Shown here: positions 1 to 41,713 of the stretch, piece after piece | Position numbering within the stretch: the stretch's first letter is position 1 | How the letters are laid out: the number at the start of each line of letters is the position of its first letter | Source: an uncultured Bacteroidia bacterium | Lineage (GTDB): Bacteria > Bacteroidota > Bacteroidia > Bacteroidales > F082 | DNA: 41,713 bases | NCBI GenBank assembly: GCA_902799345.1 | Contig: CADBZW010000022.1 | Coordinates: 1 to 41,713 of the forward strand | Reading direction: 5' to 3' | Program-made: the position numbers and the translations under genes | The notes under the pieces: generated by a model | Databases searched by the model: none | What the model was told of the DNA's origin: nothing | The model's input: only the letters and a program-made list of their open reading frames with translations

Positions 1-177
1 CTGTTCTTGAAGGCAGGCGGCATGATCCGCGTGCTGCAAAAGAGCAAACTCATCGCCGTGACGGTGAACCCAACCTCGCCCTTGGGCGTGACCTTGGACT
101 CCGACACGCTTTGTGGAAGACTTTCGGAAGCAATACAACTTCCGGTGTATGATTTAATGAAAAAGGAATGCAATTGA
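1..177 (+). CDS. kamB: KamB-like protein, C-terminal fragment
   Basis: An open frame from the window edge to the TGA at 175-177 encodes the last 58 residues of a protein, with a stretch reading AVTVNPTSPLG. The stop lies inside the start of the next gene (ATG at 168), a 10-nt overlap that implies translational coupling. In known lysine fermentation clusters the MutS-like kamC is preceded by kamB, a gene of unsettled role thought to assist the lysine aminomutases. The name here rests on that position more than on sequence. The start is outside the window. Confidence 0.55.
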   Translation: MFLKAGGMIRVLQKSKLIAVTVNPTSPLGVTLDSDTLCGRLSEAIQLPVYDLMKKECN

Positions 178-1652
178 GAGACCACATAGAATCGCCCTGC
201 GGCCTGCGCTACGTGTTCGAGCAACTCGAACTGCAAGCGGGCTATACGCGCCGTTGGATGCTCGACATGCCGATGATGCGGACAGGGGAGGAGATTGCCC
301 GTTCGTATGAGGTGCTGCGGCAGTTCGTGCGTTTCGTGGAGGAGGTCGATACACCTTATATTAATACGCTCCAGTTCCGCCTCCAGGGACTGAAGGACAT
401 CCGCACGACCATCAAAAACCTCGGACAGCAGGCCGTTTTGGATGACATCGAACTCTTCGAGGTGAAGCATCTGGCCATCTTGGCCGTCGATGTGGCGGAG
501 CGGATGAAAGCTCACGGCTTGGACAAGGCCATTGCCGTGCCCGACCTGAACGAGGTCATCACCATCCTCGACCCCGACGGATTGAAGATGGCGACCTTCT
601 ATGTCTATGACTCCTATTGCCAGGAACTGCGTGACCTGCGCGCGCAGATGCGACAGAATCCCAGCCGGCAAGAGGAACTCTTGGCCGAGTGCGCCGAGAT
701 TGAAGAAGGTGTGCGGAGGGATTTGAGCAAGCAGTTGGTTCCTTTCGCGAAGGCTTTGGAGGAAGCCCAAATCGCGATGGCGAAGATTGACATGAACCTC
801 GCCAAAGCCTTGCAGATAAAACAGTTGGGACTTTGCTTCCCGACGATTTCGAAGGATGACATCAGCCGTTACGAGGCGATGTTCCATCCGCAGGTGAAGG
901 ACGCCTTGGCGCAGCGCAAACGCGCCTTCCAGCCGGTGAGCCTCACCTTTGGGCAGAAGCCTACCTTGATTACGGGTGCCAACATGGGTGGCAAGACCGT
1001 GGTGTTGAAGACCTTGACGCTGTGCCAGTACTTGTTCCAATACGGGTTCGGCATTCCGGCACAATCGGCCGACATTGCCGTCAAGGACGAGATTTTCTTC
1101 TGCATTGGCGACGAGCAGTCCATCGAGAAGGGGCTGTCGTCGTTTGCCGCAGAGATGAAGAGCATCGATGCCGTCATCAAGGCATCGCGCGAAAACAGAA
1201 AGATAGTGGCGTTGATTGACGAGCCGGCCCGCACCACCAATCCCACTGAGGGAACGGCCTTGGTGTCGGCCTTGGTGAAGGTGTTGCGCGGCGACAATGT
1301 GAGCCTCGTCATGACCACGCATTACGATATAGAGCCGACCGATGCCCGTTGCCTCCGCGTGAAGGGCTTCGAGAACGGCACGATGAACTACGAACTCGTC
1401 GAGGTGCAAGACGGCGAAGTGCCGCACGAGGCATTGAATATCGCTGAGAGTTTGGGGATTGACAAGGAATGGATTGAGACGGCGAGGGAGATTTTAAATA
1501 TGCCGAATTCGGTACAATTAAACCTATCGAATTCGATAGGTTTAGACCCAAAGGGGTCGAATTCGACCCCTTTGAATGAGGAAGGTGAGAATAAAACCCC
1601 CTCGAATTCGAGGGGGTTTAGGAACCTCGTTGAAAAGGAAGGAGGGAAATAA
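168..1652 (+). CDS. kamC: MutS-like ATPase KamC of the lysine fermentation cluster
   Basis: A 494-residue protein with the ATPase core of the MutS family. The Walker A loop reads GANMGGKTVVLKTL (about residue 270), the Walker B region reads VALIDEPARTTNPTEG (about 345) and is followed by VMTTHY. The mismatch-recognition domain of true MutS is absent. MutS-like genes of this kind (kamC) sit beside kamD/kamE in lysine-fermenting bacteria, and a role in maintaining or reactivating the B12 aminomutase is inferred, not proven. The last ~45 residues (NSVQLNLSNS onward) are unlike the rest: they are encoded by a run of 26-bp palindromes, so the C-terminus has probably been extended by inserted repeats. 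Confidence 0.8.
   Translation: MQLRDHIESPCGLRYVFEQLELQAGYTRRWMLDMPMMRTGEEIARSYEVLRQFVRFVEEVDTPYINTLQFRLQGLKDIRTTIKNLGQQAVLDDIELFEVKHLAILAVDVAERMKAHGLDKAIAVPDLNEVITILDPDGLKMATFYVYDSYCQELRDLRAQMRQNPSRQEELLAECAEIEEGVRRDLSKQLVPFAKALEEAQIAMAKIDMNLAKALQIKQLGLCFPTISKDDISRYEAMFHPQVKDALAQRKRAFQPVSLTFGQKPTLITGANMGGKTVVLKTLTLCQYLFQYGFGIPAQSADIAVKDEIFFCIGDEQSIEKGLSSFAAEMKSIDAVIKASRENRKIVALIDEPARTTNPTEGTALVSALVKVLRGDNVSLVMTTHYDIEPTDARCLRVKGFENGTMNYELVEVQDGEVPHEALNIAESLGIDKEWIETAREILNMPNSVQLNLSNSIGLDPKGSNSTPLNEEGENKTPSNSRGFRNLVEKEGGK
1495..1520. repeat. Possible decayed CGAATTCG palindrome
   Basis: A perfect 10-bp core CCGAATTCGG (1503-1512) lies 24 nt before the first intact 26-bp palindrome and in the same reading frame of kamC. 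Extending to 26 bp gives 10 of 13 paired positions, so it looks like a degenerated member of the same family. Chance cannot be excluded. Confidence 0.45.
1519..1544. repeat. 26-bp perfect palindrome, CGAATTCG core (copy 1)
   Basis: The left half is TAAACCTAT followed by the core CGAATTCG, and the right half is its exact reverse complement. Pairing stops exactly at 13 nt per arm. It is in frame in kamC and encodes the L-S-N-S-I-G-L part of the tail. Confidence 0.9.
1549..1574. repeat. 26-bp perfect palindrome, CGAATTCG core (copy 2)
   Basis: The arm is CAAAGGGGT followed by the core CGAATTCG and the exact reverse complement of the arm. Its centre is 30 nt from that of copy 1, so the kamC frame is kept. 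The arm sequence is unrelated to that of copy 1. Confidence 0.9.
1594..1619. repeat. 26-bp perfect palindrome, CGAATTCG core (copy 3)
   Basis: The arm is AAACCCCCT followed by the core CGAATTCG and the exact reverse complement. Its centre is 45 nt from copy 2, again a multiple of three. It lies 33 nt before the kamC stop codon. Confidence 0.9.
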
Positions 1653-1653
1653 T

Positions 1654-2454
1654 ATGGCAAAGATATTAGTTAAAGATACAGAAATCACAGTGGTTCAGGT
1701 TAATAGCAGTGACTATATCTGCATAACAGATATGATGAAGGCTAAAGACGGGGTTTTTTTTGTGACTGATTGGCTTCGTAATAGGAATACTTTAGAGTAT
1801 CTTGGGATTTGGGAGAAAGTCAACAATCCAGATTTTAATTATGGCGAATTCGCCATAATTAGAAATCAGGCTGGTTTAAATAGATTCAAAATTAGTGTGA
1901 AGGACTTTGTTAGCAGAACCAATGCTATTGGCTTACAAGCAAAGGCTGGTCGATACGGTGGAACATACGCTCATAAAGACATCGCTTTTGAATTTGCCAT
2001 GTGGATTAGCCCAGAGTTCAAAGTATATCTTATACAAGAATTCCAACGCCTAAAAGAAGAAGAGCAAAAGCAACTCGGTTGGTCGGTGAAGAGGGAGTTG
2101 GCGAAGATAAACTATCATATCCACACGGATGCAATAAAAGAGAATCTTGTTCCAGAAGAGATTGACCGTTATCATGCCTCCTTGATTTACGCTAACGAAG
2201 CCGATGTGCTGAATGTGGCTCTTTTCGGGATGACAGCCAAGGAATGGCGCGACGCCAACCCCGACTTGAAGGGCAACATCCGCGACTATGCGAACATCAA
2301 CCAACTGATTTGCCTCTCGAATATGGAAAACCTCAATGCGGTCTTTATTAATAAAGGTATGCCGCAACGCGATAGACTGATTGAACTGAACAAAATCGCC
2401 ATTCAGCAGATGAAGGTGCTGGAGGGCGTTGAGGAAAGGAGAATGTTGAAATGA
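1654..2454 (+). CDS. KilA-N domain protein
   Basis: A 266-residue protein. Residues ~1-130 look like a KilA-N DNA-binding domain of the kind found in phage and mobile regions of Bacteroidales: DYICITDMMKAKDG near the start, then NAIGLQAKAGRYGGTYAHKD and FEFAMWISPEFKVYLIQEFQRLK. ATG 1654 is chosen because the homologous region starts there; it follows the kamC stop by one base and has GGAGGG upstream. A longer frame from 1576 would begin inside the palindrome tail. The fourth 26-bp palindrome lies in frame inside this gene and encodes NYGEFAII. The stop overlaps the next ATG (ATGA). Its target is unknown. Base composition is more AT-rich than in the kam genes. Confidence 0.8.
   Translation: MAKILVKDTEITVVQVNSSDYICITDMMKAKDGVFFVTDWLRNRNTLEYLGIWEKVNNPDFNYGEFAIIRNQAGLNRFKISVKDFVSRTNAIGLQAKAGRYGGTYAHKDIAFEFAMWISPEFKVYLIQEFQRLKEEEQKQLGWSVKRELAKINYHIHTDAIKENLVPEEIDRYHASLIYANEADVLNVALFGMTAKEWRDANPDLKGNIRDYANINQLICLSNMENLNAVFINKGMPQRDRLIELNKIAIQQMKVLEGVEERRMLK
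1836..1861. repeat. 26-bp perfect palindrome, CGAATTCG core (copy 4), inside the KilA-N gene
   Basis: The arm is TAATTATGG followed by the core CGAATTCG and the exact reverse complement. It has the same total length as copies 1-3. It is read in a different phase from those in kamC (GAA-TTC codons, giving Glu-Phe), so the shared feature is the DNA and not the peptide. Confidence 0.9.
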
Positions 2455-3440
2455 AAAAACTATTATTAATACTAATTGTTGGCCTTTTAGGCCTGTCGGT
2501 AAGTGCGCAAGAAGTCTTCCAACCCTATCATACCAATGCAGTGCCGTATCACGGTTATTTATATCCCGTGATTCCAGGAACAGAAGAATGGATAGCTTTG
2601 GGCAGTTATGAAGCACGACTTGAGTCCGTACAATTGCCGATGGATACTTTGAAAGATATTTCAACAACGCGGTTGCTTGAAACATGTATTTATAATCCTT
2701 TCATGATTGATGTTTGGGCTTTGGACGATCTTTTTTATAGTATGGAGCATTTAAGAGGCCGACTGAATTGTCTTGAAGAGTTTTATAATCGTGAAGATGC
2801 TTTGACGGAACTGGTTTCACTTTATTCATCACGTCAAGTAGAATTTGTATTTGAGATTCAAGACCAATATGATCGAGGAAGATATCATAGTGACTATGCA
2901 TATATGGAACTGATGATGGCTTATATGAACACCATCATGGATTTCTCTTCAAATGAAATCAAGGATGTAGTGTCTGTATTGTTGGATAAAACGGATCGAT
3001 GGGAACTTTACTATGAGGAATATGGAGCTGCATATAAAGGGGGTGTACTTCTTTTAATGGGAAGATTGTTAAACAAAGAAGGTGCTTTTGGGGATTATCA
3101 AGGAACCACGCTTTACTATTTTTTGGAGAATGGCTGTTGTATGGATATTGATAGCTGTGAAAGAGATATGGATTACATTATGCAAGTGGCGCGTAGATAT
3201 ACGGATATTGAAGAGAATGTTTCTGGTCAGAGTATAGTTGTATTCCCTAATCCGACAGATGGATTTATTAGGTTTGTTGGAAACGAAGTTGAAAGCATTA
3301 AAGCCTACAATATCCATGGTCAATTTATAAAAGGAACAAAAGACAATACACTTGACCTGTCTGATCAGGATTCAGGTACATATTTAATAAAAGTGATTAC
3401 CCCTTCGGGAGTGGTTACAAAACAAATAATAAAGAATTAA
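2451..3440 (+). CDS. Secreted protein with T9SS C-terminal sorting domain
   Basis: A 329-residue protein with a clear signal peptide (MKKLLLILIVGLLGLSVSAQ) and a C-terminal type A sorting domain of the type IX secretion system (~residues 255-329: VVFPNPTDG, then YNIHGQF, then GTYLIKVITPSGVVTKQIIKN). The middle (~25-250) is rich in Tyr, Asp and Glu and was not recognised. It should cross the outer membrane through the T9SS and be attached at the cell surface or released. The ATG overlaps the KilA-N stop (ATGA). The last part of the gene and its 3' flank are nearly the same as in the two following genes, although the body is different. Confidence 0.8.
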   Translation: MKKLLLILIVGLLGLSVSAQEVFQPYHTNAVPYHGYLYPVIPGTEEWIALGSYEARLESVQLPMDTLKDISTTRLLETCIYNPFMIDVWALDDLFYSMEHLRGRLNCLEEFYNREDALTELVSLYSSRQVEFVFEIQDQYDRGRYHSDYAYMELMMAYMNTIMDFSSNEIKDVVSVLLDKTDRWELYYEEYGAAYKGGVLLLMGRLLNKEGAFGDYQGTTLYYFLENGCCMDIDSCERDMDYIMQVARRYTDIEENVSGQSIVVFPNPTDGFIRFVGNEVESIKAYNIHGQFIKGTKDNTLDLSDQDSGTYLIKVITPSGVVTKQIIKN

Positions 3441-3499
3441 CGAACAATAAATCAATTATTTAAACAACATACTGAAAATATGGAAAGTAAATTAGGACT
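3396..3499 (+). repeat. Duplicated 3' cassette end, copy A
   Basis: Runs from the ITPSGVVTKQIIKN codons through the stop, the common leader (TAACGAACAATAAATC onward) and the first codons of kamD (ATGGAAAGTAAATTAGGACT). Near-identical copies occur at 4550-4646 and 6472-6578. Confidence 0.85.
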
Positions 3500-3575
3500 G
3501 ATTGAACTGAACAAAATCGCCATTCAGCAGATGAAGGTGCTGGAGGGCGTGGAAGAAAGGAGGATGCTGAAATGA
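3480..3575 (+). pseudogene. Chimeric remnant: kamD start fused in frame to KilA-N end
   Basis: A 31-codon open frame. Codons 1-7 (MESKLGL) equal the kamD start at 6559, and the rest (IELNKIAIQQ through RRMLK) equals the KilA-N C-terminus. The matching stretch 3496-3574 corresponds to 2375-2453, with a few changes. The joint lies at a short shared GACT. Its TGA overlaps an ATG at 3572, as in the original gene. It is probably a duplication scar, though it remains open. Confidence 0.75.
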
Positions 3576-3598
3576 GAAAACAACTAAATATCAATAAA

Positions 3599-4594
3599 AT
3601 GAAGAAGTTCCTTTTTACAATAGTTTGTTTGCTTGGATTTTTCGCCAATAGTTTTGCATACGACTTTACAGCAGTTTGCGAATCGGGACAAACTTTGTAT
3701 TACAACATCCTCAGCGAAAATGAAAAAAAGGTCGAGTTGACTTATGCAGAGTATTTTAATGCTGGATATTACCAATGGTACACCTATTATTATGAAGTGA
3801 CAGCACCTTCAGGTGATTTAGTTATTCCAGAAAAAGTGCAATACAATGGTGAGGATTATACGGTCGTCAATATAGGAGACAATGCGTTTAATGCTTGCAA
3901 TCTATCATCTGTAATCTTCCCTAATAGTATCATCTCAATCGGAGATGGGGCATTTGCCTCTGATACACATGTGTCTTTAATAGGAGAATTACATTTGCCA
4001 GATTATCTACAGACTATAGGCTCTAGAGCATTTGAATGGAATACAGCATTAACGGCTGTCTATATTCCAAACTCGGTAAGAAGTATCGGATCGTGGTCTT
4101 TTTACACTTGTGTTGGACTCAACTATCTTTATTTGGGATCGGGAGTGGAGGAAATTAGCTTCGAAGCATTTTCAAATTGTACTGGCTTAGATTCTATTAC
4201 TATCGATCGTGCCACGCCGCCAATTTGCCAATACTCAAGTTTTAGATATGTCCCCAAAGGCATTCCAGTATATGTTCCATGCAATACTATAGAATTGTAT
4301 CAAAACACTGAATTTTGGAATGAATTTACCAATTTCGTAGAGGACTGCACCTTATTCACTGACGAGTATTCAATAGATGACATCACGGTTTCATGCTATC
4401 CAAATCCTGTAACGGACTATCTGAGAATTGAGGGAGTTTATCATGCTAAAGTACAAGTTTTCAATGCTATAGGGCAGTTGGTAAAAGAAACTAAAGAAAA
4501 TGTGATTGACCTGTCGACACAAGAAGCAGGCACTTATATATTAAAGTTGATTACCCCTTCTGGAGTGGTTACAAAACAGATAATAAAGAATTAA
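3599..4594 (+). CDS. BspA-like leucine-rich-repeat surface protein with T9SS sorting domain
   Basis: 331 residues from ATG 3599, chosen because it begins the signal peptide MKKFLFTIVCLLGFFANSFA; an in-frame ATG at 3572 belongs to the duplication scar. The mature part starts YDFTAVCESGQTLYY, followed by a few BspA-type repeats (IGDNAFNACNLSSVIFPNS, IGSRAFEWNTALTAVYIPNS, ISFEAFSNCTGLDSI; ~85-215). The end is a type A T9SS sorting domain (CYPNPVTDY, VFNAIGQLVKETKEN, then ITPSGVVTKQIIKN). BspA-like proteins are surface proteins often tied to adhesion; the ligand here is unknown. It is close kin to the next gene, of which it looks like a short paralogue. Confidence 0.85.
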   Translation: MKKFLFTIVCLLGFFANSFAYDFTAVCESGQTLYYNILSENEKKVELTYAEYFNAGYYQWYTYYYEVTAPSGDLVIPEKVQYNGEDYTVVNIGDNAFNACNLSSVIFPNSIISIGDGAFASDTHVSLIGELHLPDYLQTIGSRAFEWNTALTAVYIPNSVRSIGSWSFYTCVGLNYLYLGSGVEEISFEAFSNCTGLDSITIDRATPPICQYSSFRYVPKGIPVYVPCNTIELYQNTEFWNEFTNFVEDCTLFTDEYSIDDITVSCYPNPVTDYLRIEGVYHAKVQVFNAIGQLVKETKENVIDLSTQEAGTYILKLITPSGVVTKQIIKN

Positions 4595-4646
4595 CGAACA
4601 ATAAATCAATTATTTAAACAACATAAACGAAAAATATGGAAAGTAA
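4494..4646 (+). repeat. Duplicated 3' cassette end, copy B
   Basis: The end of the BspA-like gene, the common leader and the first codons of kamD (ATGGAAAGTAA). It is nearly the same as 6416-6569. From 4647 the sequence jumps to KilA-N 3' sequence. Confidence 0.85.
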
Positions 4647-4693
4647 CAGATGAAGGTGCTGGAGGGCGTTGAGGAAAGGAGAATGCTGAAATG
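4636..4693 (+). pseudogene. Second chimeric junction, kamD start to KilA-N end
   Basis: ATGGAAAGTAA of kamD is followed at 4647 by 47 nt matching 2407-2453 of the KilA-N gene. Here the fusion is out of frame (MESNR, stop). The breakpoint differs from the one at 3496, so the two junctions arose by separate events or later decay. Confidence 0.75.
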
Positions 4694-4720
4694 AATATTA
4701 ACAAATTAAATATCAATAAA

Positions 4721-6517
4721 ATGAAGAGATTATTTGTTACGCTATTGTTAATGACAAGCTTTATGGCAAGTGGTATTGCCTATGATTTTTCGGCAGTTTG
4801 TGAATCGGGGCAAGCATTGTACTACAGCATTAATCAGGGAACAGAAACTGTTCAACTTGTAAATGGTAGTTATAACAATGGAGACCCAAGACCATCAGGA
4901 AATCTTGTTATTCCTGCTACGGTCGAACATGATGGAATAACTTACACGATTGTTTCTGTAGGATATTCGGCTTTTAAAGATTGTATTGGATTACATTCAG
5001 TCGTGTTTTCAGAACCTTCGTGTGTGACTTTGTTATCTGATTACAGTTTTCAGGGTTGTACAGGTCTCGTTTCTGTAAATTTGCCAAATTCTCTCGAAAA
5101 AATTAACAGCTATGCATTTAAGAAATGCTCTGCATTAAATTCTATCGATTTGCCAAATGGTATTGTCAGCATTGGTTATCAAGCATTCATTAATTGTGTT
5201 AGTGTAGAAACAGTAGAACTACCTGAATCATTGACCGAAATGGGTAACGAGGCTTTTCGTTATTGTACTTCGTTACATTCTATTGTTATTCCTAATTCTA
5301 TTGTTACCATTGGTAACTATTCGTTTGAAGGTTGTAACAGATTATCTAGTGTTGTTATTGGGAACTCTACAGAATCAATTGGAATGAATTCGTTTGCAAA
5401 CTGTTCGGAGTTGCAAAGTGTGGTTTTTGAGGATGCATCTTCATTAACCACCATTAGTGATAATGCTTTTGCATCATGTATAGCATTGACATCAATTGAA
5501 TTCCCTCAATCATTGGTCAGAATAAAATCCGACGCTTTTAAAAAATGTACTTCATTGAAGAGAATAGTTCTTCCGAATAGTGTTGAATATGTTGAATCTC
5601 AAGCTTTCATCAATTGTTCAAGTGTAGAGGAAATAAGTCTTTCAAATTCTTTAAAAGAAATAGGTAATTCAGCGTTTAGGAATATTCCTCTTATGAGTAT
5701 TGTTTATATTCCTAATGATGTCATTAGCATTAATGATTATGCTTTTGCCTCCTGCACGGGTCTTCAAAAAGTAATTATAGGGAATAAAGTAACAACTGTT
5801 GGGAATTATGTGTTTGAAGGTTGTTCTAATTTGGAGTTTGTTGAGATAGGATGTAATTTGACAAATATCGGATCGAACACTTTTAAGGGAACAAATTTGC
5901 AATCAATGGTAATAAAAGCAGCCTTGCCGCCAATTATTAAAACCAACAGTTTCCAAGGTGTTAGCAGGGAGATACCTATCACCATTCCCTGTGGCTCATT
6001 GGAAAGATATCAGAGTAAGGATTTTTGGAATGAGTTTACTAACTACTCTGAAGATTATATGTTTTCAATAACTGTTCTATCTGAAGATGAAGAATTGGGG
6101 ACTGTAAGTATTATCCAAGAACCAGTGACTTGTGATGATATGACTGTAAAGGTAGAGGCATTAGAAAAGAATGGTTCAGTTTTCAAAGGTTGGGAATCTA
6201 ATGGTTTATTTGTTTCAAATGACAATCCTTATACTTTCACTTTGGAGGAAGATTTGATTTTGGTTGCAAGATTTTCAGGATATGGCATAGAGGAACCAAG
6301 CATAGAAAGTATGGAAATTTATCCGAATCCTACTAATGGAGTTGCTCTCGTTGAGACCGTTGGAATAGAAAAGGTTGAAGTATATAGTGTTACAGGCCAG
6401 TTGGTGAAAGAATCAAAAGAAAATGTGATTGACCTGTCGACACTAGAAGCAGGCACCTATATATTAAAGGTTATTACCCCTTCTGGAGTGGTTACAAAAC
6501 AGATAATAAAGAATTAA
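4721..6517 (+). CDS. Large BspA-like leucine-rich-repeat surface protein with T9SS sorting domain
   Basis: 598 residues from ATG 4721 (signal peptide MKRLFVTLLLMTSFMASGIA; the ATG at 4691 would add ten residues before it). About fifteen BspA-type repeats of ~23 residues follow (for example LVSVNLPNSLEKINSYAFKK and LHSIVIPNSIVTIGNYSFEG), to ~residue 430. Next is a domain with SITVLSEDEELGTVSI and FKGWESNG, like the divergent InlB B-repeat (~440-520). The T9SS type A sorting domain ends the protein (IYPNPTNG, VYSVTGQLVKESKEN, then ITPSGVVTKQIIKN). Predicted to be exposed on the cell surface. Its ligand is unknown. It lies directly upstream of kamD. Confidence 0.87.
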   Translation: MKRLFVTLLLMTSFMASGIAYDFSAVCESGQALYYSINQGTETVQLVNGSYNNGDPRPSGNLVIPATVEHDGITYTIVSVGYSAFKDCIGLHSVVFSEPSCVTLLSDYSFQGCTGLVSVNLPNSLEKINSYAFKKCSALNSIDLPNGIVSIGYQAFINCVSVETVELPESLTEMGNEAFRYCTSLHSIVIPNSIVTIGNYSFEGCNRLSSVVIGNSTESIGMNSFANCSELQSVVFEDASSLTTISDNAFASCIALTSIEFPQSLVRIKSDAFKKCTSLKRIVLPNSVEYVESQAFINCSSVEEISLSNSLKEIGNSAFRNIPLMSIVYIPNDVISINDYAFASCTGLQKVIIGNKVTTVGNYVFEGCSNLEFVEIGCNLTNIGSNTFKGTNLQSMVIKAALPPIIKTNSFQGVSREIPITIPCGSLERYQSKDFWNEFTNYSEDYMFSITVLSEDEELGTVSIIQEPVTCDDMTVKVEALEKNGSVFKGWESNGLFVSNDNPYTFTLEEDLILVARFSGYGIEEPSIESMEIYPNPTNGVALVETVGIEKVEVYSVTGQLVKESKENVIDLSTLEAGTYILKVITPSGVVTKQIIKN

Positions 6518-6578
6518 CGAACAATAAATCAATTATTTAAACAACATAAACAAATAATATGGAAAGTAAATTAGGACT
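6416..6578 (+). repeat. Duplicated 3' cassette end, copy C (adjoins intact kamD)
   Basis: The same gene end and leader as copies A and B, but running on into the complete kamD gene. It is therefore the likely source of the kamD start fragments found at 3480 and 4636. Confidence 0.85.
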
Positions 6579-8112
6579 TGATTTTAAGAAAGTGGAGTAT
6601 GCCAGAGGGCTGGCGAAGAACATCGCTGACGATGTGCAGGCCTTCTGCGAGCAATACACCACGGTGGCCGTGGAGCGCACCCTCGCCCGACTGATGGGCA
6701 TCGACGGCGTGGACGAAAGCGACGTGCCGCTGCCCAATGTGGTGGTGGACGCCATCAAGGACAAAGGCGTGCTCGGCGAGGGCATCCTGTTCTTCATCGC
6801 CAACGCCATGATCCAGACGGGCCTCAAACCCCAAGAGATTGCCGAGAAGGTGGCCAAAGGCGAACTCGACATCACTAAGGTGGTGACCCGCGACCAGAAA
6901 CAGATTGCCGCCACGCTGCAACCTGTCATCGACGAGAGCCTCACGCGCATCCGCACCCGCCGCGCCCGCCGCGAGCATTACCTCGAAACCATCGGCGAAG
7001 GCCCCAAGCCATACCTTTATATTATCGTGGCCACGGGTAACATCTACGAGGATGTGGTGCAGGCCCAGGCCGGTGCCCGTCAAGGAGCCGACATTATCGC
7101 CGTGATCCGTACCACGGGCCAGAGCCTCTTGGACTATGTGCCTTACGGCGCCACCACCGAGGGCTTCGGCGGCACCTTCGCCACGCAGGAGAACTTCCGC
7201 ATCATGCGTAAGGCCCTGGACGAAGTGGGCGAGGAGGTAGGCCGTTACATCCGCCTCTGCAACTACTGCTCGGGTCTCTGCATGCCCGAAATCGCCATCA
7301 TGGGCGCCTTCGAAGGCCTCGATGTCATGCTGAACGACGCCCTCTACGGCATCCTGTTCCGCGACATCAACATGCAGCGCACCCTCATCGACCAATACAT
7401 GAGCCGTATCATCAACGGCTTCGCGGGCGTCATCATCAACACGGGTGAGGACAACTACCTGACCACCGCCGATGCCGTGGAAGCCGCACATACCGTTTTG
7501 GCCTCCGACCTCATCAACGAGCAGTTGGCCAAGATCGCCGGTCTGCCCGAAGAGCAGATGGGCTTGGGCCACGCCTTCGAGATGGACCCGATGCTCGAGA
7601 ACGGCTTCCTTATGGAACTCGCACAGGCACAGATGACCCGCGAGATCTTCCCCAACGCGCCGCTGAAATACATGCCGCCCACCAAGTTCATGACGGGCAA
7701 CATCTTCCGTGGCCACATCCAAGATGCGCTGTTCAACATCATCGGCATCTGGACGCACCAAGGCCTGCAACTGCTGGGTATGCCCACCGAGGCCATCCAC
7801 ACGCCGTTCATGAGCGACCGTTACCTCTCCATCGAGAACGCCCGCTACATCTTCAACAACATGAAGAACATCGGCGACGAGATGGAATTCAAGGAGGGTG
7901 GCATCTGCCGCAAACGCGCCCACGAAGTGCTCGACAACACCATCAAGCTGCTTGAGGAACTCGTCAAGGAAGGCCTGTTCACCGCTTTGGAGAAAGGTAT
8001 CTTCGGCGATGTGAAACGCCCGAAGAACGGTGGCAAGGGCCTGGCCGGCGTGACGCTGAAAGCCGAGAATTATTTTAATCCGTTTATCGAATTAATGAAA
8101 GGGAAAAAGTAA
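6559..8112 (+). CDS. kamD: Lysine 5,6-aminomutase alpha subunit
   Basis: A 517-residue protein matching KamD in length and pattern (ARGLAKNIADDVQAFCEQYTT, LYIIVATGNIYEDVVQAQAGARQGAD, YCSGLCMPEIAIMGAFEGLDVMLNDALYG). With KamE it forms the adenosylcobalamin- and PLP-dependent enzyme that moves the terminal amino group of beta-lysine (giving 3,5-diaminohexanoate) or D-lysine (giving 2,5-diaminohexanoate) in anaerobic lysine fermentation. The alpha subunit carries most of the TIM barrel. The stop overlaps the kamE start (TAATG), so the two are coupled. The gene is GC-rich, in contrast to the insert before it. The promoter context has changed because the T9SS gene now supplies its upstream leader. 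Confidence 0.95.
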   Translation: MESKLGLDFKKVEYARGLAKNIADDVQAFCEQYTTVAVERTLARLMGIDGVDESDVPLPNVVVDAIKDKGVLGEGILFFIANAMIQTGLKPQEIAEKVAKGELDITKVVTRDQKQIAATLQPVIDESLTRIRTRRARREHYLETIGEGPKPYLYIIVATGNIYEDVVQAQAGARQGADIIAVIRTTGQSLLDYVPYGATTEGFGGTFATQENFRIMRKALDEVGEEVGRYIRLCNYCSGLCMPEIAIMGAFEGLDVMLNDALYGILFRDINMQRTLIDQYMSRIINGFAGVIINTGEDNYLTTADAVEAAHTVLASDLINEQLAKIAGLPEEQMGLGHAFEMDPMLENGFLMELAQAQMTREIFPNAPLKYMPPTKFMTGNIFRGHIQDALFNIIGIWTHQGLQLLGMPTEAIHTPFMSDRYLSIENARYIFNNMKNIGDEMEFKEGGICRKRAHEVLDNTIKLLEELVKEGLFTALEKGIFGDVKRPKNGGKGLAGVTLKAENYFNPFIELMKGKK

Positions 8113-8900
8113 TGAGCGAAGGATTGTATTCAATGGAGGCCAAGAACTATGACAAGACCTTAGACCTCACCAAGATAAAGCCCTACGGCGACACCATGAA
8201 CGACGGCAAGATGCAGTTGAGCTTCACGCTGCCCGTGCCATGCGGTGCCGAGGCCGTGGAAGCCGCCAAGTTGCTGCTGAAGAAGATGGGATTGGAGAAC
8301 CCCAGCGTGGTGTATTACAAGGAGTTGACACCTGGTTTCACTTTCGTCAACTGCTATGGTAGTTGCACCCACACGGTCGACTATTCGACAATCTACGTGC
8401 CGAAGGTGGAATCCACGACGATGGACATGTACGAGACCGACAAGTACATCAAGGAGAACATCGGTCGTAAGATTGTCATCGTCGGCGCCTCGACGGGCAC
8501 CGATGCCCACACCGTGGGTATCGACGCGATCATGAACATGAAGGGCTATGCTGGCCACTACGGACTGGAGCGTTATGAGATGATTGACGCTTACAACCTC
8601 GGCTCGCAGGTGCCCAACGAGGAGCTTATCGCCAAGGGCATTGAGCTTCACGCTGATGCGCTACTCGTTTCGCAGACCGTGACGCAGAAGGATGTCCACA
8701 TCCACAACATGACCAACTTCATCGAGTTGATGGAGGCCGAAGGCCTGCGCGACAAGATGATCTGCTGCTGTGGCGGCGCCCGAATCACGCACGAACTGGC
8801 CAAGGAACTGGGCTTCGACGCCGGCTTCGGCATGAACACCTACGCCGACGATGTCGCTTCGTTTGTGGTTCAGGAGATGGTAAAACGAGGCATGAAGTAA
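8112..8900 (+). CDS. kamE: Lysine 5,6-aminomutase beta subunit
   Basis: 262 residues. The B12-binding Rossmann domain shows the base-off DxHxxG motif as D131-A-H133-T-V-G136, where His133 would be the lower cobalt ligand. Lys144 (in MNMKGYAGH) matches the residue known in the characterised enzyme to hold PLP as an internal aldimine. Residues ~1-90 form the dimerisation part. The C-terminal part contains CCCGGARITHELAKELGFDAGFG. It starts on the last base of the kamD stop codon and works as a complex with KamD. Confidence 0.95.
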   Translation: MSEGLYSMEAKNYDKTLDLTKIKPYGDTMNDGKMQLSFTLPVPCGAEAVEAAKLLLKKMGLENPSVVYYKELTPGFTFVNCYGSCTHTVDYSTIYVPKVESTTMDMYETDKYIKENIGRKIVIVGASTGTDAHTVGIDAIMNMKGYAGHYGLERYEMIDAYNLGSQVPNEELIAKGIELHADALLVSQTVTQKDVHIHNMTNFIELMEAEGLRDKMICCCGGARITHELAKELGFDAGFGMNTYADDVASFVVQEMVKRGMK

Positions 8901-8923
8901 AATGTTATTGAACAATGAATAGA

Positions 8924-9068
8924 AACTACAGATTACACAGATTATACAGATGCCGTGACGTGAATTTTGCAGCTAAAGCTGCGGATTTGTACAGAAATCT
9001 GTGCAATCCGCAACGAAGTTGCAAAATTACCCACATTGTATTCTGTAAAATCTGTTTAATCTGTAGTT
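8924..9068. repeat. Nested inverted-repeat element between kamE and the CoA-transferase gene
   Basis: The outer arms are AACTACAGATTA (8924-8935) and its complement (9057-9068), extended by ACAGATT (8937-8943) with AATCTGT (9049-9055) and TACAGA (8945-8950) with TCTGTA (9042-9047). Inside are AATTTTGCA (8963-8971) with TGCAAAATT (9020-9028), and GCGGATT (8981-8987) with AATCCGC (9005-9011). The whole can fold into one long branched hairpin, like a small non-coding mobile repeat. No open frame. Confidence 0.8.
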
Positions 9069-9118
9069 AAATAACTGAATATTAAATCTTTAATCTTAAA
9101 TCTTTAAATACCACAATT

Positions 9119-9778
9119 ATGGACAAAAATGAAATGAGAGAAGTGATCGCCAAGCGTGCTGCCAAGGAACTGCACGACGGCGATGTTGTCAATCTGGGTA
9201 TTGGCATTCCGACTTTGATTCCTAACTACCTGCCCGAAGGCGTCACCGTGACCCTCCAGACCGAGAACGGTGCCATGGGCATGGGCCCGACCCCCGAGGA
9301 AGGCAAGGAAGACAAGAACCTCATCAACGCCGGTGGTGGCGCCATCACGCTGTTGCCTGGTGCCTGCACCTTCGACTCGGCCACTTCGTTCGCCATCATC
9401 CGTGGCGGCCATGTGAACGTGTCGTTCCTCGGCGCCTTGCAAGTGGATGAGAAGGGCAACCTCGCCAACTGGATCATCCCGGGCAAGATGGCTCCTGGTA
9501 TGGGCGGCGCCATGGACCTCGTGGTCGGTGCCAAGCGCGTCATCCTCACCATGGAACACACCCAGAAGGGTGCTCCCAAGATTCTGAAAGAGTGCACGTT
9601 GCCTCTGACCGCTGCCGGTCAAGTCAACATGATCATCACGGAGATGGGTGTCATGGACATCACGCCCGAAGGCATCGTCCTGAAGGAAATCCATCCTGAG
9701 TTCACCGTCGAGCAGGTGCAAGCCGCCACCGAGGCCAAGCTCATCATCAGCCCTGACCTGAAACCCATGGACATCTAA
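9119..9778 (+). CDS. atoA: Acetoacetyl/butyryl-CoA:acetate CoA-transferase, beta subunit
   Basis: 219 residues of the class I CoA-transferase beta family: [21 protein letters not shown] near the N-terminus, the catalytic glutamate Glu49 in [10 protein letters not shown], and [23 protein letters not shown] in the middle. It would move CoA between acetoacetate, acetate and butyrate, joining lysine breakdown (which yields acetoacetate) to butyrate formation. These enzymes need an alpha subunit, and no alpha gene is next to it or elsewhere in the window. The exact substrate pair cannot be read from the sequence; the context favours acetoacetate. Confidence 0.87.
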
Positions 9779-9789
9779 TCCCTGCGGAC

Positions 9790-10569
9790 ATGGAATACAC
9801 CTTTTTGAAGATTGAGCAGCACGACCAAATCGCCGTCATGAAAGTGTCGGCGCCCAAGTCGTTGAACGCGCTCAACTCGACAGTCCTGAAGGAAATCGAC
9901 GACTTCGTGAGCAATCTCGACACGAAGCAGACGCGCGTCCTTATCATCACAGGCGACGGCGAGAAGGCCTTTGTGGCCGGTGCCGACATCTCGGAGATGG
10001 CCCATCTCTATGAGAAGGAAGGCTACGAGTTCAGCAAACTCGGTGCCATCGCGTTCCGCAAGATCGAGACGCTGCCGATTCCCGTCATCGCTGCCGTCAA
10101 CGGCTTCTGTCTCGGCGGTGGCTGCGAGTTGGCCATGGCCTGCGACTTCCGCTATGCGTCGAGCAAGGCAAAGTTCGGTCAGCCTGAAGTGGGGTTGGGC
10201 ATTACGCCTGGTTTCAGCGGCACCTACCGACTGGCCAAACTCGTCGGGCAAGGTTACGCCAAGGAGATGATCTACACGGGCAAGGCCATCCGTGCCGATG
10301 AAGCCCTGCGCATCGGCTTGGTGAATGCCGTGTATGAACCCGAGGAACTGATGGACAAGGTGATGGAGACGGCCCAAAAGATCGTCGCCAACGCACCTTT
10401 GGCCATTGCTTACGCCAAGCAGTGCATCAACGAGAGTTACGACCTGATTGCCACCGAAGCCATCGAGTTGGAGAACACCGCCTTCGGCAAGTGCTTCGCC
10501 ACCGACGACCAGAAGGAAGGCATGACGGCGTTTCTGGAGAAGAGGCCTGCGAAGTTTGTAGGAAAATGA
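9790..10569 (+). CDS. crt: 3-hydroxybutyryl-CoA dehydratase (crotonase)
   Basis: 259 residues of the enoyl-CoA hydratase family. The oxyanion-hole stretches are FVAGADI (~61-67) and GGGCELAMACD (109-119). The two catalytic acids are present as Glu113 and Glu133 (in FGQPEVGLGI). It interconverts (3S)-hydroxybutyryl-CoA and crotonyl-CoA. It begins 11 nt after the CoA-transferase stop, so co-transcription is likely. Length and motifs are normal. The butyrate role is inferred from neighbours Hbd and Bcd. Confidence 0.92.
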   Translation: MEYTFLKIEQHDQIAVMKVSAPKSLNALNSTVLKEIDDFVSNLDTKQTRVLIITGDGEKAFVAGADISEMAHLYEKEGYEFSKLGAIAFRKIETLPIPVIAAVNGFCLGGGCELAMACDFRYASSKAKFGQPEVGLGITPGFSGTYRLAKLVGQGYAKEMIYTGKAIRADEALRIGLVNAVYEPEELMDKVMETAQKIVANAPLAIAYAKQCINESYDLIATEAIELENTAFGKCFATDDQKEGMTAFLEKRPAKFVGK

Positions 10570-10573
10570 TGAT

Positions 10574-10641
10574 ATCAGCTATCAGCCATCAGCAGTCAGC
10601 TATCAGCTTGGGTAAAACCATGCTGAAAGCTGATTGCTGAA
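10574..10641. repeat. 7-bp tandem repeat array with inverted partner
   Basis: Five 7-mers of the form ATCAGCN or GTCAGCT run from 10574 to 10608. After a 12-nt spacer, three 7-mers in the opposite sense (TGCTGAA, AGCTGAT, TGCTGAA; 10621-10641) follow. The two halves can pair as a stem. It fills the gap between crt and hbd. Confidence 0.75.
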
Positions 10642-10720
10642 ATCGAAGATTCAACGAAGTTAAAGCTGAAAGCCAACAAAATCTTGAATATTAATTCTTA
10701 AATCTTTAAATCATACAAAT

Positions 10721-11557
10721 ATGAAAATCTGTGTTATTGGAACCGGCACTATGGCCAAAGGCATCGTGAAGGCATTCGCCGCCAAGATGCCCGTCGTCAT
10801 GAAGAGCCGCACGCAAGCCAGCCTCGACAAGGCCATGGCTTCCATCTCGAAGGGCTACGGTAAGCTCGTCGAGAAGGGCAAGATGACCCAAGAGGCCGTC
10901 GACGCCCTGCTGAGCAACATCAGCACCACAACGGATTACGCCACCTTCGCCGATGCCGACCTCGTCATCGAGGCCGCCGTCGAGGAGATGCAACTGAAGA
11001 AAGACGTGTTCATGGAGCTTGACAAGATCTGCAAGCCCGAGACCGTCTTCGCCACCAACTCAAGCTCGCTGTCGATCACCGAAATCGCGGCCTGCACGAG
11101 CCGTCCCGCCCAATTTATCGGTATGCACTTCTTCAACCCCGCCGACCGCATGGCCCTCGTTGAAGTCATCAAAGGCCAGCTGACCAGCGACGAAGTGACT
11201 AAGTGCATCGTTGACCTCGCCACCTCCATCGGCAAGCAGCCCGTCGAGGTGAAGGAAGCTCCCGGCTTCGTGGTCAACCGCATCCTCATCCCGATGATCA
11301 ACGAAGCAGTCGGCATCCTCGCCGACGGCATCGCCAGCGCTGAGGACATCGACAAGTGCATGATGCTGGGCGCCAACCACCCGATGGGTCCTCTGGCTTT
11401 GGCCGACCTTATCGGAAACGACGTCAACCTTGCCATCATGGAAGTGTTGTACAAAGAGTTCGGCGACCCGAAGTACCGTCCTCATCCCTTGCTGAGAAAG
11501 ATGGTGAGAGCCGGTTTGCTCGGTCGTAAAACTGGAGAAGGATTCTATAAGTATTAA
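10721..11557 (+). CDS. hbd: 3-hydroxybutyryl-CoA dehydrogenase
   Basis: 278 residues. The Rossmann start [16 protein letters not shown] has the GxGxMxxG fold signature. The catalytic His136 lies in [11 protein letters not shown], preceded by NSSSLSIT. The C-terminal helical domain contains [17 protein letters not shown] and ends [13 protein letters not shown]. It reduces acetoacetyl-CoA to 3-hydroxybutyryl-CoA. The end of the second strand reads VVMKSRT and lacks the acidic residue usual for NAD, so NADP(H) use is possible. Its AT-rich leader (TTAAATCTTTAAAT) resembles that before the CoA-transferase gene. Confidence 0.93.
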
Positions 11558-11677
11558 CTCTGGCCTCTGGCTTCTGGCCTCTGGCAGTCCCGTCCTAGGG
11601 TGTCATTGCGGACTTGATCCGCAATCTCCTTCAAGTAGAGGAGCTGCCAGTAGCCAGTAGCCAATGGCCAATAGCCA
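11558..11677. repeat. Second 7-bp repeat array with inverted partner and central hairpin
   Basis: Four 7-mers (CTCTGGC or TTCTGGC; 11558-11585) face four in the opposite sense (GCCAGTA twice, GCCAATG, GCCAATA; 11646-11677). Between them is a perfect 8-bp hairpin, ATTGCGGA-CTTGA-TCCGCAAT (11605-11625), within a GTCATTGCGGACTTGATCCG stretch of a common repeat type. It fills the gap between hbd and bcd. No gene. Confidence 0.75.
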
Positions 11678-11686
11678 AACAAAAAA

Positions 11687-12829
11687 ATGGATTTTAGTTA
11701 TTCAAAGACAGAACAACTGTTCTTGCAGATGATTCGCTCGTTTGCGGAGAACGAAGTAAAGCCTTTGGCCGCCGAAGTCGATGAACAGGAGCGTTTCCCG
11801 ATGGAGACCGTTCAGAAGATGGGCAAGCTCGGTATCATGGGTATCCCGATTCCGAAGCAGTATGGTGGCGCAGGCGGAACGGTCCAGATGTACATCATGG
11901 CCGTTGAAGAGCTTTCGAGAGTGTGCGCCACCACCGGCGTCATCGTCTCGGCCCACACCTCACTGTGCATGGCTCCCATCCTGGAGAACGGCACCGAGGA
12001 ACAGAAGATGAAGTATCTGCCCAAGCTCGCCTCGGGCGAATGGATCGGCGCTTTCGGCCTGACCGAACCCAACGCCGGCACCGATGCCGCCATGCAGCAG
12101 ACGACCGCCGTCGACGCTGGCGACAAGTGGATCCTTAACGGCACCAAGATTTTCATCACCAACGCATCCTATGCCAACGTGTTCATCGTCATGGCCATGA
12201 CCGACAAGTCGAAGGGCACGAAGGGCATCTCCGCCTTCATCGTTGAGAAGGGTATGCCCGGCTTCAGCATCGGCAAGAAGGAGTTGAAGATGGGTATCCG
12301 TGGTAGCGCGACTTGCGAATTGATTTTCGAAAACTGCGAAGTGCCGAAGGAGAACCTGCTCGGTCAACTTGGCAAGGGCTTCACCATCGCCATGAAGACC
12401 TTGGACGGTGGCCGTATTGGTATCGCCTCTCAAGCCCTTGGCATCGCTCAAGGCGCTATGGATGAGACCGTTAAGTACACCAAGGAACGTAAGCAGTTTG
12501 GCAAGGCCATTGCTCAGTTCCAGAACACCCAGTTCCAGATGGCCGACCTCAAGACCAAGGTCGAGGCTGCCCGTCTGCTGGTGCGCAGCGCGGCTTGGAA
12601 GAAAGACATGGGCATGCCGTATTCGGCTGATGCTGCCATGGCCAAGTTGTTTGCCGCCGAAACCGCTATGGAAGTGACCACCAAGGCTGTCCAGTTCCAC
12701 GGTGGCTACGGTTACACGCGTGAGTATCCTGTCGAGCGCATGATGCGTGACGCCAAGATCACTGAGATCTACGAAGGTACCTCAGAGGTCCAGCGTATGG
12801 TCATCGCCGGTCAATTGTTCAAGAAATAA
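11687..12829 (+). CDS. bcd: Butyryl-CoA dehydrogenase
   Basis: 380 residues, the normal length for short-chain acyl-CoA dehydrogenases. Signatures are AFGLTEPNAGTDA (~125-137), WILNGTKIFITNA, QFHGGYGYTREYPVERMMRDAKI, and the catalytic base Glu363 in IYEGTSEVQRM. It reduces crotonyl-CoA to butyryl-CoA. The etfB and etfA genes follow at once, the arrangement of the Bcd-Etf complex that in clostridia couples this step to ferredoxin reduction by flavin-based bifurcation. Bifurcation here is inferred. Confidence 0.94.
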   Translation: MDFSYSKTEQLFLQMIRSFAENEVKPLAAEVDEQERFPMETVQKMGKLGIMGIPIPKQYGGAGGTVQMYIMAVEELSRVCATTGVIVSAHTSLCMAPILENGTEEQKMKYLPKLASGEWIGAFGLTEPNAGTDAAMQQTTAVDAGDKWILNGTKIFITNASYANVFIVMAMTDKSKGTKGISAFIVEKGMPGFSIGKKELKMGIRGSATCELIFENCEVPKENLLGQLGKGFTIAMKTLDGGRIGIASQALGIAQGAMDETVKYTKERKQFGKAIAQFQNTQFQMADLKTKVEAARLLVRSAAWKKDMGMPYSADAAMAKLFAAETAMEVTTKAVQFHGGYGYTREYPVERMMRDAKITEIYEGTSEVQRMVIAGQLFKK

Positions 12830-12830
12830 T

Positions 12831-12837
12831 AGGAGGG
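12831..12837 (+). promoter_or_regulatory. Strong Shine-Dalgarno site before etfB
   Basis: AGGAGGG lies 7 nt before the etfB ATG at 12845. Such sites are rare elsewhere in this window, so it may mark high expression. Confidence 0.6.
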
Positions 12838-12844
12838 AAGAAGT

Positions 12845-13627
12845 ATGAATATTATCGTTTGTATCAAACAAGTTCCGGATACCACTGAAATCAAGATCGA
12901 CCCGGTAAAGGGCACCTTGATTCGCGACGGTGTTCCGAGCATCATGAACCCTGACGACAAAGGCGGCCTCGAACTCGCCCTTCGCTTGAAGGACCAGTTT
13001 GGCGCCAACGTCACCGTGGTCTCCATGGGTCCCCCGCAAGCCGACGTCATCATGCGCGAGGCTTTCGCCATGGGCGCCGACCGTGCCATCCTTCTCTCTG
13101 ACCGTAAGTTCGCAGGCTCCGACACGTTGGCCACGTCTTACGCCATCGCCGGCCTCTGCCGCACGCTGGACTACGACCTGATCATCGCTGGCCGTCAGGC
13201 TATCGATGGCGACACCGCACAAGTGGGTCCCGAAATGGCCGAGCACCTCGGTCTGCCTCAGGTTTCCTACGTTTGCGATGCCAAGGTCCTTGACAATGGT
13301 CATCTGCTCGTCCACAAGGAGAACGAAGACAGCGTCCAAGTGCTCGAAGTGGAAGGCAAGTGCCTGCTGACCGTGTTAGCTTCTGCCTTTGAACCCCGTT
13401 ACATGACCGTCAGCGGCATCGTTGAGGCCTACAACAGGGAAGTCGAAGTGTGGGGCGCCGACAAGATCGACTACGACGAAACCCGTCTCGGCTTGAGCGG
13501 TTCGCCCACCAAGGTGTTCCAGTCGTTCCCGAAGGCCATGAAGGCCCCGGGCGAGGTCCACGAAGTGAGCGAGGAAGAAGCCGTCGAGCTGATTGTCAAT
13601 AAACTGAAAGAAAAACACATCATCTAA
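12845..13627 (+). CDS. etfB: Electron transfer flavoprotein beta subunit
   Basis: 260 residues beginning MNIIVCIKQVPDTTEIKIDP, the classic EtfB start. VVSMGPPQADVIMREAFAMGADRAILLSDR and LIIAGRQAIDGDTAQVGPEMAEHLGLPQV match the FAD/AMP-binding region of the family. With EtfA it passes electrons to or from butyryl-CoA dehydrogenase. It starts 15 nt after bcd. In bifurcating Etfs the beta subunit holds the bifurcating FAD and contacts NADH; the motifs are compatible but do not prove this. Confidence 0.94.
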   Translation: MNIIVCIKQVPDTTEIKIDPVKGTLIRDGVPSIMNPDDKGGLELALRLKDQFGANVTVVSMGPPQADVIMREAFAMGADRAILLSDRKFAGSDTLATSYAIAGLCRTLDYDLIIAGRQAIDGDTAQVGPEMAEHLGLPQVSYVCDAKVLDNGHLLVHKENEDSVQVLEVEGKCLLTVLASAFEPRYMTVSGIVEAYNREVEVWGADKIDYDETRLGLSGSPTKVFQSFPKAMKAPGEVHEVSEEEAVELIVNKLKEKHII

Positions 13628-13638
13628 AAGTCACAGCC

Positions 13639-14661
13639 ATGGAATTGAAAGATTATAAGAACGTATTCGTTTTCGCAGAACAACGTGAAGGTGTCATCCA
13701 ATCCGTTGCATTCGAACTTTTAGGTAAGGCCCGCGACCTCGCCGACACCCTCGGTGAGAAGGTCGTGGCCATGCTGCTCGGCTGTGGCATCAAGGACCAG
13801 GCCCAGAAGCTGATTGAATTCGGTGCCGATGAGGTCATCGTGGCCGACTGCCCCGAGTTGAAGGACTATCTGAGTGAGCAATACACCCAGGTCGTCGACC
13901 AAATCGTGAAGGAACGCTGCCCCAACATCGTGCTCTATGGTGCCACCACCATCGGTCGCGACATGGCGCCGCGTATCGCCGCTCGTCTGAAGACCGGTCT
14001 GACGGCAGACTGCACCAAGCTCGAAGTCGTCAGCGACGAGAAGAGCAACGGAGAGCCGCAGTTCCGCATGACCCGTCCCGCCTTCGGTGGTAACCTGATG
14101 GCTACCATCATTTGCCCGAACACCCGTCCGCAGATGTCGACGGTGCGTCCTGGCGTGATGCAGAAGCGTCAGCGCGAGGAAGGCCGTCAAGGCGTTGTCA
14201 CGATGTTCGTCCCGAAGTTTGACACGAGCAAGTTCCACGTGAAGCTCGTCGAGACCATCAAGGAAGACAAGGCTGTCGTCGACATCGCCGATGCCAAGAT
14301 CTTGGTCTCTGGTGGCCGTGGCGTGCAAAACAAGGAAGGCTTCGACAAGCTGCAGGCTTTGGCCGACGTCATCGGTGGCGTGGTCTCGTCGAGCCGTGCC
14401 ATGGTCGACAACGGCGTGATGCCTCACGACCGTCAGGTGGGCCAGACGGGTAAGACCGTCCGCCCGAACCTCTACATGGCTTGCGGTATCAGCGGTGCCA
14501 TCCAGCACCTGGCCGGTATGGAAGAGTCCGACTTCATCATCGCCATCAACAAGGACAAGTTTGCGCCCATCTTCAGCGTTGCCGACCTCGGCATCGTTGG
14601 CGACCTGCACAAGATTGTCCCCATGCTAACGGAGAGACTGAAGAAGGAAATGGAGAAGTAA
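13639..14661 (+). CDS. etfA: Electron transfer flavoprotein alpha subunit
   Basis: 340 residues. The N-terminal domain resembles EtfB (YKNVFVFAEQREG, ATTIGRDMAPRIAARLKTGLTADC). The C-terminal FAD domain shows LVSGGRGVQNKEGF, VGQTGKTVRPNLYMACGISG and AIQHLAGMEESDFIIAINKD, all typical of EtfA. It begins 11 nt after etfB and ends the butyrate run. A T-run-backed palindrome follows 24 nt later and probably stops transcription. Confidence 0.94.
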   Translation: MELKDYKNVFVFAEQREGVIQSVAFELLGKARDLADTLGEKVVAMLLGCGIKDQAQKLIEFGADEVIVADCPELKDYLSEQYTQVVDQIVKERCPNIVLYGATTIGRDMAPRIAARLKTGLTADCTKLEVVSDEKSNGEPQFRMTRPAFGGNLMATIICPNTRPQMSTVRPGVMQKRQREEGRQGVVTMFVPKFDTSKFHVKLVETIKEDKAVVDIADAKILVSGGRGVQNKEGFDKLQALADVIGGVVSSSRAMVDNGVMPHDRQVGQTGKTVRPNLYMACGISGAIQHLAGMEESDFIIAINKDKFAPIFSVADLGIVGDLHKIVPMLTERLKKEMEK

Positions 14662-14685
14662 GGATTCTCTTTCAACAATGATTTT

Positions 14686-14720
14686 GTAGAGACGTAGCGC
14701 GCTACGTCTCTACTTTTTTT
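14686..14720 (+). terminator. 28-nt GTAGAGACG palindrome followed by T-run
   Basis: GTAGAGACGTAGCG and its exact reverse complement occupy 14686-14713, followed by TTTTTTT. It works on paper as a Rho-independent terminator for the etf end of the operon, and is one of four 28-nt members of a dispersed palindrome family in this window. Confidence 0.75.
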
Positions 14721-14751
14721 CAAATTCTCCCATAGATTCTCGAAATTGTAG

Positions 14752-14759
14752 TATCTTTG
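14752..14759 (+). promoter_or_regulatory. Bacteroidota-type -7 box TATCTTTG
   Basis: Matches TAnnTTTG 19 nt before the ATG at 14779. It would start the defence island separately from the butyrate operon. No clear -33 TTG is seen. Confidence 0.45.
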
Positions 14760-14778
14760 TCGAAAATTGCAATTGTAA

Positions 14779-15084
14779 ATGGATAAATATGCTTTCATAG
14801 AAAACCAGATTACACGACATCCAGAATTACCTCAATGGACCGAGGAAGAATTGCAGGAAAGGGAAATCGATTTTGAGTTTTGGAATGAATTGATTGAACA
14901 TATTGATTGTATAAGAATCTGCGAGATATGCAATCGTCCAATGATAGAGGGAAATTGCATTGACGATGGCAAGGAGCATTATTGTTCCGATGAATGTCTG
15001 CACCATCGGTATACGGATGAAGAATTCGAGACAATGTATGACAATGGCAACGGAAATTCCTATTGGACAGTTTGGTGGGAATGA
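14779..15084 (+). CDS. Small zinc-finger-like protein of mobile regions
   Basis: 101 residues, acidic. A metal site is suggested by CEIC (two cysteines, spacing 2) and HYCSDEC further on, with MIEGNCIDDG between. The tail is YTDEEFETMYDNGNGNSYWTVWWE. Proteins with this layout are common in phage and mobile regions of gut bacteria, but I know of no proven function. It is the first gene of the AT-rich island and overlaps the next small frame region. Base composition differs from the kam and etf genes. Confidence 0.6.
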   Translation: MDKYAFIENQITRHPELPQWTEEELQEREIDFEFWNELIEHIDCIRICEICNRPMIEGNCIDDGKEHYCSDECLHHRYTDEEFETMYDNGNGNSYWTVWWE

Positions 15085-15097
15085 ATTAAATATACTT

Positions 15098-15259
15098 ATG
15101 GATTATCTGATTGAAATAAAGGAATTTCTGTCGAGACAGATAAAGGTAGTAGCCACTTCTGAAGAAGAAGCTATCCTCCAAGTCAAAAAGCAATATCTAG
15201 AATCTAACATAGTGTTGGATGCAAATGATTTTGTTGATTTTGAGATAAATACTTTGTAA
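15098..15259 (+). CDS. DpnD/PcfM-like small protein
   Basis: 53 residues from ATG 15098 (MDYLIEIKEFLSRQIKVVAT, then SEEEAILQVKKQY and NIVLDANDFVDFEI). The pattern beta-strand, EEA-helix, I/V-VLDA-DF matches the DpnD/PcfM family: DpnD is encoded in the pneumococcal DpnI cassette and PcfM on a conjugative plasmid. Its role is unknown. An in-frame ATG at 15035 would add 21 residues that do not fit the family. It lies just upstream of a DpnII-type restriction system, with ~340 nt of structured non-coding DNA between. Confidence 0.65.
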   Translation: MDYLIEIKEFLSRQIKVVATSEEEAILQVKKQYLESNIVLDANDFVDFEINTL

Positions 15260-15379
15260 TACTGATATTTTTAAAGAATGAATTGTGAATAATTGCAGAA
15301 AGATCTACTTTTGCATTGTCAAATGAAATAATTAGAAAAAGAGAAAGAGATAAAACCATAAATATAAACACATAGCGTT

Positions 15380-15560
15380 TGCTATTTATTCGGCTGCTTC
15401 AGAAACCTAGGAAATTTCTTGAATGTTATCATGCGAATAAGTCTGTAAACGTCTACGCGAAAGCGTGGACGCGGCTTATCGATGATAACGGGCAATTCCT
15501 AGGGCCTCTGAAGCGTGGATAAGACAAAGTCCGCGCTTTTTGTTGCCCTGATTGCCCGTT
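15380..15560 (+). ncRNA. Highly structured RNA region upstream of the GATC methylase
   Basis: No recognised Rfam class. Visible helices: GCTTCAGA (15396-15403) with TCTGAAGC (15507-15514); CCTAGGAA (15406-15413) with TTCCTAGG (15496-15503); GTTATCAT (15425-15432) with ATGATAAC (15482-15489); and a 9-bp stem CGTCTACGC (15450-15458) with GCGTGGACG (15463-15471), closed by a GAAA tetraloop. Two possible pseudoknots: CGGGCAAT (15489-15496) with ATTGCCCG (15551-15558), and TTATTCG (15386-15392) with CGAATAA (15434-15440). Long nested helices separated by loops argue for a functional RNA or a leader controlling the methylase. Strand is assumed from the neighbouring genes. Confidence 0.65.
15513..15541 (+). 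terminator. Terminator-like hairpin at the end of the structured RNA
   Basis: GCGTGGA (15513-15519) pairs with TCCGCGC (15530-15536, one G-U) and is followed by TTTTT. It could end a short RNA or act as an attenuator before the methylase gene. It shares two bases with the outer helix of the fold. Confidence 0.5.
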
Positions 15561-15595
15561 TTGCCGTAGGATAAGCATTCGCGTCACTTACAGAA

Positions 15596-16516
15596 TTGGC
15601 AAAACATTGGGTGTTTCCATATAAAGCAAAACCGTTCATCAAATGGGTTGGTGGCAAGTCACAACTCCTTGAACAATTCGAAGCCCTGCTTCCGATGGAC
15701 TTTGAACTATGGGATAATGTCACCTATGTTGAGCCCTTTGTTGGTGGTGGTGCCATGCTCTTTTTCATGCTTCAGCGCTTCAACAACATCAAGCACGTGG
15801 TCATTAATGACATTAACCACAATCTTACCGAGGCATACGAGAATATCAAGGACCATGCAGAGGAACTAGTACATAAGCTGAAACACATTGAGAATGAGTA
15901 TTCCACTATTCAGGAATCTGAATTGCAAAAGGAGTATTACCTTATGATTCGTCGTCGTTTCAATGAAGAAAACTTGACCAGTATTGAAAGGACTTCGTTG
16001 TTGATATTCTTAAATAGAACTTGTTTCAATGGTCTTTATCGCGAAAACTCAAAAGGGGAATTCAATGTTCCCTTTGGAAGATATGTCAATCCTACCATTT
16101 GTAACGAAGCGGTCATTTATGCTGATAGTGAATTGCTTAACCGTTATGATATAAGCATATTGAATGTTGATTTCTTAGGAACAGCAAACATTATAAATGA
16201 AGGAATGTGTTTCTTTTACTTTGACCCGCCATTTCGGCCTCTTAGTGCTACATCAAGTTTCAATTCATACGTCAAGGAGGAATTTGGCGACGAAAGGCAG
16301 AAAGAGTTAGCGGAGTTTTGTCGTCGTCTTTCGGAAAAAGATAATGTGAAATGGATGCTGAGCAATGCCGATTGTTCGGCAAAAAATCCAGAAGACCTGT
16401 TCTTTGAAACCATTTATGACGGATTCAATATCCATCGAGTATATGCTTCCCGAAGCGTCAATGCTGATGCAACCAAACGTGGGAAGTTGACCGAATTGCT
16501 AATCACAAACTACTAA
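15596..16516 (+). CDS. dpnM: DpnII/MboI-type GATC adenine methylase M1
   Basis: 306 residues of the alpha-class N6-adenine methylases (Dam/DpnM). SAM-binding motif: KPFIKWVGGKSQLLEQFEAL and VEPFVGGGAMLFF. Catalytic motif: DPPFRPLSATSSFNSYVKEE, with DPPF replacing DPPY as in some kin. It would methylate the adenine of GATC and protect the host. No ATG is available near the conserved start; TTG 15596 gives ten residues before KPFIKW, and GTG 15611 is an alternative. First gene of the M1-R-M2 operon. Confidence 0.9.
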   Translation: MAKHWVFPYKAKPFIKWVGGKSQLLEQFEALLPMDFELWDNVTYVEPFVGGGAMLFFMLQRFNNIKHVVINDINHNLTEAYENIKDHAEELVHKLKHIENEYSTIQESELQKEYYLMIRRRFNEENLTSIERTSLLIFLNRTCFNGLYRENSKGEFNVPFGRYVNPTICNEAVIYADSELLNRYDISILNVDFLGTANIINEGMCFFYFDPPFRPLSATSSFNSYVKEEFGDERQKELAEFCRRLSEKDNVKWMLSNADCSAKNPEDLFFETIYDGFNIHRVYASRSVNADATKRGKLTELLITNY

Positions 16517-16529
16517 AAAACAAATAGCA

Positions 16530-17405
16530 ATGCACACGAAAGAACAGTTTGAATTATTCATGTCCCAATTGAAAGAAACCAATGCTACGCTTGGATTCTT
16601 TTGCGATTTCAAAAAAATCAACAGCAATGTTGAAGCTATTGCTATTAAATTGAACCAATTGAATTATTTGATTGGTCAAGAAGATTTGGACGGGGCGATT
16701 CGCAGACTATGGTTGGAAAACCCTAAAGTGTATAGCGTTTTGGATATTCTTATTGCCGTCAGAACCTCTGATAACAAAAAAGCCATATTGGAGGATGGAA
16801 GAGTAGAATTGATAAACAGACTTTTTGAAGATGTTGAAGGAGTGATTGACTATATTCACGGAACAGGTCTTGACGAAGTCTTGCAAAAGAAACAAATCAA
16901 GAATCTTGTGGATTATGTATTTGGTGTTGAAACAGGACTTGATACGAATGCACGAAAAAACAGAAGTGGGCATTTGATGGAAAACCAGGTTGCGTCATCG
17001 TTTGACAAGTCCGGTATTACTTATCGCCAAGAAGTTTATTCAACAGAATACCCAGAACTATCCGTGCTTGGAGAAGACAAGAAAAGGTTCGACTTTGTGA
17101 TAGAGACAACACGATGCAAATACTTGATAGAAGTCAACTTCTATAGTGGTGGCGGATCAAAACTAAACGAAGTTGCAAGGGCTTATTCTGAATTGTCACC
17201 CAAAATAAATGCCGTAGGTGGATTTGAATTTGTTTGGATTACAGATGGAATAGGATGGAAATCAGCACGAAACAAGTTAGAAGAGGCATATTATACCATT
17301 CCTTGTATTTATAACTTGACAACCCTTTGTGATTTCATTCATAAACTGAAAAGCGAAGGCGTGATAAGTTCAAGAAATCTTGGTCTTTTCAATGACGAAG
17401 TTTAA
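16530..17405 (+). CDS. dpnB: DpnII/MboI-family type II restriction endonuclease
   Basis: 291 residues. The nuclease centre is RFDFVIETTRCKYLIEVNFYSGGGSKLNEVARAYSEL in two parts (~residues 190-227), the typical DpnII/MboI signature with a PD-(D/E)xK-like D...EVN core. The N-terminal part (MHTKEQFELFMSQLKETNATLGFF) also fits the family. Predicted to cut unmethylated GATC. It starts 13 nt after the M1 stop and its end overlaps the M2 start. Length is close to that of DpnII (about 290). Confidence 0.9.
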   Translation: MHTKEQFELFMSQLKETNATLGFFCDFKKINSNVEAIAIKLNQLNYLIGQEDLDGAIRRLWLENPKVYSVLDILIAVRTSDNKKAILEDGRVELINRLFEDVEGVIDYIHGTGLDEVLQKKQIKNLVDYVFGVETGLDTNARKNRSGHLMENQVASSFDKSGITYRQEVYSTEYPELSVLGEDKKRFDFVIETTRCKYLIEVNFYSGGGSKLNEVARAYSELSPKINAVGGFEFVWITDGIGWKSARNKLEEAYYTIPCIYNLTTLCDFIHKLKSEGVISSRNLGLFNDEV

Positions 17406-18591
17406 GACTCCATATTACACGGTTGATGATGCTTTTGCATTGTACCATGGCGATTGTATGGATTTGTTGACGCAAATCCCTGACAATTCAATCAATACAA
17501 TTTTTGCAGACCCGCCTTATTTCCTAAGCAATGGCGGCATAAGCTGTCAAAATGGCCAAGTGGTCTGTGTCGATAAAGGCGATTGGGACAAGGGAGGCAC
17601 CCCAGAGTATATTCGAGAGTTTAACATGCAATGGTTGTCATTGTGCCGTTCAAAATTAAAAGATAATGGCACTATTTGGATTAGTGGAACTTACCATAAC
17701 ATTTTTTCAGTAGCAAATTGTTTGACGGAATTGGGATATAAGATTCTGAATGTCATAACATGGCAAAAGTCAGACCCTCCACCAAATCTCAGTTGCCGTT
17801 ACTTTAATTTCTCGACGGAATACATCATTTGGGCACGCAAACATGCCAAGAAACCGCACAAGTTCAATTATGAAATGATGAAGCAATTGAACGGTGACAA
17901 ACAAATGACTGATGTTTGGAAAATTCCTGCTGTTGGAAAATGGGAAAAGACTTGTGGCAAACACCCTACACAAAAGCCATTGCGTTTGCTTTATCGAGTC
18001 ATTTTGGCCTCAACCGATGAAGGTGATTTGGTGCTTGACCCTTTTGCGGGGAGTAGTACAACGGGTATAGCTGCAAACCTATTAGGGAGGAAATTCATCG
18101 GCATCGAACAAGAAAAAGCGTTTTTGGAATTGAGCAAAAAACGCAGGGAAGAAATTGAGGAAGAGTCGGTAGCGAAAAAGATGTTGAAGAAGATGCAAGA
18201 ACTCCCAGAGGAGGTAACAGTACTCGTTAACCATGCTAGAAAAATTGCAATGGAAAAGATGCTGGAAACAGGGTTATGTTACCTTCGTGCAGGAGAGAGC
18301 AAAGGATCTTTGCTAGTAGAACCAGGTTTTGAGCGGCTTGGGTATGTGCTGTTGCATACAAATGGTGAAAATGCCAAACTTTTTAAATTAAAGAAAAAAG
18401 GGTTCCAAATTTGGACCCCTGAAGCATTACAAGAGAAGGGATTTGAAGCTGAAAATGCTCCATATTATGCTGTACTTCATTTTGATAACACAAAAGAGGT
18501 CTCTTTTTCGAGGTCTATCGACTTGTCACAACGGAAAAACACTTGCGCGGCTAAAATCTTGCCCTTAAGTGATTTTATAGAGTTGAGATGA
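17392..18591 (+). CDS. dpnA: DpnA-like second GATC adenine methylase with extra C-terminal domain
   Basis: 399 residues from ATG 17392, chosen over TTG 17380; it overlaps the endonuclease gene by 14 nt. Residues ~1-255 form a beta-class N6-adenine methylase: FADPPYFLSNGG near the N-terminus (motif IV), KHPTQKPLRLL, then LVLDPFAGSSTTGIAANLLG (motif I). In DpnII systems the second methylase also modifies single-stranded GATC. Family members are usually ~270 residues, so the last ~130 (from EEVTVLVNHARKIAMEKMLE to KILPLSDFIELR) are an added domain that I do not recognise. Confidence 0.88.
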   Translation: MTKFKTPYYTVDDAFALYHGDCMDLLTQIPDNSINTIFADPPYFLSNGGISCQNGQVVCVDKGDWDKGGTPEYIREFNMQWLSLCRSKLKDNGTIWISGTYHNIFSVANCLTELGYKILNVITWQKSDPPPNLSCRYFNFSTEYIIWARKHAKKPHKFNYEMMKQLNGDKQMTDVWKIPAVGKWEKTCGKHPTQKPLRLLYRVILASTDEGDLVLDPFAGSSTTGIAANLLGRKFIGIEQEKAFLELSKKRREEIEEESVAKKMLKKMQELPEEVTVLVNHARKIAMEKMLETGLCYLRAGESKGSLLVEPGFERLGYVLLHTNGENAKLFKLKKKGFQIWTPEALQEKGFEAENAPYYAVLHFDNTKEVSFSRSIDLSQRKNTCAAKILPLSDFIELR

Positions 18592-18638
18592 ATATCAAAT
18601 TATTTCATATCGTTTACCCAAAAATCAATAAAACTCAT

Positions 18639-18646
18639 TATCTTTG
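18639..18646 (+). promoter_or_regulatory. Bacteroidota-type promoter, -7 box TATCTTTG
   Basis: TATCTTTGCA matches TAnnTTTG closely, with GTTTACC about 20 nt upstream as a possible -33. It lies ~23 nt before the remnant frame at 18669 and could also serve the exporter gene at 18895. Confidence 0.5.
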
Positions 18647-18668
18647 CATTATAAATTAAACAAGATAA

Positions 18669-18839
18669 TTGCCCGACAAACAAAACAATATCATCCTCTA
18701 CAACGACTCTGACGGCAAAGTGAACGTAAACGTCTGCTTTGATGATGATAAGGCTAATACAACAGTAAAGAATCTCTTTACAGTTCAACTTACAAACAAT
18801 TATTGTAGGTTCAAAATGAGAAAAGGAACGTATAAATAA
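18669..18839 (+). pseudogene. Short remnant resembling the start of a RhuM-like protein
   Basis: A 56-codon frame with a TTG start. The part DKQNNIILYNDSDGKVNVNV resembles the N-terminus of RhuM-type proteins found in mobile regions, then diverges (DDDKANTTVKNLFTVQ). The rest of such a protein (usually over 300 residues) is missing. It is probably a truncated gene and could be non-functional. Confidence 0.35.
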
Positions 18840-18856
18840 ACCTTATAAGTTCACAT

Positions 18857-18898
18857 AGCGACTTCGACCGTGCCATCAAACAACTCCCTAAACAATGA
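18857..18898 (+). pseudogene. Residual 3' end of a lost gene overlapping the exporter start
   Basis: An in-frame tail SDFDRAIKQLPKQ ends at TGA 18896-18898, overlapping the next ATG (ATGA). It suggests a gene once coupled to the exporter that was cut down when the island arrived or decayed. Evidence is only the codon-like stretch. Confidence 0.3.
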
Positions 18899-20136
18899 CC
18901 AACACCCCGAGAATATTAGACATCACCTACGAAGCCGGTGCCATTCTCCTCGAAAACGGCGCCGAGATTTCGCGCGTGGAGGAGACCATGCACCGCATCG
19001 CCGACCATTTTGGCGTGGAGGACGAGAGCTTCTTCGTGCTCAGCAACGGCATCATGATGACCGGCAAAGGTTTTGCCCGCACCAAGTTCATCCCTATCAA
19101 AGGGGCAAGCCTCGACAAAGTGGTGGCCGTCAACCAACTCTCGCGCGAAGTGGCCGAAGGCAAATGGACGCTCGAAGAAGTAGGAGATAGGCTAAAGCAA
19201 ATCCGTGCCATGAAACCCAAACGGGCTTGGGAACAGATTTTGGCCTCGGCGGTGGGCAGCGCAGCTTTCTGCATCCTTTTTGGCGGTGGCTTCGCCGACT
19301 GTTTGGCCTCGTTTGTCGCCGGTCTTGTGTTGTGGAGCTTCATGCTCTTTGTAGGCTCGCGGCATTTGTCGCGTATCGTCAGCACGGTTACAGGAGGCCT
19401 GCTTTCGCCGTTGGTTTGCTTTGGCTTGTATCGCCTCGGCCTCGGCTGCCATCTGAGCAACATGATCATCGGGGCCATCATCCCGCTGATTCCTGGTATC
19501 GCTTTCACCAACGGCATCCGCGACATGGCCAACGAGGACTACCTTGCTGGTACCACACGACTCCTGGACGCCATGCTGACGTTTTTCTGCATTGCATTTG
19601 GCGTGGCTTTGGCTTTCATGCTCGACGGTAATATCTTCGGCGCGATATTGGCCCTCGACCCACTCGTTGCCGACCCGCAGACTTCGGGATTTATCGTGCA
19701 ACTCATTGCTGCCTTCTTGGGCACGATGGCCTTTGCCGTGCTTTTTGGCGTGCCTCGCAAATATTATTTAGATGCGGGTTTATGTGGAACACTGGGATGG
19801 CTACTTTATCTCATCTTGACCCGTTATTCTGCGTTTTCGCCCGTCGAAGTGATGTTTTGCGCCACCGCCTTGGTCACCATGGTCGCTCTTGCGCAATCAA
19901 CGGCTCGCAAATGTCCTATCACGGTGTTCCTCATCAGCGGAATTTTCCCCTTGGTGCCAGGAGCAGGCATCTTTTGGACGAGCTACAACATCGTCTCTAA
20001 CCAACTTCCCGATGCCCTCCACACGGGATTTGCCGCACTCAAGGCTACCGTTGCCATCGCCTTCGGCATTCTTGTCATAATGGAACTCAATGGGAAAGGC
20101 CCAGTGAGGAGGTGGATTGAAAAAAAGAAGAAATAA
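18895..20136 (+). CDS. ThrE-family threonine/serine exporter
   Basis: 413 residues. The N-terminal domain (DUF1212-like; ITYEAGAILLENGAEISRVEETMHRIADHFG, read in parts) is soluble with GKGFARTKFIPI. It is followed by about ten hydrophobic segments from ~115 on (for example AAFCILFGGGFADCLASFVA and VTGGLLSPLVCFGLYRLGLG, then MIIGAIIPLIPGIAFTNGIRD). The second half is DUF3815-like with FLISGIFPLVPGAGIFWTSY. One chain carries both halves, as in ThrE of actinobacteria. Inner-membrane export of threonine/serine is the family role. GC-rich like the chromosome core. Confidence 0.85.
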   Translation: MTNTPRILDITYEAGAILLENGAEISRVEETMHRIADHFGVEDESFFVLSNGIMMTGKGFARTKFIPIKGASLDKVVAVNQLSREVAEGKWTLEEVGDRLKQIRAMKPKRAWEQILASAVGSAAFCILFGGGFADCLASFVAGLVLWSFMLFVGSRHLSRIVSTVTGGLLSPLVCFGLYRLGLGCHLSNMIIGAIIPLIPGIAFTNGIRDMANEDYLAGTTRLLDAMLTFFCIAFGVALAFMLDGNIFGAILALDPLVADPQTSGFIVQLIAAFLGTMAFAVLFGVPRKYYLDAGLCGTLGWLLYLILTRYSAFSPVEVMFCATALVTMVALAQSTARKCPITVFLISGIFPLVPGAGIFWTSYNIVSNQLPDALHTGFAALKATVAIAFGILVIMELNGKGPVRRWIEKKKK

Positions 20137-20202
20137 TATGCTTGACGAAACAAAAAAGGCATTATTATTGCATGGTTTCTATTTATATCTAATTAAACTA
20201 TC

Positions 20203-20559
20203 ATGAAAAAACTAATCAAATGTCTTATAGTCCTTGTTATTCTTGCAGGCGTGATGTTGTTCACCTGTCCTGAAGAAGAAAGGCATATCGAAAAGATGAC
20301 ACAGGAAATCGTGAAATCGTCACAAGAAAACAATAAAGATGCCGGTTTCCTAGAAAGCCTCGGCAATGCCATTGCTGGCACCATCAGCGAAGCGGTCGTG
20401 AAAGTCTATGTGAAAAGCCAGCTTAAGGTGGATAATTACTATGTTTTGAATGTCGGCAAGATGTACTACGACGGCGAGAAGCGGGTGGTCACCATCGGGG
20501 CGTTCAATCATGTGTTTTGTCTGGTGAAAGCCTATGACTTGTTGGATGAAATAGAGTAA
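20203..20559 (+). CDS. Small membrane-anchored protein, DUF4359-like
   Basis: 118 residues with one N-terminal membrane segment (LIKCLIVLVILAGVMLFTC). A polar helix follows (EERHIEKMTQEIVKSSQENN), then VDNYYVLNVGKMYYDGEKRV and VTIGAFNHVFCL, a pattern resembling DUF4359. No catalytic motif is visible. It may be periplasmic. The next gene starts 36 nt later, so the two may be co-transcribed. Confidence 0.6.
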   Translation: MKKLIKCLIVLVILAGVMLFTCPEEERHIEKMTQEIVKSSQENNKDAGFLESLGNAIAGTISEAVVKVYVKSQLKVDNYYVLNVGKMYYDGEKRVVTIGAFNHVFCLVKAYDLLDEIE

Positions 20560-20595
20560 TATTAATGTCGTAAACTATACAATTATCAAATCATC

Positions 20596-21222
20596 ATGAA
20601 AAAACTACTGAGTATCATCGCTTTCATCGCTTTCGCAGGTGTTGCGATTGCACAAACTCCCGAAGAAATTATCTCACGCATGGAGGCCGAAATGGCCAAG
20701 CATGACGAAAAAGAAGGGCTGGCCATGACTATGGACATGAAAATCCCGATTTTGGGGACGTTTTCTTCGCGTACTTATACGTTAGGCGACAAATACCGCA
20801 TAGAAATAACCGAGGATGGAAAGCAATCGATTACATGGAGCGACGGCCAAACGGATTGGAACTACGATTCCGAGAAGAACGAAATCGAAATAAAGAAACA
20901 TGAGGTCAAGGAAAAGACTGAAACTGAAGGCGATGCTAAGATGTTCAGTGGCATCACCGACGGTTACGACGTCAAGCTTGACAAGGAAACTTCTGATTCA
21001 TGGCAGTTCCTCTGCAAGCGTTCAAAATCGAACCCCGACAAGGACGCTCCCAAGAAAATGACGCTCATCGTTGCCAAAGGTACTTATATGCCAATTAGTC
21101 TGAGCGCCAAGGTTTCTGCCATTACCATCACCATGCGAGACCTCAGTTATGGCGTGACGGAAGAACAAGTCACCTTCAATCCCAAAAACTATCCTACTGC
21201 CACTATTGTGGACAAGCGATGA
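20596..21222 (+). CDS. LolA-like periplasmic protein
   Basis: 208 residues with a signal peptide (MKKLLSIIAFIAFAGVAIAQ). The mature part fits the LolA-like fold: an opening helix TPEEIISRMEAEMAKHDEKE, then beta-strands with TYTLGDKYRIEI, SITWSDGQTDWNYD and the late AITITMRDLSYGVTEEQVTFNP. LolA carries lipoproteins to the outer membrane. In Bacteroidota many LolA-like paralogues exist, so this one's cargo is unknown. It faces the minus-strand kinase gene tail to tail. Confidence 0.65.
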   Translation: MKKLLSIIAFIAFAGVAIAQTPEEIISRMEAEMAKHDEKEGLAMTMDMKIPILGTFSSRTYTLGDKYRIEITEDGKQSITWSDGQTDWNYDSEKNEIEIKKHEVKEKTETEGDAKMFSGITDGYDVKLDKETSDSWQFLCKRSKSNPDKDAPKKMTLIVAKGTYMPISLSAKVSAITITMRDLSYGVTEEQVTFNPKNYPTATIVDKR

Positions 21223-21237
21223 TTGTCTTGGAATAAA

Positions 21238-21870
21238 TTACAAAGACAACTTGTGGCTGATGTTCTGGGCTAAGAAGGAAGCAACTGCGTCAGTGGTCAT
21301 CCCGGTTACGTTGATGACAAAGTCATAGTTGTGGGCATCGTAGCGCGAGGTTCCGGCCACGGTTTTCACAAAAGTATCACGCTCGGCATCGATGCGGTCG
21401 ACCACTTTGGCGGCCTCATCGGTGCCGAGGTTTTGTTTGCGCGCAATGCGCTCGATGCGTGCATCCCTGTCGGCCCTAATGAATATGTGCATCGCATTAG
21501 GATAGTCACGGAAGATGTTGAAACCAGCACGTCCCAAAATGATGCAACTTTCTTTCTCGGCCAATTCCTTAAGGATTCTTGCCTCGGCATAATAGATGCT
21601 CACTGGAGTAGCAGCAGGTCGATCGCCGACCTTGTAACTTGCAGCACCAAATTTTTGGTAGAAACGGCAGAAATCGTTCCACCAATTGCTTTTCTGTGCT
21701 TTGATGCGTTCAATGTTTTCGACTGTCATGTCGAATTGTTCGGCTATGCCTTCCAACATGGCGCGGCCATAGACTTTTACACCAAGCTTTTCGCCCAATT
21801 TCCGAGCTATTTCTCCGCCACCGCTACCGCATTCACGGTTGATGGTGATAATGAAATTATTATTGTCCAT
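21238..21870 (-). CDS. Cytidylate kinase-like protein
   Basis: 210 residues beginning MDNNNFIITINRECGSGGGE, the P-loop-like start of the cytidylate kinase-like (AAA_26) family, with IARKLGEKLGVKVYGRAML next and RADRDARIERIARKQNLGTD as the lid region, then YDFVINVTG. True Cmk starts differently and these kin have no fixed substrate. It has its own promoter boxes, so it is not required to be part of the NRPS unit, though it lies directly downstream. Confidence 0.8.
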   Translation of the reverse strand: MDNNNFIITINRECGSGGGEIARKLGEKLGVKVYGRAMLEGIAEQFDMTVENIERIKAQKSNWWNDFCRFYQKFGAASYKVGDRPAATPVSIYYAEARILKELAEKESCIILGRAGFNIFRDYPNAMHIFIRADRDARIERIARKQNLGTDEAAKVVDRIDAERDTFVKTVAGTSRYDAHNYDFVINVTGMTTDAVASFLAQNISHKLSL

Positions 21871-21890
21871 ATCTGTTTGTTTTTGTTGCG

Positions 21891-21906
21891 CAAAAGTACA
21901 AAAATA
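21891..21906 (-). promoter_or_regulatory. Tandem -7 boxes TATTTTTG and TACTTTTG
   Basis: On the minus strand two TAnnTTTG boxes lie 21-36 nt before the kinase-like gene start at 21870 and just after the NRPS stop. They support separate transcription of the kinase gene. Confidence 0.45.
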
Positions 21907-21926
21907 CCTTACTCTTTAAGCAAAAT

Positions 21927-24900
21927 CTACTCGAAATATCCGAATCCATTCAATGCCTTCAGCATCTGGTCCACATAGTCCCACGAGGTGCTCGACCAGC
22001 GGAAGCCGAGACGATACAGCACCTGTGTCGTGTATTGGTTGTCTGCCGGAATCAAGACTGTCTTTTGCCCGTGGGCCATGTCTTGGTAGGCAATCAAGCT
22101 GGAGAGACGTTTGGCTTTTTCTGGGTCTTGCTTGGCGGTTTCCATGGCTTCGTTGAAAGCCTCGGTTTCCACCTGACTCGGTGATTGCCCCACTTGAGAC
22201 AACTCAGCCAACACATCACCGAAATGCACGTAATGGTTGTTGTAGGGGTGGAACAGGCAGCACTCCTGCGGCGTTTGAGACAACAACACGATGGCTTTTG
22301 CGGTCTCGTTGATAGGCGAGAACTCCATCGGCGAGTCAGTGATGTCGTAAGGATAGCAGCCCAACATCTGATAGACACGGATACGCCCCATTGCACTGTT
22401 GGTCTGGAAGTTGATTTGGAACTCGCCATCGGTGGAACGCGGTGCCAGGTTGCCCACACGCATCACCTTGGCATTGAGCTTATGCAAGGCTACAGCATCA
22501 AGGACAACACGCTCGGAGATGAACTTCGAATGCGAGTATTGGTTGCCGAGGTTCTGTCCGAAATAGAGTTTTTGCTCGGTGTAAACCGTATTCTCGGGCG
22601 GCATCCCATTGATGGACATGCCTCCTGTGCTATAGGTTGACACATGTATCAGCTTTGCATTATTGAGTAGGCAGAAACGCACACAATGTGCCGCACCACC
22701 CACGTTGACATCCTCAATCTCTGTACCCTTGGAGAAGTGCTTCACCACGGCAGCGCAATTGAATACGGTGTCGACTTTGCCATCCACCTTGATTTCTTGG
22801 GTCACATCGCCATTGATGACACGCAAACGGTTGCCAAACAATTCCTTATAGTTATTGCTGAAGTAGTAATACAGCATTCCTTTCAGGCGGCGTTCGGCCT
22901 TTTCCTCGTTCTCGGCTCTCACCATACACCAGATGACAGGCACATCCTCGCGGTCGATGAGTTCCTTGAGGACATGGATGCCCAAAAAGCCCGTAGCTCC
23001 AGTAAGTAACACATTCCCAATAGTTTGGCGATCGCCATTGCGGAAGGCATTGAGGGTGTTGCTTTCAAGAATATGGTTGATGGGGCCGTAGTTGTAATTA
23101 CGGGCCTCTTCGTCTTCGTCCTCGTCGATGGTGCCGCCCGTAAGGAAGTTGGCCAACATTCGTGGTGTCGGGTTGGCGAACACGTCACCATAGGCGATAT
23201 GATGACCGGCCTTGTCGGCAGCGATGATGACACGCGTCACCATAAGCGAGGTGCCTCCCAACTCGAAGAAGTTGTCAGTGGCGCCAATCTTGTCCATGGA
23301 CAGAATGTCGCTGTAAATCTTGCAGAAGAGTTTCTCGACATCGTTGATAGGCTCCACATATTCGTGGTCTTCCGCCTGAATGACAGGGGCAGGCAAGGCC
23401 TTACGGTTCACCTTCTGGTTCTGGTTCAGCGGGATATTGTCAATTTGCATGGTGGCCGCAGGAATCATGTAAGACGGCTTCTGCTGACCGATGAAAGCGT
23501 TCAGTTCCTTGATGTCCACCTTCTGGTCGCTGACAATATAAGCGGCGATGAACTTTCCACCATTCTCATAGTCAAAGGCTTGCACGGTTGCATCCTTGAT
23601 GCCGGGGAATTGTCGAATCACGGCTTCCACTTCTTTCAATTCAATGCGGAAACCGCGGATTTTCACCTGACCGTCTTTACGCCCCACGAATTGTATGTTG
23701 CCATCGGGGAGGTAACGAACAATGTCGCCGGTGCGATACACACGGCTGTGCTTCGGGTCGTCGCTGAAAGGATTCTTTATGTATGTCTCTGCAGTCTTTT
23801 CGGGACGGTTTAGGTAGCCGCGGCTCACTTGCGGTCCCGTGACCCACAACTCGCCCATGGCACCGATGGGCAATCTATTGAATTGCTTGTCAACGATATA
23901 GAGCTTTAGATTGTCCAATGGCTTGCCGATAGGGATGTCCAATTCGTAATCCTTCACCCAATAATTCGTGGTGAAAATAGTGCATTCCGTCGGGCCATAG
24001 CCGTTGTACATCTTGTAGTTGGTCGGTGGGTTGAGGGCCGATAGTTTCTCACCACCCACAGCAAAGCAACGCAAAGAATGGTTCTCGACATTAGTCGCGA
24101 ACTGGTAACCAACTTGTGTTGTTATAAATGAATGAGTTATACCATTTGAATTGAAGTAATCATTCAAATCAGGCAAGTTCAAGCGGATGTCCTCGCCGAT
24201 GATGTAGACACAAGCGCCGCAGGTGAGGGCAGGGTAGAGGTCCATCATGCAGGCATCGAAGCCGTAACTGGCATAGGCTGCTACCTTGTCGTTGGCAGTC
24301 AGGCCATAATGACTCTGGTACCAATGGCAGAAAGCCACGAGGTTGCCATGTTCGAGTTGGCAACCCTTGGGCGTGCCAGTCGAACCCGAAGTGTAAAGCA
24401 TGATGAAAAGGCTCGAAGGGGTGATGTCGGCCCTTACAGGCTCTGCGGCAGGCAGCGTGTCGATGTCTTTTGTCAACAGAACTTCACCATGGTATTCATC
24501 AACGATGGGACGCAATCCTTCATCGGCAATGAGCAGCTTGGCGCTGGCATCTTTCATCATGAAGTTCAGACGCTCGGCGGGATAACTCGGATCCAAGGGC
24601 TGATAAGCACAACCGGCTTTCAGCACGCCCAAAGATGCAATGGCCATCCACTCGCAGCGCGGAATAAGCACAGAAACCACATCTTCGTTGCCAAGTCCAT
24701 GTTTCACAAGGTAATTGGCGATACGCTCCGAAATGGCGTCCACTTCTTTGTAGGTATAATGCTTGTCGTGATACACAACTGCCATGTTATCAGGCGTTTG
24801 CTCCACTTGACGGTGGAACAGCGAAACGATGGTCTGCGTGTCGTCGTAAGGCACTTCTGTCTGGTTGAAACTGTCGAGTACAGCGGTTTGCTCGGCATCA

Positions 24901-27900
24901 AGCAAGGAAACATGTTGCAATGCCATCTCTGGCTGACGGATGAAGGCGTCAATCGCATTGCAGATCGACTGCGCCAGGCGTTGCATCAGGCTTTCGCTGT
25001 AACGGCCGTTGTCGTATTCAATGCAAACACTCGGCACACCGTCTTTCTCCTGGATGAAGAAAGCGATACGGAACTTCGGAGCGTCTAATTCAAGCGGCTC
25101 AACCTCAAGCTGTTGGCCATTGACAACATAGCGGTCGATAATCCCTAACTGGTAGGCAAACATGATTTCCGCCGAAAGGTCGTAATCCGCAGCGATTTGA
25201 GCGAAAGGATAGTTCTCGTGCCGGAGCGTCTCGTCAAAGTTCCTGCTGGTTTCATCAAGAAAGTCCATCACGGTCTGCTCGCCAATCTGCGCACTCAATG
25301 CCAATGTGTTGACGAACATCCCCACCGTGTTGCGGATGCGCAGGTCGGAACGCCCGTTGCTGATGGTGGTGATGCAAACCTGCTCATTGTTGGTGAAACG
25401 TGACAATGAATAGAACACCGCCGCCAAAGTGAGGTGGGCAGGAGAGAGGTTGTGTTGCTTGCAGAAAGCTTCCATCGCATTGAAATTCAATGCACTGTAT
25501 ACTGAGCTGGTCGAACCTTGCTCCAGCGGGTTGGTCAGGTCGGAGGGCACTTCGGTGACACCTTCCAACTTGCCCAAACGTCCGTTGAAGAAGTCTTTGG
25601 CCTCGGTATGGCTCTGGCTATTTTCGGTGGCTTTCTCGTCAGCAACGAAATCGGCATAGCTGATAGCTTCGGCTTCGATTTCTTGGCTGTTCATGAGTTC
25701 GCACAACTGGCTCAGGAACACGTCAAGGGAGCCACCGTCGAAAATCAAATGGTGGACATCGGCCAAGAGATAAACTTGTTTCTCGGTTTCGACGATTTCC
25801 ATGCGGTACAACGGCCCTTGTTTCAGATTGAATGGCTTAACAAACTCCGATTTGTATTTTTCCAATTCCGTTTCACCTAACTCACTCTGTTTGATAACGA
25901 TAGGCTGGTTAACTTCAACGATTTGTACAACATTGCTTCCTTCGCTTCCAAAATGCACCTGGAACTGCGGATGTGCCTTGATGACGGTTTCCACACATTT
26001 TTTAAGTAATTGTGTGTCAGTTTCTTTCGGAAAACGGATAAGCGACGGGATGTTATAAAGCGTGGTGGAAGGCTGCTTGACACATTCCACATAAACGCCC
26101 ATCTGCGCATACGACAACGGAAAATTGTTCGTGTCGGTATGGGTCTCGTTTTTAACTGTTTCTTTTTCAGCGTCTTCACTCATCATCTTGGCCAAAATCT
26201 CGTTCTCGATGGTCTGCAAAGTGCCCGTCTTGGCCAGCGACTTCGCTTCGAGGGTGACACCGAATCGCTTGTTGATCTGAATCGCCAGCTTGATGGCCAT
26301 GATGGAGGTGAGGCCGACATAGCCCAGCACCGTCGTCACACCGAAGTCCTCGGTGTTGATAATCTTTGCAATGATGCCATGGATTTCCTGCTCCAACACA
26401 TTCATCGGCACCTCTCTAAACTCTAAACTTTCAACACCCAACTGTTTCTCGGGTTTTGGCAGCGATTTTTTATCGACTTTGCCGTTCGGATTGAGCGGTA
26501 TCTTGTCGATTTGCATCGTCACGGCTGGCACCATATAGGGCGGTTTTTCATCCATGATGAAAGTGTTAAGTTTCTGGATGTCAACGGTATCGTCGGAAAC
26601 TATATAGGCAGCGATGAACTTGCCGCCACCTTCTTCGTCGAAGGCCTGCACGGTCACATCCTTGATGCCCGTGAACTGCCTGATGACGGCCTCCACTTCT
26701 TTCAACTCAACACGGAAACCACGGATTTTCACCTGGCCGTCCTTGCGCCCAACAAATTCGATGTCGCCCGAAGGCAAATACCGCACAATGTCGCCCGTGC
26801 GGTAAACCCGATGGTATTTCTCCCCCTTATCGAACGGGTTTTCAAGGTAGACCTCAGCGGTCTTTTCGGGACGGTTGAGGTAGCCTCGCGTCACCTGTGG
26901 ACTAGCCACCCACAACTCGCCATTGGCACCCACAGGCAATCGATGTCCTTGTTTATCAACGATATAACACTTGATGTTACGTTGCGCCTTGCCAATCGGG
27001 ATATTCTTGCGTTCCTCGGTCACGTCGAAGTTGGTGACATAGCAGATGGCTTCCGAAGGACCGTAGCCATTGGCGATCACATAATGCTGCGGCGGCACCA
27101 TCGAAGGTAGTTTCTCGCCACCCGTCAGCAGGCGTTGCAGCGACTTACACTCAAAGTTGGTCGCAAACTGGTAGGCCACTTGCGTTGTCATGAAAGAATG
27201 GGTGATGCCATTTTGCTCGAAATAGTCGTTCAAAGCCATCAAGTCGAGGCGGATTTCCTCGGGAATGATGTGCAACTCGGCGCCAATGGTCAGACTACCG
27301 AACAATTCCTCAATCGAGGCATCGAAACCGAAGCTGGCGTATGCGGCAATCTTGCTTTGCTCAGTAATGTTGTGACACGCTTGATGCATCAAGCAGAATG
27401 CCACCACGTTACGATGCTCTATTTGACAACCTTTGGGAACTCCAGTAGTGCCCGAAGTGTAGATCATCGTCATCAGGCTGTGTGCCGTTGGAGGACCGAT
27501 TTGCACATCGGCTTCGACGCTTTGGTTAAGCTCTCGGGTGAGCAATACTTCACCTTTGTAAAATTCCACAAGCGGAAGCAGTTTTTCATCGGCAATGAGC
27601 ATTTTTGTACCTGAATCTTGAACCATAAACTCCAGACGCTCTTTGGGATAGGAGGGATCCAAAGGCTGGTAGGCGCAGCCGGCTTTCAGCACGCCGAGAG
27701 AGGCAATGGCCATCCATTCGCAACGCGGAATCAAGACGGCAACCACATCTTCGCTGCCCAAACCATTTGCCGCCAATCTTTTTGCAATGTTGTCGCTCAG
27801 TTCGTCAAGTTCGCGATAGGTATACGTCTTGTCCTTGTAAACCACCGCCGTCTTGTCGGGATGAAGCTCGGCTTGCTTCTTGAACAATGAGACGATGGTT

Positions 27901-29198
27901 TGCGTTTCGTCGTAGTCGACATCGGTTTCATTGAACTTGTCAAGGAGCTTTAATTGATCATCAGAAACATTCTGTATGTCTTTGAGTTGCAAGTTCAAAT
28001 CCATCATATGCGTCAGGATGGTTTCGTAGCTTGCAATAAACTGGTTGATGAGCGCCTCGGAGTAACGATGTGCATGGTAGGAAAGCACAATCCTATAGCC
28101 TTCAGCTTGTTGGAAGACCTGTATTTCGATAGGCTCGTTTGTTGAGTTATCAAATAGCGGTTCAATCTTTATCGGGTAACCACCGATGCTGGCTTCATTG
28201 TAAAGTTTCCCTTGATACACAAACATTTGATGCGTCTGCGTACCTTGTTCGCTGCAAAAGTCGGCGAAAGAATAAAGGTTGTGCTGTCGTGCGCCTTCCG
28301 AAGTCAGTTTGCCCTGTTCGAACAGGTCGCCCACGGTCATCTCGCCATTTAGTCGATACAAAGCTGGCAAAGTGCGTACATACATGCCGAAGATGTGATT
28401 CAAGCGTTGGTCGTTGCGCCCGTGCCAAATGGTGGAAAACAGCACTTGTTCGTCACCCGTGTAGCGCGACAGAAGAAGTGCAAACGCAGAACTGAAGAAG
28501 TTGCTCTGTTTCACGCTATTATCCTTGCAAAAACGGTCGATGGCGGCTGCATCCACATTCAAGATTCTCTCGATGGTGTGGCTGCGGAATTCGTTTTCTT
28601 CGAGGTCGGGGAGGAGTGAGGTGTCCACATCATCGCAAACGAAATGGTCCTGATACCATTTTTGGTCGGCTTTCCAAGCCTCGTCTTGCCTCAACTCGTG
28701 CTCTTCGATGGCATATTCAATGGATGAAAACTCCTCAACATCAAGGCGAAAGCCTTGATATGCCTTATCGATGTCTTGCAGCATTGTGGTGAACGATGCC
28801 CCGTCGAAAACAACATGATGGAACTGGAAATAAATGAAATTGCCCTCTTTTGCCTTCAACAATTTGAAATATAACAACTTTTCTCCTTCGAACCCCATCG
28901 GTTTCAGCAATTTGGGCTTCTCTTGTTCGATGCTGTCAATCTCATCAATGTCAATTTCAAACGCCTGGTTGTCAATGTATTGTTCTGGAACGCCTTCCTC
29001 ATTCACCTTCACGCGACAGTTGGCGTAGGGGTGCGCTGCGAGCATTTCCAAGATGGCTTTCCGAAGGCGTTCAAGGTCGATTTCCTTGTTTACATGAAAA
29101 AGATAAGGAATGTTATATACTTTGTTTTCAGTGCTTTGCATGCATTCGGCGTAAATGCCGACTTGCGATTGTGATAAAGGTGCGGTTTGAGCTTTCAT
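21927..29198 (-). CDS. Two-module non-ribosomal peptide synthetase with terminal reductase (C-A-T-C-A-T-R)
   Basis: 2423 residues. C1 (~1-425) has HHVVFDG at 127-133. A1 (~430-920) has YTSGTTGVPKG (580-590), FDAS (625-628) and Lys907. T1 (~930-1003) has GLTS with Ser965 as the pantetheine site. C2 (~1025-1440) has HHLIFDG (1149-1155). A2 (~1450-1940) has YTSGSTGTPKG and FDAC (1647-1650). T2 (~1948-2022) has GGTSL with Ser1984. R (~2060-2423) has GATGFLG (2067-2073), Tyr2221 and Lys2225. Read against PheA, pocket residues are D-A-E-F-L-G-G-C-Y-K for A1 and D-A-M-F-A-G-G-I-F-K for A2, which point to neutral alpha-amino acids without naming them. Release by the reductase would give an aldehyde, N-acylated if C1 is a starter. 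It begins 11 nt after an outer-membrane channel gene. Confidence 0.93.
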   Translation of the reverse strand: MKAQTAPLSQSQVGIYAECMQSTENKVYNIPYLFHVNKEIDLERLRKAILEMLAAHPYANCRVKVNEEGVPEQYIDNQAFEIDIDEIDSIEQEKPKLLKPMGFEGEKLLYFKLLKAKEGNFIYFQFHHVVFDGASFTTMLQDIDKAYQGFRLDVEEFSSIEYAIEEHELRQDEAWKADQKWYQDHFVCDDVDTSLLPDLEENEFRSHTIERILNVDAAAIDRFCKDNSVKQSNFFSSAFALLLSRYTGDEQVLFSTIWHGRNDQRLNHIFGMYVRTLPALYRLNGEMTVGDLFEQGKLTSEGARQHNLYSFADFCSEQGTQTHQMFVYQGKLYNEASIGGYPIKIEPLFDNSTNEPIEIQVFQQAEGYRIVLSYHAHRYSEALINQFIASYETILTHMMDLNLQLKDIQNVSDDQLKLLDKFNETDVDYDETQTIVSLFKKQAELHPDKTAVVYKDKTYTYRELDELSDNIAKRLAANGLGSEDVVAVLIPRCEWMAIASLGVLKAGCAYQPLDPSYPKERLEFMVQDSGTKMLIADEKLLPLVEFYKGEVLLTRELNQSVEADVQIGPPTAHSLMTMIYTSGTTGVPKGCQIEHRNVVAFCLMHQACHNITEQSKIAAYASFGFDASIEELFGSLTIGAELHIIPEEIRLDLMALNDYFEQNGITHSFMTTQVAYQFATNFECKSLQRLLTGGEKLPSMVPPQHYVIANGYGPSEAICYVTNFDVTEERKNIPIGKAQRNIKCYIVDKQGHRLPVGANGELWVASPQVTRGYLNRPEKTAEVYLENPFDKGEKYHRVYRTGDIVRYLPSGDIEFVGRKDGQVKIRGFRVELKEVEAVIRQFTGIKDVTVQAFDEEGGGKFIAAYIVSDDTVDIQKLNTFIMDEKPPYMVPAVTMQIDKIPLNPNGKVDKKSLPKPEKQLGVESLEFREVPMNVLEQEIHGIIAKIINTEDFGVTTVLGYVGLTSIMAIKLAIQINKRFGVTLEAKSLAKTGTLQTIENEILAKMMSEDAEKETVKNETHTDTNNFPLSYAQMGVYVECVKQPSTTLYNIPSLIRFPKETDTQLLKKCVETVIKAHPQFQVHFGSEGSNVVQIVEVNQPIVIKQSELGETELEKYKSEFVKPFNLKQGPLYRMEIVETEKQVYLLADVHHLIFDGGSLDVFLSQLCELMNSQEIEAEAISYADFVADEKATENSQSHTEAKDFFNGRLGKLEGVTEVPSDLTNPLEQGSTSSVYSALNFNAMEAFCKQHNLSPAHLTLAAVFYSLSRFTNNEQVCITTISNGRSDLRIRNTVGMFVNTLALSAQIGEQTVMDFLDETSRNFDETLRHENYPFAQIAADYDLSAEIMFAYQLGIIDRYVVNGQQLEVEPLELDAPKFRIAFFIQEKDGVPSVCIEYDNGRYSESLMQRLAQSICNAIDAFIRQPEMALQHVSLLDAEQTAVLDSFNQTEVPYDDTQTIVSLFHRQVEQTPDNMAVVYHDKHYTYKEVDAISERIANYLVKHGLGNEDVVSVLIPRCEWMAIASLGVLKAGCAYQPLDPSYPAERLNFMMKDASAKLLIADEGLRPIVDEYHGEVLLTKDIDTLPAAEPVRADITPSSLFIMLYTSGSTGTPKGCQLEHGNLVAFCHWYQSHYGLTANDKVAAYASYGFDACMMDLYPALTCGACVYIIGEDIRLNLPDLNDYFNSNGITHSFITTQVGYQFATNVENHSLRCFAVGGEKLSALNPPTNYKMYNGYGPTECTIFTTNYWVKDYELDIPIGKPLDNLKLYIVDKQFNRLPIGAMGELWVTGPQVSRGYLNRPEKTAETYIKNPFSDDPKHSRVYRTGDIVRYLPDGNIQFVGRKDGQVKIRGFRIELKEVEAVIRQFPGIKDATVQAFDYENGGKFIAAYIVSDQKVDIKELNAFIGQQKPSYMIPAATMQIDNIPLNQNQKVNRKALPAPVIQAEDHEYVEPINDVEKLFCKIYSDILSMDKIGATDNFFELGGTSLMVTRVIIAADKAGHHIAYGDVFANPTPRMLANFLTGGTIDEDEDEEARNYNYGPINHILESNTLNAFRNGDRQTIGNVLLTGATGFLGIHVLKELIDREDVPVIWCMVRAENEEKAERRLKGMLYYYFSNNYKELFGNRLRVINGDVTQEIKVDGKVDTVFNCAAVVKHFSKGTEIEDVNVGGAAHCVRFCLLNNAKLIHVSTYSTGGMSINGMPPENTVYTEQKLYFGQNLGNQYSHSKFISERVVLDAVALHKLNAKVMRVGNLAPRSTDGEFQINFQTNSAMGRIRVYQMLGCYPYDITDSPMEFSPINETAKAIVLLSQTPQECCLFHPYNNHYVHFGDVLAELSQVGQSPSQVETEAFNEAMETAKQDPEKAKRLSSLIAYQDMAHGQKTVLIPADNQYTTQVLYRLGFRWSSTSWDYVDQMLKALNGFGYFE

Positions 29199-29209
29199 AT
29201 ATTATTTTT

Positions 29210-30538
29210 TTATTTCTTGTCTTGCCAAGTGGTTGTATATATTTTCGGTGTTATGGACAGCATCAGCCATCCCCAGCGCATCCTTCGCGTTTCCTCAAGT
29301 TGCTGAAGGATGGCCATGGTCTCCGTGCCCATCAGGTAAGAGAAGCCCGCCGACAGCTTGACGAAATCGGAAAAGGCATAGCTGGCCCTGATTTCGAAAT
29401 CGTGGCCGAGGCTCTTTGATGGGACGTAATCCAGATTGGTTGCAATGGCGAAATAATGGTACGAAAGGTTGATGTTCAGTTTCTTGACGGGGTTGACCGT
29501 GCCACCGACAAAGAGGTTTTGAAGGCCAGGCGTGAAGTTGCCGACAAAACTGTCGAGGTAGAAAAAGTCCATCGCGCCATAAAAGTCGTGGTGCGAGCCA
29601 TAAATGGAATTGAAGCCTCGGATGGTGTCGTGGAAAACCATGCCAAAAGCGCCGTGGGGAGGCAATGCGAAATACTTGTCGCCGCTCAAATAGTCGTAGC
29701 CGGCATAAACGGAGAAAATGTCGTTGGGCGTGAATTGCACTTTTGCGTTACCCATGAATGCGCTTATCGGAATGCCGTCTTCTTGCCTGCCCATCTGGTA
29801 ATAGAAAGAACCCGTCACAGCCCAATGCTTTGGCGTGAACGAAAGGTAGGTTCCGAGCAGTTGCTGGTAATAAGTCTTAGGGTGTTCTGAATCGGTGCTT
29901 TGCATTCCCACGTTCATGAAGAGCAATGACCCGCCGAACAACGAACTGGGCGTATCATAATGATACCAAAGTGTTTGCATCGACTTGTGGGGCTGGATGC
30001 CGTCGGAATAATAAGTGTTGCCTGTGTCAGGGTTGTCGGCATTCTGGTTGTAGGCAAGGATAAGGTGAACCTTGTGTCCGTGGCCTTCGTAGCCGAACTT
30101 CAGCACGTCGTGGGTGGGGGCGGTCATCGTCCAGTCGTCATAACCCAAGATGCGCTCGTCGTCGTAATTCAGGATCTGACGACCGATTTTGGCAAAAAAA
30201 CCATTTTTCGATTTCACCAAAGCCCAGGCTTCGGCAAGGCTCAAGCCTCCGCCTGCGGCTTGTCCCCAAACACCAGCTTGTTTGGGCGAAAGATGCAGTT
30301 CGAGCCACGAACGCTTGTAGTCGAAATCCAGCTGATACGAACCCAAAATGAAATTGGCGATGCGGTCGTTATCGAGGCTGTCGGCCTTGAACCCGCCATA
30401 ACGCAACTCGCCACGGGTATTCAATTTGGCACTGATGCTAAACTCGTTGTCGGCTTCCTGCCCATACACACCGACTGAAACCACCAGTGTAAATAAAAGC
30501 AACGAAAGCCTTGGCAATCTTAAGTTTGAAACTTTCAT
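29210..30538 (-). CDS. AlgE-like outer-membrane beta-barrel channel
   Basis: 442 residues with a signal peptide (SLLLFTLVVSVGVYGQ). The mature chain alternates polar and aromatic residues as in a beta-barrel, with the alginate-export pattern: RGELRYGGF, SWLELHLSPKQAGVWGQ, FAKIGRQILNYDDERILG and ILAYNQNADNPDTGNTYY. The end is a weak strand followed by QDKK. AlgE-type channels move charged sugars or other small molecules across the outer membrane; no polysaccharide genes are near. It starts 10 nt after the STAS gene and stops 11 nt before the NRPS start, so export of the NRPS product is a fair guess. Confidence 0.75.
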   Translation of the reverse strand: MKVSNLRLPRLSLLLFTLVVSVGVYGQEADNEFSISAKLNTRGELRYGGFKADSLDNDRIANFILGSYQLDFDYKRSWLELHLSPKQAGVWGQAAGGGLSLAEAWALVKSKNGFFAKIGRQILNYDDERILGYDDWTMTAPTHDVLKFGYEGHGHKVHLILAYNQNADNPDTGNTYYSDGIQPHKSMQTLWYHYDTPSSLFGGSLLFMNVGMQSTDSEHPKTYYQQLLGTYLSFTPKHWAVTGSFYYQMGRQEDGIPISAFMGNAKVQFTPNDIFSVYAGYDYLSGDKYFALPPHGAFGMVFHDTIRGFNSIYGSHHDFYGAMDFFYLDSFVGNFTPGLQNLFVGGTVNPVKKLNINLSYHYFAIATNLDYVPSKSLGHDFEIRASYAFSDFVKLSAGFSYLMGTETMAILQQLEETRRMRWGWLMLSITPKIYTTTWQDKK

Positions 30539-30548
30539 AGGATTGGGG

Positions 30549-30851
30549 TTATTCTATGTTGAAAAGGTCGATAAAGCCCGTCATCTTGAAGACATCCTTG
30601 ATTTCGTCGTTCAAGCTCTTCAAAACGACCTTGTTGCCATTGGCTTTGGCGCTTTTCAGCAAACCCAAAAGGATGCGCAAACCGCTGGAAGCGATGTATT
30701 CCAATTGGCTACAATCGATGGTGATGTCTTTGCCGTTCACATCATGAAGTGGCTTCATGGCTTCTTCGACTTCGATGGCGTGGGCGGTGTCGAGTTCGCC
30801 CTCAAGGGAAACGATGTATTTCCCGTCTGTTTCCGTGATGATGGTGTTCAT
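30549..30851 (-). CDS. STAS-domain anti-anti-sigma factor
   Basis: 100 residues, a single STAS domain: VSLEGELDTAHAIEVEEAM early, then DCSQLEYIASSGLRILLGLL, where Ser55/Ser56 mark the phosphorylation site of SpoIIAA/RsbV-type switches. When dephosphorylated such proteins bind an anti-sigma kinase. It is the first gene of a tight operon with the AlgE-like channel and the NRPS. A PP2C phosphatase fused to an HATPase is encoded two genes upstream on the same strand, the likely partner. Confidence 0.88.
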   Translation of the reverse strand: MNTIITETDGKYIVSLEGELDTAHAIEVEEAMKPLHDVNGKDITIDCSQLEYIASSGLRILLGLLKSAKANGNKVVLKSLNDEIKDVFKMTGFIDLFNIE

Positions 30852-30877
30852 GTGTTAGTATAATATTGAATAAAGCG

Positions 30878-30885
30878 CAAAAATA
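30878..30885 (-). promoter_or_regulatory. -7 box TATTTTTG before the STAS-channel-NRPS operon
   Basis: On the minus strand TATTTTTGCGC lies 26 nt before the STAS start. No other promoter-like box is visible between it and the NRPS, so it would drive all three genes. Confidence 0.5.
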
Positions 30886-30909
30886 ATAATAATTACACAC
30901 TCTGCAAAA

Positions 30910-30944
30910 AAAGAAAAAAACCGCCCTAAAAAGTAGAGCGGCTT
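30910..30944 (-). terminator. Rho-independent terminator of the lipoprotein gene
   Basis: On the minus strand CCGCTCTA and TAGGGCGG (one mismatch) form a stem, followed by a T-run. It separates the lipoprotein gene from the STAS operon. Confidence 0.75.
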
Positions 30945-30970
30945 TTCTTTTCTATGACATACACACTGTT

Positions 30971-31492
30971 TTAAAGCTCTTTAGAAGTTGAGAAATTGAG
31001 AATTCTCGAACCTTGTTGAATAGCATCCAGGAATTTTTGCTTTGTACGGAAATAGTCGAAGAAGAAATCGTTCGAGACTACAGCTTGGCCAACACTCGGG
31101 GTAACTGTGATTTGCGGGAACTTCACAAAGTTGATGTCGGTTTCAGGAAGTTGGGCTTCATCATAGCTGACTGTGCCTTCCAATTTCGCCGTGAATGGCT
31201 TCTTGATGTTGTCGACAGTCACCGACCAAGGGGCGGTAACATTTTTCACTTCGACGGTGTTACCTTCTGCATTAACGTATGAGACATCAAAAGTGCAGCC
31301 TGGCAACACGCTGAATGTACTACCGGTTGAGACTTGAGCGGTTTCCAGAAGCTCATACTTCACTGAATAGACAACCTCTGTTGCCGGGGTTTCACCATTG
31401 TTACCGTTGTTGTTCTGGTCGTCTTTTTTGCAACCTGTCAGCATCATGCCACCAACAAGCAAGGCGGCGAGCAAAAATGTTACTTTCTTCAT
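30971..31492 (-). CDS. Bacteroidota lipoprotein of unknown function
   Basis: 173 residues. The lipoprotein signal MKKVTFLLAALLVGGMMLTG ends in the lipobox Cys21, followed by KKDDQNNNGNNGET, a typical surface-export-like acidic/Asn linker. The body is beta-rich (VVYSVKYELLETAQVSTGST, APWSVTVDNIKKPFTAKLEG) with no recognised motif. It has its own -7 box upstream and a terminator downstream, so it is a single-gene unit lying between the phosphatase and STAS genes. Confidence 0.8.
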   Translation of the reverse strand: MKKVTFLLAALLVGGMMLTGCKKDDQNNNGNNGETPATEVVYSVKYELLETAQVSTGSTFSVLPGCTFDVSYVNAEGNTVEVKNVTAPWSVTVDNIKKPFTAKLEGTVSYDEAQLPETDINFVKFPQITVTPSVGQAVVSNDFFFDYFRTKQKFLDAIQQGSRILNFSTSKEL

Positions 31493-31531
31493 TTTCTAAA
31501 ATTTTATGGTTAATAATTGATTATGAGAATA

Positions 31532-31539
31532 CAAAAATA
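31532..31539 (-). promoter_or_regulatory. -7 box TATTTTTG before the lipoprotein gene
   Basis: On the minus strand TATTTTTG lies ~40 nt before the lipoprotein start at 31492. Confidence 0.45.
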
Positions 31540-31616
31540 GGAAAAAAGAGGAAACTAAGGGCGAAAAAAAGCAAAAAATTATAATACAAGCATACACAAA
31601 CATAACTATCAACCAG

Positions 31617-33812
31617 TTAGGAATCATATATTTTTTCCAAGCGAAGCACGTTTTTCCCGTCAATGCGCTCATAATTGATGCTGTCCATCAGGTTGCGGAC
31701 AAGGAAAATACCTAAACCGCCAATGGGCCTGTCGTCGATGCCGAGCGTGGTGTCGGCTTTTGTGACAGAGGTTGGGTCGAATTCTGCCCCTGTGTCAGTG
31801 ATGACAAACCGAACAGCGTTGGCATCGGCTTCGATGGCGATTGTGACTGTCCCTTCCACGCCATCGGGATAGGCATAGTCGATGATGTTGGTCACGGCCT
31901 CTTCAACCGCCAATTTGATTTTGTTGGCAAGTGTAGCTTCGATGCCAATGGTTTGGGCAGATGACTTCACAAAGGCATTGAGTCGGGTGATTTCGCTTAT
32001 TTTGTTGCTGATAGTCAGCGTTTCATCAAAAATGAGTTCTTTCATTGCAGGCGTGTATTGTACGGCCAATAAGGTTAGGTCGTCGCTTTGCTCAGCATCT
32101 TTTACGAAAAGATCGACTTGTTCAGTCACCTTATTTATTAAGGTGTTTGGAGCAATTTTCTTGTCACATTCTTGAAGATAGTTTGTAAGTCGTTGTATGC
32201 CAAATAATTGATGCTTGATATTTTTCGCTTCGGTAAGCCCGTCGGTGAAAAGGAAAAGCATGTCGCCAGGAACAAGGTCTGTCTCCTGCGCGACATAAAC
32301 CATATTCTCAACCACGCCCAAAGGCAAATTGGCCTTGGCAGGCAAAACATTGGTTTCCTTGCCAATGACAAAGGGACGATCGTGTCCCGCGTTGCAGTAG
32401 CGCAACTTGCCCGTCGGCAAATCGAGCACACCGATGAAAAATGTGATGAACATGTTCGACTCATTGCCCTGAGAAACATTTTCGTTCAGCGTGCCCATGA
32501 TACGGTCAGGACGGCTCTCATGAGCCGAAACCGAGCGGAAAAGCGTGTGGACCACCCCCATAACCAATGCGGCAGGAACCCCTTTGCCGCTCACATCGCC
32601 GATGCAGAAATAGAGTTTCTCGTCGCGGACGAAATAGTCGTACAAGTCGCCGCCTACCATCTTGGCGGGGACGAGCGATCCACAAATGTCGACATCATCG
32701 CTTTTAGTTTCCGATTCGGGTTTAGGCAGCATGTCCATCTGGATTTTTCGGGCGATATTCAACTCGCTTTCAATGTGTTCCTTTTCCATGTTGGCCCGTT
32801 GGAGGTTGCTGATGCTTTTGGCGGACCGATGGATGATGAAGGCGAGGATAAGCAGACCCGTCAAAGTCAGCAGCAGGTTTCGCCATCGCATTCTTATCAA
32901 AGGCTCAAACACTTCGTCGTCATAATTGACAACTGCAATTCTCCAGGGTTTTATGTTTTCGGGAGAACTATAAAAAACGTTGCCTTCCGAATTGTCTTCA
33001 TTGTCGGTAAAAGAAAGGAGCATGGCATATCCTGAAGAACTCGGTTCACGATGCAAACTGCTGTCGTTTATCATGTTAAGGGTTTCTTCCGCGAGTTGAT
33101 GCGAATTCCCTTTCTCTTTCGGACCGCATATCAATTTGCCCTCACCGGAAATCAATATATGGTAGGAGGAAGGAAACATGTGTCTGGCATTCAGCATTTT
33201 GCCAAGCCATTCAGATTCTAAGTCAACACCCACGATGCCTGCCACGCACCCTGATGCGTCGTACACAGGAAAAGTGTAGGTGATTAGGGTCACATTTGGG
33301 TTGTCTTCATCGGGATAAGGCTCACTCCAAAAAGAAGTGTCGTTTTCAACCGAGTTGATGAAATACTTGTTTTTAGAATAGTCATGTGCGTCAGAACCAA
33401 GTTGATAGGTATTAATCACATCGCAGCGTCGCAGCGTGTATGGTTCGAAAAGACGTCCTTTTTCGGGATAATAGTCGGGCACCATGGCGATGCAGCAACC
33501 GTCGAAATTTGGGTTTTGTTCCACGACGCGTCGCGTGACGGCAAACAAGGAATCAGGGTAGGGGAGCACCTGTTCGAATTCCCAGCGGCGGTTACGAAGT
33601 GCAAGCTCCACATCTTCAAGCGAATGTTTCACTCCTAAGGATTTGAGGACCAACTCCATTTCTGCATTCCGTTCCAAATCGGAGCGGATTTGCTTGCGAG
33701 CGGAATACTGCTGGATGCCTGAAATCAACAACATGAGTGCCGCAGCCGTTATGAGAATGCCGATGCTGGCTTTTGCGCCAATGCTTTTGGATGTGTTTTG
33801 CGAGTTGCGCAT
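31617..33812 (-). CDS. Membrane sensor with SpoIIE-type PP2C phosphatase and HATPase domain
   Basis: 731 residues from ATG 33812, chosen because it starts just 7 nt after the mnmE stop and just before the first membrane helix; a longer frame would run back over mnmE. Order: TM1 (~15-36), extracytoplasmic Cache-like sensor (~37-310, with ITYTFPVYDASGCVAGIVGV), TM2 (~312-332), helical linker, PP2C (~360-585: MVGGDLYDYF, GDVSGKGVPAAL, FTDGLTEAKN, DDLTLL) and an RsbW-like HATPase (~610-731: AVEEAVTNIIDYAYPDG, DTGAEFDP, GGLGIFLVRNL). It would sense a ligand, dephosphorylate a STAS protein and perhaps also rephosphorylate it. Confidence 0.9.
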   Translation of the reverse strand: MRNSQNTSKSIGAKASIGILITAAALMLLISGIQQYSARKQIRSDLERNAEMELVLKSLGVKHSLEDVELALRNRRWEFEQVLPYPDSLFAVTRRVVEQNPNFDGCCIAMVPDYYPEKGRLFEPYTLRRCDVINTYQLGSDAHDYSKNKYFINSVENDTSFWSEPYPDEDNPNVTLITYTFPVYDASGCVAGIVGVDLESEWLGKMLNARHMFPSSYHILISGEGKLICGPKEKGNSHQLAEETLNMINDSSLHREPSSSGYAMLLSFTDNEDNSEGNVFYSSPENIKPWRIAVVNYDDEVFEPLIRMRWRNLLLTLTGLLILAFIIHRSAKSISNLQRANMEKEHIESELNIARKIQMDMLPKPESETKSDDVDICGSLVPAKMVGGDLYDYFVRDEKLYFCIGDVSGKGVPAALVMGVVHTLFRSVSAHESRPDRIMGTLNENVSQGNESNMFITFFIGVLDLPTGKLRYCNAGHDRPFVIGKETNVLPAKANLPLGVVENMVYVAQETDLVPGDMLFLFTDGLTEAKNIKHQLFGIQRLTNYLQECDKKIAPNTLINKVTEQVDLFVKDAEQSDDLTLLAVQYTPAMKELIFDETLTISNKISEITRLNAFVKSSAQTIGIEATLANKIKLAVEEAVTNIIDYAYPDGVEGTVTIAIEADANAVRFVITDTGAEFDPTSVTKADTTLGIDDRPIGGLGIFLVRNLMDSINYERIDGKNVLRLEKIYDS

Positions 33813-33819
33813 AATGTTA

Positions 33820-35235
33820 TTACTTTCCGATGCAGAAACGAGAAAAAATGGAACCAAGCACCTCGTCGGAAGTGATTTCTCCAGTGATGCTTCCAAGATG
33901 GAATAACGCATCACGTAAATCTTGTGAAATCAAATCGGTAGGAATATCCATCTCAAGTCCTTGTTGAACTGATTTCAGGCTCTCTGAAGCATGCGACAAA
34001 GCCTCGAAATGACGCACATTGGTGACCAAAGTGGCATCAGGATAGGCGAGGGGCTGGCTATGTTTCAGGGTGTTGTAAAGGTCGTTCAAGCCAAACTTGT
34101 GTTTGGCCGAGAGGCAGATGATTTGCACGTCATCGTCATCTAAACCCTGCCGAAGCTGTCCCAACAGCACCTCGCCTTGGTCGGCCAAGGTGTCCACCTT
34201 ATTAATACATAGAACGAGTTGTTGATGCTCGAAATCGACTTTTGAACGAATCTCATTGGCCGACGAAAGCATTGATAAATAATCTGTTGTGGCATCCAAC
34301 ATACCAATGATGATACTGGCCTCCGTAATCTTTTTGTAGGAGCGTTCGATGCCGATTTTCTCGATGGTCTCGTCCGTGTTGCGTAGCCCTGCCGTGTCGA
34401 TAAAACGATACAGGATGCCGTTGATGTTCAAGGTTTCTTCAATGGTGTCGCGTGTAGTGCCTGCAATGTCACTCACAATGGCACGGTCTTCACCTAAAAG
34501 GGCATTCAGCAGGGTGCTTTTGCCCGTGTTGGTCTGACCTACAATAGCCACGGGGATGCCGTTTTTAATGGCATTTCCAAGGCGAAAAGAGTCTTTGAGT
34601 TTGTTTACTTTATCTAAAGTCTCTTGAAGTAATGCTTTAAGTTGTTTTCGGTCAGCAAACTCCACATCTTCCTCGCTGAAGTCCAGTTCGAGTTCAATCA
34701 ACGAGGTCATTTCCAATAATTTAGAGCGCAATACTTGAAGCTCTTTGGAAAATCCACCTTTCAGCTGGTTAATGGCCACACGGTGGGCAGCTTCACTTTC
34801 CGAACTGATAAGGTCGGCGATGGCTTCGGCCTGGGCAAGGTCGAATTTACGGTTGACGAAAGCCCTTCGTGTAAACTCGCCAGCTTCGGCCATACGGCAG
34901 CCTTTGGCGATGAGGACTTGGAGCAGTTTTTGCTGCACGTACACCGAGCCGTGCGCGCTGATTTCTGCCGAGTCTTCGCCCGTGAAAGAGTGAGGACCTT
35001 TGAAGAACGTCACCAACACCTCGTCGAGCATCATGCCATTGTCAACAATCTGGCCGAAATAGGCCTTATGGGATACGAGTTTGGTCATATCGAAAGGCTT
35101 GCCGTGTTGCTCAAATAGTTGAGAAACAATGGGAAATGCTTTGCTGCCTGAGACTCGTATTGTGGCGATGGCACCCATGCCATGCGGTGTGGCGATGGCA
35201 CAGATGGTATCGCTATTTAAGATGTTGGTTTGCAT
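33820..35235 (-). CDS. mnmE: tRNA modification GTPase MnmE
   Basis: 471 residues from ATG 35235 (MQTNILNSDTICAIATPHG, the standard family start; an upstream ATG at 35262 adds nine residues). The N-terminal tetrahydrofolate domain has GEFTRRAFVNRKFDLAQAEA. The G domain shows GQTNTGKSTLLNALL (G1), DIAGTTRDTIEE (G2), DTAGLR (G3) and NKVD (G4). It ends CIGK, the conserved C-terminal cysteine motif. With MnmG it modifies wobble uridine-34 of several tRNAs. The phosphatase gene follows after 7 nt. Confidence 0.96.
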   Translation of the reverse strand: MQTNILNSDTICAIATPHGMGAIATIRVSGSKAFPIVSQLFEQHGKPFDMTKLVSHKAYFGQIVDNGMMLDEVLVTFFKGPHSFTGEDSAEISAHGSVYVQQKLLQVLIAKGCRMAEAGEFTRRAFVNRKFDLAQAEAIADLISSESEAAHRVAINQLKGGFSKELQVLRSKLLEMTSLIELELDFSEEDVEFADRKQLKALLQETLDKVNKLKDSFRLGNAIKNGIPVAIVGQTNTGKSTLLNALLGEDRAIVSDIAGTTRDTIEETLNINGILYRFIDTAGLRNTDETIEKIGIERSYKKITEASIIIGMLDATTDYLSMLSSANEIRSKVDFEHQQLVLCINKVDTLADQGEVLLGQLRQGLDDDDVQIICLSAKHKFGLNDLYNTLKHSQPLAYPDATLVTNVRHFEALSHASESLKSVQQGLEMDIPTDLISQDLRDALFHLGSITGEITSDEVLGSIFSRFCIGK

Positions 35236-35251
35236 TATTTTTAGCGAAAAC

Positions 35252-35304
35252 CGGCCACCCAAGTCATTCCAAGGTCTTGTGCCGTTAGAATCTATGGGTG
35301 GCCG
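35252..35304 (-). terminator. Inverted repeat between the DUF3127 gene and mnmE
   Basis: CGGCCACCC (35252-35260) and GGGTGGCCG (35296-35304) form a perfect 9-bp stem around a 35-nt loop. On the minus strand it is followed by GTTTTCG. It could be a weak terminator after the DUF3127 gene or a leader structure of mnmE. The large loop makes either role uncertain. Confidence 0.4.
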
Positions 35305-35318
35305 TATTTAACATAATA

Positions 35319-35714
35319 TCAGAAGGGCAGATCGTCCACGCTGTCTTCCGCGGGCGGGAAGTATTCCGTTGCAGGTGCGGCTGCAGGCGGCGTCTGATGC
35401 ATCGATGGCTGCGGTGCAGGTTCTGGAGCTGCAGCAGGGGCCGTGGCGCCAACGGGGTCGAAACGCCACACGCGCACGTCGGTGTACCACTTGCCGTTAA
35501 ATTCTCGTGATGACAAATCGATTTGAGCTTTGATGGCTTGTCCAGGCGCAAATTTCTGGATTTCATCAATCTGATTTGTCCAGCAGGTTAAGCAGACGGT
35601 CTTGGGGAATTGTTCTTCCGTTTCGATAATAAGGTCTTGTTTACGCCAAGGTCCGCGGGCGCTGGTTCCTTCGGTCAGAGCGCCGAGTCTGACCACTTTT
35701 CCGGTAATTTCCAT
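35319..35714 (-). CDS. DUF3127 protein with SSB-like acidic tail
   Basis: 131 residues. The N-terminal ~80 residues form the DUF3127 OB-fold-like domain (MEITGKVVRLGALTEGTSAR, GPWRKQDLIIETEEQFPKTV, IDLSSREFNGKWYTDVRVWR). A Pro/Ala-rich linker follows, and the last residues are EDSVDDLPF, which copies the acidic tail tip of single-stranded DNA-binding proteins. A role in single-strand DNA or nucleic-acid handling is inferred from this tail; the family has no settled function. Confidence 0.85.
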   Translation of the reverse strand: MEITGKVVRLGALTEGTSARGPWRKQDLIIETEEQFPKTVCLTCWTNQIDEIQKFAPGQAIKAQIDLSSREFNGKWYTDVRVWRFDPVGATAPAAAPEPAPQPSMHQTPPAAAPATEYFPPAEDSVDDLPF

Positions 35715-35787
35715 ATTAGGTGGGTGTTTTAATTAGTTAATATTTAATTATTTAAATGATATATCTATTTATTGGTTTTCAAACTTG

Positions 35788-35825
35788 CAAATATAGTCAT
35801 CATTTTGGTTTCCGCAAGCGGAAAT
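35788..35825 (-). promoter_or_regulatory. Promoter of the DUF3127 gene with overlapping inverted repeat
   Basis: On the minus strand the -7 box is TATATTTG (plus 35788-35795). About 15-30 nt upstream lies TTTCCGC-TT-GCGGAAA (35810-35825), a 7-bp inverted repeat at the -33 position that could be an operator. Further upstream TATTTGCAAATA (35868-35879) is a second small palindrome. The 271-nt gap 35715-35985 holds no gene. Confidence 0.45.
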
Positions 35826-35985
35826 GTGGGCAAAATGTCAATTATTTGCATTCTGTTCAAAACCGCCCTATTTGCAAATAATCAACATTATGTTAAATAG
35901 TATATTTTGAGCCATACCCCATTACCAAAGAAATTCCCAAGAAATCCCCATAAAACTAACAACTGTAAACTGAACAACTGAACAA

Positions 35986-36591
35986 CTAAAAAATGTTCAT
36001 CGCAATCACAGCACACGCCTCCGCATCGGCAACCGCGTTATGATGGTTCTTCGCAAGGTCGTATCCGAAATGCTTGGCCACAGTCTGAAGTTTGTGGTTC
36101 TCCAATTCTGGCACAAGCAACTCCGACCCCAAGTGTGTGCAATAGAATTTAAAATTCGGATACGGAATATGATACAATTGATGCAAGGCCTTCAACACAC
36201 GCTCGTCAAACGAGATGCCGTGCGCCACCATAGGCATTCCTCTCACCTGGTCTTTGACCTGGTCCCAAACCTCTGGAAACAACGGCGCATGATTGGTGTC
36301 CTTGTATGTGATGCCATGCACTTTAGTCGTCCAGAAGTCGTATTTATTGGGCACTGGCTTCATAAGGCTGTATAAACGCTCCACAATCTCATCATCCCTA
36401 ACGATGACAATACCCATGCTGCAAGCACTGGTCACCTCGCCATTGGCGCCTTCAAAGTCGATGGCAGCGAAGTCACTTAAATGGTATTTGGGTATATACG
36501 ACGGTCTTTCGGCATCAGGCCAATCACCAATCATTCGCTTATTTCGGTCCATTATCATATCGGCTGCAAATTTACGGATTTTGTATTGCAT
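35986..36591 (-). CDS. DEDDh 3'-5' exonuclease
   Basis: 201 residues of the DnaQ/PolC-type exonuclease fold. ExoI: FAAIDFEGANG (Asp and Glu). ExoII: MVAHGISFDERVLKAL (Asp). ExoIII: HHNAVADAEACAVIA (His and Asp), making it DEDDh. The first ~45 residues are a basic lead-in (MQYKIRKFAADMIMDRNKRM) with further ATGs, so the start is uncertain. It may be an RNase T-like or proofreading-like nuclease acting alone. It diverges from the rubrerythrin gene. Confidence 0.87.
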   Translation of the reverse strand: MQYKIRKFAADMIMDRNKRMIGDWPDAERPSYIPKYHLSDFAAIDFEGANGEVTSACSMGIVIVRDDEIVERLYSLMKPVPNKYDFWTTKVHGITYKDTNHAPLFPEVWDQVKDQVRGMPMVAHGISFDERVLKALHQLYHIPYPNFKFYCTHLGSELLVPELENHKLQTVAKHFGYDLAKNHHNAVADAEACAVIAMNIF

Positions 36592-36607
36592 TTTGGATTA
36601 ATTATGC

Positions 36608-36615
36608 TATCTTTG
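36608..36615 (+). promoter_or_regulatory. -7 box TATCTTTG before the rubrerythrin gene
   Basis: TATCTTTGCC matches the Bacteroidota consensus, with TTGC 18 nt upstream as a possible -33. The leader to the ATG at 36698 is ~80 nt. Confidence 0.55.
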
Positions 36616-36697
36616 CCAAAAATTGGGTACTCTCCTACCCTTTTTTAAGTGTTTTTAAATATAAATCGTTGATTATCAACAATAAAACTTACTAATT

Positions 36698-37237
36698 ATG
36701 GAACTAAAAGGTTCAAAAACCGAGGCCAATCTGATGGCTGCGTTTGCCGGCGAATCACAAGCTCGCAACAAGTACACTTATTATGCTTCGAAAGCCCGCA
36801 AAGAGGGTTACAACCAAATCGCCGACCTCTTTGAAGAGACGGCACGCAACGAGCAGGAACACGCCAAGATTTGGTTCAAACTCCTGCATGACGGTGAGGT
36901 GCCCGACACCAAGACCAACCTGAAAGATGCCGCTGACGGCGAAAACTACGAGTGGACCGACATGTATGCTGGCATGGCCAAGACCGCCCGTGAGGAAGGC
37001 TTCACCAAGATTGCCGTCCTCTTTGAACTGGTGGCTAAAATCGAGAAGGAACACGAGGAACGCTATCGCAAGCTTCTGAAAAACATCGAGGAAGGCATCG
37101 TCTTCTCTCGCGAAGGCGACATGGTGTGGCAATGCTCCAACTGTGGCCATATCGTCATTGGCAAAAAAGCCCCCCAAATTTGCCCCGTATGCAACCATCC
37201 TCAGTCCTATTTCCAAATCAAGGCTGAAAACTATTAA
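36698..37237 (+). CDS. rbr: Rubrerythrin
   Basis: 179 residues. The four-helix diiron domain has [20 protein letters not shown] and [17 protein letters not shown] (E...ExxH), and the second half [16 protein letters not shown]. The C-terminal rubredoxin-like iron site is CSNCGH (~147) with CPVCNHP. It reduces hydrogen peroxide with electrons from rubredoxin in anaerobes. It is the first of four oxygen-defence genes on this strand, with rubredoxin 31 nt behind. Confidence 0.95.
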
Positions 37238-37268
37238 CTTTTAACTATTAACTTATAAACTTTCAACT

Positions 37269-37430
37269 ATGAAAAAGTATGTTTGCGACGTCTGCGGTTA
37301 CATCTACGACCCAGAGAAAGGCGATCCCGATAGCGGCATCGCTCCCGGTACCCCGTTTGAAGCCATTCCCGACAGCTGGTCCTGCCCGCTTTGCGGCATC
37401 GGCAAGGACAGTTTCTCTGTCATGGAATAA
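37269..37430 (+). CDS. rd: Rubredoxin
   Basis: 53 residues: [20 protein letters not shown] at the start, then [20 protein letters not shown]. The two CxxC pairs (Cys6/Cys9 and Cys39/Cys42) bind one iron. The length is that of classic rubredoxins. Likely electron donor to the rubrerythrin before it and the flavodiiron protein after it. Confidence 0.95.
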
Positions 37431-37440
37431 TTAATGATTT

Positions 37441-37468
37441 GTAGAGACGCAAGATTTTGCGTCTCTAC
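37441..37468. repeat. 28-nt GTAGAGACG palindrome (GCAA subtype)
   Basis: GTAGAGACGCAA and its exact complement flank GATT. It lies between rubredoxin and the next gene. A TTG inside it opens the frame of the next gene, but ATG 37484 is the credible start. Confidence 0.85.
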
Positions 37469-37483
37469 ATAATTTATGACATC

Positions 37484-38104
37484 ATGGATACCAAGGCGTT
37501 ATTCAACATCGGCTACGGCCTTTATGTGCTGACCACCAACTACGACAACATCGACAACGGCTGCATCGTCAACACGGTGATACAGGTCACGAGCAACCCC
37601 TTGCAGATCGCAGTGACGGTCAACAAGGGCAACTACACCCACGACCTCATCAAGGACTCCTGCGTGTTCAACGTCAGCATGCTGACTACCGAGACGCCAA
37701 TGAAGGTCTTCGAGCACTTCGGCTTCCAGTCGGGACGCAAGGTGAACAAATTTGCAGACTGCGAGTCGGAACACCGTGCCGTCAACCATGTGCTCTACAT
37801 CCCGAAATACACTAATGCCTTTCTGGCTTGCCGTGTTACCAAGAGCATCGACTTCGGCACGCATACCATGTTCATTGCCGACGTGCTTGATGCCCAAGTG
37901 TTGTCCGACAAGCCCAGCGTGACCTACGACTATTATCAAAAGAACATCAAGCCCAAACCCCAACCCACAGAGAAGCCTAAGGACGGCAAACGTCGCTGGG
38001 TGTGCAAGGTGTGTGGCTATGTCTATGAAGGAGAAACCCTCCCACCCGATTTCGAATGCCCGTTGTGCAAACATGGCGTGGAGGATTTCGAGGAGGTTTT
38101 TTAA
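37484..38104 (+). CDS. hrb: Flavin reductase-rubredoxin fusion (high molecular weight rubredoxin)
   Basis: 206 residues from ATG 37484. Residues ~1-150 form a flavin reductase-like FMN domain (MDTKALFNIGYGLYVLTTNY, VIQVTSNPLQIAVTVNKGNY, ESEHRAVNHVLYIPKYTNAF). A proline-rich linker leads to a C-terminal rubredoxin (WVCKVCGYVYEGETLPPDFE, then CPLCKHG). Hrb-type proteins pass electrons from NAD(P)H to flavodiiron proteins, as in acetogens. The flavodiiron gene is next, with only a palindrome between. Confidence 0.92.
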   Translation: MDTKALFNIGYGLYVLTTNYDNIDNGCIVNTVIQVTSNPLQIAVTVNKGNYTHDLIKDSCVFNVSMLTTETPMKVFEHFGFQSGRKVNKFADCESEHRAVNHVLYIPKYTNAFLACRVTKSIDFGTHTMFIADVLDAQVLSDKPSVTYDYYQKNIKPKPQPTEKPKDGKRRWVCKVCGYVYEGETLPPDFECPLCKHGVEDFEEVF

Positions 38105-38106
38105 CT

Positions 38107-38134
38107 GTAGAGGCGCAAAATTTTGCGTCTCTAC
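38107..38134. repeat. 28-nt GTAGAG palindrome (GCAAAA subtype)
   Basis: GTAGAGGCGCAAAA pairs with TTTTGCGTCTCTAC, with one G-T pair. It begins 2 nt after the hrb stop. The next gene starts at 38155. Confidence 0.85.
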
Positions 38135-38154
38135 AAAATGAAACATTATCAATT

Positions 38155-39345
38155 ATGCAACAAATCCAATTAACCGAAAACATCTATTATGTCGGCGTCA
38201 ATGACCGCCACACCGACCTGTTTGAGAACCACATGGAGCTGCCTAACGGCGTCTCCTACAACTCCTATCTCATCGTCGACGAGAAAGTAGCCTTGATCGA
38301 TCCCGTGGAAGCCAATTTCCTTGAGGAGTATCTCTTCAAGGTGAAGTCGGTGCTGAAAGGTCGCAAGGTGGATTACCTTATTATTAATCACGACGAGCCC
38401 GACCATAGCAGCACTGTGGCCGCCGTGCTTCGTGAGTATCCTGAAGTACAGGTGGTGGGCAACGCTAAGACCTTCGCCCCGCTTGAGGCTTTCTATGGTC
38501 CAATCGAGAACAAGGTTATCGTGGCCGAAGGCGAGACTTTGAGTCTCGGCAAACACACCTTGCAGTTCTTCATGGTGCCGATGGTACACTGGCCCGAGTC
38601 GATGGTGACCTACGAGCAAAGCAGCAAGATCGTCTTTAGCAACGACGCCTTCGGTGGCTTTGGCGCCCTCAATGGCGGCATCTTCGACGACCAAGTGAAT
38701 CTCGCTTTCTATGAAGATGATATGCGTCGTTATTATGCCAACATCGTCGGCAAGGTGGCTATGCAAGCCTTGAAAGCCATCGAGAAACTCAGTGCCTTGG
38801 AAATCAAGATGATTGCCCCTTCACACGGACTCATCTGGCGCAGCAACCTTGCTTGGGTCTTGGGCAAATACACCCAATGGAGCAAACAAGAAAGTGAAGA
38901 AGGCGTGGTCGTCGTCTACGGCTCGATGCACGGCAACACCGCCCGCATGGCGGAAATTGTGGCCCGTGGTGCCGCCGAGGCCGGCATCAAGGAGGTGAAA
39001 GTCTACGATGTGGCCAAGACCGAGGTGTCGTTCATCATGAGCGACATCTGGAAGTATAAGGGCGTCGTTATCGGGGCTTGCGCTCACTATGGCAACATGT
39101 TCCCCAACATGACCTTGCTCGTCCACGAAATCAACGAGTTCAAGCCAAAAGACAAGTGCTATGCCACTTTCGGAGGCATGAGCTGGAGCGGCGGCGGCGT
39201 GAAGACCCTCGCCAAATACGCCGAGGAAGGCAAGTGGAACCTCGTGGCCGACAGCGTCGAGGTGAAAGGCGCTCCCATCCGCGAAGAGGATTGGGACAAG
39301 CTCTACAACCTCGGCAAGGCTGTGGCCGAAGCAGTGAAGGGTTAA
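38155..39345 (+). CDS. fprA: Flavodiiron protein (A-type flavoprotein)
   Basis: 396 residues from ATG 38155; a longer frame would overlap hrb and the palindrome. The N-terminal beta-lactamase-like diiron domain (~1-245) has INHDEPDHSSTVAAVL (HxExDH), VPMVHWPESMVTY, FSNDAFGGFG and IAPSHGLIW. The C-terminal flavodoxin domain (~255-396) has VVVYGSMHGNTARMAEIVAR. It reduces O2 to water or NO to N2O, fed by Hrb or rubredoxin. It closes the rbr-rd-hrb-fprA set. Confidence 0.94.
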   Translation: MQQIQLTENIYYVGVNDRHTDLFENHMELPNGVSYNSYLIVDEKVALIDPVEANFLEEYLFKVKSVLKGRKVDYLIINHDEPDHSSTVAAVLREYPEVQVVGNAKTFAPLEAFYGPIENKVIVAEGETLSLGKHTLQFFMVPMVHWPESMVTYEQSSKIVFSNDAFGGFGALNGGIFDDQVNLAFYEDDMRRYYANIVGKVAMQALKAIEKLSALEIKMIAPSHGLIWRSNLAWVLGKYTQWSKQESEEGVVVVYGSMHGNTARMAEIVARGAAEAGIKEVKVYDVAKTEVSFIMSDIWKYKGVVIGACAHYGNMFPNMTLLVHEINEFKPKDKCYATFGGMSWSGGGVKTLAKYAEEGKWNLVADSVEVKGAPIREEDWDKLYNLGKAVAEAVKG

Positions 39346-39370
39346 ACCCCTACCCTGCCATTGGATAATG

Positions 39371-39409
39371 AAAAACTCCGCCTCATTTAAGACGGAGTTT
39401 TTTTTTTTG
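39371..39409 (+). terminator. Rho-independent terminator after fprA
   Basis: AAAAACTCCG and CGGAGTTTTT form a 10-bp stem with a 12-nt loop, followed by a run of Ts. Confidence 0.88.
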
Positions 39410-39427
39410 CCTATTAATATTAATAGG
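39410..39427. repeat. 18-bp perfect palindrome CCTATTAATATTAATAGG
   Basis: A perfect palindrome between the fprA terminator and the next 28-nt palindrome, in the convergent gap between fprA and hydC. Its role is not clear. Confidence 0.7.
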
Positions 39428-39430
39428 TGT

Positions 39431-39458
39431 GTAGAGACGTAGCGTGCTACGTCTCTAC
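39431..39458. repeat. 28-nt GTAGAGACG palindrome (GTAGC subtype)
   Basis: GTAGAGACGTAGC and its exact complement flank GT. It differs by a single base from the copy at 14686. It lies between the convergent fprA and hydC stops. Confidence 0.87.
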
Positions 39459-39469
39459 TAACAACCAAA

Positions 39470-39946
39470 TTATTTATATTCGGCCAGCACGTCCTTCACG
39501 CGGTCGGGGGTCATACGGCCGTAGACCTTGTCACCGACTTCGATGACAGGGGCCAGACCGCAAGCACCGACGCAGCGGAGGCAGGTCAGTGAGAACTTGC
39601 CGTCGGGAGTGACCTCACCAACGTTGATGCCCAGCTGACGCTTCAGCTCGTCCAGCACCTTCTCGGCACCACGCACGTAGCAAGCGGTACCCAAGCAAAC
39701 GCTGATCGGGTGCTCGCCCTTCGGGGTCATGGTGAAGAAGGAATAGAACGAAACGATGCCGTAGACTCTCGAAACCGGGATACCCAGTTCCTTAGCCACC
39801 AGCTCCTGGACCTCAGCAGGCAGATAGCCATACTCGCCCTGAACCTTGTGCAGCACATTGATGACTTCACCCGGCTTGTTGCCATACGACTTGCAGACGT
39901 CCTTGATGAAGTTGATCTTCGCTTCTGATAATTTAATAACTGCCAT
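39470..39946 (-). CDS. hydC: NADH-linked hydrogenase subunit HydC (NuoE-like, thioredoxin-like [2Fe-2S])
   Basis: 158 residues of the NuoE/HydC family. Helical start (FIKDVCKSYGNKPGEVINVL), EYGYLPAEVQELVAKELGIP, VYGIVSFYSFF, then the four [2Fe-2S] cysteines in CLGTACYVRGAEKV and CLRCVGACG. It passes electrons between the NADH-oxidising subunit and HydA. It follows HydA by 35 nt on the same strand. The flavoprotein subunit HydB is not in the window and may lie beyond its right edge. Confidence 0.87.
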   Translation of the reverse strand: MAVIKLSEAKINFIKDVCKSYGNKPGEVINVLHKVQGEYGYLPAEVQELVAKELGIPVSRVYGIVSFYSFFTMTPKGEHPISVCLGTACYVRGAEKVLDELKRQLGINVGEVTPDGKFSLTCLRCVGACGLAPVIEVGDKVYGRMTPDRVKDVLAEYK

Positions 39947-39981
39947 ATTTATTTCCTTTCTATTATTTACTGGTTATTGAA

Positions 39982-41713
39982 TTACTCGCTGATCTCGACG
40001 TGTTCTGACTTGTCGAAATAGTGGGTGTGCAGCAGTTCGTGTGACAGATGGCCGCAAGGCTCACCAAGATACTCCTTGTACAACTTGATGATCGAAGGAT
40101 TCTCGTGTGACTTACGGATCGGCTTGCCAGCATCCTCGCGGTAGATGGCTTCCGTACGCTTCTTGATGATCTCGCTGTTGCCGTGGTGATAAGGCTGACC
40201 AGCGCCGCCAACGCAACCGCCGGGGCAGGCCATGACCTCGATGGCGTGGAACTGTTCCTTGCCTTCGCGCACTCTCTCGAGGAGCTTGCGGGCGTTGGAC
40301 AGACCGTGGGCAATGCCGATGTGGATCGGAGTGCCGTCAAAGTCGACCCAAGCGTCACGGATACCTTCGATACCACGGAGCTCAGTAAAGTCAATCTTAG
40401 GCAACGGTTTGCCAGTGAACACCTCGTAGGCGGTACGGGTGGCAGCTTCGATCACGCCACCAGTAGCGCCGAAGATGACGGCGGCACCCGTGGATTCGCC
40501 CAGCGGGTCGTCGTAGTCTTCGCTCGGCATATCCTTCAGGTTGAGGTTGAACTGCTTGATCAAGCGAGCCAACTCACGGGTCGTCAGGACGTAGTCGATG
40601 TCGGGATTGCCATCCTTGTAGAATTCCTTACGCTTGCTTTCGTACTTCTTAGCCAAGCAAGGCATGATGGAGACGACAACGAGGTCTTCTCTCTTGATGC
40701 CCATCTTGTCGGCCCAGTAGTTCTTGGCGACAGCGCCAAACATCTGCATAGGCGACTTGGCGGTTGAAGGCACATCCAGCATGTCGGGGAAGTTGTGCTC
40801 GAAGAAGTTGACCCAACCAGGGCAGCACGAAGTGAGGATAGGCAGACGGACGCTCTTGTCGCCAGCCATGAACTTCTTGATGCGGCCGAGGAGCTCAGTG
40901 CCTTCTTCCATGATGGTAAGGTCGGCAGCAAAGTCGGTGTCGAACACATAGTCGAAGCCCAGACGACGCAGGGCAGCGGCCATCTGACCGGTGACGATGG
41001 TGCCGGCGGGCATGCCGAACTCTTCACCGAGGGCCACACGCGTAGCGGGAGCCGTGTTGACGATGACGGTCTTCTTGGGGTTGTTGATGGCAGCCATCAC
41101 GTTGCGGGTGTCGTCCACCTCGCTCAGGGCACCGACGGGGCACACCTGGACGCACTGACCGCACATGACGCAAGGCGAGTCGACGAGGTCTTGCTCGAAA
41201 GCAGGAGCCACGACGGCGCTAAAGCCACGGTTGATGGCGCTCAGGGCACCAACGGTCTGGACGTTGTTACACATGTTCTCGCAACGACGGCACATGACGC
41301 ACTTGTCCATGTCGCGCACGATGCTGGGCGACATGTCTTGGCGATAGTGGCTCTGTTCGCCCTTGAAGGGGACTTCGCGGATGCCGAGGTATTGGGCCAG
41401 GCTCTGGAGCTCGCAGTTGCCGCTCTTGGCGCAGGTCAAGCAGTCGGCCGGGTGGTCACTGAGGATCAGTTCGACCACGGTACGACGGGCGTTGATGACG
41501 CGGGCGCTGTGGGTCAGCACTTCCATGCCTTCCACGCAGTCGGTGGCGCAAGCCGGGGCTAGGTTACGACGCGGACGGCCGTTGAAGTCCTTAGTCACTT
41601 CGACGACGCAAACGCGGCAGCCACCGGGTTTGTTTTCAAATTTCATTCCTGCCAGTTCAAAATAGCAAAGGGTAGGAATATGGATACCAGCCATGCGGGC
41701 GGCTTTCAGGATA
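39982..41713 (-). CDS. hydA: [FeFe]-hydrogenase large subunit HydA, 5' end beyond the window
   Basis: At least 576 residues. The frame is open to the window edge (ILKAAR before the first visible Met), so the start is outside. Order: [2Fe-2S] domain (CYFELAGMKFENKPGGCRVC), a His-ligated cluster (DHPADCLTCAKSGNC), two [4Fe-4S] sites (CVMCRRCENMC, CVMCGQCVQVCPVGAL), then the H-cluster domain with TSCCPGWVNFF (L1), MPCLAKKYESK (L2) and MACPGGCVGGAGQP (L3). The tail is GEPCGHLSHELLHTHY. The layout fits the NADH/ferredoxin-linked group A hydrogenases that use both donors together. Confidence 0.94.
   Translation of the reverse strand, partial: ILKAARMAGIHIPTLCYFELAGMKFENKPGGCRVCVVEVTKDFNGRPRRNLAPACATDCVEGMEVLTHSARVINARRTVVELILSDHPADCLTCAKSGNCELQSLAQYLGIREVPFKGEQSHYRQDMSPSIVRDMDKCVMCRRCENMCNNVQTVGALSAINRGFSAVVAPAFEQDLVDSPCVMCGQCVQVCPVGALSEVDDTRNVMAAINNPKKTVIVNTAPATRVALGEEFGMPAGTIVTGQMAAALRRLGFDYVFDTDFAADLTIMEEGTELLGRIKKFMAGDKSVRLPILTSCCPGWVNFFEHNFPDMLDVPSTAKSPMQMFGAVAKNYWADKMGIKREDLVVVSIMPCLAKKYESKRKEFYKDGNPDIDYVLTTRELARLIKQFNLNLKDMPSEDYDDPLGESTGAAVIFGATGGVIEAATRTAYEVFTGKPLPKIDFTELRGIEGIRDAWVDFDGTPIHIGIAHGLSNARKLLERVREGKEQFHAIEVMACPGGCVGGAGQPYHHGNSEIIKKRTEAIYREDAGKPIRKSHENPSIIKLYKEYLGEPCGHLSHELLHTHYFDKSEHVEISE

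Follow-up and report, generated by a model that had tools for sequence, protein, structure and literature searches.

Word-bearing palindromes within and upstream of a KilA-N (PDC-S22) gene, and on viral contigs, as putative recognition sites of the encoded protein

The four perfect 26-bp palindromes in the window (the whole 41,713-nt stretch of DNA analysed, from an uncultured Bacteroidia bacterium), one within a KilA-N domain gene and the remainder in an array immediately upstream of it, belong to a family with the motif TTTTAAW-N5-CGAATTCG-N5'-W'TTAAAA, which occurs with many different words in relatives from several phyla. Sequence comparison gives good support to the view that these palindromes are putative dsDNA recognition sites of PDC-S22 proteins. 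The sites, their spacing, their symmetry at the DNA level, the words held in common, the viral sites without a detected gene and the association of array and gene at kam loci were all computed directly; we infer binding of the words by the protein, discrimination between one word and another, and an effect on immunity, not on regulation. As the best explanation of the whole we tentatively propose, with less than even confidence, that the palindromes are PDC-S22 recognition words which would mark self and provide immunity to other alleles. The relevant features of the window are these:

168..1652, + strand: kamC-like ATPase ORF (NF052383 KamC, E 2e-122, match to residue 443)
1495..1520, no strand assigned: degenerate first array site, TAAATATGC-CGAATTCG-GTACAATTA, 10 bp perfect
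1519..1544, no strand assigned: array palindrome, word ACCTAT, perfect 26 bp
1549..1574, no strand assigned: array palindrome, word AGGGGT, perfect 26 bp, outer CAA, not TAA
1594..1619, no strand assigned: array palindrome, word CCCCCT, perfect 26 bp
1654..2454, + strand: KilA-N domain gene, 266 aa, PADLOC candidate PDC-S22 (Pfam PF04383, PADLOC, PHROG 2657)
1836..1861, no strand assigned: intragenic palindrome, word TTATGG, perfect 26 bp
6559..8112, + strand: lysine 5,6-aminomutase alpha subunit, kamD (PF09043, E 2.4e-274)

All four palindromes have CGAATTCG as their core and 13 complementary bases per arm, at the positions where an earlier, sequence-only reading had placed them. A chance origin was rejected, the longest arm in first-order shuffles of the window being 11, reached in 1 of 50. 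The degenerate site at 1495-1520, classed as an upstream site of locus L018, has differing half-sites (TAAATATGC / TAATTGTAC) around CGAATTCG and fits the pattern TAAW-N5-CGAATTCG-N5-WTTA, and its core lies 24 bp from that of the palindrome at 1519..1544. The last array palindrome ends 34 bp 5' of the KilA-N start codon and is centred 50 bp upstream of the KilA-N match, while the intragenic palindrome encodes part of F61-N-Y-G-E65-F66-A-I-I in the KilA-N domain. The genome holds 39 CGAATTCG sites, five of them at this locus; the remaining 34, all examined, have arms of only 4 to 7 and include no solitary site.

The KilA-N protein matches Pfam PF04383 above the gathering score (E 6.1e-25, 87.6 bits against a cut-off of 23.8) and the PDC-S22 model, an entry without a description, over its full length (E 1.3e-130, residues 3-263 on model positions 6-271 of 281). 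A search for its solved relatives gave a single match, E 0.65, which is unrelated. PDC-S22 is an unvalidated phage-defence candidate family, a candidate by name only: PMC12813430, the single paper naming it in the open-access literature searched, in the part drawn on here groups it with unvalidated systems and reports co-occurrence alone.

Across the 170 homologous genes that carry the motif (209 KilA-N ORFs, minus 24 without the motif and 15 identical copies), it always lies at the same codons, at a nearly invariant Glu65-Phe66, and at least 11 of the 13 positions are paired in 163 of the 170 intragenic sites. Of the third bases open to synonymous change, 1583 of 1694 are paired, against an expected 793, and 25 distinct, perfectly symmetric words occur among 66 arm pairs. 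The sequence-only reading had proposed a 26-bp unit with a constant core and freely varying arms. Its fixed spacing was borne out; the full symmetric unit is often longer, with arms of exactly 16 nt in 35 of these non-identical genes, 13 in 20, 7 in 20 and 2 in 21. Arms of 13 mostly arise because the adjoining Lys codon AAA became Arg AGA, and all 21 arms of 2 because TTC became TTT, the outer pairs being retained in most. The variable part is indeed present, at about 5 nt, but the arms are not wholly free, their outer end usually being TAA(A/T) across the family and in two of the four window palindromes. That reading's idea of a defined element, or a family of binding sites whose flank has diversified, fits the fixed spacing and the symmetry far above chance; wholly variable arms and a 26-bp limit do not hold. 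It had missed the intragenic position of one member, the tie between bacterial sites and the gene, and the solitary viral sites. The scan across the order that it had suggested was favourable: the 26-bp unit was found in 106/393 genomes, against 1/393 for a 24-bp control with one base less per arm. In a scan of 296 Bacteroidota genomes the pattern was present in 21, the window's own included, and the reversed pattern gave 0 matches. The scan of genome contigs covered the best 80 of 581 loci.

Nearly all sites examined in bacterial genomes sit at a KilA-N / PDC-S22 gene or at fragments of one. In the phylum scan, where 20 of the 24 sites outside the window's own genome were examined, 17/20 loci were a KilA-N gene or fragment and 3/20 were solitary; ten further places without a listed KilA-N match, hand-picked as symmetric-looking among the matches listed, all fall in KilA-N fragments (0/10 solitary). 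Three asymmetric matches (L240, L255 and L258) lie outside such fragments. The insertion in the window is flanked on one side by the kamC-like ORF, whose final ~50 codons run through the palindrome array, and on the other by kamD, which starts 30 nt after the end of kamC in seven genus relatives; in seven relatives without the KilA-N gene, kamC stops 3-9 nt past the residue-443 point. Upstream sites are present in 9/10 kam loci with a full KilA-N gene, and of the 15 kam loci where no KilA-N match is in view, 12 are free of sites and three, L388, L392 and L395, retain them.

On viral contigs, stretches with the CGAATTCG core number at least 120, against 22 in all for the control core CGATATCG. 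Half-site agreement averages 3.98 of 6 over 82 distinct CGAATTCG sites (in-gene sites included), whereas the control core shows no symmetry (1.84 of 6 over 19 sites); for solitary viral sites alone it is 3.91, as compared to 2.11 when arms are paired at random. Among the matches listed, 78/118 viral loci have a solitary site and no KilA-N match in the locus, and a match was likewise absent from 40 of the 42 whole viral records searched (of 59 then known), records that are often fragments and do not prove absence of the gene. One phage site, made up of two unlike half-sites, is identical at 28/28 positions in phages whose flanks are 205-214/271 identical. At L277 the centre of the site precedes a NinB-like gene by 27 nt, and at L302 and L333 it precedes by 13 nt the start of a 432-aa ORF, which we take from its motif to be terminase-like. 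Homology of L277 to Acinetobacter phage fLi-Aba02 starts right after the site. L277 had no match in E. coli genomes, and L314 none in the phage collection.

Words recur between these settings. The repertoire found inside the genes includes 39/49 half-site words of upstream arrays (10.1 expected) and 92/170 of those of solitary viral sites (20.8 expected), both expectations being from shuffles that ignore kinship; 27/82 viral solitary sites carry no repertoire word. In the window, the array word ACCTAT recurs as the intragenic word of KilA-N genes elsewhere, for example at L029 and L094, and AGGGGT is also found inside the KilA-N gene of L042. Of the solitary sites whose halves differ and include a repertoire word, 9/13 with one difference (27% for random neighbours of repertoire words) and 15/29 with two or more (15%) draw on the repertoire for both halves. 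In a comparison that ignores kinship, residues 79 and 82 of the KilA-N protein largely track the word, with mixed residues for TTCCCC, AAGCAT and TCCCAT.

We propose a symmetric protein, each subunit of which would read one half-site, TTAA-W-N5-CG, with W-N5 as the allele-specific word. By holding its own word in the codons for the DNA-binding domain, the gene would mark as self any DNA that carries it, while the upstream array and solitary phage sites would bear other alleles' words and shield their carrier from those alleles. A self mark on the internal copy, with immunity from the array and phage copies, would be analogous to BstA and its cognate aba, and the net effect would be a password system. 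A benefit to phages from solitary sites would lead one to expect them in the proviruses of bacterial genomes as well; few were seen there, and none in the window's own genome, which counts against the proposal. The 27/82 viral solitary sites with no repertoire word, the three kam loci that keep sites with no gene in view, and the words that go with mixed residues also weigh against it.

BstA is a phage-defence protein with a KilA-N-like N-terminal domain, and aba is a short, DNA-based element in its own locus that confers self-immunity, each protein having its cognate element (Owen et al. 2021, PMC8585504, in the sections used here). As described in those sections, aba spans 63 bp across the start codon and contains CCCGCC direct repeats, and a single chromosomal copy did not act in trans, a further point against the proposal. 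The window gene is alike in its KilA-N-type domain and has within it a conserved short DNA element that may be cognate; this one is an inverted repeat, centred ~195 nt into the coding sequence, accompanied by arrays and solitary phage copies. Membership of the BstA family was rejected by sequence (BLASTP against BTP1 BstA, E 0.088; hhalign probability 0.2%), and the two proteins belong to separate PADLOC and PHROG families. KilA-N / Ant-type phage regulators (PHROG 2657, 129, 63) have the KilA-N domain and phage association in common with the window gene; in the open-access literature searched we found no intragenic cognate site in these regulators and nothing tying the palindromes or words to PDC-S22. 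REP/BIME and Rickettsia palindromic elements are short palindromes that lie both between and inside genes. Unlike these, the sites described here have a fixed core, symmetric words that can replace one another and a single constant gene partner, and are not scattered over the chromosome that carries the window.

The main rival to immunity is that the KilA-N protein regulates transcription in mobile elements, with the upstream and intragenic palindromes as control sites, for repression or for looping from one to the other, and the phage sites as controlled promoters. The window protein does match PHROG 2657, labelled 'transcriptional regulator' (E 7e-61), in 17/18 loci the closest upstream site precedes the KilA-N match by 31-72 bp, a distance at which operators can sit, and the phage sites at L277, L302 and L333 are at gene starts. 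However, upstream sites occur at 18 loci only, against 168 intragenic sites, and the gene's own word is not enriched among them (5/31 sites versus 3.6 by permutation, the five being two at L020 and one each at L021, L022 and L023), on which count autoregulation via the own word was rejected. Phage sites moreover lie at unrelated genes, 19/60 of them inside ATG-started ORFs of at least 100 aa, and phages lacking the gene would have little reason to retain operators for KilA-N. We consider operators unlikely, though deserving of serious attention. Transcript hairpins with a fixed AAUU loop, controlling translation, decay or termination, are in keeping with how well the array (-55.1 kcal/mol, z -7.8) and the intragenic site (-20.6 kcal/mol, z -5.6) fold as RNA. 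Yet the 152 imperfect intragenic pairs (43 G.U, 51 A.C, 58 other) show no sense-strand wobble bias, and a hairpin was rejected as the main function on these mismatches, even though the RNA can fold. The conserved phage site has two different half-sites, words recur as units in genes, arrays and phages where pairing alone needs no such recurrence, and positions 1-9000 of the window gave 0 Rfam families at gathering score; we regard this explanation as highly improbable.

Self-copying palindromic repeats, of which the gene copy is merely one insertion, would fit the unrelated phage settings, the extended kamC reading frame and the three kam loci that have sites with no gene in view. Against this, the bacterial sites examined stay with the gene in 17/20 loci of the phylum scan and at all ten hand-picked places, the gene copy occupies identical codons throughout the 170 genes with the motif, and both halves of unequal sites are repertoire words more often than among random neighbours, making selfish repeats improbable in our judgement. 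Least probable of all, and a reading to which we give very little weight, is a functionless by-product of replication template switching that keeps a quasi-palindrome perfect: close relatives do differ on both arms at once (ACCTAT in L029, ACCCCT in L133, with 95% identity downstream), but fixed spacing, a core conserved across phyla, solitary phage sites, common words and conserved unequal half-sites would be left unexplained.

Recognition words marking self and conferring immunity to other alleles remain the explanation we prefer. A broader version, which we hold to be doubtful though conceivable, is a general DNA password system of bacteria and phages, in which arrays would collect other alleles' words and phages would carry words, sometimes two half-words per site, to pass as self; within it, writing the word in the codons of the DNA-reading domain would let specificity and self-label be inherited together. 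If true, a widespread defence candidate would gain both a mechanism and a self/non-self code, and the words would offer a readable guide to phages possibly immune to given alleles. The finding would also bear on the means by which so short a piece of DNA switches off a defence protein, a question left open in the sections of PMC8585504 used here, and would be unusual in that the DNA coding for a DNA-binding domain may also be the sequence read by that same protein.

The sequence-only reading had described four perfect 26-bp palindromes sharing the core CGAATTCG, and all of them were recovered (1519-1544, 1549-1574, 1594-1619 and 1836-1861), together with a degenerate fifth member at 1495-1520. 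In 50 shuffles of the window sequence no arm exceeded 11 nt, and arm lengths at the genome's 34 other CGAATTCG sites are 4 to 7. The fourth palindrome lies within a gene:

1654-2454: KilA-N domain ORF, 266 aa, containing the fourth palindrome

The fourth palindrome corresponds to codons F61-N-Y-G-E65-F66-A-I-I; the other three, together with the degenerate member, make up an array that overlaps a kamC-like ORF at its 3' end and stops 34 bp short of the KilA-N start codon. The protein is a full-length match to PDC-S22, already known as a PADLOC phage-defence candidate, and also matches PHROG 2657, labelled transcriptional regulator; a search for related solved structures found none. Other palindromes were noticed: a perfect 28-bp one at 14686-14713, GTAGAGACGTAGCGCGCTACGTCTCTAC, with a different core and followed by a T run, resembles GTAGAGACG...CGTCTCTAC in comparison locus L034. 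Three consecutive palindromes with core CAAAATTTTG elsewhere in this genome (L015:2660-2772) belong to an unrelated repeat family, and a short palindrome with that core lies at 38114-38127.

A palindrome inside the gene is a feature of the family. Relatives were gathered from 60 genomes, of which 26 matched, and from 393 genomes of the order, of which 136 matched (own genome counted in both), from named genomes (the best 80 of 581 loci, whose titles span Bacteroidota, Treponema, Clostridia, Bacilli, Proteobacteria and others) and from 56 viral loci. Glu-Phe codons form the palindrome centre in 170 non-identical motif-bearing genes, a set leaving out 15 identical copies and the 24 of 209 KilA-N ORFs that lack the motif. 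Pairing holds at 11 or more of 13 positions in 163 of these genes and at all 13 in 66; uninterrupted arms measure 16 nt in 35 genes, 13 in 20, 7 in 20 and 2 in 21 (maximum 19), and TTT replaces TTC in all 21 genes with arms of 2. Neither Glu65 nor Phe66 varies among the first 23 proteins, and in a set of 90 their conservation is at least 90%. The full unit reads TTTTAA-W-N5-CGAATTCG-N5'-W'-TTAAAA, in which W-N5 is a variable "word"; the 66 arm pairs include 25 perfectly symmetric words, and residues encoded on either side co-vary (e.g. V/D, L/E, I/D, G/A, T/G). At three loci (L122, L068, L134) the KilA-N match exceeds one gene length, and in L122 a pair of intragenic palindromes, spaced 344 bp from each other, carry different words, which suggests N-terminal domain swapping. 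A phage KilA-N gene (L329) has an imperfect intragenic site, with words CCGCCT / CCGTGT.

The palindrome is constrained at the DNA level. Third codon positions in the arms are paired in 1583 of 1694 cases, versus 793 predicted from codon usage conditional on the partner (z 43 when genes count as independent), and the 152 mismatches show no wobble-pair bias on the sense strand (G.U 43, A.C 51, other 58). The correctly spaced 26-bp pattern occurred in 106 of the order's 393 genomes; with each arm one N shorter, a single genome of the 393 matched, and that match is asymmetric. Across Bacteroidota, 21 of 296 genomes matched, the window's own included, and none of the 296 matched the reversed pattern; 20 of the 24 sites outside the own genome were checked, and 17 lay in a KilA-N gene or fragment and 3 elsewhere. 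Ten unassigned places among the order-wide matches listed, which we picked as symmetric-looking and without a listed KilA-N match, all fell in KilA-N fragments; three asymmetric order-wide matches (L240, L255, L258) lie outside KilA-N genes and fragments.

Of 53 gene pairs that are at least 95% identical downstream of the palindrome, 74% share their intragenic arms; the share is 0.5% among 5,306 pairs with 60-70% downstream identity and 7% among 382 pairs with 30-50%, a bin where frame-shifted comparisons are suspected. Residues 79/82, outside the palindrome, largely track the word: Lys/Val accompanies TTATGG (38/40 genes), Thr/Pro accompanies ACCCCT, CCCCCT and ACCTAT (20/20) and Val/Pro accompanies ACTGGT (9/9), with mixed residues for TTCCCC, AAGCAT and TCCCAT. 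Residue 79 is common to 84% of same-word versus 20% of different-word pairs when matched for identity, and other columns show the opposite trend because such matching forces it. Since relatedness persists in this comparison, the link is a lead on word specificity rather than proof of it.

We classified 37 extragenic sites as upstream and 85 as solitary. The intragenic repertoire of 71 words contains 39 of 49 upstream and 92 of 170 solitary half-site words, versus 10.1 (sd 2.5) and 20.8 (sd 3.9) for column-shuffled words, a control that ignores relatedness. A gene's own word is not enriched among its upstream sites (5/31 versus 3.6 expected by permutation). Viral-scan loci supplied 82 of the 85 solitary sites; 27 of these 82 hold no repertoire word, being either chance matches or unsampled words. 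Among the matches listed, 78 of 118 viral loci have a solitary site without a KilA-N match in the locus, and a KilA-N search of 42 whole viral records (of 59) found no match in 40 and a weak match, to another protein, in two. Core CGAATTCG occurs in at least 120 viral stretches with a half-site agreement of 3.98/6 (intragenic sites counted in); the whole viral collection contained 22 stretches with control core CGATATCG, which agree at 1.84/6 and show no symmetry. Bacterial genomes yielded few solitary sites, which argues against proviruses commonly profiting from such sites, unless these are rare or missed by the patterns.

One solitary site with unequal halves, TAATTCCAT / TAAACCCGT, has its centre 13 nt upstream of the start of a 432-aa ORF, which from its motif we take to be terminase-like. 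Between L315 and three phage loci that are close to one another (L333, L350, L369) this site is identical at 28/28 positions and the flanks at 205-214 of 271, so unequal half-sites can persist unchanged, which fits half-by-half recognition better than hairpin formation. Other phage pairs (e.g. L277/L378, L280/L360, L263/L365) differ at 1 to 3 of 28 site positions.

In the window, the kamC-like ORF and kamD, which encodes the lysine 5,6-aminomutase alpha subunit, flank the insertion place. Within the genus, the kamC end was located in 28 of 30 kamC loci, in views of 39 to 1,500 bases, so that a KilA-N gene farther along could escape notice. A full gene is in view at 10 of the 28, nine with upstream sites and one (L393) with the intragenic site only; three have a partial match, all with sites (L382, L384, L385). 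No KilA-N match is in view at 15, of which 12 also lack sites and three carry them (L388, L392, L395). At seven of the 12 site-free loci (L398-L404), kamC stops at most 9 nt and kamD starts 30 nt past the conserved kamC end, an arrangement that looks like an empty insertion site. In the window, three Por_Secre_tail proteins, two with BspA-type leucine-rich repeats, stand between the KilA-N gene and kamD (2451-6517), within the lysine-fermentation cluster. A second copy of the KilA-N gene's 3' end (about 2380-2454) stands ~1.1 kb downstream at about 3500-3574, behind a copy of kamD's first 20 bases at 3480; this looks like a duplication around secreted-protein genes inserted later. Isolated C-terminal KilA-N remnants are found in other members of the genus as well.

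The strongest rival explanation is that the palindromes are operators of a KilA-N regulator: the family carries a regulator label, and in 17 of 18 loci the upstream site closest to the KilA-N match is 31-72 bp ahead of it. On the preferred, inferred reading of the palindromes as self-immunity elements, a candidate DNA-binding defence protein would carry a symmetric word inside its own gene, and words of other alleles would stand upstream of the gene and on phages. Searches of an open-access literature collection found no description of such an element. The published account of BstA, a phage-defence protein, and its cognate element aba (PMC8585504) shows experimentally that this element is DNA-based, located in its own locus and variant-specific. 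Protein comparison detected no homology between the window KilA-N and BstA, and we therefore limit the claim to a system that works like BstA/aba, not one that is a BstA member. By this analogy, an allele's own word in the gene and other alleles' words outside it are as would be expected of cognate self-immunity elements.
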